Assembly (NCBI RefSeq): GCF_003721245.1
Contig: NZ_RIZG01000011.1
Location: forward strand, 1-64,000
Source: Marinomonas hwangdonensis
Lineage (GTDB): Bacteria > Pseudomonadota > Gammaproteobacteria > Pseudomonadales > Marinomonadaceae
Direction: 5' to 3'
DNA: 64,000 nucleotides
Shown one piece after another: positions 1-64,000 of this stretch (position 1 is its first letter; every line of letters starts with the position of its first letter). A program made the translations under genes and the position numbers. A model generated the notes under the pieces. It saw only the letters and a list, made by a program, of their open reading frames with translations. It did no database searches and was not told where the DNA came from.

Positions 1-127
1 TATTAAGGATCTACAGATTTTGTGCAACCCTTTTTTAAAGAAAATTTAAATTAATGGCATTTAATTCAATTTTAGATCACTCCTTAATCAACACGCCCTA
101 AAATTGACTGTTTTATAATCTAAACCG

Positions 128-991
128 TTAAATTTCCTGCTTTATAACACTCCAATCAATGCTCGGAGCACGCATACCATGCGCTCCTTTATATTCAGGA
201 CTCATTGGTGACTGCCAATTTTCAAGAGCTACAGGATCTAAACGATAAATCTCAACTTCCAATGGATGGCATGTTGATAAAGGGTCTATGCCGTCTCGAC
301 CCAAGAAATCCACAGATAGGTCTCCGCCTGGACAGCAAGACATCGCACACAACAAATCAATCTCCGCGAAAAATTCGAGATAATCCCCTTTTTGGGCAGG
401 ACACGGCTTCATAAAATACTGATCATCTTCATTTAAACCAGTACATTGAAAAACGTTCAACACATCATGTACATCAAACTCAGTTAATCCATGTGGAAGT
501 ACGGCACGAACCAAATTGGAATGACAATGAAAGTCAAAGTCTTCACCAGTTAATAGGTAGTTTATATAAGGATCACAACGCGTACCGAGTAAATCATGTA
601 CTCGCCCGCCATCTCCATCCTTACCATAATTGTCCAGCGTATCCTCTATAATAGTTGCCATTGGGCGTAAGAAAGGCAGCGTAGACCATAGCCTGTCATA
701 TGTACTTATATGTGCACTCTGCAGCTGACGTGTGCGCGACGCCCACATGCGCTCCCTTGGATCGTGTAGATTCCACATATTGAAGTCACCAACTTGCGGA
801 CCTTCTGAAACGCGAATCCGAAACACATGCCCCGCTGGCACCTTCCAAGCTTGACCAGATCGCATTGGAACCTTTATGGTTTCCACCAAAGTACGCTTTG
901 CATACCCTTCTTTTAAAGAATCGTAAAACACTTTATCAACAGCCAGTTTCGAGCCTTCACCTGACCTGTACGCTGCTTCCACATTCGCCAT
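128..991 (-). CDS. DUF1989 (urea carboxylase-associated family) protein
   Basis: The 287-residue protein matches the DUF1989 family, whose members often sit beside urea carboxylase or amino-acid/amine use genes; their exact role is not settled. Visible family features are the core AGHVFRIRVSEGPQVGDFN near residues 53-71, the HCHSNL segment and the CPGGDLS motif near residue 219. It is longer than the single-domain urea carboxylase-associated proteins because of an N-terminal extension of about 40 residues. No urea carboxylase gene is nearby. It is transcribed divergently from a LysR regulator with a 107-base shared promoter region, so that regulator probably controls it (inference). Family placement is fairly sure; function is unknown. 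Confidence 0.8.
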   Translation of the reverse strand: MANVEAAYRSGEGSKLAVDKVFYDSLKEGYAKRTLVETIKVPMRSGQAWKVPAGHVFRIRVSEGPQVGDFNMWNLHDPRERMWASRTRQLQSAHISTYDRLWSTLPFLRPMATIIEDTLDNYGKDGDGGRVHDLLGTRCDPYINYLLTGEDFDFHCHSNLVRAVLPHGLTEFDVHDVLNVFQCTGLNEDDQYFMKPCPAQKGDYLEFFAEIDLLCAMSCCPGGDLSVDFLGRDGIDPLSTCHPLEVEIYRLDPVALENWQSPMSPEYKGAHGMRAPSIDWSVIKQEI

Positions 992-1098
992 ATTGTCTCT
1001 CCAAATTAAGTTTCTATTTGACTTAGACTAGAGAAAACGGAAACTCAAAAAAATGGACATTTATTTTAAATACATGACAAATATTCAAGAGTGCGTTT

Positions 1099-1950
1099 AT
1101 GAGCCTTCCCTATACTGCATTACACACTTTTCATCTGGCAGTTCGCTTCGGCAGTCTAAAACAAACAGCAGATTATCTGAGCTTGACCGAATCTGCCGTT
1201 AGCCATCAAATCAAACGCCTTGAAGCACAATTAGGTTACGCCCTCTTTTATAAATCCGGACGACAATTAAAAGTCACACCAGAAGGTGCAAAACTCTCAA
1301 CAGAATTATCTCAACCCTTCGATCATATTGACCAAGCACTATTAACAAAAAAGCAGAGCACGCACACCATAACTCTGTATTGCCTACCTTCTCTCATCGA
1401 ACCTTGGTTATTACCAAGGTTACTTGCATTCAAAAAAACTAATCCGAATTACGATTTAGCCATTCGATATTACTCCTCAGCACCTGACTATCTAGATGAA
1501 TATAGCTTGCGCATTGGCAACCATGAAAACTGTGATTCCATGAACTATTCACTCACGCCAATTTTTTCGGGTGAAACACTACCAGTCTGCAGCCCGATCT
1601 ATTTAAGTCAGCATCCAAACCTTCTATCTCTTAATGGGTTATTGGAAGCAGACCTCTTACATGATCACTCAGATGCTAGCTGGCAAGATTGGTTCTCCCT
1701 GCAAAACAAGCAACTGATTCAACCAGCAAAAGTGATTTACGAAGATTTCCACTTACTCAAAATGGCCACGCTGGCGGCACAAGGAGTCGCCTTGTGCCCA
1801 GAGGCACTGATTCAGCAAGACCTGCTAAATGGAACATTAGTTACGCTTTCTCATCGGAAGGGTAACATTGGCCGTTATTATGCTATCGAACAGAATCGAT
1901 ACGCTCATGCCAATACCCAGTTACTTATTGAACACCTACTCAAATCATAG
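1099..1950 (+). CDS. LysR-family transcriptional regulator (GcvA-like)
   Basis: This 283-residue protein has an N-terminal winged HTH (about residues 5-62; FHLAVRFGSLKQTADYLSLT followed by the AVSHQIKRLE recognition helix) and a C-terminal LysR substrate-binding domain. The spacing and the ALFYKSGRQL wing resemble the GcvA subgroup. It faces away from the DUF1989 gene, the usual arrangement for a LysR protein and its target. The ligand cannot be told from the sequence. A strong bidirectional terminator follows directly and separates it from convergent purL. Confidence 0.85.
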   Translation: MSLPYTALHTFHLAVRFGSLKQTADYLSLTESAVSHQIKRLEAQLGYALFYKSGRQLKVTPEGAKLSTELSQPFDHIDQALLTKKQSTHTITLYCLPSLIEPWLLPRLLAFKKTNPNYDLAIRYYSSAPDYLDEYSLRIGNHENCDSMNYSLTPIFSGETLPVCSPIYLSQHPNLLSLNGLLEADLLHDHSDASWQDWFSLQNKQLIQPAKVIYEDFHLLKMATLAAQGVALCPEALIQQDLLNGTLVTLSHRKGNIGRYYAIEQNRYAHANTQLLIEHLLKS

Positions 1951-1958
1951 ACACAAAA

Positions 1959-1988
1959 AAACCCTTTAGCTTTTTAGCTAAAGGGTTT
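1959..1988. terminator. Bidirectional intrinsic terminator between lysR and purL
   Basis: A perfect 13-bp inverted repeat (AAACCCTTTAGCT / AGCTAAAGGGTTT) with a TTTT loop is flanked by an A-tract on the left. It lies 9 bases after the lysR stop and 21 bases before the end of convergent purL, so it can serve both. Confidence 0.9.
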
Positions 1989-2009
1989 CATCTGTACTAA
2001 TTTATCGAA

Positions 2010-5000
2010 TTAACCTAACCACTTTCTTGCGTTTTGGAACAAACGCAACCATGGCGCTTGTTCTTGCCATTCGCTTGGGTGCCAGCTGTGCTGAACCGTA
2101 CGATAAACACGCTCAGGATGAGGCATCATAATAGTCACGCGACCATCTTCAGATGTTAAACCCGTTACCCCTTGCGCTGAACCATTCGGGTTGAATGGGT
2201 AACGCTCGGTTGCTTGTCCGTAGTTATCTACATAACGTAACGAAATTTGATTCGCCGAAGCCAGTGTCGCCATATCTTGGTCATCACGGTATTCAGTCAA
2301 ACCTTCACCATGAGCAACGACGATAGGCATACGAGAACCTTCCATACCGGCAAGCAAGATCGAGTTCGACTGCTGAACTTCCACTTGTACAAGGCGCGCT
2401 TCAAACTGAGAAGATTGGTTACGAACAAATTTCGGCCAATGCCCCGCACCAGGAATCAACTCGTATAAATTCGACAACATCTGACAACCATTACACACAC
2501 CAAGGGTGAAAGTGTCAGGACGATTGAAGAAGGCTTCAAATTGCTCACGAGCAACTGGGTTGAAAAGGATAGACTTCGCCCAACCTTCACCCGCCCCCAA
2601 CACGTCACCGTATGAGAAACCACCGCAGGCAACCAAACCACTAAATTGATCCAGCGTCGTACGACCAGACAAGATATCACTCATGTGAACATCTACTGGA
2701 GTGAAGCCCGCTTTGTGGAAAGCCGCTGCCATTTCGACTTGACCGTTTACACCTTGCTCACGCAAGACGGCAATCTTAGGTTTAACACCAGAAGCAATAA
2801 AGGCAGCGACAATGTCTTCATTTTGATCGAAACGAACATCCGCAGATAAACCGGGATCTTTTGCATCAAGCAAATTATCGAACTCTTGCTGTGCCGACTC
2901 TGGATTATCACGCAATGCTTGAATACGGTAGCTGGTTTCTGACCACACACGTTGCCAATTAATACGAGATTCTTCAAGAAGCGTTTCGCCAGTAAAACGA
3001 ACACGAATGCTATCGTCACCAGACAAGGTGGCAATAGAAGTGACAGCGACGCCTACTTTTGCATAAGCAGCAACGATAGCGGTCACATCGGATTCATTGA
3101 CTTGAATCACGGCACCCAACTCTTCGCTAAATAAGGCAGGTCCCACTTGGGCACGATTAGAAACCACTTCATCAAGATCGATATTCAGACCCAAATGACT
3201 CGCGAACGACATTTCAACCAAGGTTGCAAACACACCACCGTCAGAACGGTCATGGTAAGCCAACAATTTGCCTTCCGCATTAAGCGCTTGAGTGGTATCG
3301 AAGAAACCCGCCAATGCAGCTGCGTCATCTACATCTGGGGCTTGCTGCCCTAATTTATTGTAAACCTGAGCAATAACAGAACCGCCAAGACGATTTTTAC
3401 CTGCGCCCAAATCAATCAACAACAAACGTGTATCGGCTTTGTTTTGCAGTTCTGGTGTTAATGTCTTACGAACATCCGTTACTGGGGCAAACGCCGAGAT
3501 AACCAAAGAAAGTGGCGACGTTACCGCTTTTTCTTTGCCATCTTCTTTCCATACGGTCTTCATCGACATTGAGTCTTTGCCCACTGGAATGGCAATATCC
3601 AATGCTGGACACAATTCCATACCAACCGCTTTTACAGTTTGGTAAAGCTTTTCATCTTCGCCTTCATGACCTGCGGCCGCCATCCAGTTTGCAGACAACT
3701 TAATGCTACTACGTTTAGTAATGTGTGCTGCCGCCAAGTTAGTTAACGCTTCACCAACGGCCATACGACCAGATGCAGGCGCATCCAACAACGCAATGGG
3801 CGTACGCTCACCCATCGTCATGGCTTCACCGGTGTAACTTTCAAGAGAGGACGTTGTTACCGCCACATCGGCTACTGGCACTTGCCATGGCCCCACCATT
3901 TGATCACGAGCTACCATGCCAGTAATCGAACGGTCGCCAATGGTAATCAAGAAATTTTTGCTCGCTACCGTTGGCAAGCTCAATACACGATTTGCTGCCT
4001 CAGCAAGGTCTACATCAATCGCGGTAAAATCATCACCCGCAATAATGGCTTTTTTAGCTTCACGGTGCATTTTTGGTGGCTTGCCAAATAAAACAGACAT
4101 TGGCAAATCAACGGGATTGTTATCGAAATGCTCATCCGCCACTTGCAGATGCATTTCTTCTTTCGCCTCACCAACGATGGCAAAAGGACAACGCTCACGT
4201 TCACAAATCGCGGTAAATTCTTCAACTCGATCTGGAGAAACCGCCATAACGTAACGCTCTTGCGATTCGTTACACCAGATTTCTAGTGGTGACATACCTG
4301 GTTCATCGTTAAGCACCTTGCGCAAATCAAAGTTACCACCGCGCTCGCCGTCTTTGACCAATTCAGGCAAGGCGTTAGACAAACCACCAGCGCCCACATC
4401 GTGGATAAAGCTGATTGGGTTTTTGTCACCAAGCTGCCAGCAACGGTCGATCACTTCCTGACAACGACGTTCCATCTCTGGGTTACCGCGCTGTACAGAA
4501 GCAAAATCTAGATCTTCGTTACCATCAGCAGACGCCATAGAAGATGCCGCGCCACCGCCAAGACCGATCAACATCGCAGGACCACCAAGTACGATTAACT
4601 TAGCACCTACTTTAATCTCTTGTTTTTCAACGTGCTCACGACGAATGTTACCGATACCGCCAGCTAACATAATTGGCTTGTGGTAACCACGTACTTCTTC
4701 TTGAGAAGCACCTTGGATTTTTTGCTCATAAGTACGGAAGTAACCCAATAGGTTTGGACGACCAAACTCATTGTTAAATGCGGCACCACCGATAGGACCT
4801 TCGATCATAATATCCAAAGGCGTTACGATACGAGACGGTTTGCCGTAATAGCTTTCCCATGGCTGTTCAAAACCTGGAATTTTAAGATCGGATACTGTGT
4901 AACCGCTCAAACCGGCTTTTGGCTTTGAGCCAATACCTGTCGCGCCTTCGTCACGAATCTCACCACCAGAACCCGTAGCCGCACCTGAGAAAGGCGCAAT

Positions 5001-5909
5001 GGCCGTTGGATGGTTGTGAGTTTCTACCTTCATCAAAATATCGATGTGTTCGTGACTGAAATCGTATTCACGGGTTTCAGCGGATGGGAAGAAACGCCCA
5101 CCAAAGTGACCTTCCATCACAGCAGCGTTGTCTTTATAAGCAGACAAGGTGCCATGAGGATTATGTTCGTGAGTGTTCTTGATCATTTTAAACAAGGAGC
5201 GCTCTTGCTCCTCGCCATCAATGGTCCAAGACGCATTAAAAATTTTGTGACGACAATGTTCTGAGTTTGCTTGCGCAAACATCATCAACTCCACATCGAT
5301 TGGATTACGACCCAACTCAATGAAAGACTCAACAAGGTAATCAATTTCGTCATCCGCAAGGGCAAGACCTAGCGTTTGGTTTGCCTCAACCAAGGCTGCA
5401 CGGCCGCCACCCAGCACATCAACACTTGTCATGGGTGCTGGTTCTGCGTGAGAGAACATGTCAGACGCGTCGCTCAATGCCGGAAGCACGCTTTCTGTCA
5501 TGCGGTCATGCAACATAGCAGACAACAAATCCAGCTCTTCAAGCGACAAAGGCGCTGAGCTATGAATAAAGTATTCCACGCCACGTTCGACGCGAGATAC
5601 GGCCGCAAGGCCACAGTTATGAAGGATATCGGTTGCTTTCGATGACCAAGGTGAAATAGTGCCTAAACGAGGAACCACTAAAACACTTTGATCAGATGAA
5701 CTGACTTGGGAGGATTTAGGACCGTAGGCCAAAGCGCGTTGAAGAACAGTTTCCTGCTCAGAAGTAAGCGTTTGATTATCAGCCAGCTCCACGAAATGGA
5801 GAAATTGCGCATCAACATCTGTAACAGACGGGATAGATGCTTGCATATTGGCTAATAACTTTGCCTTGCGAAACGCCGATAGCGCTGCGGAACCATGCAG
5901 AGTTAGCAT
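2010..5909 (-). CDS. purL: Phosphoribosylformylglycinamidine synthase (PurL, large single-chain type)
   Basis: PurL carries out the fourth step of purine synthesis, converting FGAR plus glutamine and ATP to FGAM in the cytosol. At 1299 residues it is the long, fused form usual in gammaproteobacteria (E. coli about 1295). The N-terminal PurS-like region is followed by the two AIRS-type synthetase halves (for example [20 protein letters not shown] near 300) and a C-terminal class I glutaminase domain. The glutaminase has nucleophile Cys in [11 protein letters not shown] and the His-Glu pair in MPHPERVYR. It is a single-gene unit; tadA lies upstream with a 109-base gap. No PurR-type box was recognised in that gap. 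Confidence 0.98.
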
Positions 5910-6018
5910 GTTGAGTATTGCCTCACTTGGTAGTTTTGGGGAAATGGTGCGGGTATTTTAAATCAATGAGGCAAATAGAGGCTAGCAGAGTATGAAATTT
6001 CTACACCAAATGACGGAA

Positions 6019-6516
6019 TTAATCGCCTAAATAGCCTCTTTTTGCCTGTTCTCTGAGCTTCTTTTTTTGTTCACGACGATATTGAAAGAACTGAGAAAGC
6101 TGCGTCGACGCTGTTTCAGCCAACACACCAGACGCCACTGTCACTTTGTGATTAAGGTATGGGGCCTGAAAAAACTGCCCCTGACTTTCCACGATGCCAC
6201 TTTTAGGCTCCGTCGCCGCATAAACGACTCGATCAATACGAGCATGTACGATAGCACCCGCACACATTGAACAAGGCTCTAAGGTGACATATAAGGTCGC
6301 ACCAGGAAGCCGGTAATTATTCATTCGTTTACACGCATCACGAATTGCCTGAATCTCCGCGTGAGCGGTTGGATCACAAAGGGAAATGGGCGAGTTATAG
6401 CCTTCACCGATAATCTCATCATTGAGCACCACAATGGCACCAACCGGAATCTCGTTTTCTGATCCAGCTTTAGCGGCCAATGCAATAGCTCTTGCCATCC
6501 AGACATCGTCTTTCAT
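6019..6516 (-). CDS. tadA: tRNA-specific adenosine deaminase TadA
   Basis: TadA converts A34 to inosine in the anticodon of tRNA-Arg(ACG). The 165-residue protein has the cytidine/deoxycytidylate deaminase zinc site: HAE in TAHAEIQAI with the catalytic Glu, and PCSMCAGAI giving the two zinc Cys ligands. The basic C-terminal tail (REQKKKLREQAKRG) is typical of TadA. It is divergent from the CBS-domain gene, with an inverted repeat at 6541-6561 in the shared promoter region. Confidence 0.95.
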   Translation of the reverse strand: MKDDVWMARAIALAAKAGSENEIPVGAIVVLNDEIIGEGYNSPISLCDPTAHAEIQAIRDACKRMNNYRLPGATLYVTLEPCSMCAGAIVHARIDRVVYAATEPKSGIVESQGQFFQAPYLNHKVTVASGVLAETASTQLSQFFQYRREQKKKLREQAKRGYLGD

Positions 6517-6540
6517 TATTGATCTACCTCAAAGCGAATA

Positions 6541-6561
6541 GATTGCCTTTGCTAGGCAATC
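6541..6561. promoter_or_regulatory. Inverted repeat in the tadA / CBS-protein divergent region
   Basis: A perfect 8-bp inverted repeat (GATTGCCT / AGGCAATC) with a 5-base loop lies 25 bases upstream of tadA and 51 bases upstream of the CBS gene. There is no T-tract on either side, so an operator or short leader hairpin is likelier than a terminator. The cognate regulator is unknown. Confidence 0.4.
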
Positions 6562-6611
6562 CGCTCTACACTCAAATCTAAAGAATACATACTCACAAGG
6601 AGACTTACTTC

Positions 6612-7034
6612 ATGCGCACAGTGGCAGATTTAATGATTACCAACTTAATTACCTTAAGAGAAAACGATTCTCTAGCGACGGCAAAAACACTCATGCAAGA
6701 GAAGAATATCAGAAACATCCCCATAGTGAATGACGAGGGAGAGTGTGTTGGTATGCTGACGCAGCGTGAATACTTACGTCATGCGTTTCATCTAGTGAGT
6801 CAGTTTGGTACGCAGCAAATCTCGAAAAAAGAACAACAAACGCCCATCGCCAATGCCATGAATAAAGACATATTAACAATAAGTCCTGAAACAGACCTCA
6901 ATCTGGCCGCTGAATTTTTTATCGAAAACAAATACGGCTGTTTACCTGTTACTCAGGACAACAAGCTTGTGGGCATTCTTACCCCTGTGGACTTCGTCAA
7001 GCTCGCTCATAAAATGCTGACTGAATCGGCCTAA
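6612..7034 (+). CDS. Tandem CBS-domain protein
   Basis: The 140-residue protein consists of two CBS domains and nothing else. The first spans about residues 5-60 (LMITNLITLRENDSLATAK ... RNIPIVNDEGECVGMLTQR). The second spans about 80-138 (MNKDILTISPETDLNLAAE ... CLPVTQDNKLVGILTPVDF). Stand-alone CBS pairs bind adenosyl nucleotides and usually act as energy sensors or partners of other proteins; the partner here is not evident. AAGGAG lies 10 bases before the ATG. It ends 4 bases from the end of the convergent cold-shock gene. Confidence 0.85.
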   Translation: MRTVADLMITNLITLRENDSLATAKTLMQEKNIRNIPIVNDEGECVGMLTQREYLRHAFHLVSQFGTQQISKKEQQTPIANAMNKDILTISPETDLNLAAEFFIENKYGCLPVTQDNKLVGILTPVDFVKLAHKMLTESA

Positions 7035-7038
7035 GTAT

Positions 7039-7293
7039 TTAGAACCGTTGACTAGAGTCAGAGGATGTAGATTGCGCCTCTTTCTCTACTGTCACATCTA
7101 TCGCTTGCAAACCAAACTCCGTGCTGGACAAAGAAAAGCTAACAGCCTGTCCTTTTCTAAGTGTTTTATGACCCTCGCAAGCAATCGATTTGTAATGCAC
7201 AAACACATCACTGTCTTTATCCCTTTGAATAAACCCCATTCCTTTCGTGTCATTAAACCACTTAACCTTGCCAGTCAGTCGATCCATAGCCAT
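7039..7293 (-). CDS. Cold-shock domain protein
   Basis: A single cold-shock (OB-fold) domain carries both nucleic-acid-binding motifs, RNP1 (KGMGFI) and RNP2 (DVFVHY), after the KVKWFN signature. The C-terminal tail of about 15 residues is Ser/Gln rich. GAGG is only 2 bases from the first ATG but 8 bases from an in-frame ATG at 7287, so the real start is probably MDRLTGKVKW (82 residues). RNP1 reads MGF where classical CspA reads YGF, and the domain is diverged from the CspA type. An A-rich AAN tract overlaps the Shine-Dalgarno region (separate entry). Members bind single-stranded RNA or DNA as chaperones or anti-terminators. Confidence 0.9.
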   Translation of the reverse strand: MAMDRLTGKVKWFNDTKGMGFIQRDKDSDVFVHYKSIACEGHKTLRKGQAVSFSLSSTEFGLQAIDVTVEKEAQSTSSDSSQRF

Positions 7294-7315
7294 CGCCTCT
7301 TTTTATTATTTTTAT
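7294..7315 (-). promoter_or_regulatory. A-rich (AAN)n tract on the cold-shock gene ribosome-binding site
   Basis: Directly 5' of the GAGG Shine-Dalgarno sequence the transcript reads AAAAATAATAAAAA (minus strand of 7300-7313). This fits the AANAANAA pattern bound by the Hfq distal face with Crc in Pseudomonas. It nearly matches the repeats in the CrcZ-like region at 19.1 kb. Translational repression through Hfq is inferred. Confidence 0.35.
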
Positions 7316-7391
7316 GGTTTGATTCGTTTTAACATCAACAAAAAGCAGAAAGTCAAAAGTGACCTCCCGCTTTCCGTCTAAAAAAGAACGC

Positions 7392-10175
7392 TTACAAGGA
7401 TTCGATACGGACTTTTTGCTCTTCTAATTTACTCACCGCCAACTGCAAGTCATCGCATTTAGCACGCTCTTTCTCGACCACTTCTGGAGGAGCCTTAGCC
7501 ACAAAACTGTCGTTTGAAAGTTTACCTTGGATGCGCTCAAGGTCTTTTGTTGCCTTATCAATTTCTTTTTGCAGACGAGCGATTTCAGCGTCTTTGTCGA
7601 TCAAACCTGCCATGGGAACCAGCACTTCCATGTCACCCACCAATGCGGTTGCAGACATCGGCGCTTCATCACCCACATTTAACCAAGTCACGGACTCTAA
7701 TTTCGCCAGCGTTTGCAAGAAAGTTAGGTTCGCATCTAAACGCGCTTTATCTTGATCAGAACCATTACGGAACAAAATAGTCAGGGGTTTAGAAGGAGAA
7801 ATGTTCATTTCACCACGAATGTTACGAATGCCTTCGATAACCCCTTTCAGCCACTCCACATCCGCTTCAGCTTGCGCGTCTTTTTTCGCTTCTTCAGCTT
7901 CAGGGTAGTTACTCAGCATCACAGTGTCACCCATCACGCCTGCAAGCGGTGCAACACGCTGCCAAATTTCTTCGGTTAGGAATGGCATCATTGGATGAGC
8001 GAGTCTCAAAAAGGCTTCTAGCACACGAACTAACGTGCGACGAGTCCCCATCAGTTGCGCGGCGGTGGCGTTTTCATCCCAAAGCACTGGCTTAGACAAC
8101 TCCAAATACCAATCACAGTATTCGTGCCACATAAATTCATACAATGCTTGAGAAGCCAAATCGAAACGATGCGTGTCAAAGGCACGATTCACCGCCTCTT
8201 CCGCGTGCTGTAGACGAGAAATAATCCACTTATCCGCTAAAGACAATTCAACTTCTGCGCCATTTTGACCACAGTCTTGATCTTCTGTGTTCATCAAGAC
8301 ATACCGCGTGGCGTTCCAAATCTTATTACAGAAGTTACGGTACCCTTCCAAGCGATTAAGATCGAACTTAATATCACGACCACCAGACGCCAACGAGCAA
8401 AGCGTAAAACGCAATGCATCGGTACCGTATGCTTGAATGCCTTCAGGGTAAGTTTCGCGAGTATTCTTCTCAACTTTTTCAGCCAAACGAGGCTGCATCA
8501 TGCCAGAAGTGCGCTTCGCCACTAAAGACTCGATGTCAATACCATTAATCAAATCCAATGGATCGATTACGTTGCCTTTGGATTTAGACATTTTATCGCC
8601 ACGTTCATCACGGATTAACCCCGTAATATAGACGGTTTTGAAAGGTACTTTATTCGTAAACTTCAACGTCATCATAATCATTCTGGCTACCCAGAAGAAA
8701 ATAATGTCAAAGCCCGTGACTAATACATCGGATTCACTGAAATCTTTAAAATCTTGCGTTTCTTCTGGCCAACCTTGCGTTGCAAAAGTCCAAAGCGCTG
8801 AAGAGAACCAGGTATCTAGCACATCTTCGTCTTGAGTCAATTCAAGGTCCGCTGCCAAACCATATTTCGCGCGAACCTCGTCTTCACTCTTACCAACATA
8901 ATGTTTGCCATCGGCATCGTACCAAGCAGGAATTTGATGCCCCCACCAAAGTTGACGAGAAATACACCAATCCTGAAGATCACGCATCCAAGCAAAGTAG
9001 GTATTCTCCCACTGCTTAGGCACAAATTGAATGTCGCCATTTTCAACCGCTTCAATTGCGGGCTTCGCCAAGGACTCGACCGCCACATACCACTGCTGCG
9101 TTAAATAAGGTTCAATCACGGTATTACCACGTTCACCACGTGGTACTTTTAGCTTGTGATCAACGACTTTTTCAAGCAAGCCAAGCGCATCAAAATCGGC
9201 AACAACCGCTTTACGAGCAACAAAACGATCCATACCACGGTATTTTTCTGGTGCGGTATCATTGATAGCCGCATCGTCAGTCAAAATATTGATCAATGGC
9301 ATGTCGTGGCGTTTACCCACTTCATAGTCATTAAAATCGTGGGCCGGAGTAATTTTCACACAACCCGTACCAAACTCTTTATCCACATATTCGTCTGCAA
9401 CGATTGGTATACGACGACCCACCAATGGCAAGTCAATATACTGACCAACAAGATCCATAAAACGCTCATCATCTGGGGCTACCGCCACCGCAGCATCACC
9501 AAACATGGTTTCTGGACGTGTTGTCGCCACGACAATGTGATCTTTTCCGTCCGCGGTTGTTACTCCATCGGCAAGCGGGTAACGGAAATACCACATGAAG
9601 CCAATTTCTTCTTCTGAAATAACTTCTAGATCGGACACGGCCGTATGTAATACAGGGTCCCAGTTTACGAGGCGCTGACCACGATAAATAATGCCTTCAT
9701 CAAATAAACGTACAAACACTTCCTGAACCGCCGCAGACATACCGGGGTCCATCGTAAAGCGCTCTTTTTCCCACGCAACCGAGTCACCCAAGACACGCAT
9801 TTGATCGGAAATCGTACCACCAGACTGCGCTTTCCATTCCCACACTTTTTCAAGGAATTTCTCACGACCTAAATCATGACGGGTAATGTTTTGAGCAGCT
9901 AACTGACGCTCCACCACCATTTGTGTAGCGATCCCCGCATGGTCGGAACCCGGCTGCCATAAAGTACGGCGACCTTTCATTCGTTCGCGGCGAATCATGG
10001 CATCCATCAAGGTATGCTGAAAAGCATGGCCCATGTGCAGGCTACCAGTGACGTTTGGTGGTGGAATCATGATAGAGAAAGGTGAACCGCTGCCTTGAGG
10101 TGCGAAACATCCACTCTCTTCCCAACGTTGATAAATAGGCTGTTCGATACTTTGAGGTTGGTAGATTTTTTCCAT
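7392..10175 (-). CDS. valS: Valyl-tRNA synthetase
   Basis: A class I aminoacyl-tRNA synthetase of 927 residues that charges tRNA-Val. The HIGH-type motif is in [18 protein letters not shown] near residue 38 and the KMSKS loop is [14 protein letters not shown] near residue 530. The CP1 editing domain lies between them (for example [11 protein letters not shown]). The C-terminal coiled coil typical of ValRS ([20 protein letters not shown]) is present, and the full length is normal. It lies downstream of a 129-residue conserved hypothetical gene, as in the Pseudomonas pepA-holC-x-valS block. No T-box leader was seen. Confidence 0.98.
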
Positions 10176-10316
10176 TATGGTGTCTTAAAGCTCTTATGTG
10201 GCGGTAAATAGGTTTTCAAGGATTATAACGTGTCGTAACCAGATAAAAAATAATACGAACACAATTAAGGCATCTATATCAGGCTGCTCGACTTATTGAC
10301 ACAGCACAAGAAGCCA

Positions 10317-10706
10317 TTAGTTGTCTTTTGTTTGAGGAGAGTCTGCGACATTTTGCGCGTCAGCAAGATGCAATGCCTGTATCACTTCAGCCACCAGCTC
10401 GGGTAAACGCTTTTCGAGGACATCGGTAATCGCTTTGGCAATTTGCGCCTGAGAAGGAGAAGAGACGCTTAACGCTGACACTTTCTCCGCCAAAACAGGA
10501 GGAATACCTTTCTCATCGTCTTGGGTAGCGTTCTTATGATCATCAAGCGACTGAACAAAATGGGCTTCTTGGCTAACCGAACTCGACACTTGATCGGCCA
10601 CAATATCCATCAAAATGGGAATATCATCCTGATTACGCAGTGCCGATATCAGCGCCTCTTCATCTGGCTCAAAAATATCGTCATGCGAAGTGGCTAGGTC
10701 TGACAT
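10317..10706 (-). CDS. Conserved hypothetical protein between pepA and valS
   Basis: An acidic protein of 129 residues with no catalytic motif. A short hydrophobic motif DDIPILMDIVADQ (about residues 27-39) sits in a low-complexity acidic N-terminus, followed by a predicted helical C-terminus (AKAITDVLEKRLPELVAEVIQAL). Its place, immediately upstream of valS, matches that of an uncharacterised gene in Pseudomonas that lies between holC and valS; this positional match is from memory and function is unknown. The neighbour holC, expected next to it, is not found here. Confidence 0.7.
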   Translation of the reverse strand: MSDLATSHDDIFEPDEEALISALRNQDDIPILMDIVADQVSSSVSQEAHFVQSLDDHKNATQDDEKGIPPVLAEKVSALSVSSPSQAQIAKAITDVLEKRLPELVAEVIQALHLADAQNVADSPQTKDN

Positions 10707-10891
10707 AGAAAAACCGTTAGTAAGAAAACAGAATAGAACCGTTAAACAAACTTGTTTAACCCCTGTATGTAGCCCTTAACTTTCGCACTGTAAAACACAA
10801 AAGTCTACCCTCTAACGCAAAAGCCGACTGAACGATGGATTCCACTGATGCCATAAACCAGTCAAACCCTTTTATGAAGGTTTTTTCAGTC

Positions 10892-10927
10892 AAAAAAAAG
10901 CAGCGACAAATACTAGCGCTGCTTTTC
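10892..10927 (-). terminator. Intrinsic terminator of pepA
   Basis: Read on the minus strand, GAAAAGCAGCG ... CGCTGC forms a GC-rich hairpin followed by a run of eight T (from GCTTTTTTTT). It lies about 50 bases after the pepA stop. The + strand reading has only a weak T run. Confidence 0.85.
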
Positions 10928-10974
10928 ATTAAGGACCTACTTTATTCTTAATAACCAGTGCGCTGGCTAACGAC

Positions 10975-12435
10975 TTATGCTTTCGCTAACAAATAACGCG
11001 TCAATAAGGCAACTGGGCGACCACTGGCGCCTTTACTTGCGCCACCCGCCCATGCGGTACCTGCGATGTCTAAATGCGCCCAAGGATAAGAACCGGTAAA
11101 GCGAGATAAAAAACACGCTGCCGTTACAGAGCCCGCTTCTGGACCACCGATATTACCGATGTCCGCAAAGTTGCTATCTAGTTGTTGCTGATATTCTTCG
11201 TCTAGAGGCATTTGCCAAATTTTATCGGCAGATACTTGGCTAGCTGTTTTCAACTCTGACGCTAGGTCATCATTGTTCGCATACATACCAGAGTTAACGC
11301 TACCCAAGGCAACGACACAGGCACCAGTTAATGTCGCAATATCAACAACCGATTTTGGCTTGAAGCGTTCAATGTAAGTCAAAGCATCACAAAGCACTAA
11401 ACGGCCCTCAGCGTCGGTATTCAAAATTTCTACCGTTTGGCCAGACATGGTTTTCACGATATCACCCGGCTTAGTCGCACGGCCACTAGGCATATTCTCC
11501 GCCGCCGCAATCACCGCTGTAAAATTCAGCTTCGGTTTTAACTCACAAATCGCTTTCATCGTACCGAAAACGCTAGCTGCACCACACATATCATATTTCA
11601 TCTCGTCCATTTTTGGACCAGGCTTCAAGGAAATACCGCCTGTATCAAACGTAATGCCTTTACCTAGAAGAACGTGAGGCGCTTCGCCCTCTTCTCCACC
11701 GCGGTAGTTCATAACGATTAAGTAGCTTGGCTGATCACTACCATGACCTACAGAAAGTAGACAGTGCATCCCTAATTCATCCATTTTGCTTTCGTCTAGC
11801 AACTCAACACCGATGCTGTACTCTTCACCTAGCTGCTGAGCTTTTGACGCTAAATAGCTTGGCGTACAAACATTGCCTGGAAGGTTACCAAGCTGGCGAG
11901 CAAAAGCCGACCCTTTGGCCGTTGCGGTACCAATTGTCAAAGCCGCCTCATCTGTGCCCTCTAACAACAAGGACGTAACTTTTGTCGCTTTCTCAGCATC
12001 ATCTTTCTTAAAGCCGAGGAAGTTGTAAAAACCTTCGTTCAACCATTGGGCAACCAGAGCAAGCACATCTGCCTGAGAACGATTTTTCAATACCAGACCA
12101 GCACTGGCAACCGCAACCGATGCGAATGGGAAACCTTTAATTTGCGCCGCTACCGCAGCAACCACTTTACGCGCCTGCATATCACTCAGCTGAGACTCTT
12201 TACCAATACCAACCAAAAGCACAGCTTGGGCAAAATCTTGTGACATACCTGGAAGCAGTAGCGTCTGTGCAACGCTACCTTTAAAAATACCTGTATCACG
12301 AAGCTGGGACACCTGCCCATTGCTATTCGCATCCACCCAAGCGGTCGATTCAGCAAAGTCGCCTTCACTTGGTACAAAAACCACAAGCAAGTCCGCTTGC
12401 GCTGAAGAAATACGATCAAATAACGCCATATTCAT
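10975..12435 (-). CDS. pepA: Leucyl aminopeptidase PepA (M17)
   Basis: PepA is a dizinc/manganese cytosolic aminopeptidase that forms hexamers; in E. coli it also binds DNA (carAB regulation, Xer recombination). The 486-residue protein has the M17 catalytic block: [16 protein letters not shown] (metal-binding Asp and Lys), the MKYDMCGAA helix, and the signature [10 protein letters not shown] near residue 337. The N-terminal macro-like domain is present. It faces away from lptF, the conserved gammaproteobacterial arrangement. The E. coli DNA-binding role cannot be judged here, but carAB is in the same window. Confidence 0.97.
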
Positions 12436-12559
12436 GAAAGAACCTCAAACGATAACTTTAAAAAAAACTGGATAATAACCTTCTTACCACGAGATAATGG
12501 GGGCTTTAGATGTGTAAACAACTCTACGCTTGAAAAGCAATACTCATCCAGAGGTGACT

Positions 12560-13681
12560 TTGAGACTATTCAGATACTTAGCGAAAGAAGTGCTTGTGTC
12601 AACCATTGGTGTGACACTGATACTGTTACTTGTCATCCTAAGTGGCCGCATTTCTTCTTATCTAGGCCGTATTGCTGAAGGGAAAATGACCTTCGAATTT
12701 CTCTTCGTTATTCTTGCTTATCATATTCCTAGCTTCGTTCAAATGATCCTACCACTGGCTTTTTTCTTATCTCTGCTACTAGCGTTTGGGCGACTGTACA
12801 TAGAAAATGAAATGTCCGTTTTGTTCTCAAGCGGCATTAGCAAGGTCAAACTAGCCGCTTACACTTTGGGCATCGCTTTTATTATTAGTGCCGTAAGCGC
12901 TACCATCAGCTTCTGGGTTGCCCCCGCCAGTGAATATCGTGCAGCGGAAGCATCTCAAGCTCAAAACCAGCTATCGGCTTATGACTTTTTAATTCCAGGA
13001 CGATTCGAAGGCAGTGGGCAGCGCACCACATACATTGAAAACTTCACCCAAGTCGACGGATGGATGGAAAACATTTTTATATCTGATGTCACTCGTAGCA
13101 ATGGCAACAACATCCCCACTCAAGTCCTTGCCGCCTACGCCGAACAAATACGCATTAGCGCAGAAGGCAACCAAAACTATCTTGTTTTTAAAAACGGCAC
13201 TCGATACGAAGGCCACCCTGGCAGCGCCGAATATCGCATCACCCACTTTGACACCTATGCGGTGCGCATGGCTAACCAAAGCATCAGCACGATTGATGAG
13301 GCTTTCACTAAAACCACTCTTGCTCTAATAACGAGCTCAGACCAACTAGATAAAGTTGAATTACAATGGCGTATCTCCCTCGTTGTGATGATACCGATTC
13401 TAGCCATCATCGGGCTTTCACTTAGTCAAGTAAATCCAAGGCAAGGCCGATTTTTCAAAATGTTGCCTGCCATTCTGCTGATGATACTTTACATCGCCCT
13501 GCTTATTTGGGGCCGAACAGGCCTTGAAAAGGGCAAATTACCCATGCAACTTGGTTTATGGTGGATACACGGTGTCTTTGCGCTTATCGCGGCAGCTCTT
13601 TTTCTTCAGTACAATCAGATATTTGCACGCCGTAAAGCCAGACTTCCCAACCACACGGATTCAGACGAGCCTTCACTATGA
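12560..13681 (+). CDS. lptF: LPS export permease LptF
   Basis: LptF, with LptG and the LptB ATPase, extracts lipopolysaccharide from the inner membrane and feeds the LptC-A-D bridge. The protein has three N-terminal membrane spans, a periplasmic beta-jellyroll (about 130-260) and three C-terminal spans ending near FQYNQIF-type residues, followed by a basic tail. The open frame extends up to a TTG at 12530 without a ribosome site. GAGGTGA lies just before an in-frame TTG at 12560, giving MRLFRYLAKEVL, which matches LptF N-termini, so I place the start there (373 residues). It overlaps lptG by ATGA. Confidence 0.93.
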   Translation: MRLFRYLAKEVLVSTIGVTLILLLVILSGRISSYLGRIAEGKMTFEFLFVILAYHIPSFVQMILPLAFFLSLLLAFGRLYIENEMSVLFSSGISKVKLAAYTLGIAFIISAVSATISFWVAPASEYRAAEASQAQNQLSAYDFLIPGRFEGSGQRTTYIENFTQVDGWMENIFISDVTRSNGNNIPTQVLAAYAEQIRISAEGNQNYLVFKNGTRYEGHPGSAEYRITHFDTYAVRMANQSISTIDEAFTKTTLALITSSDQLDKVELQWRISLVVMIPILAIIGLSLSQVNPRQGRFFKMLPAILLMILYIALLIWGRTGLEKGKLPMQLGLWWIHGVFALIAAALFLQYNQIFARRKARLPNHTDSDEPSL

Positions 13682-14763
13682 AGAAAATTGATAAATATAT
13701 TGCCAGCAGTGTGCTGTGGGCTTTTCTCATTGTCTCGGTCGTATTGCTTGGTTTGGATTTTGCTCTCACCTTTATTGAGCAAATTAAAAAAGTAAACGAC
13801 AACTACACTATTCAGTCATTGTTGCAAGTCATCCTGTACCGTTTGCCTGGCAAGTTGGCTGAGTACATCCCCATAGCCGCCCTCATCGGCACCTTGATGG
13901 GGCTGGGCACATTGGCTGCCACATCAGAATTAACCGTCATGCGGGCTGCAGGCATGCCCATTTGGCGCATTGGCTTGGCTGCCTGCCAACCTATCTTATT
14001 AGTTTCATTAATGGGCATGGGGATTTCGGAATTTGTTGCGCCCATAGCAGAGCAAAGAGCCAACCTAATCGAAAAGTTCAAAGACCAAAAAAGTGGGGCT
14101 TTTTCATTGACCGGTGGTGTTTGGCTAAAAGCCAACAATGACTTTGTTTACATCGATGCCGCTGACAGCAATGGCACACTCTACGGTATTAAGATTTTTT
14201 CACCTAACAAAGATGAAAGCGCACCACAAGATCAGAAACAATTAAAATACACCAAAAGCGCCACCACAGCCCAACACATCGAAGGCTCGACATGGCAGCT
14301 AAACGAAGTAACAGAAACCTATTTCTTCCCCGATCGTATCGAAACGAACAGCACAGCAAGTGCAGAGTGGAATGTCAGCATCACGCCAGAAAATTTGTTT
14401 TTGTCATCACAAGAGACGGAAACCTTGTCACTCAGCCAGCTATTACGTTACCAAACGTATCTTCAAAAAGAAGAGCTCGACGCCTCCCAGTATGAATTAG
14501 AGTTCTGGATCACAGCATTGCGGCCAGTGGCCTCTCTAGCGTTAGTATTGGTGGCATTATCCAGCGTCTTTGGCCCGCTTCGGTCGTCTACTATGGGAGG
14601 GAGAATCTTTACTGGCGTCATCATCGGCTTGGCTTTTCAAAACGCACTCAATTTGTTTGGCAGGATGAGCGTCGCCGTCGGCTTTCCACCTCTGATTGGG
14701 GTCAGCATCCCGATTATTATTTGTTTATTAGCCGGAATCATACTCGTTAGACGACGAGGGTAA
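13678..14763 (+). CDS. lptG: LPS export permease LptG
   Basis: Partner of LptF in the LptB2FG transporter. The 361-residue protein has the same YjgP/YjgQ plan: membrane helices at about 12-35, 60-85 and 98-118, a periplasmic domain, then three C-terminal spans (for example PVASLALVLVALSSVFGPL). Start and lptF stop overlap by 4 bases (ATGA), indicating translational coupling. The gene ends inside an 11-bp inverted repeat that probably terminates the operon. Confidence 0.96.
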   Translation: MKKIDKYIASSVLWAFLIVSVVLLGLDFALTFIEQIKKVNDNYTIQSLLQVILYRLPGKLAEYIPIAALIGTLMGLGTLAATSELTVMRAAGMPIWRIGLAACQPILLVSLMGMGISEFVAPIAEQRANLIEKFKDQKSGAFSLTGGVWLKANNDFVYIDAADSNGTLYGIKIFSPNKDESAPQDQKQLKYTKSATTAQHIEGSTWQLNEVTETYFFPDRIETNSTASAEWNVSITPENLFLSSQETETLSLSQLLRYQTYLQKEELDASQYELEFWITALRPVASLALVLVALSSVFGPLRSSTMGGRIFTGVIIGLAFQNALNLFGRMSVAVGFPPLIGVSIPIIICLLAGIILVRRRG

Positions 14764-14779
14764 TTCGACGTCTAACGAG
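14743..14779. terminator. Inverted repeat / terminator overlapping the lptG stop
   Basis: Perfect 11-bp arms CTCGTTAGACG (14743-14753) and CGTCTAACGAG (14769-14779) straddle the lptG stop codon in the 21-base gap to the convergent aminotransferase gene. The T-run after it is short (ATTTGTCAATTCTTT), so strength is uncertain. Confidence 0.6.
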
Positions 14780-14784
14780 ATTTG

Positions 14785-15951
14785 TCAATTCTTTATAAAA
14801 CGGGCAATTCGAACCAAGGCTTCTTGAAGCCGGTCCTGGTCGCAAGTATAAGCAAAACGAACGTACTTATGAGCATTCTTGATGCCAAAATCGGCGCCCG
14901 GAGTTAACGCCACTTTTTCTGACTCTAACAAAGCCAGACACCAAGCCATCGCATCTTGAGTAATAGCCGACACATCCACATAGACATAAAAAGCACCATG
15001 AGCAGGCGCTACAACCGGTAGACCAAGTGCTTCTAACCCTTGAAGTAAGACCATACGACGAGCATCCAAGGTTTGCCTGCGCCTCTCACACTCAGCAAGC
15101 ACTTCTGGTGAAAAAGCATGAACAGCCGCATATTGCGATACACTAGGAGCCGAAATAAATAAGTTTTGTGCGAGCTTTGTGGCACCCTCAATCGCCCATT
15201 CCGGCACCACCAGCCAACCTAAACGCCAACCTGTCATAGCGAAATATTTTGAAAAACTGTTAATCACAAAAATATCATCAGCAATCGACAGCGCAGAGAA
15301 GTCTTCACCCTCGTAAACTAACCCCTGGTAGATTTCATCCACCAACAGATGCCCACCTAATTCAGACACCTTTTGCCAAGCCTCTGTAACATACTGCTTA
15401 CTTAATACCGCGCCTGTCGGGTTCGATGGAGAGGCCAGCCATAAACCGGATGTGTTATCTTGCCAATGCTCCGACAAAGCACCTAGATCCATTTCAAAGC
15501 CTTGCTCTACCTTAGTCTCGATTAACTTGGCACTCGCTCCCGCTTGAATCAGAAAGTGACGATTACAAGGATAACAAGGGTCTGGCATCATCACCTCTTC
15601 ACCCGGATTCACCATCAGCGACGCCATTAATAACAAGGCTCCAGACGCACCCGGTGTAACAATGATTCGCTCAGGCGCCACACTGACTTGGTAACGAGAC
15701 TGGTAATAGTCACTAATGGCACTTTTTAGCTCTGGCAGACCAGTGGCGGACGTATAGCCCGTTTTACCCTGCTGAATAGCCAGCACCCCCGCATTAGCAA
15801 CGTCTTCTACGGCGACAAAATCTGGCTCACCAATTTCCAGGTGAATGACATCCTCCCCTTGTGATGCCAAGGCTTTGGCTCTCGCTAAAATCGCCATCAC
15901 TTGAAACGGCGCAATCTGCCCCACTCTTGCTGCCAACCTGTGTTTTTTCAT
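14785..15951 (-). CDS. Class I/II PLP-dependent aminotransferase
   Basis: A fold-type I aminotransferase of 388 residues. The PLP-binding lysine lies in VINSFSKYFAMTGWRLGW (near residue 235); the substrate-binding motif SNPTGAVLS and the C-terminal Arg region VRFAYT are also visible. It resembles the AspC/AlaT-like group of pyridoxal-dependent aminotransferases often annotated as aspartate or alanine aminotransferase. Substrate cannot be fixed from sequence. It is divergent from dksA, separated by 162 bases. Confidence 0.9.
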   Translation of the reverse strand: MKKHRLAARVGQIAPFQVMAILARAKALASQGEDVIHLEIGEPDFVAVEDVANAGVLAIQQGKTGYTSATGLPELKSAISDYYQSRYQVSVAPERIIVTPGASGALLLMASLMVNPGEEVMMPDPCYPCNRHFLIQAGASAKLIETKVEQGFEMDLGALSEHWQDNTSGLWLASPSNPTGAVLSKQYVTEAWQKVSELGGHLLVDEIYQGLVYEGEDFSALSIADDIFVINSFSKYFAMTGWRLGWLVVPEWAIEGATKLAQNLFISAPSVSQYAAVHAFSPEVLAECERRRQTLDARRMVLLQGLEALGLPVVAPAHGAFYVYVDVSAITQDAMAWCLALLESEKVALTPGADFGIKNAHKYVRFAYTCDQDRLQEALVRIARFIKN

Positions 15952-16113
15952 CCCGCTCTCTCTGCCTTTTCTTAGCCTGTTTCAAAAATATCGCGACATT
16001 TTGCGCAAAAAATGTGGTTTACGAGGTGATTATCTGGTAAGTTTCCGCCCGAAAATACACCCCTAATTTTATCGGTTACAGGCTACCATAATGGAAACCT
16101 GCGAAGTGAGGCA

Positions 16114-16554
16114 ATGCGTATGCCAAAAATGAACCCTGAGTCATTAATGAAAGACTTCACTCCTTACATTGCTAAGGATGGCGAAGAATACATGAACGAG
16201 AAGCAGTTGGCGCACTTTAAGAGCATCCTACTCAACTGGAAACAAAACCTCATGGAAGAAGTTGACCGTACGGTGCATCATCTGAAAGAAGAGGCGGTTA
16301 ACTATGCGGATCCTAATGATCGCGCGAGCCAAGAAGAAGAGTTTAGCCTAGAGCTTCGTGCACGAGATCGTGAACGTAAACTGGTTAAAAAAATCTCTCA
16401 AACCATCGAACTCATCGACAATGACGACTATGGTTATTGCGAAGAATGCGGCATTGAGATCGGCATTCGTCGATTAGAAGCCCGTCCGACCGCTACTATG
16501 TGCATTGATTGTAAGACGTTGGCTGAAATCAAAGAGAGACAAGTAGGCAAGTAG
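16114..16554 (+). CDS. dksA: RNA polymerase-binding transcription factor DksA
   Basis: DksA enters the secondary channel of RNA polymerase and works with ppGpp in the stringent response. The 146-residue protein has the coiled-coil (VDRTVHHLKEEAVNYADPNDRASQEEEF, with the tip acidic pair DPNDRA) and a C4 zinc finger, CEECG and CIDC. It is close to the 151-residue E. coli protein. GAGG is 2 bases from the ATG at 16114 but 8 bases from the in-frame ATG at 16120, so the second start is likelier. gluQ follows 10 bases downstream, as in Pseudomonas. Confidence 0.97.
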   Translation: MRMPKMNPESLMKDFTPYIAKDGEEYMNEKQLAHFKSILLNWKQNLMEEVDRTVHHLKEEAVNYADPNDRASQEEEFSLELRARDRERKLVKKISQTIELIDNDDYGYCEECGIEIGIRRLEARPTATMCIDCKTLAEIKERQVGK

Positions 16555-16564
16555 GCGATTAATT

Positions 16565-17440
16565 GTGTCTCATGCCTATCGAGGACGTTTTGCACCTTCT
16601 CCCACAGGCCCACTCCATTTTGGCTCGCTAGTCAGCGCATTAGCGAGCTATTTGGATGCAAGAAAGCACCATGGTAGCTGGATCATTCGCATCGAAGATG
16701 TGGATGGTAGTCGCTGTCAACCCGCGTTTACTGAACAAATCCTCAACACTCTTAACAGCTACCAACTCTTTTCTGACGAAGAGATCCTCATTCAAAGCCA
16801 GCGCAGTGATACTTACGAACACTATTTAATTCAACTAAAACGGCAGCAAATGGTTTTTCCATGCAACTGCACACGACAGTCTCTCACTCAATACGACGGC
16901 GTTCACCCACATGTGTGCGACAGCACGACAACACAGCCCCATTCATGGCGCTTAAAACCCAGCTCAACCCTCTACCAATGCCAAGATCGCATTCAGGATA
17001 GACTGGTTTTCACCGACGATCTGAAAAACAGCCCGGCACTAAAAAGAAAAGACGGCTTTTTCTCTTACCAACTGGCTGTTGTTATTGATGATCACCTACA
17101 AAACATCACTCATCTTGTGAGAGGCGCCGACTTAATTGAAACCACAGCCCAGCAGCTGTATCTCTATGATTTGTTTTCATGGACACCGCCTAGTGTGTGT
17201 CACATCCCCCTTATTACCAATCATGCTGGGGATAAAATCAGCAAACAAAATCACGCCAAGCCTATTTCGAACGGTCATCTACCGACACTGTTACGAGCAC
17301 TTCATTACTTAACAATTGATTTAACATCACCAACAAGCATTCCAGAAGCCTTAACGCAGGCCATCGACGCCTGGCATCCGGACAAACTCAAAAATATCAA
17401 ACACCTCCCCCTCGAAGCAGCCGACCGGCACTTTATTTAA
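16565..17440 (+). CDS. gluQ: Glutamyl-Q tRNA(Asp) synthetase
   Basis: GluQRS attaches glutamate to the queuosine base of tRNA-Asp(QUC); it is a shortened GluRS lacking the anticodon-binding domain. At 291 residues it has the expected size. The HIGH-type motif is PSPTGPLHFGSLVSA, the KMSKS-type loop is KISKQNHA near residue 228, and the zinc site is C-x-C ... Y ... C (CNCTRQSLTQY, HPHVC). The start is GTG at 16565, 10 bases after the dksA stop, indicating one operon. Confidence 0.95.
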   Translation: MSHAYRGRFAPSPTGPLHFGSLVSALASYLDARKHHGSWIIRIEDVDGSRCQPAFTEQILNTLNSYQLFSDEEILIQSQRSDTYEHYLIQLKRQQMVFPCNCTRQSLTQYDGVHPHVCDSTTTQPHSWRLKPSSTLYQCQDRIQDRLVFTDDLKNSPALKRKDGFFSYQLAVVIDDHLQNITHLVRGADLIETTAQQLYLYDLFSWTPPSVCHIPLITNHAGDKISKQNHAKPISNGHLPTLLRALHYLTIDLTSPTSIPEALTQAIDAWHPDKLKNIKHLPLEAADRHFI

Positions 17441-17494
17441 ACCGCCACATTATTTGGCCCATCACTCTATTCGAACCATCCCATCCCAACCGCC

Positions 17495-17538
17495 TCGACC
17501 AACACGATCCTGTGTGTATAATCGTTACATACGTTACA
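17495..17538 (+). promoter_or_regulatory. Promoter region of the cbrB-like gene with two GTTACA repeats
   Basis: A TATAAT -10 box lies at 17517-17522 with a weak -35 (TCGACC) 16 bases upstream. Two GTTACA half-sites, 17524-17529 and 17533-17538, sit at or just after the likely start. They share the GTTAC core of the repeats upstream of the downstream sRNA, so autoregulation is possible (inference). Confidence 0.4.
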
Positions 17539-17552
17539 AGGGGTGACACTTC

Positions 17553-18947
17553 ATGCACAGTATTATGATCATTTGTCCAGACCATTCTTTGCTAAAAGCC
17601 GCTGAAAAATGGCTTTCTCGATACGGCTTTCAAGTCAACACTAGCCACACCTTAGAACAAGCCAACCATTACTATGAACTGAGCGAATTTCATTTACTGC
17701 TCGTTGATCAGGCAAGCCTGTCACAACAAGAAAACAGTCAATCGCAGCTCCCAGAAACACCCAAGCACATTATCCTGGATGCCAGACCCAGCTTAACCAC
17801 CGGCGTTAACGCCATGGCGCAGGGTGCCATTTACTACCTCCCCTTGCCCACCGACTCTGAAACACTGTTAAAACACGTCGTCAACGCCATTGACCAGAGT
17901 GATCAAACAAGCAACTTCGTAGACAACACACCTAAAAACACACCAACACCGCCCACTCAAGAAGGCACAATAGAACTTGGCACCCCCGGCAGTGGCATTA
18001 TCGGCCAATCACCATTAATGCAAGACTTGTTTAGCGACATGCGTAAAATTGCTGGCACCGATGTGACCGTGCTGATTCGCGGTGAATCCGGCACAGGTAA
18101 AGAACTGGTCGCCAAAGCATTGCACAACCTCAGCCAGCGCCATGCTCATCCGATAGTGAGCGTTAACTGTGCCGCCATCCCAGAAAACCTGATCGAATCG
18201 GAACTCTTCGGCCATGAAAAAGGCGCCTTTACCGGTGCCAACACCTCTCACGACGGCTTAATTTACGCCGCAGACAAAGGCACCTTGTTTCTAGACGAGA
18301 TAGGCGAGCTACCGCTTGAAGCACAAGCTAGGCTACTGCGTGTACTTCAAGAAGGTGAAATTCGTAAAGTAGGGTCAACTCACTCAACCAAGGTCAATAT
18401 CCGCTTAATTACCGCCACGCACAGACACCTTGTCGACATGATTAGAAAGGGATTGTTCCGGGAAGATCTCTATTACCGCCTTTATGTGATGGAACTGCTC
18501 CTGCCCCCTCTCAGGGACAGAGGCGATGACTTGTCTGTATTGGCTGAGGTTTTACTCAAAAAAGCCTGCCAAAAACACCACAAAGCGCCCTACCATTACT
18601 CCAAAGCCTTTGATAAGGCGATCCGTGGCCATCATTGGCCGGGGAACGTAAGGGAATTGGAAAACGCCATCGAAAGAGCCGTTATTCTAAGCCCAGCCGA
18701 ACGAATAGAAGCCGCCAATTTGAAACTGGCTAATCAGCAAGGCGCCACAAATAGAAGCAACCACAGCAACAACACCCAGACCTCTTTTGCGACGCCACCG
18801 ACGGGCACAACCCTTGACGATTATTTAAAGTATTTTGTATTGACGCACCAACACACAAAGACAGAAACAGAACTTGCACATTGTTTGGGCATATCAAGAA
18901 AAAGCTTATGGGAAAGGCGACAGAAGCTAGGAATAGCAAAAAAGTAA
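17553..18947 (+). CDS. cbrB: CbrB-type sigma-54-dependent response regulator
   Basis: An NtrC-family activator of 464 residues. The N-terminal receiver (1-115) keeps the phospho-acceptor position (LLLVD, Asp52) but has only one acidic residue in the N-terminal pocket (CPDHS) and lacks the conserved lysine (YYLPLP in place of xKP). The AAA+ domain has Walker A GESGTGKE (177-184), the sigma-54 loop GAFTGA (224-229) and Walker B GTLFLDEI. The C-terminus TETELAHCLGISRKSLWERR is a Fis-type HTH that closely resembles Pseudomonas CbrB as I recall it. Position (dksA-gluQ-here-sRNA-pcnB) also matches cbrB. In Pseudomonas CbrA/CbrB control carbon-nitrogen balance and drive crcZ. No cbrA is present in the 112-base gap upstream. 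AAGGGGTGA precedes the ATG. Confidence 0.88.
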   Translation: MHSIMIICPDHSLLKAAEKWLSRYGFQVNTSHTLEQANHYYELSEFHLLLVDQASLSQQENSQSQLPETPKHIILDARPSLTTGVNAMAQGAIYYLPLPTDSETLLKHVVNAIDQSDQTSNFVDNTPKNTPTPPTQEGTIELGTPGSGIIGQSPLMQDLFSDMRKIAGTDVTVLIRGESGTGKELVAKALHNLSQRHAHPIVSVNCAAIPENLIESELFGHEKGAFTGANTSHDGLIYAADKGTLFLDEIGELPLEAQARLLRVLQEGEIRKVGSTHSTKVNIRLITATHRHLVDMIRKGLFREDLYYRLYVMELLLPPLRDRGDDLSVLAEVLLKKACQKHHKAPYHYSKAFDKAIRGHHWPGNVRELENAIERAVILSPAERIEAANLKLANQQGATNRSNHSNNTQTSFATPPTGTTLDDYLKYFVLTHQHTKTETELAHCLGISRKSLWERRQKLGIAKK

Positions 18948-19004
18948 CAAATAAAAAGTAACACTTGTTACCATATTACCCATAATTTTATTACAATATT
19001 GTAA
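18944..19004 (+). promoter_or_regulatory. Candidate CbrB upstream activating sites
   Basis: GTAACA occurs at 18944-18949 and 18958-18963 and TGTTAC at 18966-18971; the last two form GTAACA-CT-TGTTAC. A perfect palindrome TTACAATATTGTAA follows at 18991-19004. Pseudomonas CbrB is reported to bind TGTTAC/GTAACA inverted repeats, though with a different spacing and orientation from these. The cluster lies 55-115 bases upstream of the sigma-54 promoter, the usual enhancer distance, and its first site overlaps the cbrB stop codon. Confidence 0.6.
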
Positions 19005-19057
19005 AAAAAGTGTACAAAAGATAATGAAAACTTAACAAAATCAGCACTTTATTAATT

Positions 19058-19074
19058 TTGGCACAACAAATGCC
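19058..19074 (+). promoter_or_regulatory. Sigma-54 promoter of the CrcZ-like RNA
   Basis: TTGGCACAACAAATGCC has the invariant GG (19060-19061) and GC (19072-19073) exactly 12 positions apart and the TGGCAC -24 element intact; the -12 element is ATGC rather than TTGC. The predicted start is near 19085. No long reading frame follows, so it should drive a non-coding transcript. Confidence 0.75.
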
Positions 19075-19084
19075 TTATATGGGT

Positions 19085-19377
19085 CACAACGATAATAATA
19101 GATTGACCAAAAATAAAAATAAGTTAATCGTCGTGTGTTAGGTTCTTAAAAATAAAAATAACAAACAAGAACACCGTGACCTCAAAAAATAAAAATAAAA
19201 ACATGAGGTCATGGATGGAAAATCGCTTTGGATAATTGATTTTTTTAGATATGTAAGCCTTCGGGCGATGAAAACAATGCAATAATAAAAATAAAACCTG
19301 AGTAGAACCGCAAAAGCGGCACCCACTTTGTTTTCGGGACTAGTATCTTCATGTATCCAAAGCGATTATTTTATTTA
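19085..19377 (+). ncRNA. CrcZ-like Hfq/Crc-titrating small RNA (candidate)
   Basis: No credible reading frame occupies this stretch. Four A-rich AAN-repeat motifs lie at 19109-19122 (AAAAATAAAAATAA), 19148-19163, 19184-19202 and 19281-19296. The third is in the 19-base loop of an 11-bp hairpin (19174-19184 with 19204-19214, one G-U pair). A GCC-UUCG-GGC tetraloop hairpin and a CCGC-AAAA-GCGG hairpin follow, and a 14-bp long-range stem (19221-19234 with 19354-19367) ends in ATTTTATTT, a possible 3' end. Pseudomonas CrcZ lies in the same place between cbrB and pcnB, is made from a CbrB/sigma-54 promoter and sequesters Hfq/Crc through AANAANAA motifs. The 5' end is predicted from the promoter and the 3' end is uncertain; primary sequence similarity to CrcZ was not tested. 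Confidence 0.62.
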
Positions 19378-19514
19378 CTCCACAGTAAATTCGCAATCGC
19401 TTTCACCTACCCTGCTCTAACTTACCAAATTCTCAAAACAGACTATAATTCGTGTAACTTTAAATCCATCACGTGTAGAATGTCCTTTTCGTTAACTTTA
19501 AAATTTGTTGTCTA

Positions 19515-20978
19515 ATGCTTACAGGATTAAAATCTCTGGTACGTAAAGCTACCTCTCTGCTTGCCTCTTCGAAGGTACAGACTTACCCTATTATCATCCC
19601 TCGCAGCGATCACAGCTTATCTCGAACCAATTTAAGCGCCAACGCCGTGAAAGTACTGTATCGCCTTAACAAAGCCGGCTATGACGCTTTTTTAGTGGGT
19701 GGGTGTGTTCGAGACCATTTGATCGGCATCGAACCTAAAGACTTTGATGTGGTAACTAATGCCACGCCAGAAGAAGTCCACAGTATTTTCTCTAACTCGC
19801 GCCTGATTGGACGACGTTTTAAATTGGTTCACGTGACATTTGGCCGTGAAATGATTGAAGTGTCGACGTTTAGAGCTGGCTCCGCCCAAAGTGAAGACGA
19901 TGACGAAACACCGAATTCTTCACTAAAAGGCAAAGACTCAGCTCGTTCCACCCATGGTATTGTTTTGCGCGATAACGTCTACGGCAACATTGAAGAAGAC
20001 GCTGAACGACGCGATTTCACGTTTAACGCCCTTTACTACAATGTCAAAGATTTCAGTATCCATGACTATTGCGGTGGCTTAAAAGACATAGAGAAAAAAC
20101 AAATTCGCATTATTGGCGATGCCCGTCAGCGCTACCAAGAAGATCCTGTGCGCATGTTGCGCGCGATTCGTTTTGCAGGAAAACTCGGCTTTGAAATAGA
20201 AGCCGCAACCGCCGCTCCTATAAAAGAAATGGCGCACTTGCTGGATCACATACCACCTGCACGTCTTTTTGAAGAAGTTCTCAAATTACTGGGCAGTGGC
20301 AATGGCATAAAAACCTTCGAACTGCTGCGACAATACGGCTTATTTCGTTACCTATTTCCCGATACTGACGCCTTGTTACAAAGCGGTTGGAAAAGAGACG
20401 ACATTGATCCAGAAGCCTTTATTTTACAGGGCTTAAGAAATACCGACGATCGCATCCAAAGTGGCAAAACCACCGCACCCTATTTTTTGTATGCGGTTCT
20501 TTTATGGCCTAGCGTGGCATTACGCCATGAAGAATTCCAAGCGCAAGGCATGCCAGCCACACCGGCATTGCATCAAGCGGCCAATATGGTGTTAGACAAT
20601 CAAGTCGCATCGACCGCCATTCCGCGTCGCTTCTCAACTCCGATGCGCGAAATCTGGGACATGCAGTATCGTTTGCCAAAACGTTATGGCAAACGTGCCT
20701 TTTTATTGTTGGAACATCCACGTTTTCGAGCAGGATTTGACTTCCTGTTGATCCGCGAGCTAAGCGGCACAGAGCTAGACGGACTAGGCGCATGGTGGGA
20801 AGAGTTCCAGCATGCCACAGAAAGCCAGCAACGTGAGTTGATTAAAAGCATAGACGCTCGCGCTAGCGATAAAGAAGGCCCCAAAAAACGTCGCCCACGT
20901 CGTCGTAAAAAGAGCAACAGCCACAACAGAGACACCAACGACAACTCTGGCAAAACACGAGAAAACTTTGACGAATAA
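19515..20978 (+). CDS. pcnB: Poly(A) polymerase I
   Basis: PcnB adds 3' poly(A) tails that mark RNA for decay. The 487-residue protein has the class II nucleotidyltransferase core: LVGGCVRDHL, the catalytic DFDVVTNATPEEV (near residue 77), RDFTFNALYY, and the RNA-binding segment EDPVRMLRAIRFAGKLGF. A highly basic C-terminal tail (PKKRRPRRRKK) is present, as in E. coli. The first conserved block begins near residue 29 (IPRSDHSLSR), so the start is not certain; no strong ribosome site precedes the ATG. A TATAAT box at 19444-19449 may give it its own promoter apart from the sRNA. Confidence 0.96.
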   Translation: MLTGLKSLVRKATSLLASSKVQTYPIIIPRSDHSLSRTNLSANAVKVLYRLNKAGYDAFLVGGCVRDHLIGIEPKDFDVVTNATPEEVHSIFSNSRLIGRRFKLVHVTFGREMIEVSTFRAGSAQSEDDDETPNSSLKGKDSARSTHGIVLRDNVYGNIEEDAERRDFTFNALYYNVKDFSIHDYCGGLKDIEKKQIRIIGDARQRYQEDPVRMLRAIRFAGKLGFEIEAATAAPIKEMAHLLDHIPPARLFEEVLKLLGSGNGIKTFELLRQYGLFRYLFPDTDALLQSGWKRDDIDPEAFILQGLRNTDDRIQSGKTTAPYFLYAVLLWPSVALRHEEFQAQGMPATPALHQAANMVLDNQVASTAIPRRFSTPMREIWDMQYRLPKRYGKRAFLLLEHPRFRAGFDFLLIRELSGTELDGLGAWWEEFQHATESQQRELIKSIDARASDKEGPKKRRPRRRKKSNSHNRDTNDNSGKTRENFDE

Positions 20979-20989
20979 GAGGATGCCTC

Positions 20990-21475
20990 TTGATACACGC
21001 TTATATCGGCCTCGGCAGTAATCTTGACACCCCAATGGCGCAACTGGATCGCGCCATTGACACCTTACAGAAACACGACGACGTAAAAAATCTTCGTGTT
21101 TCTTCTATTTATGGCAGCAAGCCCGTTGGCCCTCAAGATCAGCCAGATTATGTCAACGCCGTCGCTTCATTCCAAACCGATCTCCCCCCCCTTGCACTGC
21201 TCGACTTGCTGCAAAGCATTGAACAGGCACAACGTCGAGTTAGAGAACGTCATTGGGGGCCGCGCACCTTGGATTTAGATCTGCTATTGTACGGTCAAGA
21301 GACGATTCAACTTCCTCGGTTAACCGTGCCGCATCCTTATATGCTTGAAAGAGGGTTTGTTATTAAACCGCTGAGCGACCTAGCGCCCGATACTCTTTTA
21401 AACAATGGCAATACAGTGATTGAGCAATTACAGCAACTTGATACCAGCGATCTGGTCATTATCAAAGAAGAATAA
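20990..21475 (+). CDS. folK: HPPK, 6-hydroxymethyl-7,8-dihydropterin pyrophosphokinase
   Basis: FolK activates the pterin for folate synthesis. The 161-residue protein has the N-terminal YIGLGSNL, the substrate loop SSIYGSKPVGPQDQPDYVNAV and the signature RERHWGPRTLDLDLLLYG. The start is TTG at 20990, preceded by AAGAGGA; the nearby ATG at 20983 is in another frame. It follows pcnB by 11 bases and precedes panB by 3, so one transcript is likely. Confidence 0.96.
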   Translation: MIHAYIGLGSNLDTPMAQLDRAIDTLQKHDDVKNLRVSSIYGSKPVGPQDQPDYVNAVASFQTDLPPLALLDLLQSIEQAQRRVRERHWGPRTLDLDLLLYGQETIQLPRLTVPHPYMLERGFVIKPLSDLAPDTLLNNGNTVIEQLQQLDTSDLVIIKEE

Positions 21476-21478
21476 ATT

Positions 21479-22306
21479 ATGTATTCAGATAACTCTCAGC
21501 GAACACTTACCAAGCCAGTTACTTTATCCACGCTCAAAAAAATGAAGGCCGATAAAGAGAAAATTACCTGCTTAACCAGCTATGACGCATCCTTTACCAA
21601 TGTCATGAACGTAGCCGGTGTGGAAACCATTTTGGTGGGTGACTCTTTGGGTATGGTCATACAAGGCCAAGACAGCACACTTCCCGTGACCATCAAAGAC
21701 ATGTGCTATCATACCGCCGCCGTAAAGCGTGGTAACACCAATGCGTTTATTCTCTCAGACATGTCGTTCATGAGTTACAGCAAACCGGAACAAGCACTCG
21801 ATAACGCCGCAAAACTGATGCAAGCGGGTGCCAATATGGTCAAATTAGAAGGCGGTAGCTGGCTCGCCGACACGGTAAAGCTGCTTAGCCAACGAGGCAT
21901 TCCCGTTTGCGCGCATTTAGGCCTAACCCCCCAGTCCGTGCATAAATTTGGCGGTTATAAAGTACAGGGTAAAAGCCAAGACGCCGCCGATTTACTCCTG
22001 CAAGAGTCGCTAGACCTTGTGGCCGCAGGGGCGGATATTCTCCTCTATGAATGCATCCCAACAGAACTGGGCAAGACGCTCACCGAAGCGGTTCCCGTTC
22101 CTACGATTGGCATTGGGGCCGGTCATCACACGGATGGTCAAGTCTTAGTAATGCACGACATGCTTGGCATTAATCTAGGCCATACACCAAAATTTGTGAA
22201 AAACTTCTTAACCGATGGTCGCAATGTGACCGAAGCCTTTGCCGCGTATGTAAAAGACGTCAAAGACCAAACTTTCCCAGGACCTGAGCACGGATTCAAA
22301 TCATGA
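21479..22306 (+). CDS. panB: Ketopantoate hydroxymethyltransferase
   Basis: PanB makes ketopantoate from ketoisovalerate and methylene-THF, the first step of pantothenate synthesis. The 275-residue barrel has the metal-binding GDSLGMVIQGQDSTLPVT, KLEGG, and IPVCAHLGLTPQSVHKFGGY. It is 3 bases after folK and overlaps panC by ATGA, so both pan enzymes are coupled with the folate gene. Confidence 0.97.
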   Translation: MYSDNSQRTLTKPVTLSTLKKMKADKEKITCLTSYDASFTNVMNVAGVETILVGDSLGMVIQGQDSTLPVTIKDMCYHTAAVKRGNTNAFILSDMSFMSYSKPEQALDNAAKLMQAGANMVKLEGGSWLADTVKLLSQRGIPVCAHLGLTPQSVHKFGGYKVQGKSQDAADLLLQESLDLVAAGADILLYECIPTELGKTLTEAVPVPTIGIGAGHHTDGQVLVMHDMLGINLGHTPKFVKNFLTDGRNVTEAFAAYVKDVKDQTFPGPEHGFKS

Positions 22307-23169
22307 AAACATTCCACACCGTTGCTGAGCTTCGTACGGCATTAAAAATAGAACGTCTACAAGACAAAAGCATTGCCTTTGTGCCTACCATGGGCAACTT
22401 GCACGACGGTCATATGTCATTGATCCGACGCGCCGCCGAAGAAGGCGATGTGGTCGTCTCTTCCATCTTCGTCAACCCCATGCAATTCTCCGCCAACGAA
22501 GATTTAGAGCGTTACCCTAAAACCCTCGAAGAAGACAAAAAAGTACTTGAGGCAAATGGTTGTCACTTTCTCTTCGCGCCAGATGCCCTAGAAATGTACC
22601 CGGATGGCAAACGTAGCCAAACACAGATCGAAGTCATGGGTTTATCTGACATTCTATGCGGTGCATCACGTCCGGGTCATTTTGTGGGTGTCGCAACCGT
22701 GGTGACAAAATTGTTTAACATTGTTCAGCCAGACTGTGCCATATTCGGCAACAAAGACTTTCAGCAACTAAAAGTCATTGAAGACATGGTACGCGATCTA
22801 AGCTCTAATATACGTATCATTGGCATAGATACAGCGCGCAACGAAGACGGCCTTGCCATGAGTTCGCGCAATGGTTATCTAACTGAAGAAGAAAGACGCA
22901 TCGCACCGACGATGTATCAAACCCTGCTATGGGCGAAAGAGGCGCTTCTAGCAAACCGTGCGAGTCACGAGGACATTCGCGAACAAGCTCAGCAGAAGCT
23001 TGAAGCGGCTGGTTTCCGTCGTGATTATTTTGAAATTCGCGCACAAGACAATTTACAAACACCGTCAGAGGAAGAGAAAAGCCTGGTCATTTTGGCTGCG
23101 GCACACCTAGGCAGCGCACGCTTAATCGATAACTTGCGCGTAGAACTAGATTCACTTTCAACACACTAG
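22303..23169 (+). CDS. panC: Pantothenate synthetase
   Basis: PanC joins pantoate and beta-alanine using ATP. The 288-residue protein has the HIGH-like [17 protein letters not shown], the pantoate-binding [25 protein letters not shown] and the MSSRN loop. The panD gene (beta-alanine supply) often found next to panC is not in this window; pgi follows 10 bases downstream. Confidence 0.97.
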
Positions 23170-23179
23170 GGAGATTGTA

Positions 23180-24826
23180 ATGGGCTCACCCACAGAATTG
23201 ACTGCTTGGAAGGCATTAACAGCACACCAACAAGAAATGGCGTCTGTCGACATGAAATCCTTGTTCGCAGCAGACCCACAACGCGCGGAAAAATACACTG
23301 CGCAAGCGGCAGGCTGGACATTGGATTACGCAAAAAACCGCGCCAATGAAAAAACCCTGTCGTTACTGACGGATCTAGCAAAAGAGGCGGGATTAGAAAG
23401 CGCCATTAAAGGTATGTTCAGCGGCGCGCATATTAACAACACCGAAGATCGCTCTGTCTTACACATCGCTCTACGTGCTAGCCAAGCGCAAGAAATACTG
23501 CTGGTCGATGGCGTCAACGTCCTCGCCGAAGTCCGCGCGACACTGAAACAAATGGACGCCTTTGTTGCCCAGCTACACAGCGGCGAATGGAAAGGCTACA
23601 CAGGCAAACGCATTACCGACGTTATCTCTATCGGAATCGGCGGCTCTTACCTTGGCCCAAAAGTGGTCGCTGAAGCCTTAACACCGTACAAAAAAGACAA
23701 CATCAAGGTTCACTTTGTTGCCAATATTGATGGTTCAGACATCACTGGCAAACTCAAGCAAGTGAACCCTGAAACCACGGTTTTTGTGATCTCATCTAAA
23801 ACCTTCGGCACTTTAGAAACCTTGTCTAACGCTAACGCAGCGCGCGATTGGTTCCTAAGCAACGGCGGCTCACAAGATAACGTCAGCAAACACTTTGCAG
23901 CAGTCAGCTCCAACGTGAAAAAAGCCGTCGACTTCGGCATGGCAAAAGAAAACATCTTCCCCATGTGGGATTGGGTGGGCGGACGCTACTCTCTTTGGTC
24001 GGCCATTGGCTTACCTGTTGCCATTGCCGTGGGCATGGACAACTTCTACGCCTTGCTAGACGGCGCTCACCAAATGGACGAGCACTTTCGCACCGCGCCA
24101 TTTGAAGAAAACCTGCCGGTCATCATGGGCGCCCTTGGCGTGTGGTATATCAACTTCCACAACGCACAAACTCACGCCTTGATTCCTTACGACCACTACC
24201 TACGCGCCATGCCAGCTCATATTCAGCAGCTCGACATGGAGAGCAATGGTAAAGCGAATCTATTGAATGGCGATGGCGTAGAAACCGACACAGGCCCCAT
24301 CATCTGGGGCGGCGCAGGCACCAACGGCCAACACGCTTACCACCAGTTATTACACCAAGGCACACGCCTTGTCCCAGTGGACTTTATCGCACCTTTGGCG
24401 TCTCACAACCCCATTGGCGAACACCACACACAATTGTTTGCTAACTGCCTAAGCCAGTCGCAAGCCTTGATGGTTGGTAAGACTCTTGAGCAAGCAGAGC
24501 AAGAACTTCGTGATGCTGGCGCAACCGCAGAACAGGTCGCCAAGATTGCACCGCACAAAGTGATCAAAGGCAACCGCCCAAGCAACACCCTACTGACGGA
24601 TAAAATGACACCAGCGACCGTTGGTGCCTTGATCGCCCTCTACGAGCACCGTACTTTTGTACAAGGCACGATTTGGGGCATCAACTCCTTCGACCAATGG
24701 GGCGTGGAACTGGGCAAAGTATTGGGTACCGACATCTACAACCGCCTAGTCAGCGACAGCGACAACAGCGCACTAGACGCTTCTACTCAAGCACTGATCA
24801 ACGCGTTCAAGAAAGCTCAAGCTTAA
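23180..24826 (+). CDS. pgi: Glucose-6-phosphate isomerase
   Basis: Pgi interconverts glucose-6-phosphate and fructose-6-phosphate. The 548-residue protein has [14 protein letters not shown], the phosphate loop [29 protein letters not shown], the catalytic Glu/His segment [19 protein letters not shown] and the Lys of [20 protein letters not shown] lies before the ATG. It closes the dksA-to-pgi block and is followed by a strong terminator and then the accessory pocket. Confidence 0.98.
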
Positions 24827-24851
24827 CCGCCAAACTTTCTGACAGCGCCAG

Positions 24852-24885
24852 AAAAAACACCAGCCTCGGCTGGTGTTTTTGTTTT
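24852..24885 (+). terminator. Intrinsic terminator of pgi
   Basis: AACACCAGC-CTCG-GCTGGTGTT forms a perfect hairpin followed by TTTTGTTTT, 25 bases after the pgi stop. Confidence 0.92.
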
Positions 24886-24909
24886 GCCCCTTCCCTATCA
24901 GAAGAGCCA

Positions 24910-25053
24910 ATTATTGTAGGTCGCGGCTTCAGCCCGACAACCTCTCCACATGAAGCCATCATCAGCCCGATACAGACTTTTGTACATGACACCAAGCCAA
25001 GCGGCGTTTCTCTTCGAAACTATCACCTACCTCATCGAAACACCGCTTGGCTT
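24910..25053. repeat. Composite REP-like plus hairpin repeat, copy A
   Basis: The left part (24914-24938) is a REP-like unit, GTAGGTCGCGGCTTCAGCCC and following bases, itself an imperfect inverted repeat. The right part (24994-25053) is a long hairpin with 17-base arms (24994-25010 and 25037-25053, one mismatch or G-U). A second copy of both parts lies at 25360-25462 and a third REP-like unit, inverted, at 28912-28935. The hairpin ends 2 bases from the stop codon of the antitoxin gene. Confidence 0.75.
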
Positions 25054-25055
25054 TC

Positions 25056-25286
25056 TTATGTCTCTAACTCATCGATAGAATCAAGCAGTGCTCTAGCATT
25101 AGCTCGTGAACCCAACAAATAAGCCGTTTCTTGTATAGACTGATAATCCGCCAACGACATCATGACAACTGGCTTACCACTTTTATGCGTAACAATAACT
25201 GGCGCATGATCATCACAAACCTTCTTCATCATTTTCACTAAATTGGCTTGTACTTCTTCACAGCCCATCGTATCCATACTCAACAC
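25056..25286 (-). CDS. Orphan Phd/YefM-type antitoxin
   Basis: A 76-residue protein of the Phd/YefM antitoxin family: EEVQANLVKMMKKV, HAPVIVTHKSGKPVVMMSLADYQSIQETAYLLGS, ARALLDSIDELE. It closely follows E. coli YefM but stops right after the DNA-binding and dimer region and lacks most of the C-terminal toxin-neutralising tail. The hairpin repeat starts at the stop codon, so the tail may have been cut by the repeat. No RelE/YoeB toxin gene lies downstream. An inner ATG at 25277 (MDTMGCEEV) fits family N-termini better. Both sides carry copies of the same composite repeat. Confidence 0.75.
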   Translation of the reverse strand: MLSMDTMGCEEVQANLVKMMKKVCDDHAPVIVTHKSGKPVVMMSLADYQSIQETAYLLGSRANARALLDSIDELET

Positions 25287-25359
25287 TTACTATTAATCAA
25301 ACCCAATCGAATGTAGTCAAACACCACAAGCAAATCAACAACCGCCTGAGAAACGGGCA

Positions 25360-25462
25360 TTATTGTAGGTCGCGGCGGCTTCGACCCGACACGAACTCAC
25401 ATGACCAAGACAAGCGGCGTTTCTCTTCGAAACTGCCGCCTACCTCATCGAAACGCCGCTTG
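25360..25462. repeat. Composite REP-like plus hairpin repeat, copy B
   Basis: Direct repeat of copy A on the other side of the antitoxin gene. ATTATTGTAGGTCGCGG starts the REP-like part. A hairpin with perfect 13-bp arms (25411-25423 CAAGCGGCGTTTC, 25450-25462 GAAACGCCGCTTG) forms the right part. The 25,287-25,623 interval holds only this repeat and the AT-rich promoter region of the next gene. Confidence 0.75.
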
Positions 25463-25623
25463 GCTTTTGAGTAGCTCATATCTTAGAACGGCAAGTTTAA
25501 GAAAACTTTGATATTTTCTGATATAGCGCTTTTTATGTTTTCACTAGCAGATAAATAAAAAGCCTTTTAGTATCGATAAATATACCTACATTCCGACACA
25601 ATTAACTGACAAGAGCTCACTTC

Positions 25624-26745
25624 ATGACTCCAACCAAACATATAAAACGCCAATTGAAAGACTTTTCACCTGCAAGAGAAAGCGCTCCAGGATTGATATG
25701 GGGTAATAATGCAGAACGCTGCCCAATTTCAAGAAGCCAGTTCCCTACTCCAAACCTTTTACTGTTTCTTTTACAAGGAATCTGTCAATTCCCCTTAGGA
25801 TATCCTGAAGAAAAGATGCATTGGATAATCCCGTTTACCTATAAAGGGGCGGACTGAGCAATTTCGAATGAGAAATTCGGTTTATACTTTTACTCTGTAA
25901 AAAATACTGAAGCAAAGTCAAAAGAAGTTTTAGGAAAATTTGAAAAAGCCCTCAAATCAGCTGAAAAAAATATTCTTGAAGACTTTGCTAAACAACAAAT
26001 AAAAGACGGTAATATAACCATCTCAAACCAATTCAACCAGCTTGATGATCGATATCACTATTTTAGAGAACAAGCAGAGTCGAATTACACTCCACAAGAA
26101 ATGAAAGGCGATATAAAGGATATTAAAGAAATAGTTGAACTCTTAAGGTCAGAAAGCAACACTAGTCACGAAGGAGGATATAACGCACTAGCGATGATTG
26201 ATGCTTATTTTAGTCGTTTAGAGCACTTCTTAGTACTTGCACTTCCTTTTTCCAATTACGACAGAGAACGAGATGATCTAACAAAGTTTGTCAGCAAAAA
26301 CTGGTCAGAAAAACTTAAGAAAGTCCTCAGCATTAAAACAAACCAACATTATGAGACATTGAAGCAATTAAAAGAGAAATATCGAAATACATTTGCACAT
26401 GGTGGTTTTGAAAAGGAAAGCCAATCGTTTTTCTTTCATCTTGGGAATATTGGAATTGTGCCAGCCAGCATGTCTGGTAGAAAAGATAGCGTCCACTTCA
26501 ATCATGTCCCGATAGATAAAGAAATATTCGAAAATATCTGCTCACAGCTCGATGCTTTTGATGAATATCTGTCCGACTCCGCACTTCCAGATGCTTGGAA
26601 ATTCGCTCAAAGTAGTCTCAATCTCGCCATGGACAATAAAAGCTTACAAGAAATGCTTGAGGTAGCGAAAGATCCAGATACATTTGATGCTTGGATTGAA
26701 AGACAGCAAGATCTTTCCGACAGATATACTAATGCAGAATATTAA
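25624..26745 (+). pseudogene. HEPN-like protein gene interrupted by an in-frame TGA
   Basis: One reading frame runs from ATG 25624 to 26745 (373 codons) and is broken only by TGA at 25855-25857. Read through, it gives KGAD-x-AISNEKFGFYFYSV, where x would suit Trp (TGG to TGA). The codons after the stop encode coherent protein (VLGKFEKALKSAEKNILEDF). The C-terminal half contains YRNTFAHGGF (joined residues 253-262), an R-x4-H motif like that of HEPN ribonucleases and abortive-infection proteins. No other domain is recognised. The DNA is more AT-rich than its surroundings, suggesting transfer. It may be a true nonsense mutation or a sequencing error; an internal ATG at 26101 could give a 214-residue C-terminal product with the HEPN-like motif intact. 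Confidence 0.7.
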
Positions 26746-26771
26746 TAACAAGCTTAATAGAATTTAAACTT

Positions 26772-27911
26772 TTACCCAAGATCCAACCCATACCTCGCGT
26801 TCCTGCCGCCGCCTTCCAAGCGGTACAAACACTCTTTTTCAACCAAGTCGCTGAGGTCTCGGGTTGCGGTGGCTTTTGAGCTGCTGGTGATGCTGATGTA
26901 TTTTTTGGCACTAAGTCCGCCTTCGAAGCCGTCGGATCCTGCACTAAAGAGCTTGTTGAGCACTTTCTTTTGGCGTTCGTTCAGTTCGGTATGTTGATGT
27001 TTTTCCCAGTATTTGGCTTTTTTTAATACAAAGTCGACTTTATGAGCGGCTTCTTGCTGTGCCAGCAGAACCGAGTCGACGAACCATGTTACCCAGTCGG
27101 TGATATCTAAAGTAAATTGGCTGGCTTTGTTTAGTCCATCGTAATAGGCGTTTTTATCTTTCTCGATTATTGTCGACAAGCTAAGTAGTGGCGGTCGATT
27201 GAGATCTTGAGCCAATGCCATTTCGGCAATCGCTCGCCCTACTCGACCGTTGCCATCATCAAATGGGTGGATGGTTTCAAACCACAAGTGCGCAATCGCT
27301 GAGCGAACAGGACCAGAGAGAACGATCTCTCTCTCTGCTTTTAAAGGGTTAGAGCGGTTAAACCAATCTAAAAATCGGTTTATTTCTGTATTGACTTGAT
27401 GCGCTGGCGGCGCTTCGTAATGCACTTTCTCATAGCCAATTGGGCCAGAGACTATTTGCATAGGTTCTGCGGAATCTCGCCATTGACCGACTTTTAGGTT
27501 ACGAGGCAGCAGATTACTTTCTTTTTGCGGAAGAACTAATTGATGCCAATGAAACAAGGTAGATTTTGTGAGTTCGCTAGCAAAGTTATTACGCACGTCG
27601 ACCATCAAAGCGGCCATACCTTCAGCTCGTGGATCGGCGACTCGCGTTGGTGGATTACTCAAGCCTAAGAAGTTCTTAATAGAAGACCGCACATCTTCAC
27701 GATCCAATCGCTCGCCTTCGATTTGGCTGGTGTTGATAGCTTCGCTCACCATGAGATCGATATAGGCATCGTACTGCAAGGTTTTTTCAAGCTGGCCCAT
27801 TCCGCCAGACAAACGACCAGCCTCTAACGCGTACTGATACAAAGCATCTCGGCACTGAGTTTCGTCAAAGGTGAAATTTGGCCAATCAGGATGTTGCCAG
27901 CTGTATTTCAT
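26772..27911 (-). CDS. Fic family protein with DUF4172 head and C-terminal winged helix
   Basis: The 379-residue protein begins with a DUF4172 segment (YSWQHPDWPNFTFD). It has an N-terminal inhibitory-helix motif TSQIEGE (61-67, fitting S/T-x3-E-G) and the intact Fic core HPFDDGNGRVGRA, which carries the catalytic His and phosphate loop. A C-terminal winged-HTH (YISITSSSKATATRDLSDLV) follows. Fic enzymes transfer AMP (or other nucleotides) to target hydroxyls; the internal glutamate is known to restrain activity. The HTH and the two inverted repeats just upstream suggest that it controls its own promoter (inference). It converges on the broken HEPN gene. Confidence 0.92.
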   Translation of the reverse strand: MKYSWQHPDWPNFTFDETQCRDALYQYALEAGRLSGGMGQLEKTLQYDAYIDLMVSEAINTSQIEGERLDREDVRSSIKNFLGLSNPPTRVADPRAEGMAALMVDVRNNFASELTKSTLFHWHQLVLPQKESNLLPRNLKVGQWRDSAEPMQIVSGPIGYEKVHYEAPPAHQVNTEINRFLDWFNRSNPLKAEREIVLSGPVRSAIAHLWFETIHPFDDGNGRVGRAIAEMALAQDLNRPPLLSLSTIIEKDKNAYYDGLNKASQFTLDITDWVTWFVDSVLLAQQEAAHKVDFVLKKAKYWEKHQHTELNERQKKVLNKLFSAGSDGFEGGLSAKKYISITSSSKATATRDLSDLVEKECLYRLEGGGRNARYGLDLG

Positions 27912-27916
27912 AGTAT

Positions 27917-27987
27917 GAGCCGATTAAGTAAACATTCGGCTCAGAATAGCATTATTTTATGAGCCGAATAAACCTATTATCCGGCTC
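27917..27987 (-). promoter_or_regulatory. Two tandem inverted repeats upstream of fic
   Basis: GAGCCGA-N12-TCGGCTC occupies 27917-27942, 5 bases upstream of the fic start. A second site, GAGCCGAAT ... CCGGCTC, spans 27961-27987. A third is at 28860-28886 beside the fic remnant. Each pairs GAGCCG with CGGCTC about two helical turns apart, the look of a dimeric repressor operator. The Fic HTH is the nearest candidate binder. Confidence 0.65.
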
Positions 27988-28169
27988 ACAGGCTTTTATT
28001 TAGTCATCAGTGCAAATCATCAAGACACAACGCCTGACTTTTCAATGCTATCTTTTCACTTAATAGATTGGACAAAAAACGTTAAAAAAGATACAAAAAC
28101 CACCAGAGCAATAAATTTACGGGCAGCACCAGCAACAAACAAATTCAAGAAGGAGCGTAGAGAATTAAA

Positions 28170-28799
28170 ATGGTCGATTTCACCAATGGTAAATGGATTT
28201 TTGAGCCAAAATTTAGTGAAGTGAACACAGACTCAGTCTCTATAACAACTGAGCCAAACACAGATCTCTGGCAACGCAGTTACTATGGCTTTCGTAATGA
28301 CAATGCTCCCGCATTACAGATCGAATCTGAAGAAAATTTCACCTTTACCGCCAAAGCCAATTTCACTTACCACACTCAATTTGATCAATGTGGTCTTATT
28401 ATCTACCTCGATAATGAGAATTGGTTCAAAGCCTCCATTGAATACGAAAACCAAGCATTTTCAAGACTAGGAAGTGTCGTAACGAATTTTGGTTACTCAG
28501 ACTGGGCCACCTCAGATATTCCCTTACCAAAAGAAATCTGGTATCGCTTAAGCCGTCGAGGAGCTGATTTCCTGATTGAATCATCATTTGATGGTATCGT
28601 TTTCAATCAAATGCGCGTATTTCATTTGCATCAGCTTGGTGAGACAACAGTCGAAATGGGTAAATGCAACCCGCCACAACCCGCAGAGAAATCGGTGAAA
28701 TTCGGTGTGTATGCGTGCAGCCCTCAGAATTCATCTTTTACCGCTACGTTCACCGATATGAGTTTAGAGCCTTGTAAATGGCTAGCTCACTCCGCCTAA
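28170..28799 (+). CDS. DUF1349 (concanavalin-like fold) protein
   Basis: A 209-residue protein of the DUF1349 family, with a lectin/glucanase-like beta-sandwich: FRNDNAPALQIESEENFTFTAKANF, QCGLIIYLDNENWFKASIEYEN, and VKFGVYACSPQNSSFTATFTD. The family has been called regulation of enolase protein 1 in yeast, but bacterial roles are unknown. No signal peptide is present. It sits between two copies of the fic 5' end and operator, so it appears inserted within or between duplicated fic loci. Confidence 0.8.
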   Translation: MVDFTNGKWIFEPKFSEVNTDSVSITTEPNTDLWQRSYYGFRNDNAPALQIESEENFTFTAKANFTYHTQFDQCGLIIYLDNENWFKASIEYENQAFSRLGSVVTNFGYSDWATSDIPLPKEIWYRLSRRGADFLIESSFDGIVFNQMRVFHLHQLGETTVEMGKCNPPQPAEKSVKFGVYACSPQNSSFTATFTDMSLEPCKWLAHSA

Positions 28800-28825
28800 A
28801 CCCAACGTCAAAGATAAAGCTTAGA

Positions 28826-28887
28826 CAATCAGGATGTTGCCAACTGCCTTTCATCATGTGAGCCGATTAAGCGAATTATTCGGCTCA
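28826..28887 (-). pseudogene. Remnant of a second fic gene (operator and first codons)
   Basis: This stretch is about 80% identical to 27883-27943, the fic start and its proximal operator. Read on the minus strand, the operator-like repeat (28860-28886) is followed by an ATG and codons for KGSWQHPDC, against KYSWQHPDW in the intact gene. The match ends there; the sequence then runs into the 3' end of the DUF1349 gene. Confidence 0.7.
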
Positions 28888-28911
28888 CGCTTATATAGCC
28901 GCTTCGTAACC

Positions 28912-28935
28912 TGTCGGGCTAAAGCCACGACCTAC
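28912..28935. repeat. REP-like unit, copy C (inverted)
   Basis: On the minus strand it reads GTAGGTCGTGGCTTTAGCCC and following bases, differing at two positions from the REP-like part of copy A. It marks the right side of the accessory pocket, next to the lplA pseudogene. Confidence 0.65.
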
Positions 28936-28968
28936 CAGAGAATATTGTCGCAATCTCAAAAGCCACCC

Positions 28969-29981
28969 CTAAGAAACCGCCTTCACTAACCACGCTTTCA
29001 TTTCTTCTAAATCCATTTTATGGTCTGGAAAGCTTTCAATGAGCGAATCGACGCAAGCTGCGATGGCGTCTGGTCGATACATTACACCAACAAGTTTTGC
29101 TGAAAGCTGTTCTATTGGATCGAAAAACAAGCTGTCGGTGAAGGTTTGTGCAGCGGTAATGTGAGCGTTGCTCAGATCAAGGTGAATTTCGACGCCGCCC
29201 CATTTGAAGCGTTCGTCTAGGGTGTGAGTAAACTGCGGGGATTTACCAAAATTCCAATCCCAGCTTTGCTGCTGTTCAAATTTTTCAAGAAAACCAGGAA
29301 GATCTGGCAAGGCGTCGGGGGATATTTCCTCTATGACTGGCACTTCATCAAAGTATTCACAAAACGCTTCGACAATGGCGTCACAAACGAGCTGATGATC
29401 AATTGCTGGATACAAACTGTTTAAATTGGTGACTCGTGAGCGCACGGAGGTGATGCCTTTTGACTGGAGCTTTTTTACATCGGGATTAAGATAATTGGCT
29501 AGGCGGCTTAAATCCGCATGCAGCAACAAAGTACCATGATGAAAGCCGCGACCCTTAGTCTCTTTGTAGGCGGAACCAGAGAGTTTTCGCATTTCTTCAC
29601 CTTCGCCGACGACTAAGTCATTGCGACCATTTGCGTAGCCTTCAATTCGAGGCTTCTTCAAGCCTTGTAACACGATCTCAGTAGACACTTCTTTGTTGTA
29701 TTCAGGCTTACCTGCCATGAAAGTAAAATTGGTATTGCCCAAGTCATGAAACACCGCACCGCCACCACTTTGGCGACGAGCAAGGTGAATCTTGTCTTGC
29801 TCCATCCTGTTTGATTCTGAAAGCGGCCAATCACTACCGTATCGGCATTACGCCACAGAAATAACACCCGTTGATTCGCAGGCATAGTGCGGAAAATACA
29901 ATCTTCCACAGCAAGATTAAAGTGGGGGTTATTGGAATGGGAAAGTAGAATTCGGCTAGCCATGGCGTTTTCTCTTGTCAC
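28969..29981 (-). pseudogene. lplA: Lipoate-protein ligase A gene with a frameshifting deletion
   Basis: LplA attaches free lipoate to the E2 and GcvH domains of dehydrogenase complexes. The first part (about 29981-29814) encodes [35 protein letters not shown]. The rest, in another frame from the ATG at 29805, encodes [39 protein letters not shown] and continues to a normal C-terminus. From memory, E. coli LplA has nine residues between the matching Asn and Met; here only 8 bases separate them, so about 19 bases are missing and the frame shifts. The lipoyl-adenylate site ([11 protein letters not shown]) lies in the downstream frame. A product from the internal ATG would lack the N-terminal strand and is unlikely to be active. 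Confidence 0.78.
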
Positions 29982-30032
29982 AAAAAGGATAAACTTAACA
30001 ATCAGCTACCTTTATAACGCGTTTACAGGTAT

Positions 30033-30067
30033 AAAAAAACCACGGTGCTTTCACGCCGTGGTTTTTA
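30033..30067 (-). terminator. Intrinsic terminator of the carAB-greA operon
   Basis: AACCACGG ... CCGTGGTT is a hairpin flanked by A-tract on the left and T-tract on the right, 33 bases past the greA stop. It reads as a terminator on both strands; greA is the gene that ends towards it. Confidence 0.9.
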
Positions 30068-30099
30068 GAAACATTCCATTTAGAAACATTCCGATTAAA

Positions 30100-30576
30100 T
30101 CAAAGATATTCGACTTTTTCGATTTCGTAAGTGGCTTCACCACTTGGAATCTTGACGATGACCTCGTCACCCTCTTCCTTGCCGATGATGGCTTTCGCGA
30201 TTGGAGAAGCATAAGAGATTTTCTTCTCTTTCACATCAGCTTCATCATCACCGACAATTTTGTAAGTAACTGTCTCTTCCGTATCAACGTTAAAAAGCGT
30301 TACGGTAGTACCAAAAATTACTTTAGATGATACTGGCAAAGCTTTAACGTCAATCACTTGTGAATCAGCAAGTTTGCCTTCGATCTCTTTAATACGACCT
30401 TCAGCAAATCCCTGCTCTTCACGAGCGGCGTGATACTCTGCGTTTTCTTTTAAGTCGCCATGCTCACGCGCGGTTGCGATATCCGCAATCACGCGAGGAC
30501 GGACGACAGTTTTCAAGTGATTAAGCTCTTCTCTAAGACGAGCCTCACCTTCTACTGTCATTGGTACCTTTTTCAT
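30100..30576 (-). CDS. greA: Transcription elongation factor GreA
   Basis: GreA enters the RNA polymerase secondary channel and stimulates cleavage of backtracked RNA. The 158-residue protein has the N-terminal coiled coil with the acidic tip ([17 protein letters not shown]) and the C-terminal globular domain ([20 protein letters not shown]). Its ATG overlaps the carB TAA (TAATG), so it is translated with carB. A carA-carB-greA operon has been described in Pseudomonas aeruginosa. Confidence 0.97.
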
Positions 30577-33500
30577 TATTTCCCCAAGTGCAAATCTTGC
30601 AGTCTTCTAACTTTCGTTTCACCTGTTAGGCTAATCGCCATACTCGTTGCTTCAGCACCAGCCAATGTCGTAGTGTAACAAACCTTACGCTGTAAAGCTG
30701 TACGACGAATGACAGAAGAATCGGCAATCGCTTGCGTACCAGACGTGGTGTTGATGATGTAATCAATTTCGCCATTTTTCATCATATCAACGATATGTGG
30801 ACGACCTTCATTCACCTTGTTCACTTTACGAACTTCAACGCCGCGCTCAGTTAGGTATTTCGCTGTGCCTTCGGTGCCGACAAGATCAAAGCCTAGTTCA
30901 GCCAAGCGACGAGCAACGTCTACCGCACCTTCTTTGTCCATATCGCGAACACTGATGAAAGCACGACCAGATGTTGGCAATTCCGTACCACCGCCAAGAA
31001 CCGCTTTACCAAACGCTTCTGCGAAGGTATCACCCACGCCCATCACTTCGCCCGTAGACTTCATTTCAGGCCCAAGAATCGGATCGACACCTTGGAACTT
31101 ATTGAATGGGAAAACGGCTTCTTTCACGCTGTAGTAAGAAGGAATGATTTCTTTGGTGAAACCAAGCTCTTCCAGTGTTTTACCTGCCATAACCAAGGCG
31201 GCAACTTGCGCCAAAGAACGACCGATACACTTAGAAACGAAAGGCACTGTACGTGATGCACGAGGGTTAACCTCGATCACATAAATTTCGCCATCCTGAA
31301 CCGCAAGCTGAGTATTCATCAAACCAACAACGCCAAGTTCTAGGGCCATGTTGGTGATCATCTCACGAATGTCGTCTTGCACTTCTTTTGACAAAGAGTA
31401 TGGAGGCAAAGAACAGGCAGAGTCACCAGAGTGAACGCCCGCTTGTTCGATGTGCTGCATGATGCCGCCGATCACTACTTGATGTCCGTCGCAGATACAG
31501 TCGATATCGATTTCAATCGCTGCATTCAAGAAGTGATCTAGCAATACTGGGCTGTCGTTAGACACTTTCACAGCGCTTGTCATGTAACGCATCAATTCTT
31601 TTTCGTTATAAACGATTTCCATCGCACGACCACCCAATACATAGGATGGACGAACCACAAGTGGGTAGCCGATATCAGCCGCTTTCGCAGCCGCTTGCTC
31701 AACACTACGCACTGTCGCGTTATGAGGCTGTTTGTAGCCCAAACGCTGAATCATGCTTTGGAAACGCTCACGATCTTCTGCACGGTCGATAGACTCAGGC
31801 GTTGTACCAATGATTGGCACGCCTTCGTTTTGCAAAGCACGAGCGATTTTCAGCGGCGTTTGACCACCGAATTGAACGATCACGCCTTTTGGTTTTTCTT
31901 TGCGAACGATTTCTAACACGTCTTCAAGCGTTACTGGCTCGAAGTACAAACGGTCAGACGTATCGTAGTCAGTCGATACGGTTTCAGGGTTACAGTTCAC
32001 CATGATGGTTTCGTAACCGTCTTCACGTAGACCTAGCGCTGCGTGTACACAGCAGTAGTCAAACTCAATACCTTGACCGATACGGTTTGGACCACCACCA
32101 AGGATGATGATTTTTTCACGATCCGTTGGCGCTGCTTCACATTCATCTTCATACGTTGAGTACATGTAAGCTGTGTTAGTGGCAAATTCTGCAGCACAAG
32201 TATCAACACGCTTGTAAACTGGATGAACGTTCATCAAATAACGACGCTCACGCATAGACTTTTCAGTCACACTTAACAAGCTAGCAAGACGCGCATCAGA
32301 GAAGCCTTTACGCTTCAAACGACGAATCACGTCGTAAGTCATGTCGATCAGACCCTTGTCTGCCAACGCAGCTTCTTCTTTGATCAAGTCTTCGATTTGC
32401 ACCAAGAACCAATGATCAACACCTGTTGCTTCGTAAACTTCGTCTACTGTCATACCAGAACGGAAGGCATCACCAATGTACCAAATACGGTCAGAACCAG
32501 GCGATTGAAGCTCGTAAGCCAATTTCTCTTTGCTGTTTTCTTCAGCAAAATCCAACTGAGGATTGAAGCCATCAGAACCCACTTCTAAGCCGCGCAATGC
32601 TTTTTGCAAAGACTCTTGGAAAGTACGGCCAATCGCCATCACTTCACCAACCGACTTCATTTGCGTGGTTAAACGGTCGTTAGCGGTTGGGAATTTCTCG
32701 AATGTGAAACGAGGAATCTTAGTGACAACGTAGTCAATGGCAGGCTCAAAGCTCGCTGGTGTTTGGCCGCCTGTAATGTCGTTTTGCAACTCATCAAGAG
32801 TGTAACCAATCGCCAATTTCGCGGCGATTTTTGCAATCGGGAAGCCCGTCGCTTTCGAGGCCAACGCAGACGAACGAGACACACGAGGATTCATCTCGAT
32901 AACAACAAGACGACCTGTTTTTGGATCCATACCGAACTGTACGTTAGAACCACCAGTTTCTACGCCGATCTCACGCAATACCGCCAAAGAAGCGTTACGC
33001 ATGATTTGATATTCTTTATCCGTCAAAGTTTGTGCTGGCGCAACTGTAATGGAGTCACCTGTGTGAACCCCCATAGCGTCAAAGTTTTCAATCGCACAAA
33101 CAATGATGCAGTTGTCTTTTTTGTCGCGGACAACTTCCATCTCGTACTCTTTCCAACCGATCAAAGATTCATCGATGAGCAATTCGTTGGTTGGCGACAA
33201 GTCCAAACCACGAGTACAGATTTCGTCGAACTCTTCCATGTTGTACGCGATACCACCACCAGTGCCGCCCATGGTGAAAGAAGGACGGATAATACATGGG
33301 AAGCCGACTTCCGCTTGCACTTTCAGCGCTTCTTCCATGTTGTGAGCAATACCCGCACGTGGACATTCAAGGCCAATAGAGCGCATCGCTTTATCAAAAC
33401 GGCTACGATCTTCCGCTTTGTCGATCGCGTCAGCTGTCGCACCTATCATCTCAACATTGTATTTTTCTAGCACGCCGTGACGCTCAAGATCCAACGCACA

Positions 33501-33791
33501 GTTCAATGCAGTTTGACCGCCCATCGTCGGTAGAACCGCATCTGGACGCTCTTTTTCAATGATTTTTTCTACGGTTTTCCATTCAACTGGCTCGATGTAA
33601 GTCGCATCCGCCATCGATGGATCTGTCATGATGGTCGCTGGGTTTGAGTTCACCAGAATAACGCGAATGCCTTCTTCACGAAGCGCTTTACACGCTTGCG
33701 CACCAGAATAGTCAAACTCACAAGCCTGACCGATAACAATAGGGCCTGCACCTAAAATTAAGACGCTTTTTATGTCAGTACGTTTTGGCAT
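30576..33791 (-). CDS. carB: Carbamoyl-phosphate synthase large subunit
   Basis: CarB makes carbamoyl phosphate for arginine and pyrimidine synthesis using ammonia from CarA. The 1071-residue protein has two ATP-grasp halves (for example [17 protein letters not shown] and [17 protein letters not shown]), the oligomerisation domain between them and the C-terminal MGS-like allosteric domain. It starts 23 bases after carA and ends overlapping greA. Full length and no interruption. Confidence 0.98.
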
Positions 33792-33814
33792 AATATTTCG
33801 CTCCGCTCCTACTT

Positions 33815-34945
33815 TTAGGCTTTAGTGGCTTTGATGTTTTCAATGAACTGATCGAACAACGGCGCAACATCGTGTGGCCCCGGGCTCGCTTCAGGGTGAC
33901 CTTGGAAGCTGAATGCACTCTTATCAGTACGAGCGATGCCTTGCAAAGAGCCATCGAACAAAGATTTGTGAGTCATCACAAGGTTAGCTGGCAAGGTGTC
34001 TTCGTCTACCGCAAAACCGTGGTTTTGGCTGGTGATCATCACAGTGCCTTTTTCGATAGCTTGTACCGGATGGTTTGCACCGTGGTGACCAAACTTCATT
34101 TTCTTGGTTTTCGCGCCAGAAGCCAAAGCCAAAAGTTGGTGGCCAAGACAGATACCAAACACAGGAATGTCGGTTTCTAAAATTTCTTTGATGGCTTGAA
34201 TGGCATAATCACATGGCTCTGGATCACCAGGACCATTGGATAAGAAAACACCGTCAGGATTCATGGCTAAGACATCTTTTGCTGGTGTTTTCGCAGGCAC
34301 AACCGTTAAACGGCAACCACGTTCAACCAACATACGCAGAATATTGCGTTTTACACCGTAGTCATAAGCAACCACGTGGAAATCGAAAGCGTCTGGCGTT
34401 GTGTGACCTTTCACAAGATCCCAAGTCGACTCCGTCCACTCGTACGCTTTTTCAACCGTCACTTCTTTCGCAAGATCCATGCCTTTCAAGCCAGGGAATG
34501 CTTTAGCCGCTGCGACCGCTGCCGCTTCATCGAGGTTTTCACCTGCCATGATGCAACCCGCTAGCGCGCCTTTCTCACGCAGAATACGTGTTAACTTACG
34601 TGTGTCTATGTCAGCAATACCCACCACGCCTTTACGCTTAAGATAAGAATCTAGAGACTCTTGTGAGCGCCAGCTGCTCGCCACCAAAGGCAGATCACGG
34701 ATGATTAGGCCTTCACACCACACGTTGTCGGATTCTTCGTCTTCAGAGTTAACACCGGTGTTGCCGATGTGGGGATAAGTCAAGGTGACCATTTGTCGAG
34801 CGTAGGAAGGATCAGTAAGAATTTCTTGATAACCAGTCATCGAAGTATTAAAAACCACTTCGGCGGTTGAGGAGCCATCTGCTCCGATCGACACCCCTTT
34901 AAAAATCGTGCCGTCTTCCAGAGCCAGAATCGCTGATGTTGCCAA
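33815..34945 (-). CDS. carA: Carbamoyl-phosphate synthase small subunit
   Basis: CarA is the glutaminase of carbamoyl-phosphate synthase. The C-terminal class I GATase has the nucleophile in [13 protein letters not shown] and the [11 protein letters not shown] segment with catalytic His and Glu. The frame is open upstream to 35005, but GGGAGG (minus strand of 34951-34956) lies 5 bases before a TTG at 34945. That gives [17 protein letters not shown], the family N-terminus. The upstream extension would run through the attenuator hairpin and is therefore rejected. Length 376 residues. Confidence 0.96.
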
Positions 34946-34977
34946 AGGAACCTCCCATTTAGAGCCTATCAGGTTGC

Positions 34978-35014
34978 AAAAAAGCGAGACAAACCGGCGG
35001 CTCATCTCGCTTTT
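34978..35014 (-). terminator. carA leader attenuator (intrinsic terminator)
   Basis: On the minus strand AAAAGCGAGA and TCTCGCTTTT pair around a 15-base loop and end in a run of T. The hairpin lies 32 bases upstream of the carA ribosome site, inside the leader. It overlaps the stop codon of an 8-codon reading frame (35013-35039). Premature termination controlled by leader translation is the likely role. Confidence 0.72.
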
Positions 35015-35039
35015 AAGAAATTGCGTTTTTGCCGTTCAT
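35013..35039 (-). CDS. Candidate carA leader peptide (8 codons)
   Basis: The minus strand reads an ATG followed by codons for NGKNAIS and TAA, and the stop overlaps the first arm of the terminator hairpin. A short frame ending at the hairpin is the usual geometry of transcription attenuation. The ribosome site is weak. There is no Arg or run of one amino acid, so a pyrimidine-type coupling is more likely than arginine sensing. Confidence 0.4.
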
Positions 35040-35218
35040 CTAATGATCGATAATCAAGAGATCTCGCGTTCAAAAAATCTGCCTAATTCTACTCTGATAC
35101 GCCTTTAGCGTCCACCGAATTGCCAAGAAAAGGGCCAAAAACACACGATTAAGCCCAGTTTTTTCTTGACTTTTTAGTCAGGAATAACCATGTTCGGTGA
35201 CTCACTGGGTATCAGGTT

Positions 35219-35770
35219 TTAGCACAATAAGCCATCAGCCACTTTTTGTGCCGCTTCATAGCCTTGCAAATTACCCAGCACAGTCAACGAAAAGACCATA
35301 GCCACCGCAGGGCCGCGGCCGGTTAAAATATTTCCATCCATTACCACAGGTTCATTAGCCAAATACTCAGCACCGATTAACCCCGCTTCAAAACCGGGAT
35401 AACAGGTGGCTTGTTTATCTACCACAAAACCATGGGTGCCGAAGACCACCGCTGGGGAGGCACAAATAGCCGCCAACAAGGCGTCTTGAATGTCGTGTTT
35501 TTCCAGCATGTCGATCAGCAACTCACAATCGCGCAAATGCTCAGCGCCCGGCATGCCACCTGGCAAGACAATGGCGTCAAATACTTGATCTGCCACATCC
35601 GTTAACAAAACATCCGCTTCTAACTTAACGCCATGCGCCAACACTACTGGCTTGGTATCATGAATACTCGCTACCGTGACAGTCAGGCCACCTCGACGCA
35701 GCACATCAATAATGGTAATCGTCTCAATATCTTCATTGCCATTGGCAATAGGAACTAATACTTTGCTCAT
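35219..35770 (-). CDS. DJ-1/PfpI family protein (YajL/ThiJ-like)
   Basis: A 183-residue DJ-1 superfamily protein. The reactive Cys is in AAICASPAVVFGTHGF (near residue 105), the conserved Glu in NGNEDIETITI, and VLPGGMPGAEHLRDCE is typical of the YajL group. E. coli YajL protects proteins against carbonyl and oxidative damage. It may share a transcript with rimI upstream (22-base gap). Confidence 0.88.
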   Translation of the reverse strand: MSKVLVPIANGNEDIETITIIDVLRRGGLTVTVASIHDTKPVVLAHGVKLEADVLLTDVADQVFDAIVLPGGMPGAEHLRDCELLIDMLEKHDIQDALLAAICASPAVVFGTHGFVVDKQATCYPGFEAGLIGAEYLANEPVVMDGNILTGRGPAVAMVFSLTVLGNLQGYEAAQKVADGLLC

Positions 35771-35792
35771 ACTTTGCCTCTTTAAAAATACA

Positions 35793-36269
35793 TTAGATTC
35801 TTAACGTAAACAGACAGGCCGCTTCATGACCCTGCCCTGTTTGTCCTTTTTTCTCTATTGGATAGTAATTCTTTCGACGCCCAACCAACTCGAACCCCAA
35901 AGACTCATAAAGCGCAATAGCACCCAGGTTCGACTCACGCACTTCCAACAATAGCTCACGAATGCCTTGCTGTGCGACGGTTTGCGACCAAACCATGATC
36001 AACTGTCTGGCCAGCCCCTGTCTACGGACAGAGGAATCAATCACAATTAATTCTAATTCGGACTGATCAAGCACCACCGACGCCGTCAGCCAACCTAACA
36101 AGTTTACAGAGGCGGCATCAAGTGACTCAATGACCCAATTCTTGCGAGTTTGCAAAGCGTCCGCTACGAGATTTTCGCTCCAAGGGTGAGGATTAGATGT
36201 GACATCAAGCTGAATAATGGCGTGTAAGTCAGACGCAATAGCCGGACGAATCAAAATAGGCAAGGTCAT
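35793..36269 (-). CDS. rimI: Ribosomal protein alanine N-acetyltransferase RimI-like
   Basis: A GNAT acetyltransferase. RimI acetylates the N-terminal alanine of ribosomal protein S18. The acetyl-CoA loop is RRQGLARQLI, followed by LLEVRESNLGAIALYESLGFELVGRRKNYY, the hallmark RimI C-terminal stretch. The frame is open to 36326, but the ATG at 36269 (MTLPILIRPAIASDL) fits GNAT N-termini and avoids overlap with the holD-like gene, so I start there (158 residues). holD-rimI order is conserved in gammaproteobacteria. Confidence 0.9.
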   Translation of the reverse strand: MTLPILIRPAIASDLHAIIQLDVTSNPHPWSENLVADALQTRKNWVIESLDAASVNLLGWLTASVVLDQSELELIVIDSSVRRQGLARQLIMVWSQTVAQQGIRELLLEVRESNLGAIALYESLGFELVGRRKNYYPIEKKGQTGQGHEAACLFTLRI

Positions 36270-36292
36270 AATTTTCTCTGCCTCAAAAGAGA

Positions 36293-37138
36293 TTAACGGA
36301 AAAGGCTCGATTGCATAATGTCCCACGCCTCTTTGCGCAATTCGGGAATACGATGTAGTTCAGACAAGCTGACAATGCGTGCGGCGGGATATTGCTTTAA
36401 TGAACTCTCAGCCGGCAAGTCATCAACCAACTGAGTAACCTGAGCACCCGCCAGCACTAACATGGGCTCTGTAGAAAACCCTTTAATCAATCGAGTAAGG
36501 TAGCTTTCTAAAGCACCGAGCAACCAATCCGTGCGACCAATAAAATACGGATTTTTTAATGCGCCAGGCCAAGTAAAAGCACTGCCTTGCCACTCATCAA
36601 TTGGCTGTTTTAGCAAGGCTTGGCCCATTTTCAACACCAAACGCTCAACGTCCTGTTCTTGCGAGAAGACGCTCGGTACATCGCTGATAATCAAGAGTTT
36701 ATTCGACAACGCATAGGCACGGACATCAAGACGAGCCACTTGATTATGGATGACAGGATCCGGCTCAACCACAATATCCACGGCCAATTCTTCAATGGGC
36801 TGCAAGTCCTCAACAAGGATTTCTGGCCCAGCGTTTAACTGCTCACGAAGGTTGTGAACCAAAGGAGCTTTTTCTTCTGACAATAATGTCGCGATTGGCT
36901 CCGGCGCTGGTTCAGCGGACCTAAACCCCGTTGATGACGGGAAACTTGAAGAACTGGACAAGGAAGAATCAGACGACGTTGCCACATCGACAGGCCAAGG
37001 GTGAACTGGCATAAAAATCGTTCCAGTGACACTGTCCGTGGCAGACCCATTTTTCTCAATAGACAACCAAGACACGACACCTATTTGCCCTAAGCAATGA
37101 GTTTGAAACGCCTGTTGAAGGGGGAGTTCACGGGACAT
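36293..37138 (-). CDS. HolD-like protein (DNA polymerase III psi subunit, enlarged)
   Basis: Both ends resemble E. coli HolD. The N-terminus LQQAFQTHCLGQIGVVSWLS compares with LQQLGITQWSL, the chi-contacting helix of HolD. The C-terminus LSELHRIPELRKEAWDIM compares with its LTDLRANPTARAALWQQI. In between lies a 90-residue low-complexity Ser/Pro/Glu-rich insert, which makes it 281 residues against 137 in E. coli. It lies directly upstream of rimI, as holD does. Psi links the clamp loader to chi and SSB. The assignment rests on remembered alignments and synteny. Confidence 0.6.
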   Translation of the reverse strand: MSRELPLQQAFQTHCLGQIGVVSWLSIEKNGSATDSVTGTIFMPVHPWPVDVATSSDSSLSSSSSFPSSTGFRSAEPAPEPIATLLSEEKAPLVHNLREQLNAGPEILVEDLQPIEELAVDIVVEPDPVIHNQVARLDVRAYALSNKLLIISDVPSVFSQEQDVERLVLKMGQALLKQPIDEWQGSAFTWPGALKNPYFIGRTDWLLGALESYLTRLIKGFSTEPMLVLAGAQVTQLVDDLPAESSLKQYPAARIVSLSELHRIPELRKEAWDIMQSSLFR

Positions 37139-37352
37139 AATAACCTTAGTGTCAGGCTTAAGTTGCGGCCTTAAATAGGCACATTCATCGGTTTAAATCT
37201 TGGTGAGTAAATATACTCGTTTATGCGCCGACATGCCACTTGATGGCCTGATGCTTGCTAGAGATCTTTGTTCAACGCCTGTGTATAATCGCAGCGCATT
37301 GACTATCGCCTCATTCCAGGCTCTTTCTACATTTTAAAAAGGTAAAAAAAGC

Positions 37353-38141
37353 ATGATCTCCTTATTATCTCGTTTAATGGTTATCGCTGCAGTTTCAATA
37401 AGCAGCCTCAGCTTCGCCAACAGCTTGCCAGACCTTAAAGGTCGCACTATTTTAGCGGTCACTGAAAATGCCTACACCCCCCTTAACTTTGTTGACCCAG
37501 CCACCGGCAAAGGCATTGGTTGGGAATACGACGCCATGAACGAAATTGGCAAACGCTTAAACGCCAAGATTGAATGGCACCTCAGTAGCTGGGACACCAT
37601 GATCCAAGCCGTCAAACAAGGCCAATACGATGTTGGCATGGACGGCATTACTATTAATGAAGAACGCGCCCAACAAATTGACTTCACCATTCCTTACATG
37701 ACGTCTCAGCAATTCATGTTGGTGCGTGCTGATGAAGATCGCTTTCAGGATGCCAAAACCTTTGCCGCCAACCCAGACCTGCAGTTTGGCGCACAACCCG
37801 GCACCACCAACTTCTATGTCGCAGTATACGATGTGCTTGATGGTGACGAGGGCAACCCACGCATTACTCTATTGGACACCTTTGGCGCATCCGTTCAAGC
37901 TCTGAAGTCTGGCGATGTAGACAGCGTATTAATGGATGCCACATCAGCCCGCGGCTACATAGGCGCCAACCCAGGATCGTTTAAAATCGTTGGTGGCCCA
38001 CTAGGTTCAGAAGACTTCGGCTTTATCCTGACTCCGGGATCTGACCTGGTTGAACCTATTAATGCGGCCATCACCAGTATGAAAAACGACGGTACGCTGG
38101 ATGCACTAAACAAAAAATGGTTTTTCGACTATAACCAGTAA
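37353..38141 (+). CDS. ABC transporter substrate-binding protein (amino-acid type)
   Basis: A periplasmic solute-binding protein of family 3 (262 residues). It has a signal peptide of about 22 residues ([22 protein letters not shown]). The family motif [17 protein letters not shown], and the [22 protein letters not shown] signature are present. Such proteins deliver polar amino acids or opines to an inner-membrane importer. The permease follows, but no ATPase gene is adjacent. A hairpin with T-run separates it from the permease. TATAAT upstream at about 37286 is a likely -10. Confidence 0.92.
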
Positions 38142-38163
38142 CCTGACGTCATTAGCACACAGT

Positions 38164-38201
38164 AACGGATGGTCTACTGTTTAGATCTTCCGTTTTTTTA
38201 T
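38164..38201 (+). terminator. Intercistronic terminator after the binding-protein gene
   Basis: AACGGA (from 38164) and TCCGTT (to 38194) flank an inner ACAGTA/TACTGT alternative pairing and are followed by seven T. It lies between the binding protein and permease genes, so it would lower permease expression relative to the binding protein. Confidence 0.6.
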
Positions 38202-38239
38202 TGAAGACGACCAAGGAATGGTCTTGCCATGAATTGATT

Positions 38240-39046
38240 ATGCCCTTTAAAAAAACCGTAGAACGTACGCCCTGGTGGTTAGTCGCCATTATTATTCTTG
38301 CATTGGTTCTATTATGGAACATGGTCGCTGACCAAAGCTATCAACGCATCGCCCGCGCCCTAAGCCAAGGACTACTCACCACCATAGGCGTGACATTTTC
38401 GGCCTTTGTACTCGCCAGCTTGCTCGGATTGCTTATCGCACTGGCTGGATTTTCTCGTCATCGCCTACTACGAGAATTTGCACGTTTTTATGTGGAAATC
38501 TTCCGCGGTATTCCCGTGCTCGTGCTGTTATTCTATATCGCCTTTGTCGGCGCACCGGAAATGGTCAAAGCTTACAACTGGGTTTTACAGATACCCATTC
38601 AAGCTGGCTGGATAGATGAGGCCCGTACACGTGACTTTACCCTACTGTGGCGCGCTATTATCGCCCTTGCCATCAGTTACAGCGCCTTCATTGCCGAAGT
38701 CTTCCGCGCAGGCATTCAAGAAGTGGGCAAAGGCCAAATAGAAGCCGCCAAAGCACTAGGGCTATCCAACTGGCATCGATTCCGTTTGATCACCCTACCC
38801 CAAGCCATGCGCAAAATCTTACCGCCCCTTGGCAACGACTTCGTCGCCATGATCAAAGACTCTGCGCTCGTCTCGGTACTCGGCGTGCAAGACATCACCC
38901 AACTTGGCAAGGTATACAGCTCCTCCACCTTCCAATTCTTCGAAACCTACAACGTCGTCGCCTTCATGTACCTCGTACTGACACTCAGCTTATCGCTCAT
39001 GATACGAGCTTTTGAAAGCCACCTAAGACGCAATGATCATCATTGA
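38240..39046 (+). CDS. Amino-acid ABC transporter permease
   Basis: An inner-membrane permease of the HisM/GlnP type with about five membrane spans. The cytoplasmic coupling (EAA) loop reads EAAKALGLSNWHRFRLITLPQAMRKILPP, and the C-terminal segment is DFVAMIKDSALVSVLGVQDI. The frame extends to a TTG at 38201 in the terminator T-run; ATG 38240 (MPFKKTVERTPWW) is the more natural start (268 residues). No ATPase gene follows, so the ATP-binding subunit must be encoded elsewhere or shared. Confidence 0.92.
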   Translation: MPFKKTVERTPWWLVAIIILALVLLWNMVADQSYQRIARALSQGLLTTIGVTFSAFVLASLLGLLIALAGFSRHRLLREFARFYVEIFRGIPVLVLLFYIAFVGAPEMVKAYNWVLQIPIQAGWIDEARTRDFTLLWRAIIALAISYSAFIAEVFRAGIQEVGKGQIEAAKALGLSNWHRFRLITLPQAMRKILPPLGNDFVAMIKDSALVSVLGVQDITQLGKVYSSSTFQFFETYNVVAFMYLVLTLSLSLMIRAFESHLRRNDHH

Positions 39047-39062
39047 TTAAAAGCCACGACTA

Positions 39063-39093
39063 AAATGAGTAGTTCAATTGAAACTACTCATTT
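39063..39093. terminator. Bidirectional terminator between permease and hypothetical gene
   Basis: Perfect 12-bp arms AAATGAGTAGTT (39063-39074) and AACTACTCATTT (39082-39093) overlap the stop codon of the convergent gene at 39084. The T-run is short on each side. Confidence 0.65.
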
Positions 39094-39794
39094 ATAAAAT
39101 TCCTCTTTAAATAGTCAAAGTAAGCTTTTTGGTTTTCGCTTGGGGTAAAAACATTACTCAGAATTACAAATAATAGCTTACATATATCTGATAAATTAAT
39201 TAAATCAAATGAGTTCCAATCAGTATCTGTATGTTCATTTATTATTTGTAAATGAACTTTATTTCTTAAAGTTCTTAATGCTTCGAGTTTTTCATAAATA
39301 ATTGGTTCATATCCAAAAATCTTTTTAGCTTTTGCACTTTTTATCATTGCGTCAAAGGTCATATGCTTCAATTTTGGACTATCTAATTTTTCATATAAGA
39401 TCGTATCAATCTTTACTTGGACGCCACCGACTTTTTTAGAGTTACCTTTAAACTTGGTTTTCTCTTTCCACTCAGTGGTTGAATGTGCATTATTTACAAT
39501 AAGCATAAAATGTAAAACCGATTCGACAATACCAGCACCTACAAGAACAATTGTTTTTATCGTCTGAGTTTGCAGCACAGAACTTAACTTAAGATCCTGT
39601 AACACTCTGTCTTGGAACTCAATATATTGCAGATTGTATGCAAGGTTTTTCTTTAAAGCATAACAATGTTCATAACCTCGACCAGAATAAATAGCATTCC
39701 CTAACAAACCCTCAAGTTGAGCAATAGGCCTTGGATACCAATTGCCATCTTCATTTTTCCTAATTAACCCTGCCATTACTGATACCTTACTCAA
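39084..39794 (-). CDS. Hypothetical protein with HEPN-like motif
   Basis: Not recognised as a named family. The 236-residue protein is AT-rich in its DNA and largely helical. The C-terminal half contains KLEALRTLRNKVHLQIINE; the LRNKVH core resembles the R-N-x-x-H type motif of HEPN or DUF4145-like proteins, though the spacing is one short of R-x4-H. A hydrophobic stretch IKTIVLVGAGIVESVLHFMLIV lies near 80-100. It stands alone between two terminators, suggesting an acquired cassette. Confidence 0.6.
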   Translation of the reverse strand: MSKVSVMAGLIRKNEDGNWYPRPIAQLEGLLGNAIYSGRGYEHCYALKKNLAYNLQYIEFQDRVLQDLKLSSVLQTQTIKTIVLVGAGIVESVLHFMLIVNNAHSTTEWKEKTKFKGNSKKVGGVQVKIDTILYEKLDSPKLKHMTFDAMIKSAKAKKIFGYEPIIYEKLEALRTLRNKVHLQIINEHTDTDWNSFDLINLSDICKLLFVILSNVFTPSENQKAYFDYLKRNFINE

Positions 39795-39830
39795 ACTGCC
39801 ATGCAGTCAAAACAATATCCAGATACACAC

Positions 39831-39859
39831 AAAAAAGCCAACACGAAGTTGGCTTTTTT
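39831..39859. terminator. Intrinsic terminator (bidirectional)
   Basis: A-tract, GCCAAC-ACGAA-GTTGGC, T-tract. It lies upstream of the HEPN-like gene and 190 bases beyond the pgpA stop, so it isolates the cassette from the thiL-pgpA transcript. Confidence 0.88.
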
Positions 39860-40051
39860 GTGCTGCACATGGAAACAAGAATCCCCCCGCAGCCAATAAC
39901 CAGAAGTCATGGGCGAATAACATTCCGACGAGGGAGGCGGTAGTTTCGAGGAAAAATGTTATTCGGTCGATGGCAACAAGGCAGTTCAAGTAACATAAAC
40001 AACCTCATCCTAACCTTACCCTTGGAAGACAAAAGGGGAAGGAATTAAGCG

Positions 40052-40534
40052 CTATAAAACGAAGGTAACCAAAGCTTGTAGGACAACAAAAGACATAATG
40101 CCAGCGAGAATATCGTCTAGCATGATGCCGAAGCCACCGTGTACATGTTTGTCTATCCAAGAAATCGGCCAAGGTTTCAGAATATCGAATAGGCGAAACA
40201 GTACAAAGCCAAGCACGATGTAAAACCAACCCGCCGGTGCGAGCCACATGGTGATCCAGAAACCGACAAATTCGTCCCAGACAATGCCAGAATGGTCATG
40301 AACGCCTAGGTCTTTGGAGGTTTTTCCGCACAGATAAATCCCCACCAGTGACGTCACCACCAGCATAATGAGGTAATGAGTGCTGCTGAGGTCCTGCAAC
40401 AACCACACAAAGATGGGCACGGCCGCAAGAGTGCCAAAGGTGCCTGGGGCTTTCGGCGCGGCGCCAGAACCAAGACCAAATGCTAAAAAATGTATCGGGT
40501 TGCGCCATACCGACGCAGGGGCAGAATTCGCCAT
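40052..40534 (-). CDS. pgpA: Phosphatidylglycerophosphatase A
   Basis: PgpA removes the phosphate from phosphatidylglycerophosphate to give phosphatidylglycerol in the inner membrane. The 160-residue protein has GSGAAPKAPGTFGTLAA at the N-terminus, the catalytic-site VWDEFVGFWITMW, and the C-terminal FDILKPWPISWIDKHVHGGFGIMLDD. It follows thiL by 64 bases, the conserved thiL-pgpA order. Confidence 0.95.
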   Translation of the reverse strand: MANSAPASVWRNPIHFLAFGLGSGAAPKAPGTFGTLAAVPIFVWLLQDLSSTHYLIMLVVTSLVGIYLCGKTSKDLGVHDHSGIVWDEFVGFWITMWLAPAGWFYIVLGFVLFRLFDILKPWPISWIDKHVHGGFGIMLDDILAGIMSFVVLQALVTFVL

Positions 40535-40598
40535 AAAACCATTACCTATTGATTAAGTTACACACTAAAAATTCAGTATCAAACATTAAAAAATGCCA

Positions 40599-41549
40599 CT
40601 AAAAATGCTGAAAGCCAGTAATCTCACCGTCGTAGCCTTGCAGATTAAAGCCGTCGCTAACAATTTCGCCTATTTTGGTACAAGGCAGACTGAGGGTTTG
40701 CGTGATTAAAGCAATCTCAGCCGCCTGCTCTTTCGGTGCGGTAAAACACAATTCATAATCGTCGCCACCGGTTAACGCCAACGCCACGGCAGACTCTGGC
40801 TGCCACTGCTTCAATTGCGCAGAAATAGGTAGACTAGTGGTATCAATGTTTGCCCCAACGCCAGAAGCTTTAAGTATATGCTGAAGATCCTGAGCCAAGC
40901 CATCGGAAATATCCATCATGGCATGGACAACTCGTTTGAGTGCCATACCACCAATTAATCGAGGTTGAGGACGCCAAAAGCGCTCATAAAAATAATCAAA
41001 GCGTTCACTAGACACCTGTAGCTCGCCGGTCACAATGGGCACCGCCGCCGCGGCATCACCCAGTAATCCGGTGACATAAATATCATCGCCCACTTTCGCA
41101 CGGGAGCGCAAAGGCGCTTGCTCTGGTTCCACATAACCATGCACCTGCAACGTAATCGTCAGTGGTCCTTTGGTGGTATCGCCACCCACTAACGCCAAAC
41201 CAATTGGCTCAGCCAGTTCCGCCATGCCTTGGGCCAAACCGGCTAACCATTGCGGATCGGACTCAGGGATGGTTAATCCCAAGGTAAAAAACGCGGGTTT
41301 TGCGCCCATCGCCGCCAAATCACTCACACAACTGGCTACCGCGCGATAACCTATGTCAACAGGGTCTGCATCAAACGGAAAATGCCGCCCTTCCACCAAA
41401 GTATCCATGGAAAACACCAAGCTCTGACCTTGTGGCACCATCACTTGAGCGCAATCGTCCCCAATGCCCAACAAAAGATCCCCACGCCCCTGCGTACTGG
41501 CCATGACAGACGCTTGGAAAATATGTTGTATCAACTCGAATTCTTTCAA
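40599..41549 (-). CDS. thiL: Thiamine-monophosphate kinase
   Basis: ThiL phosphorylates thiamine monophosphate to the active diphosphate. The 316-residue protein of the AIRS/PurM fold shows GIGDDCAQV, VASCVSDLAAMGAKP, LVGGDTTKGPLT and the C-terminal ALTGGDDYELCFT. It is normally next to nusB; here nusB lies 6.5 kb away. Confidence 0.96.
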   Translation of the reverse strand: MKEFELIQHIFQASVMASTQGRGDLLLGIGDDCAQVMVPQGQSLVFSMDTLVEGRHFPFDADPVDIGYRAVASCVSDLAAMGAKPAFFTLGLTIPESDPQWLAGLAQGMAELAEPIGLALVGGDTTKGPLTITLQVHGYVEPEQAPLRSRAKVGDDIYVTGLLGDAAAAVPIVTGELQVSSERFDYFYERFWRPQPRLIGGMALKRVVHAMMDISDGLAQDLQHILKASGVGANIDTTSLPISAQLKQWQPESAVALALTGGDDYELCFTAPKEQAAEIALITQTLSLPCTKIGEIVSDGFNLQGYDGEITGFQHF

Positions 41550-41623
41550 CCGATGATCCTTTTTCCTGCATTAAAAGGGTTATAACAATGAGGATACCGC
41601 ATTGTTAACCCGATGTCAGAAGC

Positions 41624-41660
41624 AAAAAGGGCGGATTGCTTAGCACAATCTGCCCTTTTT
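41624..41660. terminator. Intrinsic terminator between DUF6172 gene and thiL
   Basis: AAAAAGGGC-G-GATTG and CAATC-T-GCCCTTTTT form a long hairpin with one mismatch, with A- and T-tracts at the ends. It lies 42 bases after the DUF6172 stop (minus strand). Confidence 0.88.
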
Positions 41661-41701
41661 GAATGTCTTGTTACCGCTTCTTATTACCGAAATGGAAAGC
41701 G

Positions 41702-41995
41702 TTAGTCTTCTGTACGCTTAGCACGCATCTTAGGCGTTGGGATCACTTCTAGGTAAAACGATTTCCAATGCTGGCTTTGCGCCGAGCTAATGTTGGTGTT
41801 GATGTCGCCTTCATGAATGGATCTGGCTTTGTCTGCGGTTTGACCGAACTTGCAATTAAATCCCCAAAAATCCATGCCTTCTGGCAAAGCTTTTTTGCGC
41901 TCCGCTTTGATGTATTGCTTCACTTCGTTTTTCGCCGCTTCGATAATGCGCTGGTATGAAAGTTTGGGGTGGGATAGAGCAAACGTCTTTTTCAT
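41702..41995 (-). CDS. DUF6172 family protein
   Basis: A short basic protein of 97 residues matching the DUF6172 family: MKKTFALSHPKLSYQRIIEAAKNEVKQYIK, the ERKKALPEGMDFWGFNCKFG core, and a C-terminal TPKMRAKR. The function of the family is unknown. It stands alone, with a terminator downstream. Confidence 0.75.
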   Translation of the reverse strand: MKKTFALSHPKLSYQRIIEAAKNEVKQYIKAERKKALPEGMDFWGFNCKFGQTADKARSIHEGDINTNISSAQSQHWKSFYLEVIPTPKMRAKRTED

Positions 41996-42088
41996 TATGA
42001 TCCTAAAAATATTGGGTAAGACAGCATAACCACCGCCTTAGTACCCGCCTATGATAGCGGGTTGTAAGCCAATCAGCCACCGATATGC

Positions 42089-43552
42089 TCAGCGCCGTTG
42101 CAAACAACGGCCTCTAGGCTCGTCACTTTCATGCAAAACAATATCGGAATGCAAAAACTGCGCGGCCAGCGCTGAGCCTTCTACCTTTGGCGCGCTACGA
42201 GCCAGCATTTCGCTTTCAAAATCGTTTAACACCTGTTGGCGAATCCCCACTTCCCGCCAGTTCGATGAAGGTCGGCAACCTATCATGATACTGCGAGCCA
42301 ATGCCAATGCGTCCAGTAAAGCCTGATTCGCGCCCTGCCCTTTAAACGGACTCATCGGATGCGCTGCATCACCAATCAAAGTGACGCCTTGCCCATGGGC
42401 TAGCTGGCTTGGATCAAGCAAGGCGCGATCGTATACCGGATAACCCGAAACCAGAGCCTCAGATGTGGCCGCCAAAATTTGCGGAACAGGACTGTGCCAT
42501 TGAGTGCGTCGGCAAGCCTCGGCTTTTAACGCTTGAGCGCCTTGACGACTCAATGCCTGAGCATCACTCTCTTGCATTGGAAAACTTAATTGCCACATCA
42601 CGGCGTCGGACGAATAAGGCATGATATAAATTCTTTCTGTACCATTGGCGGTCTGAAACACGGTAGCAGAATCGAGCAAAGGACTGTCTAGATCATCCAG
42701 TTGGGCCAGCGGACAGATCCCCAAAATCACCATGCAACCCAAATAACGTAACGGCGTCGTATCTTCATCGATGAGCCACTGGCGTACCTTACTGCGAATA
42801 CCATCGGCTCCGACCACAAGATCCGCATGGGCGGATACGACCTCACCGTCCACTAAGAAGCTCAAGGCTGAGCCATCTTTCGTCGAAGCGATATCCACCA
42901 GCTGATGCCCCCATTGGACTCTACCTTGTTCACCAAGCTGTTCCAATAATGACAAGCGTAATGACTGCCGCGCAACGTGTATATTGGTGCGTCGCAACGA
43001 GACATCCGCACCGGGCGGACGCCATTTTCGCATACCCCATTCTCCCACCACTTTGCCCTCTGTGGTGTGAACCAGATGGCGTGTCGAGACAATGCCGTCT
43101 TTTAGCGAAAACAAGCCCAAGCCTTCAATCGCTTTGCTGGCTTGCTGCAAGGTCAGCCCATAGCCTTGTGAGCGTGCATTAAACCCAGAGTCTCGCTCGT
43201 AAAGCGTGAAAGGAATACCACGATGCAAACAGGCTACGGCCAACGCTACCCCACCAATACCGCCACCGATAATAGCAATATGTGGGTAGTTGTCATGATC
43301 TGGCAAAGGAGGACAAGATGCTGGAACCAATCCGGATCCAGCGCAAGTGACACAGTCGTCCAGATGCCCTTTAGGCCGCACGGGAGCAGGCCCTACACCT
43401 TTTAAGCGCTCAAATTCATCCAGCGCCCGCTGATAACTCAAACGTACCTTCTTGCGTAATCGACGGCTTTTTTGCCCTCGCCCCTGACAATCCAGACACA
43501 CAGTCCAACTCGTTTTCTCACCTTGCAATGTCTTACTTCCTCTTGGCGACAA
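42089..43552 (-). CDS. FAD-dependent monooxygenase with N-terminal Cys4 zinc-finger-like head
   Basis: The C-terminal 400 residues are a class A flavin monooxygenase (PHBH/UbiH type). It has the Rossmann motif IIGGGIGGVAL (94-104), the DG motif DLVVGADGIRSKVR, and the GDAAHPMSPFKGQGANQAL FAD-ribityl motif. The first 80 residues add two CxxCxGxG motifs, CLDCQGRG (19-26) and CVTCAGSG (67-74), separated by a basic helical stretch. This resembles half of a DnaJ zinc finger. Substrate is unknown; the head may bind zinc and a partner. It may be the product of fusion. No partner gene is adjacent. Confidence 0.82.
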   Translation of the reverse strand: MSPRGSKTLQGEKTSWTVCLDCQGRGQKSRRLRKKVRLSYQRALDEFERLKGVGPAPVRPKGHLDDCVTCAGSGLVPASCPPLPDHDNYPHIAIIGGGIGGVALAVACLHRGIPFTLYERDSGFNARSQGYGLTLQQASKAIEGLGLFSLKDGIVSTRHLVHTTEGKVVGEWGMRKWRPPGADVSLRRTNIHVARQSLRLSLLEQLGEQGRVQWGHQLVDIASTKDGSALSFLVDGEVVSAHADLVVGADGIRSKVRQWLIDEDTTPLRYLGCMVILGICPLAQLDDLDSPLLDSATVFQTANGTERIYIMPYSSDAVMWQLSFPMQESDAQALSRQGAQALKAEACRRTQWHSPVPQILAATSEALVSGYPVYDRALLDPSQLAHGQGVTLIGDAAHPMSPFKGQGANQALLDALALARSIMIGCRPSSNWREVGIRQQVLNDFESEMLARSAPKVEGSALAAQFLHSDIVLHESDEPRGRCLQRR

Positions 43553-43681
43553 GCCCGCTACCCCAGCTTGCCGTCCTGCTCAAAAAAATCACTTAAATTA
43601 CCGCCCTATTCATCCCAGAAAAACACGGCCTATTGGTGAGTGTGTTATGCCCGAAACGATGCCGGTTTTACATCAAATCAA

Positions 43682-44752
43682 CTATTCCACTTTTTCCACT
43701 TCAATTCCCAGTGCCTTGGCTCGCTCCATCCACATTTTCCGTGCTAATACACGCATATTTTCAACATGGTCCATTTCATCCATAATCTCTACTCCAAGTA
43801 AAGTTTCCACCAAATCTTCAAGCGTCACAATACCTTTTGCTCTGCCATATTCATCAACAATAAGCGCGATGTGCTGACGCTCCTTTAAGAAACTGTCCAA
43901 CAACATGGGTAAAGATACCTTCTCTGGAACGACCATAATGTCACGTTTCAAAGACCTAAGAGTATCACTGTGTCGATTGGAGGCTTTACTCAACAATATG
44001 TCATCTCTTAATACAAAGCCGGTAATTTCATCAAATCCCGATTTGTAAATTGGCATACGTGAAAAAGGCTTACTTTTAATAAGTTCAAAGACTTCTGACA
44101 CCGTTTTGTCTTCCGACAAGGCAAATGCAACACTTCGAGGCGTCATTACATCAACGGCTTTTACCGAACCATAGCGAAATAGGTTACCAATAATTCGTGA
44201 CTCACTGTCTTGAATATGCCCTCCCTCTTTTCCAAGTTCTGCCATCGCAATAAATTCATCTCGACTAAAATGATGGATTTCTTTGCCATGCGATATTAAC
44301 TTTGTCAGCCTTTCCGACACCCACACAATAGGGTATAAAATAATGATAAGCCCTTGTACAAAATGCATCATTGGAATGACGAGTTTTGACCAATAAAGTG
44401 CGCCAATCGTTTTTGGTACAATTTCCGATAAAAACAAAATGGCCATCGTCATAGCCGCTGAAAATACGCCAAACCAAGCGCTTCCAAAGACGGCTGTCGC
44501 TTTTGCCCCAGCGCCAATGGCACCCGCTGTATGCGCTATGGTATTTAGCGTTAAAATAGCGGCAAGTGATTGATCGATATTGTCTTGTTTTAGCCGTTTT
44601 AAACGAACAGCATAACTTGGCCGTTTTTCTTTTTGTCCTTCGATATAAGATGGCGTAATACTTAATAACACCGCCTCCGCTATCGAGCAGAGAAACGAAA
44701 AACCAATTGCAGAAACTATATAGACGATTAACAGAACAGCGTCTGAGTTCAT
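43682..44752 (-). CDS. CNNM/CorC-family protein (DUF21 plus CBS pair)
   Basis: An inner-membrane protein of 356 residues. The N-terminal DUF21 (CNNM) transmembrane domain has about four spans (for example IAEAVLLSITPSYIEGQ, ATAVFGSAWFGVFSAAMTMAILFLSEIVPKTIGAL). It is followed by two CBS domains (VMTPRSVAFALSEDKTVSEVFE; IALIVDEYGRAKGIVTLEDLVETLLG). Family members are implicated in magnesium or sodium handling and are often annotated as hemolysins. The C-terminal CorC_HlyC domain of the longer paralogs is missing. Confidence 0.9.
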   Translation of the reverse strand: MNSDAVLLIVYIVSAIGFSFLCSIAEAVLLSITPSYIEGQKEKRPSYAVRLKRLKQDNIDQSLAAILTLNTIAHTAGAIGAGAKATAVFGSAWFGVFSAAMTMAILFLSEIVPKTIGALYWSKLVIPMMHFVQGLIIILYPIVWVSERLTKLISHGKEIHHFSRDEFIAMAELGKEGGHIQDSESRIIGNLFRYGSVKAVDVMTPRSVAFALSEDKTVSEVFELIKSKPFSRMPIYKSGFDEITGFVLRDDILLSKASNRHSDTLRSLKRDIMVVPEKVSLPMLLDSFLKERQHIALIVDEYGRAKGIVTLEDLVETLLGVEIMDEMDHVENMRVLARKMWMERAKALGIEVEKVE

Positions 44753-44916
44753 TTTCTATCCTTGTACTCACGTTAAAAAAATAACACTAAACTTATCAGG
44801 TTAGTCTGTAAGTGAAATACAAAGTTCCGTTATTGTCATAAGGTGGAAACATAAATTCGTGATTTGGATTAGCGCTAATTTTTAACAATGCCTTAAATTG
44901 CCATTTTCAATCGATA

Positions 44917-44966
44917 GAAAAAACCACCAATAGACAAACCGAAATCGCTTGCTGTCTATTGGTGAC
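44917..44966 (-). terminator. Intrinsic terminator of the ABC importer operon
   Basis: Perfect 12-bp arms CACCAATAGACA (44925-44936) and TGTCTATTGGTG (44953-44964). On the minus strand the hairpin is followed by GTTTTTTC, just after the permease stop at 44973. Confidence 0.85.
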
Positions 44967-44972
44967 ACTTTA

Positions 44973-45758
44973 TCATATTGCGGTGTTATTCACGCCTCTA
45001 TTAGCCCAACGGGTGAAACGCTTTTCTGTCCAAGCAAACAATTCATACATAACCACCCCCATTATGCCAATGACAATAAGACCAGCAAACACCAATGCCA
45101 TGTCCATTGACGAGCTGGCGGCCATCATCAAATAGCCAATGCCCATGTTAGAAGCAACGGTTTCGGATATAACCGAACCAACGAACGCCAGCGTAATGGC
45201 AACTTTGAGTGACGCAAAGAAATAGGGCAAGGCTCGCGGCAAACCAACTTTACGAAGAATATCTAGCTTGGAGGCGCCAAGCGAACGCAACACATCTTCC
45301 AGCTCTGGCTCTAGGGTTGCCAAGCCCGTTGCCACATTCACTAACACAGGAAAAAACGAAATAAGAAAGGCCGTCAATATGGCAGGCACCGTTCCGATAC
45401 CAAACCACACCACTAACACAGGGACAAATGCCACTTTGGGAATACTATTAAATCCCACTAAAAGCGGATAAAATGCCTTATAGACAATAGGATAGGTCCC
45501 GACCGCCACGCCCAGAACAACACCCACCACTACGGCGATGGCAAACCCCACCAAGGTGGTAAAAAACGTCTGCCAAGCGTGCATCATAATGGGTTGCCAA
45601 CGATCGACGCCCGATGCCCACACTGACGACGGTGCTGGAAACAAATACTCAGGCACGTTAAAGCCCACACAAATCATTTCCCACACCAACAACAAGAACA
45701 CAATAAGCATCCAACTGGCATGCTTAATTAAAAATTTTCTGCGATTAAAAACCATCAT
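44973..45758 (-). CDS. ABC transporter permease (nitrate/sulfonate/thiamine-precursor type)
   Basis: A 261-residue permease of the SsuC/TauC/ThiX class with about six spans. The coupling loop is DVLRSLGASKLDILRKVGLPRALPYFFASLKVA, and the C-terminal region VGSVISETVASNMGIGYLMMAAS is typical. It is the last gene of a binding protein-ATPase-permease operon, 12 bases after the ATPase gene. Confidence 0.93.
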   Translation of the reverse strand: MMVFNRRKFLIKHASWMLIVFLLLVWEMICVGFNVPEYLFPAPSSVWASGVDRWQPIMMHAWQTFFTTLVGFAIAVVVGVVLGVAVGTYPIVYKAFYPLLVGFNSIPKVAFVPVLVVWFGIGTVPAILTAFLISFFPVLVNVATGLATLEPELEDVLRSLGASKLDILRKVGLPRALPYFFASLKVAITLAFVGSVISETVASNMGIGYLMMAASSSMDMALVFAGLIVIGIMGVVMYELFAWTEKRFTRWANRGVNNTAI

Positions 45759-45770
45759 CTTTCTTGCCTC

Positions 45771-46550
45771 TTAGGATTGACGAATAGAGCCAATATGCTC
45801 ACGCAACACATGCACTTGGGCAGCAAAAGGCTCGGTATAGGTCACCGATAATGGTCGCGGGCGCTCAATATCAATGTCTCGTTTCACCAATATTTGGCCA
45901 GGGCTTTTGCTCATTACGTACACGGTATCGGCTAAAAACACCGCCTCACGTAGATCATGTGTCACTAAAATGACGGTAAAGGGTTGCTCTTGCCACAGCT
46001 CTTGCAACATGCACCACAGCTCTTCCCGTGTGAACGCATCCAGAGCACCAAAAGGCTCGTCCAACATCAACAGCTGTGGTTTGTGAATCAAGGCGCGACA
46101 AATAGAAGCTCGTTGTTGCATGCCTCCTGACAATTCCCATGGGTATTTATGCTCCCAGCCTTTTAATCCAACCCGCTCTAACAAAGCCATCGCCATGGCT
46201 TCAAATTCTTGACGCTTGCGTCTGAGCTGTGAACGATAAGGCTGTACAATTTCTAAGGGCAACATGACATTTTCTAACGTGGTACGCCACGGTAAAAGGT
46301 TCGACGCCTGAAACGCCATGCCAATGCATTTTTGCGGGCCACCAATCTGACGCCCATCAATATAAACATAACCTGAGGTTGGCTCGGTTAACCCTGACAC
46401 CAACTTCATTAGAGTCGATTTGCCACAACCCGAAGGCCCTACGACGGCGATAAATTCGTTCTGCTTAACCGATAAAGAAATGTCTTTAATGGCCAGATCG
46501 CCCCCTTCTTCATAGGCCAAACTGACGTCTTCAAACTCTACAAACACCAT
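45771..46550 (-). CDS. ABC transporter ATP-binding protein
   Basis: A 259-residue ATPase of the SsuB/TauB/ThiZ class. Walker A is GPSGCGKST (about 39-47), the Q-loop GMAFQASNLLPW, signature LSGGMQQR, Walker B LLMLDEPFGALD and the H-loop VILVTHDLREAV. It pairs with the downstream permease. A hairpin with T-run separates it from the binding-protein gene. Confidence 0.95.
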   Translation of the reverse strand: MVFVEFEDVSLAYEEGGDLAIKDISLSVKQNEFIAVVGPSGCGKSTLMKLVSGLTEPTSGYVYIDGRQIGGPQKCIGMAFQASNLLPWRTTLENVMLPLEIVQPYRSQLRRKRQEFEAMAMALLERVGLKGWEHKYPWELSGGMQQRASICRALIHKPQLLMLDEPFGALDAFTREELWCMLQELWQEQPFTVILVTHDLREAVFLADTVYVMSKSPGQILVKRDIDIERPRPLSVTYTEPFAAQVHVLREHIGSIRQS

Positions 46551-46565
46551 AGCAACTCCCCAGCG

Positions 46566-46595
46566 AAAAAAAGCCGTTCGGCCATGCCGAACGGC
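46566..46595 (-). terminator. Intercistronic terminator/attenuator after the binding-protein gene
   Basis: GCCGTTCGGC-CAT-GCCGAACGGC is a perfect 10-bp hairpin. On the minus strand it is followed by seven T, between the binding-protein stop (46601) and the ATPase start (46550). Partial read-through would favour excess binding protein. Confidence 0.85.
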
Positions 46596-46600
46596 GAAGA

Positions 46601-47647
46601 TTAGTTTTGCATCATGCGAGTGCTTTTTTCGGGCAGCATCGCCATATTAAATAAGGACTCTGGGGTGGGCGTACGGCTCAAATTAAACGACGATACGGCT
46701 TCATCAATGGATCGTTTTAACCGCTCCATGGTCACCACGCCCAAACCTTCGGTACGCGTCTCATCGGTAATCACTTGCGCGTCTAACGCTAGTGTTAAAC
46801 GACGCAGTTCTAACGATTCTTTGACCAAAGGGTCGCGCTTAGACACAAATTTCACCGCACTTTCTGGGTCGGCTATGGTTTCAATGAGCGCCTTGTTGAA
46901 GGCTCGATTAAACCCTGCCACGGCCTCTGGGTTTTCTATCAGCATCTTTTGACTGGCAATGATGGCATTCCCGTACAGGGCCACACCATAATCGGCGTAA
47001 GGCATGACCACTATGTCGTCTAACGATACACCGCGGGCTTCTAGGTTTAATAAACTGGTAAAATAAAATCCCGTGATGGCGTCTACTTGTCGACGCGCTA
47101 ACAAGGTTTCACGAATGGCAGGATCAACACTTTGCCAAGTAACCGAGTCCACCGCTAAATCATTGTTCGCTGCAAAAGCAGGCCATGCTTTGCGCCCACC
47201 ATCAAACACAGGCGCGGCCAAGGTTTTACCAACCAAATCAGCAGGCGTATTGATATTGAATTCTTTGAGTGTAAACACCGCGGCAGGCGTTTGGTTATAA
47301 AGCATGTATACCGCTTGCATGCCTGACTCTGGGTTAGCCGCCGCGTATTCTACTAAGGCGCTAAAATCAGCAAAACCCATGTCGTAAGCCCCCGTCGCGA
47401 CGCGAGTTACCGCGCCAGCAGAGCCATTACCCGAGTCAATAGTGACCTCTAAACCTTCTTGTAAAAAATACCCCTTGTCCAAGGCCATTAAAAAAGGCGC
47501 AGACGGCCCTTCAAAACGCCAATCTAACGTGAAATTAATTTTTGTTGTTGAGGCTTGAGCGAACCCTAAACTCGGCAAACTCAGAAGCGCAGCCGCACCA
47601 CAGAGTGCAACCAGTTTTTTGATAGACAGACGTTTTGCAATATTCAT
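46601..47647 (-). CDS. ABC transporter substrate-binding protein (NMT1/ThiY-like)
   Basis: A 348-residue periplasmic protein with a signal peptide (about 30 residues, ending SLGFAQA). The NMT1/THI5-like fold starts at INFTLDWRFEGPSAPFLMALDKGYF, with GSGNGSAGAVTRVATGAYDMGFADFS-type anion-binding loops. The family includes carriers for pyrimidine precursors of thiamine, sulfonates and other small molecules; the substrate cannot be fixed. It is the first gene of the operon. No TPP riboswitch was found upstream, arguing against a thiamine role. Confidence 0.9.
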   Translation of the reverse strand: MNIAKRLSIKKLVALCGAAALLSLPSLGFAQASTTKINFTLDWRFEGPSAPFLMALDKGYFLQEGLEVTIDSGNGSAGAVTRVATGAYDMGFADFSALVEYAAANPESGMQAVYMLYNQTPAAVFTLKEFNINTPADLVGKTLAAPVFDGGRKAWPAFAANNDLAVDSVTWQSVDPAIRETLLARRQVDAITGFYFTSLLNLEARGVSLDDIVVMPYADYGVALYGNAIIASQKMLIENPEAVAGFNRAFNKALIETIADPESAVKFVSKRDPLVKESLELRRLTLALDAQVITDETRTEGLGVVTMERLKRSIDEAVSSFNLSRTPTPESLFNMAMLPEKSTRMMQN

Positions 47648-47752
47648 GGCTTATCCTTATGTCACATTAAACACCCAACAAGGGAACGCCTTATTGGGAA
47701 CCGTAGATGAAAGAACGCAATACTTTTCGTGGCAAAGAGGCGGCCGTTTTAA

Positions 47753-47768
47753 TTGACCGCTCAGTCAA
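47753..47768. promoter_or_regulatory. Palindrome TTGACCGCTCAGTCAA upstream of the ABC operon
   Basis: An inverted repeat TTGAC-N6-GTCAA lies 106 bases upstream of the binding-protein start. It resembles TetR-family operators such as the RutR site TTGACCA-N2-TGGTCAA. The surrounding 47,648-48,015 interval holds no convincing gene. Confidence 0.4.
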
Positions 47769-48015
47769 TCTTTACAAAGCAAAATACACGCCATTAAAAG
47801 AAAGCCATGTGCTAGTAATAGAAAATAGTAACAAGGAGGAGATATCGCATTCGAAACAGCGCCATTTAGAGCCACACACCAGGCTAGGATGCTTTAATTT
47901 AGTGCAGCCATATCACACGAACGTCAGGGACAATCTAGCTAGGATTTGAAGCAAGTCATTAAATGCTGGAACTCGCCAAACACCTCAAGACAAGCATCAG
48001 GAATACAGTAGGCAT

Positions 48016-48053
48016 AAAAAAGCCCCCGTTTTATCGCTGATAAAACGGGGGCT
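48016..48053 (-). terminator. Intrinsic terminator of nusB
   Basis: AGCCCCCGTTTTATC-GC-TGATAAAACGGGGGCT is a long perfect hairpin with an A-tract at 48016-48020, i.e. a T-run on the minus strand, 43 bases after the nusB stop. Confidence 0.92.
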
Positions 48054-48095
48054 ACTTGCTATCTTACGACGGCGTTTTTCGGGCTAACTGCCTGT

Positions 48096-48608
48096 TTAGC
48101 TGTTACGACGTGCGGCGATTTCTTCGCGGCGCACGCGTTGCGCCAATTTGTCTAGAATACCGTTAACATACTTATGGCTTTCGGTAGCGCCAAAGCCTTT
48201 CGCCAGTTCCACACCTTCATTGATGGCAACGCGGTATGGGACATCTAAACGCTGTGACAATTCAAATGCACCAAGGCGCATAACCGCCAATTCAATCGGA
48301 TCAAGCTCACTCAGTGGGCGATCCAATAGCTCTTCAAATAAGTTGTCCAGCTTCTTAGCACTGGCCGTAACGCCTTGCAGGAGCTCACGAAAGTAAACCT
48401 TGTCGCACGAATCCATATCCTGATCCATAACAAACTGGGTTTCTATCTCACTCACGGCCGATTTATTCATCTGCCATTGGTAGACCGCTTGCAATGCCAA
48501 ACGACGAGAAGCACTGCGCATTTGCGAACGTGAAGGCTTCTTTTCCTTACGTTTTGGTGCTGGAGTTTGGTCGTTTGTTGTTTCCACTTCGCTCATTTTT
48601 TGCCTCAA
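48096..48608 (-). CDS. nusB: Transcription antitermination factor NusB
   Basis: NusB with NusE (S10) binds boxA RNA in rRNA operons. The 170-residue protein has the helical NusB fold: RSASRRLALQAVYQWQMNK, YFRELLQGVTA, ELDPIELAVMRLGAFEL, VPYRVAINEGVELAKGFGATESHKYVNGILDKL. It carries a basic N-terminal extension of about 25 residues. The expected neighbours ribH and thiL are not adjacent. Confidence 0.96.
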   Translation of the reverse strand: MRQKMSEVETTNDQTPAPKRKEKKPSRSQMRSASRRLALQAVYQWQMNKSAVSEIETQFVMDQDMDSCDKVYFRELLQGVTASAKKLDNLFEELLDRPLSELDPIELAVMRLGAFELSQRLDVPYRVAINEGVELAKGFGATESHKYVNGILDKLAQRVRREEIAARRNS

Positions 48609-48657
48609 TTATCCAGACTACGCAGCCATATGGGCTCACGTTTTCGCCTGCTTGGAA

Positions 48658-48747
48658 GTACTTTTGCTGGTAAGAAAGCTGCCTATTAACTTGACGATTA
48701 GACTTGGATTACTAGGCAGTACCTACGGTCATGATGGCCAAAAGTAC
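48658..48747 (-). promoter_or_regulatory. Nested inverted repeats upstream of nusB
   Basis: An outer 9-bp pair, GTACTTTTG (48658-48666) with CAAAAGTAC (48739-48747), encloses an inner pair, CTGCCTA (48679-48685) with TAGGCAG (48713-48719). The element lies in the 281-base gap between ribD and nusB, where ribE/ribBA/ribH would be expected. It does not match the FMN riboswitch by eye. It may be a structured leader or a chance repeat. Confidence 0.35.
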
Positions 48748-48889
48748 AGATATGTTCTTTCTCTTGGGCGGCGATTATAGCAACATTTATTCTAGGTTTC
48801 TCGGCAAAGTTTTCTAAATCACCGCAAGAAAAAACGATTTCTCGCGGTTTTATTAAAAAACACCGAAAAAGCAATGACTCAGCGCTCGA

Positions 48890-50044
48890 CTATTCGTCAT
48901 CGTCCTCTTCACTATCTTCGTCTAGGTAGCTTGGCAAGTACACCAAGCGCACATCCTGGCCTACTTGACTAACGGATGTTAGGGTTAACTCCACCGCTTC
49001 ACTCATCGTCTCAAGAGGCAGTGTGAATAATGGCCGAGCACTGGAACCCAGTAATTTCGGCGCCATGTACACGACAATTTCATCCACTAATCCGGCTTGC
49101 AAAAAACCGCCAGCCAGCTCGGCCCCGGCTTCTAACAAGACTTCGTTAATCCCAAGATCGGCAAGCTGCTCCATCGCATCAAGTAAATCAAGTCGACCGT
49201 CTTCACCCCGTGGCGCAAAACGTACCGTCACGCCTTTTTTACAAAGAACGTCTTGATGTTCTGGTTCGACCTCTTCTGCCACAGAAAACACGCAAACCTG
49301 ATGGGCTGGATAGAGGATTTTCGCTTCCGGTAAAATAGACAAAGCCGTGTCCATAATCACACGTAACGGCTGACGCACGCTTTTAGGGTCTGCGTCTTGG
49401 TCGTTATTATCGATACGAACCGTCATGCTCGGATTGTCCGCCAAAACAGACCCTATACCGGTGACAATGGCATCACTTTGCGCGCGCAAGCGTTGCACAT
49501 CAAGACGCGCTTCAGGACCGGTAATCCATTGGCTTTCACCCGACTCCATCGCCGTGCGACCATCCAAACTCATGGCCAACTTGACGCGAACAAAAGGCAG
49601 CCCTTCGCGCATGCGTTTGATAAAACCCGGATTCAACGCCTCACATTCCGCTTCTAGAACGGGGCCGATAATCTCAATCCCCGCTTTTTTTAGTTTTGCC
49701 AAGCCCTTACCAGATACTTCAGGATTTGGGTCTTGCATGCCGTACACAACACGCGCCACGCCGGCCTTGATCAAGGCGTCAGCACACGGCGGGGTTTTAC
49801 CTTGATGACTGCAAGGTTCTAAGGTGACATACGCGGTTGCGCCGTCTACGGCCTGTTTGGCATCCGCTAAGGCGTTCACTTCCGCGTGCCCCTCGCCCGC
49901 TTTGGCATGAAAACCTTGACCGATTAGCTGGTCATCTTTTACCAAAACACAGCCTACTCGTGGATTGGGATGAGTCGTATAAAGACCCTGCTGTGCCAGT
50001 TGAATCGCTTTTGCCATCCAATACTCGTGGTTATTAAGGGTCAT
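48890..50044 (-). CDS. ribD: Bifunctional riboflavin deaminase/reductase RibD
   Basis: RibD performs the second and third steps of riboflavin synthesis. The N-terminal deaminase has the zinc motifs [11 protein letters not shown] and [16 protein letters not shown]. The C-terminal reductase has [25 protein letters not shown] and [18 protein letters not shown]. Length 384 with an acidic tail ([10 protein letters not shown]). It overlaps nrdR by 4 bases (ATGA), the standard nrdR-ribD pair. Confidence 0.97.
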
Positions 50045-50553
50045 TTTTTGTCTTCTTTGATGGATTCTGAAGGAGTTTGCTTTGTGTCTAAAACAGTGGC
50101 GCTGTGGTTTTCTAGACGATCAATCGCCTCACGGAACTCGCTGATGTCTTTAAAACTACGATATACCGAAGCGAAGCGAACATAAGCCACTTGATCGAGG
50201 CGCTGCAATTCTTCCATCACAGCTTCCCCCGTCCAGCGAGAAGGCAACTCTCGCTCGCCAGTCGCTTGCATTTTTTCTTTGATGCGCGTGATCGCCGTTT
50301 CAATGGCTTCGATGCTGACAGGGCGTTTTTCAATGGCTTTTAAAATGCCGTTGCGCAGTTTGTCTTCATCAAACACTTCTCGACTGCCGTCGCTCTTGAT
50401 CAGCTTGGGCATTTGTAACTCGGCGACTTCGAAGGTGGTGAAGCGTTCATGACAGTGAATACAAGTACGCCGACGGCGCACTTGTGCGGATTCCGACACC
50501 AGCCGAGAGTCCACTACTTTAGTATCTAGGGTTCCACAAAAAGGGCATCGCAT
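50041..50553 (-). CDS. nrdR: Ribonucleotide reductase repressor NrdR
   Basis: NrdR senses ATP/dATP and represses ribonucleotide reductase genes. The 170-residue protein has the N-terminal zinc ribbon [15 protein letters not shown] ... [17 protein letters not shown] and the ATP-cone (about residues 48-138, [21 protein letters not shown]). The C-terminal acidic/Lys tail is longer than in E. coli. Confidence 0.97.
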
Positions 50554-50714
50554 GGCGCTTCCAATATTACTAACTTGGTGTAAGAATGCCTGAGTTTAGG
50601 CCATCGTATTTTGCAACAAATCATACCAACCCCATTGCAAGATAGCTACCGAGGGACACGACGCACAGGCGTCTATTCTTCGCTTGTCTCAAGAATTGGA
50701 TCATAAGGATATCT

Positions 50715-51620
50715 ATGCCGTTTGCAGAATTATCGGGCTTGGTTGCCGCACTCTGCTGGACCATTTCCAGCCTGATGGCCCCAAGATTAATTGAGCGTTT
50801 CGGCACCATGCTTTTCAATACGGTGCGTATTGTCATTGCCAGCGTCATACTGCTGTTGATTTGTCTGATCACGGAACGATTCAGCTTGGCTTTATGGCAA
50901 CATACCGAGATGATTATGTTGTCGGGGCTGTTGGGTATTTTTATCGGCGATACCATGCTGTTCTCGGCGGTACACCGCCTTGGCCCGCGACGCACTGGGG
51001 TACTGTTTGCCACCAATGCCCCCATGTCGATTTTATTAGGCTGGTTGCTTTTAGGGGAAAACCTGTCGTTTAGTCAGCTATTTGCCTGCAGTTTAGTGCT
51101 AACAGGGGTAGTGATTGCCATTTTATTCGGCCGTAGAAACAGTCTTCATGCTTGGGAACAAACCAAAGGCAAATTAAGTATCGGCATTTTGCTTGCGCTT
51201 GGTGCCGCTCTTGGGCAAGCCAGTGGCGCCTTGCTTAGCAAGCCGGCTTTGCTCGACGGCGCTGACCCCATTGCGGTTTCGGCTCTACGAGTGGGAACGG
51301 GGGCGCTGGCACTGATACTGGCTTATGGCATTTTCTATCGACACAAGCGCCCTGTCGGTGCCATCCCCTTTGATCAACTCACACGCATCGACTTTATGGG
51401 CATTGCTACCCTAGCGACTATTGGTATGGTGATTGGCATGAGCGTTCTCGTTTGGGGAGTCGGTAACGCCAACGTCGGCATCGTCACCACATTGTCGGCG
51501 GTTGTGCCCGTACTGATTCTGCCCGGTTTATGGCTGACCACAGGACAACGACCTGCGCTTGGTGCTTGGGTAGGGGCGTTTTTCGTTGTCGCTGGCGCCG
51601 CGTTGATTATTCTGAAATGA
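50715..51620 (+). CDS. DMT-superfamily transporter (EamA)
   Basis: A 301-residue inner-membrane protein with ten predicted spans in two EamA repeats (for example GRRNSLHAWEQ marks the hinge). Family members export metabolites or amino acids. Substrate is unknown. It is divergent from nrdR; an intrinsic terminator lies between it and ettA. Confidence 0.85.
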   Translation: MPFAELSGLVAALCWTISSLMAPRLIERFGTMLFNTVRIVIASVILLLICLITERFSLALWQHTEMIMLSGLLGIFIGDTMLFSAVHRLGPRRTGVLFATNAPMSILLGWLLLGENLSFSQLFACSLVLTGVVIAILFGRRNSLHAWEQTKGKLSIGILLALGAALGQASGALLSKPALLDGADPIAVSALRVGTGALALILAYGIFYRHKRPVGAIPFDQLTRIDFMGIATLATIGMVIGMSVLVWGVGNANVGIVTTLSAVVPVLILPGLWLTTGQRPALGAWVGAFFVVAGAALIILK

Positions 51621-51662
51621 CAATCCCTGTGCTATTCTTAGCATACTCATTTGTAATCGGCT

Positions 51663-51708
51663 CTGTGGTCGTCAGCCTTCTTTTTTGACGAGACACAGGG
51701 TGTTTTTT
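51663..51708 (+). terminator. Intrinsic terminator upstream of ettA
   Basis: CTGTG-G-TCGTC pairs with GACGA-GA-CACAG around a 13-base loop, followed by GGTGTTTTTT. It ends the DMT transporter transcript about 25 bases before the ettA start. Confidence 0.7.
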
Positions 51709-51732
51709 AATCATAGGATAAGTTGATTCTTT

Positions 51733-53394
51733 ATGGCTCAGTTTGTATACAGCATGAACCGCGTTGGGAAAATTGTTCCACCTAAACGCGAAATCTTAAA
51801 AGACATTTCTCTTTCATTTTTCCCAGGCGCTAAGATCGGTGTATTGGGTCTTAACGGATCTGGTAAATCGACGCTACTACGCATTATGGCGGGTGTGGAT
51901 ACCGAGCATAACGGTGAAGCACGCCCCATGCCGGGCATCAAAATCGGCTACCTTGAGCAAGAACCGCATCTTGATCCAGAAAAGAACGTGCGTGGTATTG
52001 TTGAAGAAGCCTTCTCTGACGTTATCGAAGCCATGGCGCGTTTGGATGCCGTGTACGCAGAATACGCGGAACCCGATGCGGACTTTGATGCGCTCGCAAA
52101 AGAGCAAGGTCAACTTGAAGCCTTAATCGAAGCGAAAGAAGGTCACAACCTAGAGCGTGCCCTTGAAGTGGCTGCCGATGCGCTCCGTCTTCCACCTTGG
52201 GACGCCAAAGTAGAACACCTTTCTGGTGGTGAGCGTCGTCGTGTGGCGCTTTGTCGTTTGTTGTTGAACAAGCCAGACATGATTCTTCTCGATGAGCCGA
52301 CTAACCATTTGGATGCGGAATCCGTTGCTTGGCTAGAGCGCTTCTTGAAAGATTACCCAGGCACTGTTGTGGCGATTACCCACGACCGTTACTTCCTAGA
52401 CAACGCTGCTGGCTGGATTTTGGAATTGGACCGTGGTCACGGTATTCCATACGAAGGTAACTACTCGTCTTGGTTAGAGCAAAAAGACGCTCGACTACAA
52501 ACCGAAGCGAAACAGCAAGCGTCTCATCAAAAGGCCATTAAATCGGAGCTTGAATGGGTTCGCCAAGGGGCCAAAGGGCGTCAGTCTAAATCCAAAGCCC
52601 GTTTGGCTCGATTCGAGGAAATGAACTCTCAAGAGTTCCAAGATCGTAACGAAACCAACGAGTTGTACATTCCACCAGGACCACGTCTTGGTAATAAAGT
52701 CATCGAAATCGAAGGCGTAAGCAAAAGCTTCGAGCACAAGATGCTACTAGAAGACTTCAACATGGTGGTGCCACAAGGCGCGATCGTCGGTGTTGTCGGT
52801 GGTAACGGTGCGGGTAAATCAACCCTATTCAAAATGATCGCTGGTATCGAAAAACCAGACACTGGCACAGTGACATTAGGTGAAACGGTGCAACTTGCCT
52901 ACGTTGATCAAATGCGTGAACTAGATGGCGACAAAACGGTTTTCGAAGAAATCGCTGACGGCCAAGACATGATCACGGTGCACAACTACAAAGTGCCATC
53001 TCGTGCTTACATTGGTCGCTTTAACTTCAAAGGGTCAGATCAGCAAAAACTGGTTAAACATTTGTCTGGTGGTGAGCGTAACCGTTTGCACCTTGCAAAA
53101 TTGCTTAAAGAAGGCGGCAACGTCTTGCTACTGGATGAGCCAACCAACGACCTAGACGTTGAAACCTTACGTGCACTGGAAGACGCGCTACTGGCCTTCC
53201 CAGGCTCTGCGATTGTTATTTCCCACGACCGTTGGTTCCTAGACCGTATCGCAACACACATCCTTGCATACGAAGGCGATTCTAAAGCCGTTTTCTTCGA
53301 AGGTAACTACGCTGAATACGAAGCCGACTACAAAAAACGTACCGGCAACGACGCCACACCAACACGTATCAAATACAAACGTATTGATGCGTAA
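51733..53394 (+). CDS. ettA: Energy-dependent translational throttle protein EttA (ABC-F)
   Basis: EttA binds the ribosomal E site and couples early elongation to the ATP/ADP ratio. The 553-residue soluble protein has two ABC ATPase cassettes: Walker A GLNGSGKST and GGNGAGKST, signatures LSGGERRR and LSGGERNR, Walker B DEPTNHLD and DEPTNDLD. The linker between them has the P-site tRNA-interaction sequence (GRQSKSKARLARFEEM). No transmembrane segment is present. Length and both cassettes are normal. Confidence 0.96.
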   Translation: MAQFVYSMNRVGKIVPPKREILKDISLSFFPGAKIGVLGLNGSGKSTLLRIMAGVDTEHNGEARPMPGIKIGYLEQEPHLDPEKNVRGIVEEAFSDVIEAMARLDAVYAEYAEPDADFDALAKEQGQLEALIEAKEGHNLERALEVAADALRLPPWDAKVEHLSGGERRRVALCRLLLNKPDMILLDEPTNHLDAESVAWLERFLKDYPGTVVAITHDRYFLDNAAGWILELDRGHGIPYEGNYSSWLEQKDARLQTEAKQQASHQKAIKSELEWVRQGAKGRQSKSKARLARFEEMNSQEFQDRNETNELYIPPGPRLGNKVIEIEGVSKSFEHKMLLEDFNMVVPQGAIVGVVGGNGAGKSTLFKMIAGIEKPDTGTVTLGETVQLAYVDQMRELDGDKTVFEEIADGQDMITVHNYKVPSRAYIGRFNFKGSDQQKLVKHLSGGERNRLHLAKLLKEGGNVLLLDEPTNDLDVETLRALEDALLAFPGSAIVISHDRWFLDRIATHILAYEGDSKAVFFEGNYAEYEADYKKRTGNDATPTRIKYKRIDA

Positions 53395-53432
53395 TTCTAT
53401 TTGATAGAATTGGTTGGTTTTGAGAATGGAAA

Positions 53433-53461
53433 GCCGCTTACCGGAAGGTAAGCGGTTTTTT
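53433..53461 (+). terminator. Intrinsic terminator of ettA
   Basis: GCCGCTTACC-GGAA-GGTAAGCGG followed by six T, 39 bases after the ettA stop and just before the end of the convergent hydratase-like gene. Confidence 0.92.
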
Positions 53462-53476
53462 AAAAATCAAAAAGCG

Positions 53477-54163
53477 CTACACAATGTCCACGCTAATTAG
53501 TGTGCCATTTGTTCCAATCACTTCATTTTTACCCTCGCAGATATCGGTTCCAATCAACCCGTTCAAGCTACCCGTCATGAAGAAGAATTCGTCAATGTAG
53601 CCTCGACGAACACATTCTTGTACACCCTTCAACAGCACCGCCTTTTTCTGTTCGAAAAAATCGGTAGCGCTGGTCGAGTACTGATAAGTATGGCTCTGAT
53701 GACCACTTTTTAGCGAAAAGTCCCCCGATACGGGGAGATCGGAAACAAGGATGCCATAGTTAAAATAAAAATCGCAGGATGGGTAACTGTGGGGATTAAT
53801 TTTAGGGCGTATGACTTCAATGCCGACAAATGGCTGACAACCACGAACAGCGTAGTCAATATCACCTGCCAAGAGTGGGACGCTGCACTGGTAGCAGATT
53901 TCCACTTCAATACCGGATAGGTCACTTTTCGATATCCGCGTCCCTTGATGCTGAAAAATCTGAAAATCAAAAATAGGCGAAAGGATAAAAACACCAGAAT
54001 CTTCAACGACTTTCCATCCTTTAATTACCGCACCTTTACTCGTTAATTCTGCAATCAACTGATCTTGCGCATGACAAATCGCGTCATAACTCTCTTGAAT
54101 AGACACAAAAGCACCGTGTTTAAATGCGTTGAGAACGGCGGAATATTCTGAAAAATTCATCAA
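53477..54163 (-). CDS. 2-keto-4-pentenoate hydratase-like protein
   Basis: The 228-residue protein resembles the MhpD/fumarylacetoacetase-like C-terminal family: AICHAQDQLIAELTSKGAVIKGWKVVE, FILSPIFDF, the metal-binding IEVEICYQ, and VGIEVIRPKIN. It is a little shorter than MhpD and the C-terminal part is diverged, so activity is uncertain. It stands alone between the ettA terminator and the aminotransferase operon. Confidence 0.65.
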   Translation of the reverse strand: MMNFSEYSAVLNAFKHGAFVSIQESYDAICHAQDQLIAELTSKGAVIKGWKVVEDSGVFILSPIFDFQIFQHQGTRISKSDLSGIEVEICYQCSVPLLAGDIDYAVRGCQPFVGIEVIRPKINPHSYPSCDFYFNYGILVSDLPVSGDFSLKSGHQSHTYQYSTSATDFFEQKKAVLLKGVQECVRRGYIDEFFFMTGSLNGLIGTDICEGKNEVIGTNGTLISVDIV

Positions 54164-54280
54164 GGAGCCCTTTAAAAAGAGTCACCACACAAGAGAGTGA
54201 CGGCAAATAAAGTCGCTAATATACAAGATTTTTCATTGAGGAAAAGCAAACTTGTCGATCGCTTAGGCGTTAATGCGTAT

Positions 54281-55492
54281 CTACACCATCACCACAGACA
54301 AGCTTTTGGCTAGGAAAGGAATGTCGCTTTCTTTTAATCCTGCGAGATTGATTCGTCCTCCATCCACAAGGTAAACACCAAACTCTTCCCTTAATCGCAT
54401 AACTTGCTCTTTGTTCGCACCAATCACAGAAAACATACCTTTGTGCTGACCGATGAAGTCAAAATGATGGTGACCTGTTTGATGCTGTAAAGACGCCACT
54501 AGAGCCGCCCGCACGCGATGAATTCGTTGTCTCATTTCTGAGACTTCCGATAACCAGACAGCCTTGAGCGCTGGGTCTTCAAGAATGGTACGCACAACCG
54601 CCGCACCATGATCTGGTGGCATGGTATAGGTACTGCGTGCGCATTCCATAATGCGGCCTTTAATGCACAAACTTTTTGAGGCACTGTCTGACGCCACGAC
54701 GGCAATGCCAGTACGCTCTCGATACAAGCCAAAGTTTTTAGAACAGGAACTGGCAACCAAAAACGCGGGCACACGCTCAGCAAGATAACGAAAGCCCGCC
54801 GCATCTTTTTCCATGCCATCGCCAAAACCCTGATATGCCATGTCTATGAAGGGCAAGAAGCCTTGTTGATTGGCCATATCCGTTAATGCTTGCCAAGCAC
54901 CATAGCTGAGATCGGCACCAGTTGGGTTGTGACAACAGCCATGTAATAGTACGACGTCATTTGTGCCTAATGCTGATAAAGCAGACAGCATTATGGGCTC
55001 ATTGACGCTTTTTGTTTTTGGGTCAAAATAAGGATAATACGCCACATTAAGACCAGCAGTTCTCATAATAGGTGCATGGTTTGCGTAACTTAAATCACTC
55101 ATCCATACGGTCGCATTAGGGTTAGCGATAGCAATAACATCCGCCATTAATCGCAACGCCCCACTCGCACCCGGTGTTTGAACACCAACAACCCGTGCAT
55201 CTCGTTGATTTTGTGCCTGCCGCTCTTCCCCTAGTAAAAGCGATATCATGGCTTGGTTGAAACGCTCGCAACCCGCCATGCCAACATAACTTTTACTTTC
55301 TTGAGTTTGAACTAAGCGAATCTCAGCCGTCTTAACCGCTTGCAACACAGGAGTCTTGCCATTTTCATTGCGATAGACGCCTACACCCAAATCCAATTTA
55401 TTAGGTCGCGGGTCCTGCAGACAGGCGAGTGTTTGAGACAAAATGGGGTCAATAGCAGCAGGACTGAGCGTATTAAACATAAAATTTTCCAT
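54281..55492 (-). CDS. Aspartate/aromatic aminotransferase
   Basis: A fold-type I aminotransferase of 403 residues of the AspC/TyrB family. It has LDLGVGVYRNENGKTPVLQAVK at the N-terminus, the substrate loop LLHGCCHNPTGADLS, the PLP lysine in SSCSKNFGLYRERTG and the C-terminal GRINLAGL. Substrate could be aspartate or aromatic amino acids. A second ATG at codon 5 (MFNTLSPA) is a plausible start. It lies 27 bases downstream of an EamA exporter gene and near an Lrp regulator, suggesting an amino-acid module. Confidence 0.93.
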   Translation of the reverse strand: MENFMFNTLSPAAIDPILSQTLACLQDPRPNKLDLGVGVYRNENGKTPVLQAVKTAEIRLVQTQESKSYVGMAGCERFNQAMISLLLGEERQAQNQRDARVVGVQTPGASGALRLMADVIAIANPNATVWMSDLSYANHAPIMRTAGLNVAYYPYFDPKTKSVNEPIMLSALSALGTNDVVLLHGCCHNPTGADLSYGAWQALTDMANQQGFLPFIDMAYQGFGDGMEKDAAGFRYLAERVPAFLVASSCSKNFGLYRERTGIAVVASDSASKSLCIKGRIMECARSTYTMPPDHGAAVVRTILEDPALKAVWLSEVSEMRQRIHRVRAALVASLQHQTGHHHFDFIGQHKGMFSVIGANKEQVMRLREEFGVYLVDGGRINLAGLKESDIPFLAKSLSVVMV

Positions 55493-55519
55493 TAAACGTT
55501 GATGAAAAGAGAGTGTCGA

Positions 55520-56461
55520 TTAACGTGACGACTTCACAATGCCGCTGGCAAACACCACACCGACACAAACAAAGCACAGACCCACAGCGGCCGCGATTCC
55601 AATGGATTCGTGCAGTAAAGGAATGGCCAGAAGTGATGCCATTACAGGCGTTAAAGCTCCCATGGCCGCAGTCCGTTCTGCCCCAAGTGAGTTGATTGCG
55701 TAGCCATAACTAAACCCCGTACACAGCCCGACTAATACGGCTTGCACAAAAAACTGCCCCGCCAACTCTCCCATGCTAACGGCGCCCATTCCAGAGGTCA
55801 CCAAGCCCGTTGCTAATAGAACAAGCAACAAGGTCGTGGAGACCAGCCCCAATAATCCCGTGGCCGCCAATGGCGGAAGGCCTGCGACTCGCAAACTGAT
55901 CGTAAATACCGCCCAACAAAAACTGGCCCCGATAAAATACAAATCACCTTTCCAGACCTCACCGTCAAGTGACCAAAAAGACAACAAAAATAATGCGCTC
56001 ACGCCGGTTAAAATCGCCAACAACCCCATTAAACGAGGACGACTCAGTGGCTCTTTAAACACCACCACGGCAATAGCCGTCACGAACAGAGGAAACATAC
56101 CAGGGATTAGTAAGCCCGCATGCGAAACCGGCGCATACTTCATACCCGCCGAGCTCAAAAAGAAAAAAGGCACCCCAGCACCCAATACAATGCCGAACAA
56201 GGTCCATTTCGGGACAACAAGCATTCGATGGCGAGCACGATATAAAAACGGCATCAGTACAAGCGCAGGAACACCATAACGCATCAAAGCGAGGTCAAAA
56301 GTGGTCAGCATCGACTGCGCCCCCATCTTGACACTCACAAGCCAGCTTGCCCAAATACAGGCCGTCACAAAGGCGGCAAGCAATCCAAGCTGGAAAGCGC
56401 CCCCTGTGGCGATACGCCGATAGTCTGACGTGGGTACCGCTTTACTGTGGGTAATATTATT
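55520..56461 (-). CDS. EamA-family (DMT) transporter
   Basis: An inner-membrane protein with ten predicted spans (for example AAFVTACIWASWLVSVK and ERTAAMGALTPVMASLLAIPLLHE in the second EamA repeat). The frame is open to 56494, but AGCAGGATGGATC precedes an ATG at 56461 (MNNITHSKAVP), which I take as the start (313 residues). It is divergent from the Lrp/AsnC gene, a common arrangement for an amino-acid exporter and its regulator. Confidence 0.87.
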   Translation of the reverse strand, partial: NNITHSKAVPTSDYRRIATGGAFQLGLLAAFVTACIWASWLVSVKMGAQSMLTTFDLALMRYGVPALVLMPFLYRARHRMLVVPKWTLFGIVLGAGVPFFFLSSAGMKYAPVSHAGLLIPGMFPLFVTAIAVVVFKEPLSRPRLMGLLAILTGVSALFLLSFWSLDGEVWKGDLYFIGASFCWAVFTISLRVAGLPPLAATGLLGLVSTTLLLVLLATGLVTSGMGAVSMGELAGQFFVQAVLVGLCTGFSYGYAINSLGAERTAAMGALTPVMASLLAIPLLHESIGIAAAVGLCFVCVGVVFASGIVKSSR

Positions 56462-56579
56462 CATGATCCATCCTGCTAAAAATACCAGTTTCAAATCGTC
56501 TTTGATGCGTTCATTATAGGAAGAGAATCACGAGCATGTCCTTGCCATTATCGCCTCGAAATAGAGATTTTTTGGCACA

Positions 56580-56622
56580 GTATGCTTATTTAGAGAAAAT
56601 AAATTACAAGGTATGCTAATTT
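56580..56622 (+). promoter_or_regulatory. Direct repeats upstream of the Lrp/AsnC gene
   Basis: GTATGCTTATTT (56580-56591) and GTATGCTAATTT (56611-56622) are 31 bases apart, about three helical turns, in the divergent region. They are candidate binding sites of the Lrp-type regulator, whose ATG follows 5 bases after the second copy. Confidence 0.5.
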
Positions 56623-56626
56623 AAAG

Positions 56627-57085
56627 ATGGACAATACAGACATTCAAATCCTCACCTTACTGCAGGACAATGGCCGCTTAAGCAATGTGGAGCTGGCAGA
56701 ACAGATACATTTATCGGCTTCGCCTTGCCTACGTCGAGTCAAACAACTCGAAACGCTTGGTGTCATCAAAAGCTACAAAGCCAGTTTAGAGCGTACCAAG
56801 GTGGGATTATCCATGACGGTATTTATTGAAGTACGTTTAAACAACCACACCGGTGATGCCAGTGATGCTTTTGAACAAAGTGTGGCGAGTTTACCCAATG
56901 TGATTAGCGCTTACTTGGTGTCGGGGTACGCCGACTACAGGCTCGAAATTGTGTCTCGCGACCTTGTCGATTACGAAGGCATACTAAAGACGATTCAAAG
57001 CCTGCCTTATGTAAAAGACATTCACAGCAACTTTGCCATACGAGCCATTAAAAGCGACGCGCCCTTGCCTTTAAAGAAAAGCTAA
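56627..57085 (+). CDS. Lrp/AsnC-family transcriptional regulator
   Basis: A 152-residue protein with an N-terminal HTH (IQILTLLQDNGRLSNVELAEQIHLSASPCLRRVKQLE) and a C-terminal RAM ligand-binding domain (VISAYLVSGYADYRLEIVSRDL). The length is that of Lrp/AsnC proteins. It likely controls the divergent EamA exporter and perhaps itself; ligand is probably an amino acid (inference). Confidence 0.92.
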   Translation: MDNTDIQILTLLQDNGRLSNVELAEQIHLSASPCLRRVKQLETLGVIKSYKASLERTKVGLSMTVFIEVRLNNHTGDASDAFEQSVASLPNVISAYLVSGYADYRLEIVSRDLVDYEGILKTIQSLPYVKDIHSNFAIRAIKSDAPLPLKKS

Positions 57086-57146
57086 ACAATACCAAGGCGC
57101 TAGAAAAGCAATGGAATGAAAATACACTACTCATGGGAGGTATTTG

Positions 57147-57203
57147 ATGGATAAAGTAGCATTTCTCTTCTATTGTTACCTATCTGTCATATTAATTTTT
57201 TAG
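57147..57203 (+). CDS. Candidate 18-residue hydrophobic small protein or leader peptide
   Basis: GGGAGG lies 6 bases before an ATG that opens an 18-codon frame, MDKVAFLFYCYLSVILIF, ending at TAG 57201. The peptide is mostly hydrophobic, as are many small membrane proteins. It sits 46 bases upstream of the start of the HTH protein. The strong ribosome site is the main support. Confidence 0.4.
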   Translation: MDKVAFLFYCYLSVILIF

Positions 57204-57249
57204 TGTGTACAAACCGTTTTGCAAGAATACAGACCATGGAGCCAATGAC

Positions 57250-57894
57250 ATGAAGATGAAAGGACAGTTAGACAGTGTTCGCCCACTAAAAGAACACAAA
57301 CCCAAAGCGAAGAAATCCGGCTCAAAAAAAAAGAAAAAAGCCAAACAAGAGGCTCAAAAAGACATTGCAGTGCTCCCTGACGCGACGGAAAAAGCACTTA
57401 AAGACGGTGCTGAAAAAAAGACAAAAGCGCTCAAAAAAGTCGATAAAGACGCGACGGATAAGTCGACAGGCAAACCGAAACATCTCACTAAGCTCAGCGC
57501 TCTGCAAAACACGTCTCAAGCAACTTTAGACAATGCCGCACTTACTCAGGAGACGGATATCGCCAAGGGAAACCGACAGCGCGCCTCAAAGCGTCTTATG
57601 CCGATGACCAAAGATGAGCAGCTCATCGCCATTAACCACATCATCAAACGTTTGCTGTTAAATGAAATGACTCAGGGTGAAGCTTTGCGTGAGCTTCGTG
57701 TTGACGTTTTAGGATTAAGGCAGGAAGCATACACAGAATTAACAGGCGTATCGCGTAAGACGCTGTCTGAAATTGAAAATGATAAAGGCAATTACACCGC
57801 TGAAATCGTCAACAAAGTGTTTAAACCTTTTGACTTAAAAGTCGGCTTAGTCCCTACATCAAACCAATTGTTAGCGGCTATTCTAACGAATTGA
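57250..57894 (+). CDS. HTH (XRE-like) protein with Lys-rich disordered N-terminus
   Basis: The C-terminal 90 residues contain a Cro/CI-type HTH: GEALRELRVDVLGLRQEAYTE, LTGVSRKTLSEIENDKGNYT, VNKVFKPFDLKVGLVP. The N-terminal 110 residues are low-complexity and very rich in Lys (GSKKKKKAKQEAQ), likely disordered. The frame opens at GTG 57205, but GGAG precedes an ATG at 57250 (MKMKGQLDSVRP), which I choose (214 residues). The HTH is like those of HipB-type regulators; no HipA gene is nearby. Confidence 0.7.
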   Translation: MKMKGQLDSVRPLKEHKPKAKKSGSKKKKKAKQEAQKDIAVLPDATEKALKDGAEKKTKALKKVDKDATDKSTGKPKHLTKLSALQNTSQATLDNAALTQETDIAKGNRQRASKRLMPMTKDEQLIAINHIIKRLLLNEMTQGEALRELRVDVLGLRQEAYTELTGVSRKTLSEIENDKGNYTAEIVNKVFKPFDLKVGLVPTSNQLLAAILTN

Positions 57895-57954
57895 TTGGAC
57901 GATAATAAATACTAAGATTCAACGGCAAGCCGACGTGTTGTACAAAACGAACTG

Positions 57955-58263
57955 TTACAGATTCGACGCGAAGGCTTCCATCTTTTCAGCAAGATCGAAG
58001 TCTTTCTGTGAAATACCCGATACGTCATGGGTTGTCAGTTGGATGCTGACCTTGTTGTACACATTAAACCATTCAGGGTGATGATCTTGTTTTTCCGCGT
58101 ACAGAGCACTCATGGCCATAAATCCGAAAGCTTGTTGAAAATCCTTGAATTTAAAGGTTTTAATGAGTTTTTCGTCTTCTATCGCCCAGTCTTCTGATGC
58201 TTCTGTATTCAATTGGTTCAGTGCTTTCTCTATCTCATGCTGTTCGAGCTTTCGATGTGTCAT
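57955..58263 (-). CDS. phhB: Pterin-4a-carbinolamine dehydratase
   Basis: A 102-residue DCoH/PCD family protein. The active-site motif is [20 protein letters not shown]; the C-terminal [16 protein letters not shown] is also conserved. It recycles tetrahydrobiopterin-type cofactor for phenylalanine hydroxylase, but phhA is not in this window, so a stand-alone dehydratase role is possible. Confidence 0.92.
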
Positions 58264-58343
58264 GCTTTTTCACCTCTATTTAAATCAGAAAATTTATCAT
58301 ATCAAGCACCAGTGTAGCCGCTTAAGGCATCAGTTAACACCCA

Positions 58344-58382
58344 ACAAAAAAATCCCTTGTGCAACTTAATACAAAAGGGATT
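58344..58382 (-). terminator. Intrinsic terminator of ohr
   Basis: AATCCCTT ... AAGGGATT form a hairpin with one bulge; on the minus strand it runs into seven T. It lies 29 bases after the ohr stop. Confidence 0.8.
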
Positions 58383-58411
58383 CTTAGAATTAACGTTTTA
58401 ATGGAAAACCA

Positions 58412-58834
58412 TTACTTGATTGTGAAGTTCACATCGATGTTGCCACGCGTCGCGTTTGAATATGGGCAAACCTTGTGAGCGGCTTCAACTAACTTCTCAA
58501 CAACATCTTTTTCTACGCCTGGAACATTCACTTCTAAATCTGCGCAGATAGTAAAACCTTCGCCTTTAGTGTTAGCGCCGATACCAATAGTTGCTGTGAC
58601 GTTAACGTCATTAGGCACTTTTACTTTCTGTTGTGACGCAACTAACTTCAATGCGCCGATGAAGCAAGCAGAATAGCCGGCTGCGAAAAGTTGCTCAGGG
58701 TTAGTACCTTCACCGCCAGCGCCGCCCAATTCTTTTGGCGTGCTTAGAGCAAGGTCCAATTTGTTGTCAGATGTAATAGAACGACCATCGCGGCCACCAG
58801 TAGAGGTTGCTGTTGCGCTATAAACGGCTTCCAT
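58412..58834 (-). CDS. ohr: Organic hydroperoxide resistance protein Ohr
   Basis: A 140-residue Ohr of the OsmC/Ohr family, which reduces organic peroxides with two Cys. The first is in [10 protein letters not shown], the second in [17 protein letters not shown]. The N-terminal [16 protein letters not shown] is typical of Ohr. It is divergent in control but co-oriented with ohrR; the 132-base gap carries two palindromes that may be OhrR operators. Confidence 0.95.
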
Positions 58835-58863
58835 AATATTGCTCCTAAAATGACACGTTTAAG

Positions 58864-58950
58864 TTATCTAGATAATAATTACCGCGATAACTATATGGTT
58901 AAATAAAAGCTCAGTTACCTAAGCTGATGAATATATGTTATTGCAATAAC
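58864..58950. promoter_or_regulatory. Candidate OhrR operators
   Basis: Two perfect palindromes lie between ohrR and ohr: TTATCTAGATAA (58864-58875) and GTTATTGCAATAAC (58937-58950). OhrR proteins bind AT-rich inverted repeats near ohr. The first is just upstream of ohr; the second is just downstream of the ohrR stop. Confidence 0.55.
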
Positions 58951-58966
58951 TATTATTGCGCAACCC

Positions 58967-59401
58967 CTATCTTACAAGTTTTTTTCTAAGGCTGATCAGT
59001 TGCTCACGTAATGCCGTGATTTCTTCAATATCAATTCCGCAGGCCTCAGCAACACAGCGGTTTACTTCTAAACCTTGTACCCGCAGCTTATTACCTTTTT
59101 CAGTCAAGGCAATACTCAAACTACGATCATCGTCCACTCCACGTAATCGCTGCACTAAACCATCAACTTCCATGCGTTTTATCACCGGCGTTAGCGCACC
59201 AGACTTTTGTCCAAGCGCATCGCTAATATATTTCAAACTCACCCCATCTTGTTCCCACAAAATCAACATCACCGTGTATTGCGGATACGTCAGACCGATG
59301 GCAGAAAGTGGTTCTTTATAGAACTGTGTCATTGCAAGAGACGTCGAGTACAAGGCAAAACACAATTGGTTGTCGAGTAATAATGGATTATTTAATTTCA
59401 T
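58967..59401 (-). CDS. ohrR: OhrR, MarR-family organic-peroxide sensor
   Basis: A 144-residue MarR protein. The reactive Cys is near the N-terminus in LLDNQLCFALYSTSLAMT (Cys near residue 13), the position used by OhrR to sense peroxide. The winged HTH (GVSLKYISDALGQKSGALTPVIKRME, wing VDDDRSLSIALTEKG) follows. It lies upstream of ohr on the same strand. Confidence 0.92.
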   Translation of the reverse strand: MKLNNPLLLDNQLCFALYSTSLAMTQFYKEPLSAIGLTYPQYTVMLILWEQDGVSLKYISDALGQKSGALTPVIKRMEVDGLVQRLRGVDDDRSLSIALTEKGNKLRVQGLEVNRCVAEACGIDIEEITALREQLISLRKKLVR

Positions 59402-59583
59402 GGGCTCTCAAGATATAGCACAAACAGTTACAGCGATAATGATTAAACATTTTACACATTAACCGTCGTTACAGCATCAAATTAGCGGTCTTAATTGAAT
59501 GCCTCTGCTACTATCGAGTTCTGCTCAAAATGACTGGCCACGGTTCTTAGTGGCGCTATTGAAAGACAAAACAAGGGACATCC

Positions 59584-60504
59584 ATGCAACGCTCAAGTAC
59601 CACCATAGGCACAATTGAATTGATTATTGCCATGATACTGTCTGGCACTATCGGCTATTTTGTTATCAGCTCAGGGCAAGCGTTTTGGAATGTGGTGTTT
59701 TTCCGCTGCATCATCGGCGCGGTTGTTCTAGGTGGCTATGCTTATTATGCGGGTCTTATTCGTGGTGAATATTTCCAGCGTAGCGTCTTGCTGATGATTA
59801 TTTTGGGTGGCGTTACCTTGGTAGGAAACTGGATATTTCTGTTTGCTTCCTTCAACTATATTCCTTTTTCTATCGCTACCGTGGCCTACCACATGCAGCC
59901 ATTATTTTTAGTATTAACAGGCGCGTTAATCACCAAAGAGAAACTGTCGGGCAGTCTGTTATTTTGGCTCGCATTGGCTTTTGTCGGTTTGTTTTTAATC
60001 GTGGAATTGGACCTGAACGAGATAAACGCACTCTTCTCAGGTGAAGCAAGCACCGACGGTTCTTCTGCATTATTTGGCTTATTACTCGCTTTGGGCGCAG
60101 CGCTACTTTATACCGTGACCACGCTTGTTACTAAAAAAGTCAGCCAAGTGCCATCAACCTTTGTAGCCTTGGTACAGGTGATCGTTGGTATCTTTATGCT
60201 CTTGCCCTTCGCGGATTTTGGTAATTTACCAACACAAACCAACCAATGGATCGATCTATTGATTCTCGGTGCGGTATTGACCGGATTTATGTACATCATT
60301 ATGTACGACAGCTTTCAAAAACTGCCCACCAGCCTGATTGCCTTGCTGTCGTTTATTTATCCGATTACCGCTCTGTTTGTCGACCACTTTGCTTTCTCGA
60401 CGCACATTAGCCTAACGCAAATACTCGGTGTGATATTGATATTATTGGCGGTTAGCGCAGTGAAATTTAATTGGGTATTACCAAAGCGCCGACACAAGGC
60501 GTAA
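59584..60504 (+). CDS. EamA-family (DMT) transporter
   Basis: A 306-residue inner-membrane protein with two EamA repeats and about ten spans (IGYFVISSGQAFWNVVFFRCIIGAVVLGGY; second half begins SALFGLLLALGAALLYTVTTLV). Substrate unknown. The sequence before the ATG reads ACAAAACAAGGGACATCC, CA-rich and overlapping the ribosome site. Confidence 0.87.
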   Translation: MQRSSTTIGTIELIIAMILSGTIGYFVISSGQAFWNVVFFRCIIGAVVLGGYAYYAGLIRGEYFQRSVLLMIILGGVTLVGNWIFLFASFNYIPFSIATVAYHMQPLFLVLTGALITKEKLSGSLLFWLALAFVGLFLIVELDLNEINALFSGEASTDGSSALFGLLLALGAALLYTVTTLVTKKVSQVPSTFVALVQVIVGIFMLLPFADFGNLPTQTNQWIDLLILGAVLTGFMYIIMYDSFQKLPTSLIALLSFIYPITALFVDHFAFSTHISLTQILGVILILLAVSAVKFNWVLPKRRHKA

Positions 60505-60535
60505 AAAAACCAGCGGTCGTGACGGTCGCTGGTTT
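60503..60535 (-). terminator. Intrinsic terminator of dps
   Basis: AACCAGCG ... CGCTGGTT; on the minus strand it is followed by a run of T from the A-tract at 60503-60508. It lies 50 bases after the dps stop and overlaps the stop codon of the convergent transporter. Confidence 0.85.
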
Positions 60536-60584
60536 GGATATGGACTGACGGTGTCAGCCCATCAAATAACATGAACCAAGGTTA

Positions 60585-61055
60585 CTAAGCTTGTGTTGCT
60601 CGTAGCATCCACGCAGTTTTTTCATGTACTCGCATACGATCTGAGACCAAGGACGCAGAAGATTCATCGTCAGCCTCTTGCGCTACTTTTAATACCTTAC
60701 GAGCTGTTTTGACGACTTTTTCATGGCCTTTAGTTAGATATTTCACCATGTCAGCCGAAGTTGGCACCCCATCTACTTCTTTAATGGAGCTAAGTTCTGC
60801 AAAGGCTTTGTATGTTCCTGGTGCTGCCACATCCAAAGTACGAATACGTTCTGCAATATCATCAACAGCAAGCGCTAATTCTTGATAGTGTTCTTCAAAC
60901 ATTAAATGCAATTCACGAAATTGTGGACCCGTGACATTCCAATGAAAGTTGTGTGTTTGCAAATACAGCGTGTAAGTGTCTGCAAGAAGGTGTTTTAGTC
61001 CATCGGAAATTTCAGCTCTATTTTTTTTGCTTATACCAATATCGATGTCTGACAT
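60585..61055 (-). CDS. dps: Dps family DNA-binding/ferroxidase protein
   Basis: A 156-residue Dps (ferritin-like four-helix bundle) that oxidises and stores iron. The inter-subunit ferroxidase residues lie in [43 protein letters not shown] (His, Asp, Glu). The C-terminus has no long Lys-rich DNA-binding tail. It is preceded by a 200-base region with no recognised regulator site. Confidence 0.93.
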
Positions 61056-61270
61056 GTTATTACCTCGTTTTAAAAAGTTGATAAAGCTTGTGAGACCACG
61101 GCAAAACCCAAAAACAAACGCCGCAGTGCATCCTGTACTTTCAGTTTGACCAGTATTGCATACGCTGACACGATGATCACCTGCGTTAATGTATTTATAT
61201 TATTACAGTAAAATCTTCCGTTCCGAAACCCGCCAACCCAAAGGAAACAAGGAGATAATAAGGGAAGAAA

Positions 61271-61492
61271 ATGATCATTCCCTTAAATCAAGCTCTCGTG
61301 AACACCTCAGAAAACTATGTTTTTCTTAACAAAAACAATGAACTAAACAGCACTCTTGTTCAATCAACTTCCATTTTTCGCGCTGTGTTTTGTGCAAATT
61401 CACATCGATACTTCCGCCTTATCGTAAATATAATTATCGACAGTCTTGCACTAGACTCCTCTGATCAAGATATTCAAAGTGCTTCGAGTTAA
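61271..61492 (+). CDS. Short hypothetical ORF (73 residues)
   Basis: AAGGGAAG precedes the ATG at fair spacing. The 73-residue sequence has no recognised motif, is Asn/Ser rich and has one hydrophobic stretch (YFRLIVNIIIDSLA). The stop overlaps the convergent LysR gene by 4 bases. It may be a chance frame. Confidence 0.25.
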   Translation: MIIPLNQALVNTSENYVFLNKNNELNSTLVQSTSIFRAVFCANSHRYFRLIVNIIIDSLALDSSDQDIQSASS

Positions 61493-62346
61493 AGCGCTCC
61501 ACCCTTTATTTTTCTTACCCTTTCAATCACCTCTTCGATCCAAGCAACCGTTAGCCAATCTGGCGCGGAGGCTGAACGAGAAAAGGCTATTTGTACGGCA
61601 GGCAATGCTGGCAATAAATCACTTTCGATGATGTCTAGTGAGTCACTCACGCTGATGCTGGCGATGGCTGAAATAGCTTTTTCGGCCATCAGCAGGCTTT
61701 CAATAAGGGTGAGATTGGCGGTGACGCAATACAGTTGATAATCCGTGCCTTTCTTCTGCAAACCATCGACGGCGCTAGAATGAAATTTGCAGCTCGATTC
61801 GTATAACGCCAGTGATAATGGAATCATCGACGTCCAAGCAAAACATTTTTTCGCCACCCAAACGCCCTTGTCTTGAAACAGAGCTAGGCCTTCGTCGCTG
61901 TCTGGCGTTCGCGTGACTAAGGCCAAATCAATGTCGCCCTTGTCCATCAATTCTCTTAGTTCGGCTGAGGTACCGGTGCGAATTCGAAAGCGGATATTGG
62001 GTTGCATCGTTTCCATGACAGACATAATGACGATCAACAAATTCGCCACGTAATCATTCGGACAGCCCAGATTAAGCAACACGCCTTGCTGCGGGCCTTT
62101 GATGGATTGCAACGCGCTTTCTTGTAGCTGCAAGATACGTCGTGCGTAATGCACCAGCTGTTGGCCATCTTCGGTTAGCACTTGATCTCGACCTTGTTTG
62201 CAAAACAGCTCGGTGCCGACCTGTTCTTCCAGTCGTTTCATCTGCATACTGATAGCCGATGGCGTGCGAAAGGTTTGCATAGCGGCGCGCTGAAAACTGC
62301 CGTGATCGACAATCGCCACAAGGGTTTTTAATAGTTCCGTATCCAA
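61489..62346 (-). CDS. LysR-family transcriptional regulator
   Basis: A 285-residue protein with an N-terminal HTH (LLKTLVAIVDHGSFQRAAMQTFRTPSAISMQMKRLEEQVGTELF) and a LysR substrate domain. It is divergent from the GST gene with about 118 bases between, so GST may be its target. The ligand is not apparent. Confidence 0.88.
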   Translation of the reverse strand: MDTELLKTLVAIVDHGSFQRAAMQTFRTPSAISMQMKRLEEQVGTELFCKQGRDQVLTEDGQQLVHYARRILQLQESALQSIKGPQQGVLLNLGCPNDYVANLLIVIMSVMETMQPNIRFRIRTGTSAELRELMDKGDIDLALVTRTPDSDEGLALFQDKGVWVAKKCFAWTSMIPLSLALYESSCKFHSSAVDGLQKKGTDYQLYCVTANLTLIESLLMAEKAISAIASISVSDSLDIIESDLLPALPAVQIAFSRSASAPDWLTVAWIEEVIERVRKIKGGAL

Positions 62347-62464
62347 TACCGTTCTCTCATTTGATCATTCATCAAAACGCGTTATGCCAGCCATCAATTT
62401 AATTCGCTTTTTTCTGTTTCTGTCTTATCGCAAGATCAGACCATCAACTAAGAAGGAAAGAGTT

Positions 62465-63076
62465 ATGATTCTGCACGATTTTTTACCCTCAGGAAACGGT
62501 TATAAAATCCGTTTGTTATGCGCCTGTTTAGGTCTGAAAGTAACTTTGAAACAATATGACATTACCAAAGGAGAAACGCACACAGAATCCTTTTTGGCGA
62601 TGAACCCAAACGGTAAAATTCCGGTATTGCAATTAGATGATGGACAATGCTTAAGCGAAAGCAACGCGATAATTCTCTATCTTGCAGAACAATACAAATC
62701 TGCCTTGTTACCAACCGATGCCATCCTTAGAGCCAAAGTCTATAAATGGCTATTCTGGGAACAATACAGCCACGAGCCCAATATTGCCTCGCCACGTTTT
62801 TGGCTGACTCACAACGCCATGACGGATCTAAAAAAACAAATGCTGCCGGACCGTATTCAACAAGGTCATGCAGCGTTAAAACAAATGGAAGAAACCTTGG
62901 CAAAACAAACGTTTCTAGTGGGCGATTCCATAACACTGGCGGATATTTGCCTGTTCCCTTACACCCATGTGGCAGAGGAAGGCGGGGCTTATCAACTGAC
63001 CGAGCATCCCAATATTCAACGCTGGATTAAAGACATTGAAGCCTTGGATTGGTTTATTCCCATTACCCAAGATTAA
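62465..63076 (+). CDS. Glutathione S-transferase
   Basis: A 203-residue GST. The thioredoxin-like N-domain (MILHDFLPSGNGYKIRLLC ... NGKIPVLQLDDGQCLSESNAI) has the glutathione-binding cis-Pro and Glu-Ser. The helical C-domain has TLADICLFPYTHVAEEGG. The frame extends to 62384, but AAGAAGGAAAG precedes the ATG at 62465. Beside a LysR regulator and an OsmC protein, it suggests a small thiol/peroxide defence group. Confidence 0.9.
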   Translation: MILHDFLPSGNGYKIRLLCACLGLKVTLKQYDITKGETHTESFLAMNPNGKIPVLQLDDGQCLSESNAIILYLAEQYKSALLPTDAILRAKVYKWLFWEQYSHEPNIASPRFWLTHNAMTDLKKQMLPDRIQQGHAALKQMEETLAKQTFLVGDSITLADICLFPYTHVAEEGGAYQLTEHPNIQRWIKDIEALDWFIPITQD

Positions 63077-63085
63077 CGTCATCAA

Positions 63086-63553
63086 TCAAAAACAAAAAGC
63101 CTCATCCACTCGAACTTCAGTTAATACCGAGTTGGCAATAAAACAGGCTTCATGGGATTGGTGATGCAGTGCTTTTAACACCTCTGAACTCGGCCTTTCG
63201 CCAACAAATGTAACGGTTGGGCGTAATACCACTTCCGTCATCATTTGTTTGCCATTGGGGCCAATTGCCAAGGTACCAAAGGCGTTGTCTGTGTATTGTT
63301 CGACAATGAGTTTTTTACGAGAAGCGAAGTCCAAAAAGAACAACATGTGGCAGCTAGAAATGGCAGCAACAAAGGCTTCTTCAGGGTCTACATTTTCTGC
63401 CACGGACATAGGCAAAGGAACAATATGTGGTGAAGACGAGGCTGGAACAACTACGCCACCTTCGAACAACCATTCATGAGCGCGACTGTATTTTTTGTCC
63501 GAAAATACCTGCGAGCCACGTTTCCATTCAACCGTTGCGAAATACTCCGACAT
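63086..63553 (-). CDS. OsmC-family protein
   Basis: A 155-residue OsmC/Ohr family peroxide-reducing protein, distinct from Ohr. Two Cys positions are AAISSCHMLFFLDFA and HEACFIANSVLTEV; AENVDPEEAFVAA is the usual catalytic-helix region. It converges on the GST gene with 9 bases between. Confidence 0.87.
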   Translation of the reverse strand: MSEYFATVEWKRGSQVFSDKKYSRAHEWLFEGGVVVPASSSPHIVPLPMSVAENVDPEEAFVAAISSCHMLFFLDFASRKKLIVEQYTDNAFGTLAIGPNGKQMMTEVVLRPTVTFVGERPSSEVLKALHHQSHEACFIANSVLTEVRVDEAFCF

Positions 63554-63746
63554 GCTACATTGCTCCTCACCAGTTATTTTATTAACCCTAATCTAACGGC
63601 TTTCGTTCAAGTTTTCATATGTAACGAGACCTGTACACAATCGCCTCTGTAGCTCAAATAACAAGGCAATTATTAACCATGAAATTGTTCTTTGCAAAAA
63701 GTTACAATTTATTTAAAGAACAGCCTAAACATTACTTGCACAATTT

Positions 63747-63772
63747 TAAATCCAGTGTAATTTTTACGATAA
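63747..63772 (+). promoter_or_regulatory. Possible sigma-28 (FliA) promoter
   Basis: TAAA (63747-63750) and CGATAA (63767-63772) match parts of TAAA-N15-GCCGATAA; the spacing is one base short. It would suit a chemoreceptor gene downstream. The 63,554-63,876 interval holds this, no gene and no terminator that I can see. Confidence 0.3.
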
Positions 63773-63876
63773 CGCTAGTGTCTAATTGATGCGATTTCTG
63801 TGAGAGAAGACAGCTGTATAGCAGGGAAAGTTTGCCAATTTTGGTTTCTAAAAACTTCAAACACAGGGATATATTC

Positions 63877-64000
63877 ATGAAGATGCTACACACAATAAGA
63901 GGCCGCTATACAATAATTTTTGGTGGTCTAGCATTGGTTTTTCTACTAGTAATCATCTCAACCGAAACATTAGTGACCTACTTACAAAATAGCATTGGTA
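63877..64000 (+). CDS. N-terminus of a membrane sensor, probably a chemoreceptor (runs off the window)
   Basis: Only 41 codons are visible: MKMLHTIRGRYTIIFGG followed by LALVFLLVIISTETLVTYL. This is a cytoplasmic basic start then one transmembrane helix, typical of a methyl-accepting chemotaxis protein or sensor kinase. A weak sigma-28-like promoter upstream favours the former. The rest lies outside the window. Confidence 0.5.
   Translation, partial: MKMLHTIRGRYTIIFGGLALVFLLVIISTETLVTYLQNSIG

Follow-up and report, generated by a model that had tools for sequence, protein, structure and literature searches.

The stretch of Marinomonas hwangdonensis DNA analysed here (64,000 nucleotides, hereafter the window, on the 80-kb contig C3 of a 3.46-Mb genome, G000) raises the question of how a DUF1349 gene came to lie between the 5' end of an intact fic gene and what looks like the remnant of another. 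The minus strand of the window carries carB, greA, an lplA-like gene, the fic stump and fic, and the plus strand carries DUF1349, a gene for a 214-aa protein and pgi (Table 1), where carB, greA and pgi are presumed gene names and lplA is an assumed label, adopted here for a lipoate-protein-ligase-like gene.

Table 1. Features in and around the fic and DUF1349 genes of the window.
Feature	Position	Strand	Basis
Intact fic (DUF4172 + Fic domain protein, 379 aa, motif HPFDDGNGRVGR)	26772..27911	-	
Putative operator O1 of fic, palindrome, 1 base shorter than in relatives	27916..27943		Sequence and alignment
Putative operator O2 of fic, palindrome	27960..27988		1 mismatch to pattern
Putative ghost of parD upstream region	27994..28063	+	blastn to G023, G025 and G068; alignment
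DUF1349 gene, 209 aa, apparent purifying selection	28170..28799	+	
5' stump of second fic, codons 1-16 including start codon	28806..28854	-	
Putative orphan operator O3	28859..28887		0 mismatches to pattern

The starting point is a pair of direct copies, 27863-27928 and 28806-28871, which lie 943 nt apart from start to start and are identical at 54 of 66 bases. The near copy comprises codons 1-16 of fic and the start of its operator, and when the operator is included the match extends to 28887 (80% of 82 nt). When the entire window was shuffled 50 times with its dinucleotides preserved, the 66-mer never matched better than 34; in the actual sequence, leaving out the far copy, its best score was 33 on the same strand and 36 on the opposite one. 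The repeat is genuine and lies far above chance. The first-pass annotation had described a 61-base repeat about 0.9 kb away at roughly 80% identity, and had matched KGSWQHPDC with KYSWQHPDW. Both observations are borne out, the repeat being slightly longer and the far copy reading MKGSWQHPDCLSFIFD on the minus strand where fic reads MKYSWQHPDWPNFTFD; to these can be added, as a point absent from that annotation, that fic has two tandem operators and the far copy retains one. The far copy is what remains of the 5' end of another fic gene, here called the stump. The same stump is found between the lplA-like gene and DUF1349 in M. shanghaiensis (G064) and M. arctica (G023), where fic homology stops at the same base and the similarity runs through the 16 codons rather than being limited to the operator, the reverse of the outcome that the first-pass annotation had named as refuting its reading.

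The intact gene encodes a protein with Pfam matches over cut-off to DUF4172 (E 3.1e-26) and to the Fic domain (E 3.2e-14), and its dN/dS is 0.05-0.09 (six pairs, four genomes). The Fic motif HPFDDGNGRVGR at residues 215-226 and TSQIEG at 61-66 are similar to the Fic and N-terminal inhibitory motifs of CbFic2 (PDB 8CIL), described as DUF4172, Fic and a winged HTH (PMC10628234). No HTH was matched by Pfam in the window protein, and its alignment with 8CIL (phmmer E 9.6e-87) spans residues 3-375, covering the wHTH region of CbFic2. However, CbFic2 has a different host and role, and no specific operator is named for it in that portion of the source (PMC10628234). The PADLOC model for the SoFic defence family also matches (E 9.8e-45), although phmmer detects weak similarity to SoFic chains of solved structure (E about 1e-8), confined to residues 202-292. 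Together, these matches point to a protein of the SoFic/CccR kind (DUF4172-Fic-wHTH). CccR of Yersinia pseudotuberculosis, a Fic protein carrying an HTH at its C-terminus, acts on palindromes in its promoter to repress its own transcription, and is also a secreted effector and toxin (PMC9755527). In the window, two palindromes in tandem immediately precede the fic start codon, and by analogy with CccR the Marinomonas Fic probably represses its own gene through them. Defence proteins and toxins are among the members of this Fic family, for which a tandem palindromic operator is predicted.

The operator pattern, TGAGCCGAATAA-N5-TTAWTCGGCTCA with at most three mismatches, is matched in 18 of 48 Marinomonas genomes, every match lying inside the greA-pgi interval, and the reversed pattern gave no match in the same 48 genomes. 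Palindromes of this sort also precede several, though not all, of the DUF4172-Fic genes inspected in 22 distant relatives (17 drawn from 79 loci and five from another search), among them those at L075, L076, L079, L104 and L128. It is conceivable, though unlikely, that the stump has been kept for this element: O3 could be a working site to which Fic binds (as a decoy, or to regulate lplA or DUF1349), or could form an RNA hairpin that terminates lplA transcripts, rather than being debris. O3 does fold as a hairpin, but the z-score for the fold of the whole region is -1.64, with 14 of 200 shuffles as good. Between G000 and G064 there are no differences in the 29-base operator and eight in the next 53 bases (Fisher p 0.046), although this is one comparison whose bounds were chosen afterwards, and G023 is not independent. 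The operator also persists where no fic relic is detected (G024, G026 and G057), yet the ends of decayed genes persist anyway under internal deletions.

The wider setting was surveyed across the 48 genomes, the interval or at least one of its ends being taken for the 47 relatives and annotated with an HMM built from 12 intact fic genes, with the operator pattern at up to four mismatches, and with toxin-antitoxin (TA) proteins, whose labels are based on Pfam for one example per protein. Both pgi and carB are present in all 48 genomes, and in 42 they share one contig with a gap below 30 kb (the others being G005, G006, G023, G025, G027 and G029). Intact fic occupies the interval in 12 genomes, relics found by the HMM in seven more that have no intact copy (G001, G010, G056, G061, G066, G067, G068), and an operator alone in the three named above; in G022 the interval is free of traces, and a fic relic lies at the end of another contig. 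Altogether, therefore, 23 of the 48 genomes carry a fic trace, 22 of them within the interval, and 25 carry none. A count of fic DNA by blastn gave 19 of 48, below the HMM and operator survey, with G006 contributing just a 46-base match elsewhere. By the HMM, seven genomes (G000, G010, G021, G023, G025, G030, G064) carry at least two fic copies or relics, and G068 would be the eighth if an operator is accepted as a second trace; half of the intact genes (6/12; G007, G017, G027, G031, G034, G063) stand alone, with no further trace in their genomes' intervals.

What lies between the traces differs from genome to genome. DUF1349 is found there in G000 and G064 and beside the stump in G023, parDE in G023, G025 and G068 (parD only in G030), yefM-yoeB in G025, and higBA in G010, G021 and G030; parDE adjoins fic in G023 and G025 and a mini-fic relic in G068. 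Cargo and fic do not alternate strictly, since in G064 yefM-yoeB, parDE and higBA follow in succession with no fic relic detected between them. The interval further holds genes for GmrSD_N, HEPN, RES, FRG, TIR and DUF2971 proteins, some of which match PADLOC. Because its bordering core genes are constant while the defence and TA genes inside it vary, it is a hotspot of the kind known as defence islands or TA hotspots, and as a kind of place it is already known. Unlike such islands, it has fic and fic scars between its cargo and relic alleles common to different species; this fic-framed layout is unusual, and among the entries listed by literature searches none, judged by title and start of abstract, dealt with fic-framed TA arrays in Marinomonas.

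The window's own cargo gene bears a trace of what preceded it. The DUF1349 protein (Pfam E 1.1e-62) has homologs at E 1e-10 or better in 6 of 48 genomes, four at the fic locus (G000, G023, G064, G066) and two (G012, G022) in array-like regions elsewhere; among the four fic-locus copies its dN/dS is 0.02-0.07 (six pairs), and both DUF1349 and fic look to be under purifying selection. Between O2 and DUF1349, some 70 bp resemble the region upstream of parD (78-80% to G023 and G025, 79% to G068 by blastn), a similarity that reaches the presumed ribosome-binding region and reads as a presumed promoter followed by a decayed ribosome-binding site. In G064 a separate parDE, elsewhere in the locus, carries the same upstream sequence. 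This ghost lies beside DUF1349 in all four fic-locus genomes, G023 retaining only its last ~25 bp because the other part lies across a rearrangement. Among seven genomes searched, parD was found in three (G023, G025, G064) and not in G000, G066, G022 or G012. Since the sequence between DUF1349 and fic is the ghost of a parD upstream region, the data support a reading in which DUF1349 occupies a former parDE slot next to a fic of greater age, of which the operator and 16 codons are left; the remainder of that fic may have been lost separately from the arrival of DUF1349 or jointly with it. The old parD upstream region may now drive DUF1349, and a promoter scan beside the gene, with one match on the other strand and no more than in shuffles, speaks neither for nor against such use.

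The stumps also bear on where the second fic came from. Those of G000 and G023 are 98% identical, and that of G064 is closer to the 12 intact fic genes (84-91%) than that of G000 (77-87%). The G000 stump is nearest to the fic of G025 and G007 (87%, against 80% for its own), and the genome's own fic ranks 11th of the 12 in similarity to the stump in G000, 10th in G064 and third in G023; the relics are short, and their ancestry is therefore poorly resolved. The first-pass annotation had held that a second fic existed or was copied and was then replaced by DUF1349 at an exchange site, and had proposed a comparison of strains for tandem fic genes or different cargo. Both turned up, multiple traces in 7 of 48 genomes and parDE, yefM-yoeB and higBA as other cargo. 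The existence of the second gene stands, through the stump and junction in G064 and G023 and the multi-trace genomes, whereas a recent copy of the local fic does not, because that gene ranks 11th of 12; the exchange site is largely right in view of the varied cargo of relatives, but simple replacement of a fic gives way to capture of a parDE slot. A single duplication of fic in the window lineage, followed by insertion of DUF1349 between the two genes and decay of one of them, would make a recurrent exchange site unnecessary, and the direct orientation of both fic traces in G000 and G064 favours it, as does the common junction, which is consistent with a single old event; it is nevertheless a doubtful account, as the stump is nearer to fic genes of other genomes than to its own, five other genomes (G010, G021, G023, G025, G030) hold other cargo between fic traces, and a parD ghost exists in the slot.

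Taken together, these observations allow a model in which the greA-pgi interval is probably a turnover site for small toxin, TA and defence genes around an autoregulated fic, with DUF1349 in a parDE slot. In this model, local units would have existed as parDE divergent from fic, fic followed by yefM-yoeB, and fic followed by higBA, and horizontal DNA recombining via fic and its flanks would have set such units side by side, giving tandem fic genes with small cargo. Surplus fic copies would then have lost their middles, leaving the operator and/or end scars that are seen today, in an order that can be proposed only tentatively. On the lineage leading to the window, the fic that adjoins the lplA-like gene would have shrunk to its operator and 16 codons, and DUF1349 would have replaced parDE between this stump and the intact fic, leaving the parD upstream region behind. 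The stump and its identical junction in three species (G000, G064, G023) support the model, as do the fic traces of the genus survey, the TA genes between them in several genomes, the parD ghost, the confinement of the operator to the interval, and the relic alleles and breakpoint described next. Such scars show small toxin and defence genes replacing each other at a fixed site, down to the upstream region of a lost TA pair.

Relic alleles and one recombination breakpoint bear on the route of exchange. Mini-fic relics that share an internal deletion, as judged by visual inspection of an alignment, occur in different species, one type joining the operator to about codon 343 (G025, G056, G068) and a second occurring in G030 and G067. 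Between G000 and G023, the difference in fic rises from 2.4% to 11.9% near compared base 509 of 1123 (0 of 20000 shuffles). Mosaicism is firm for one pair, since only one of the 66 fic pairs scanned reached 0 of 300 shuffles, the next two standing at 1/300 and 3/300. The same two genomes are 96.7% identical in DUF1349 and 97.6% in the 5' part of fic, against 92.6% in carB, 92.2% in pgi, 89.4% in lplA and 85.6% in greA. This suggests that recombination through fic served as an exchange route; the breakpoint fits horizontal DNA recombining inside fic, although it does not prove that this is the usual route, and trees of the fic 5' and 3' parts, with many weak nodes, give only a hint. Three arrangements are awkward for a route through fic homology and also count against the model as a whole: G064, with its unspaced TA pairs; G066, in which DUF1349 and the ghost lie beside a decayed fic and the stump is absent; and G023, in which ~155 kb of chromosomal-type genes (G023:C2:24500-178500, L062-L069) separate DUF1349 from fic. 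The six solitary intact fic genes and the 25 genomes free of any trace count against the model too. A stronger version, in which fic is a reusable scaffold whose operator end and 3' end act as homology blocks for swapping TA and passenger genes, an array without a dedicated recombinase whose surplus copies become operator-keeping spacer scars, is speculative and rather improbable.

Two other candidates for movement were set aside. The 12 intact fic genes diverge right after GCGAGGTATGG or its variants, as at a site-specific junction at the 3' end, and the recombinase reading was dropped because several fic genes still share their last residues and stop. A mobile insertion in G023 was likewise dropped, the 155 kb holding chromosomal-type genes (read from their first residues) and pointing to a rearrangement or an assembly effect. 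In G027, pgi lies ~62 kb from carB, and large rearrangements thus have end points at the interval in both genomes. In a plasmid collection 29 records matched the query in part, and in no case did the match cover 80% of it.

Gene cassettes of integrons insert at attG sites, and arrays of this type resemble the interval in their small single-gene or TA cargo and in the DUF1349 and higBA relatives that lie in array-like regions of G012 and G022; they differ in that the repeated element here is the remnant of a protein-coding gene. That an integron integrase placed DUF1349 and the TA pairs here as cassettes, using sites other than the standard ones, is very unlikely, for although an apparent attC-like repeat lies 3' of the G012 DUF1349 among single-gene units mostly on one strand, the upstream junction of DUF1349 is GTTATGTGAA in both G012 and G022, higBA lies near DUF1349 in G022 too, and G000 itself has two integron integrase genes over cut-off, these lie on contigs C21 and C23 rather than C3, the 3' flank of the window DUF1349 goes directly into the fic stump without aligning with the G012 attC, and no attC turned up when four fic loci (the window's own, L055, L047 and L040) were scanned by pattern, a weak test since it missed a visible attC in L058. 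The single-gene array at L057 (G022:C3) has five ~183 bp repeats between its genes, and near it lie higBA, DUF1349 and an apparent IS200-like transposase.

Several smaller features of the window complete its description. The lplA-like gene (28969-29981) is split into two frames (ORFs 28969-29805 and 29658-29981) and is a single ORF of 337-343 aa in the loci of seven relatives, the split reflecting either a decayed gene or a sequencing error. The 214-aa protein (26101-26745) has no Pfam match and only marginal PADLOC matches, to HEPN-containing models (E 0.005), and its gene occupies the position taken in G017 by a HEPN gene that neighbours one for GmrSD_N. A PhdYefM antitoxin gene at 25056-25286, 63% like the YefM of relatives and with no yoeB match in the surveyed part of the window, is perhaps an orphan antitoxin. 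Finally, a 24-base sequence beginning TGTCGGGCTAAAGCC stands on both sides of the interval, at 28912-28935 and 24916-24939; it occurs at four places in the genome at up to three mismatches and appears to be REP-like.
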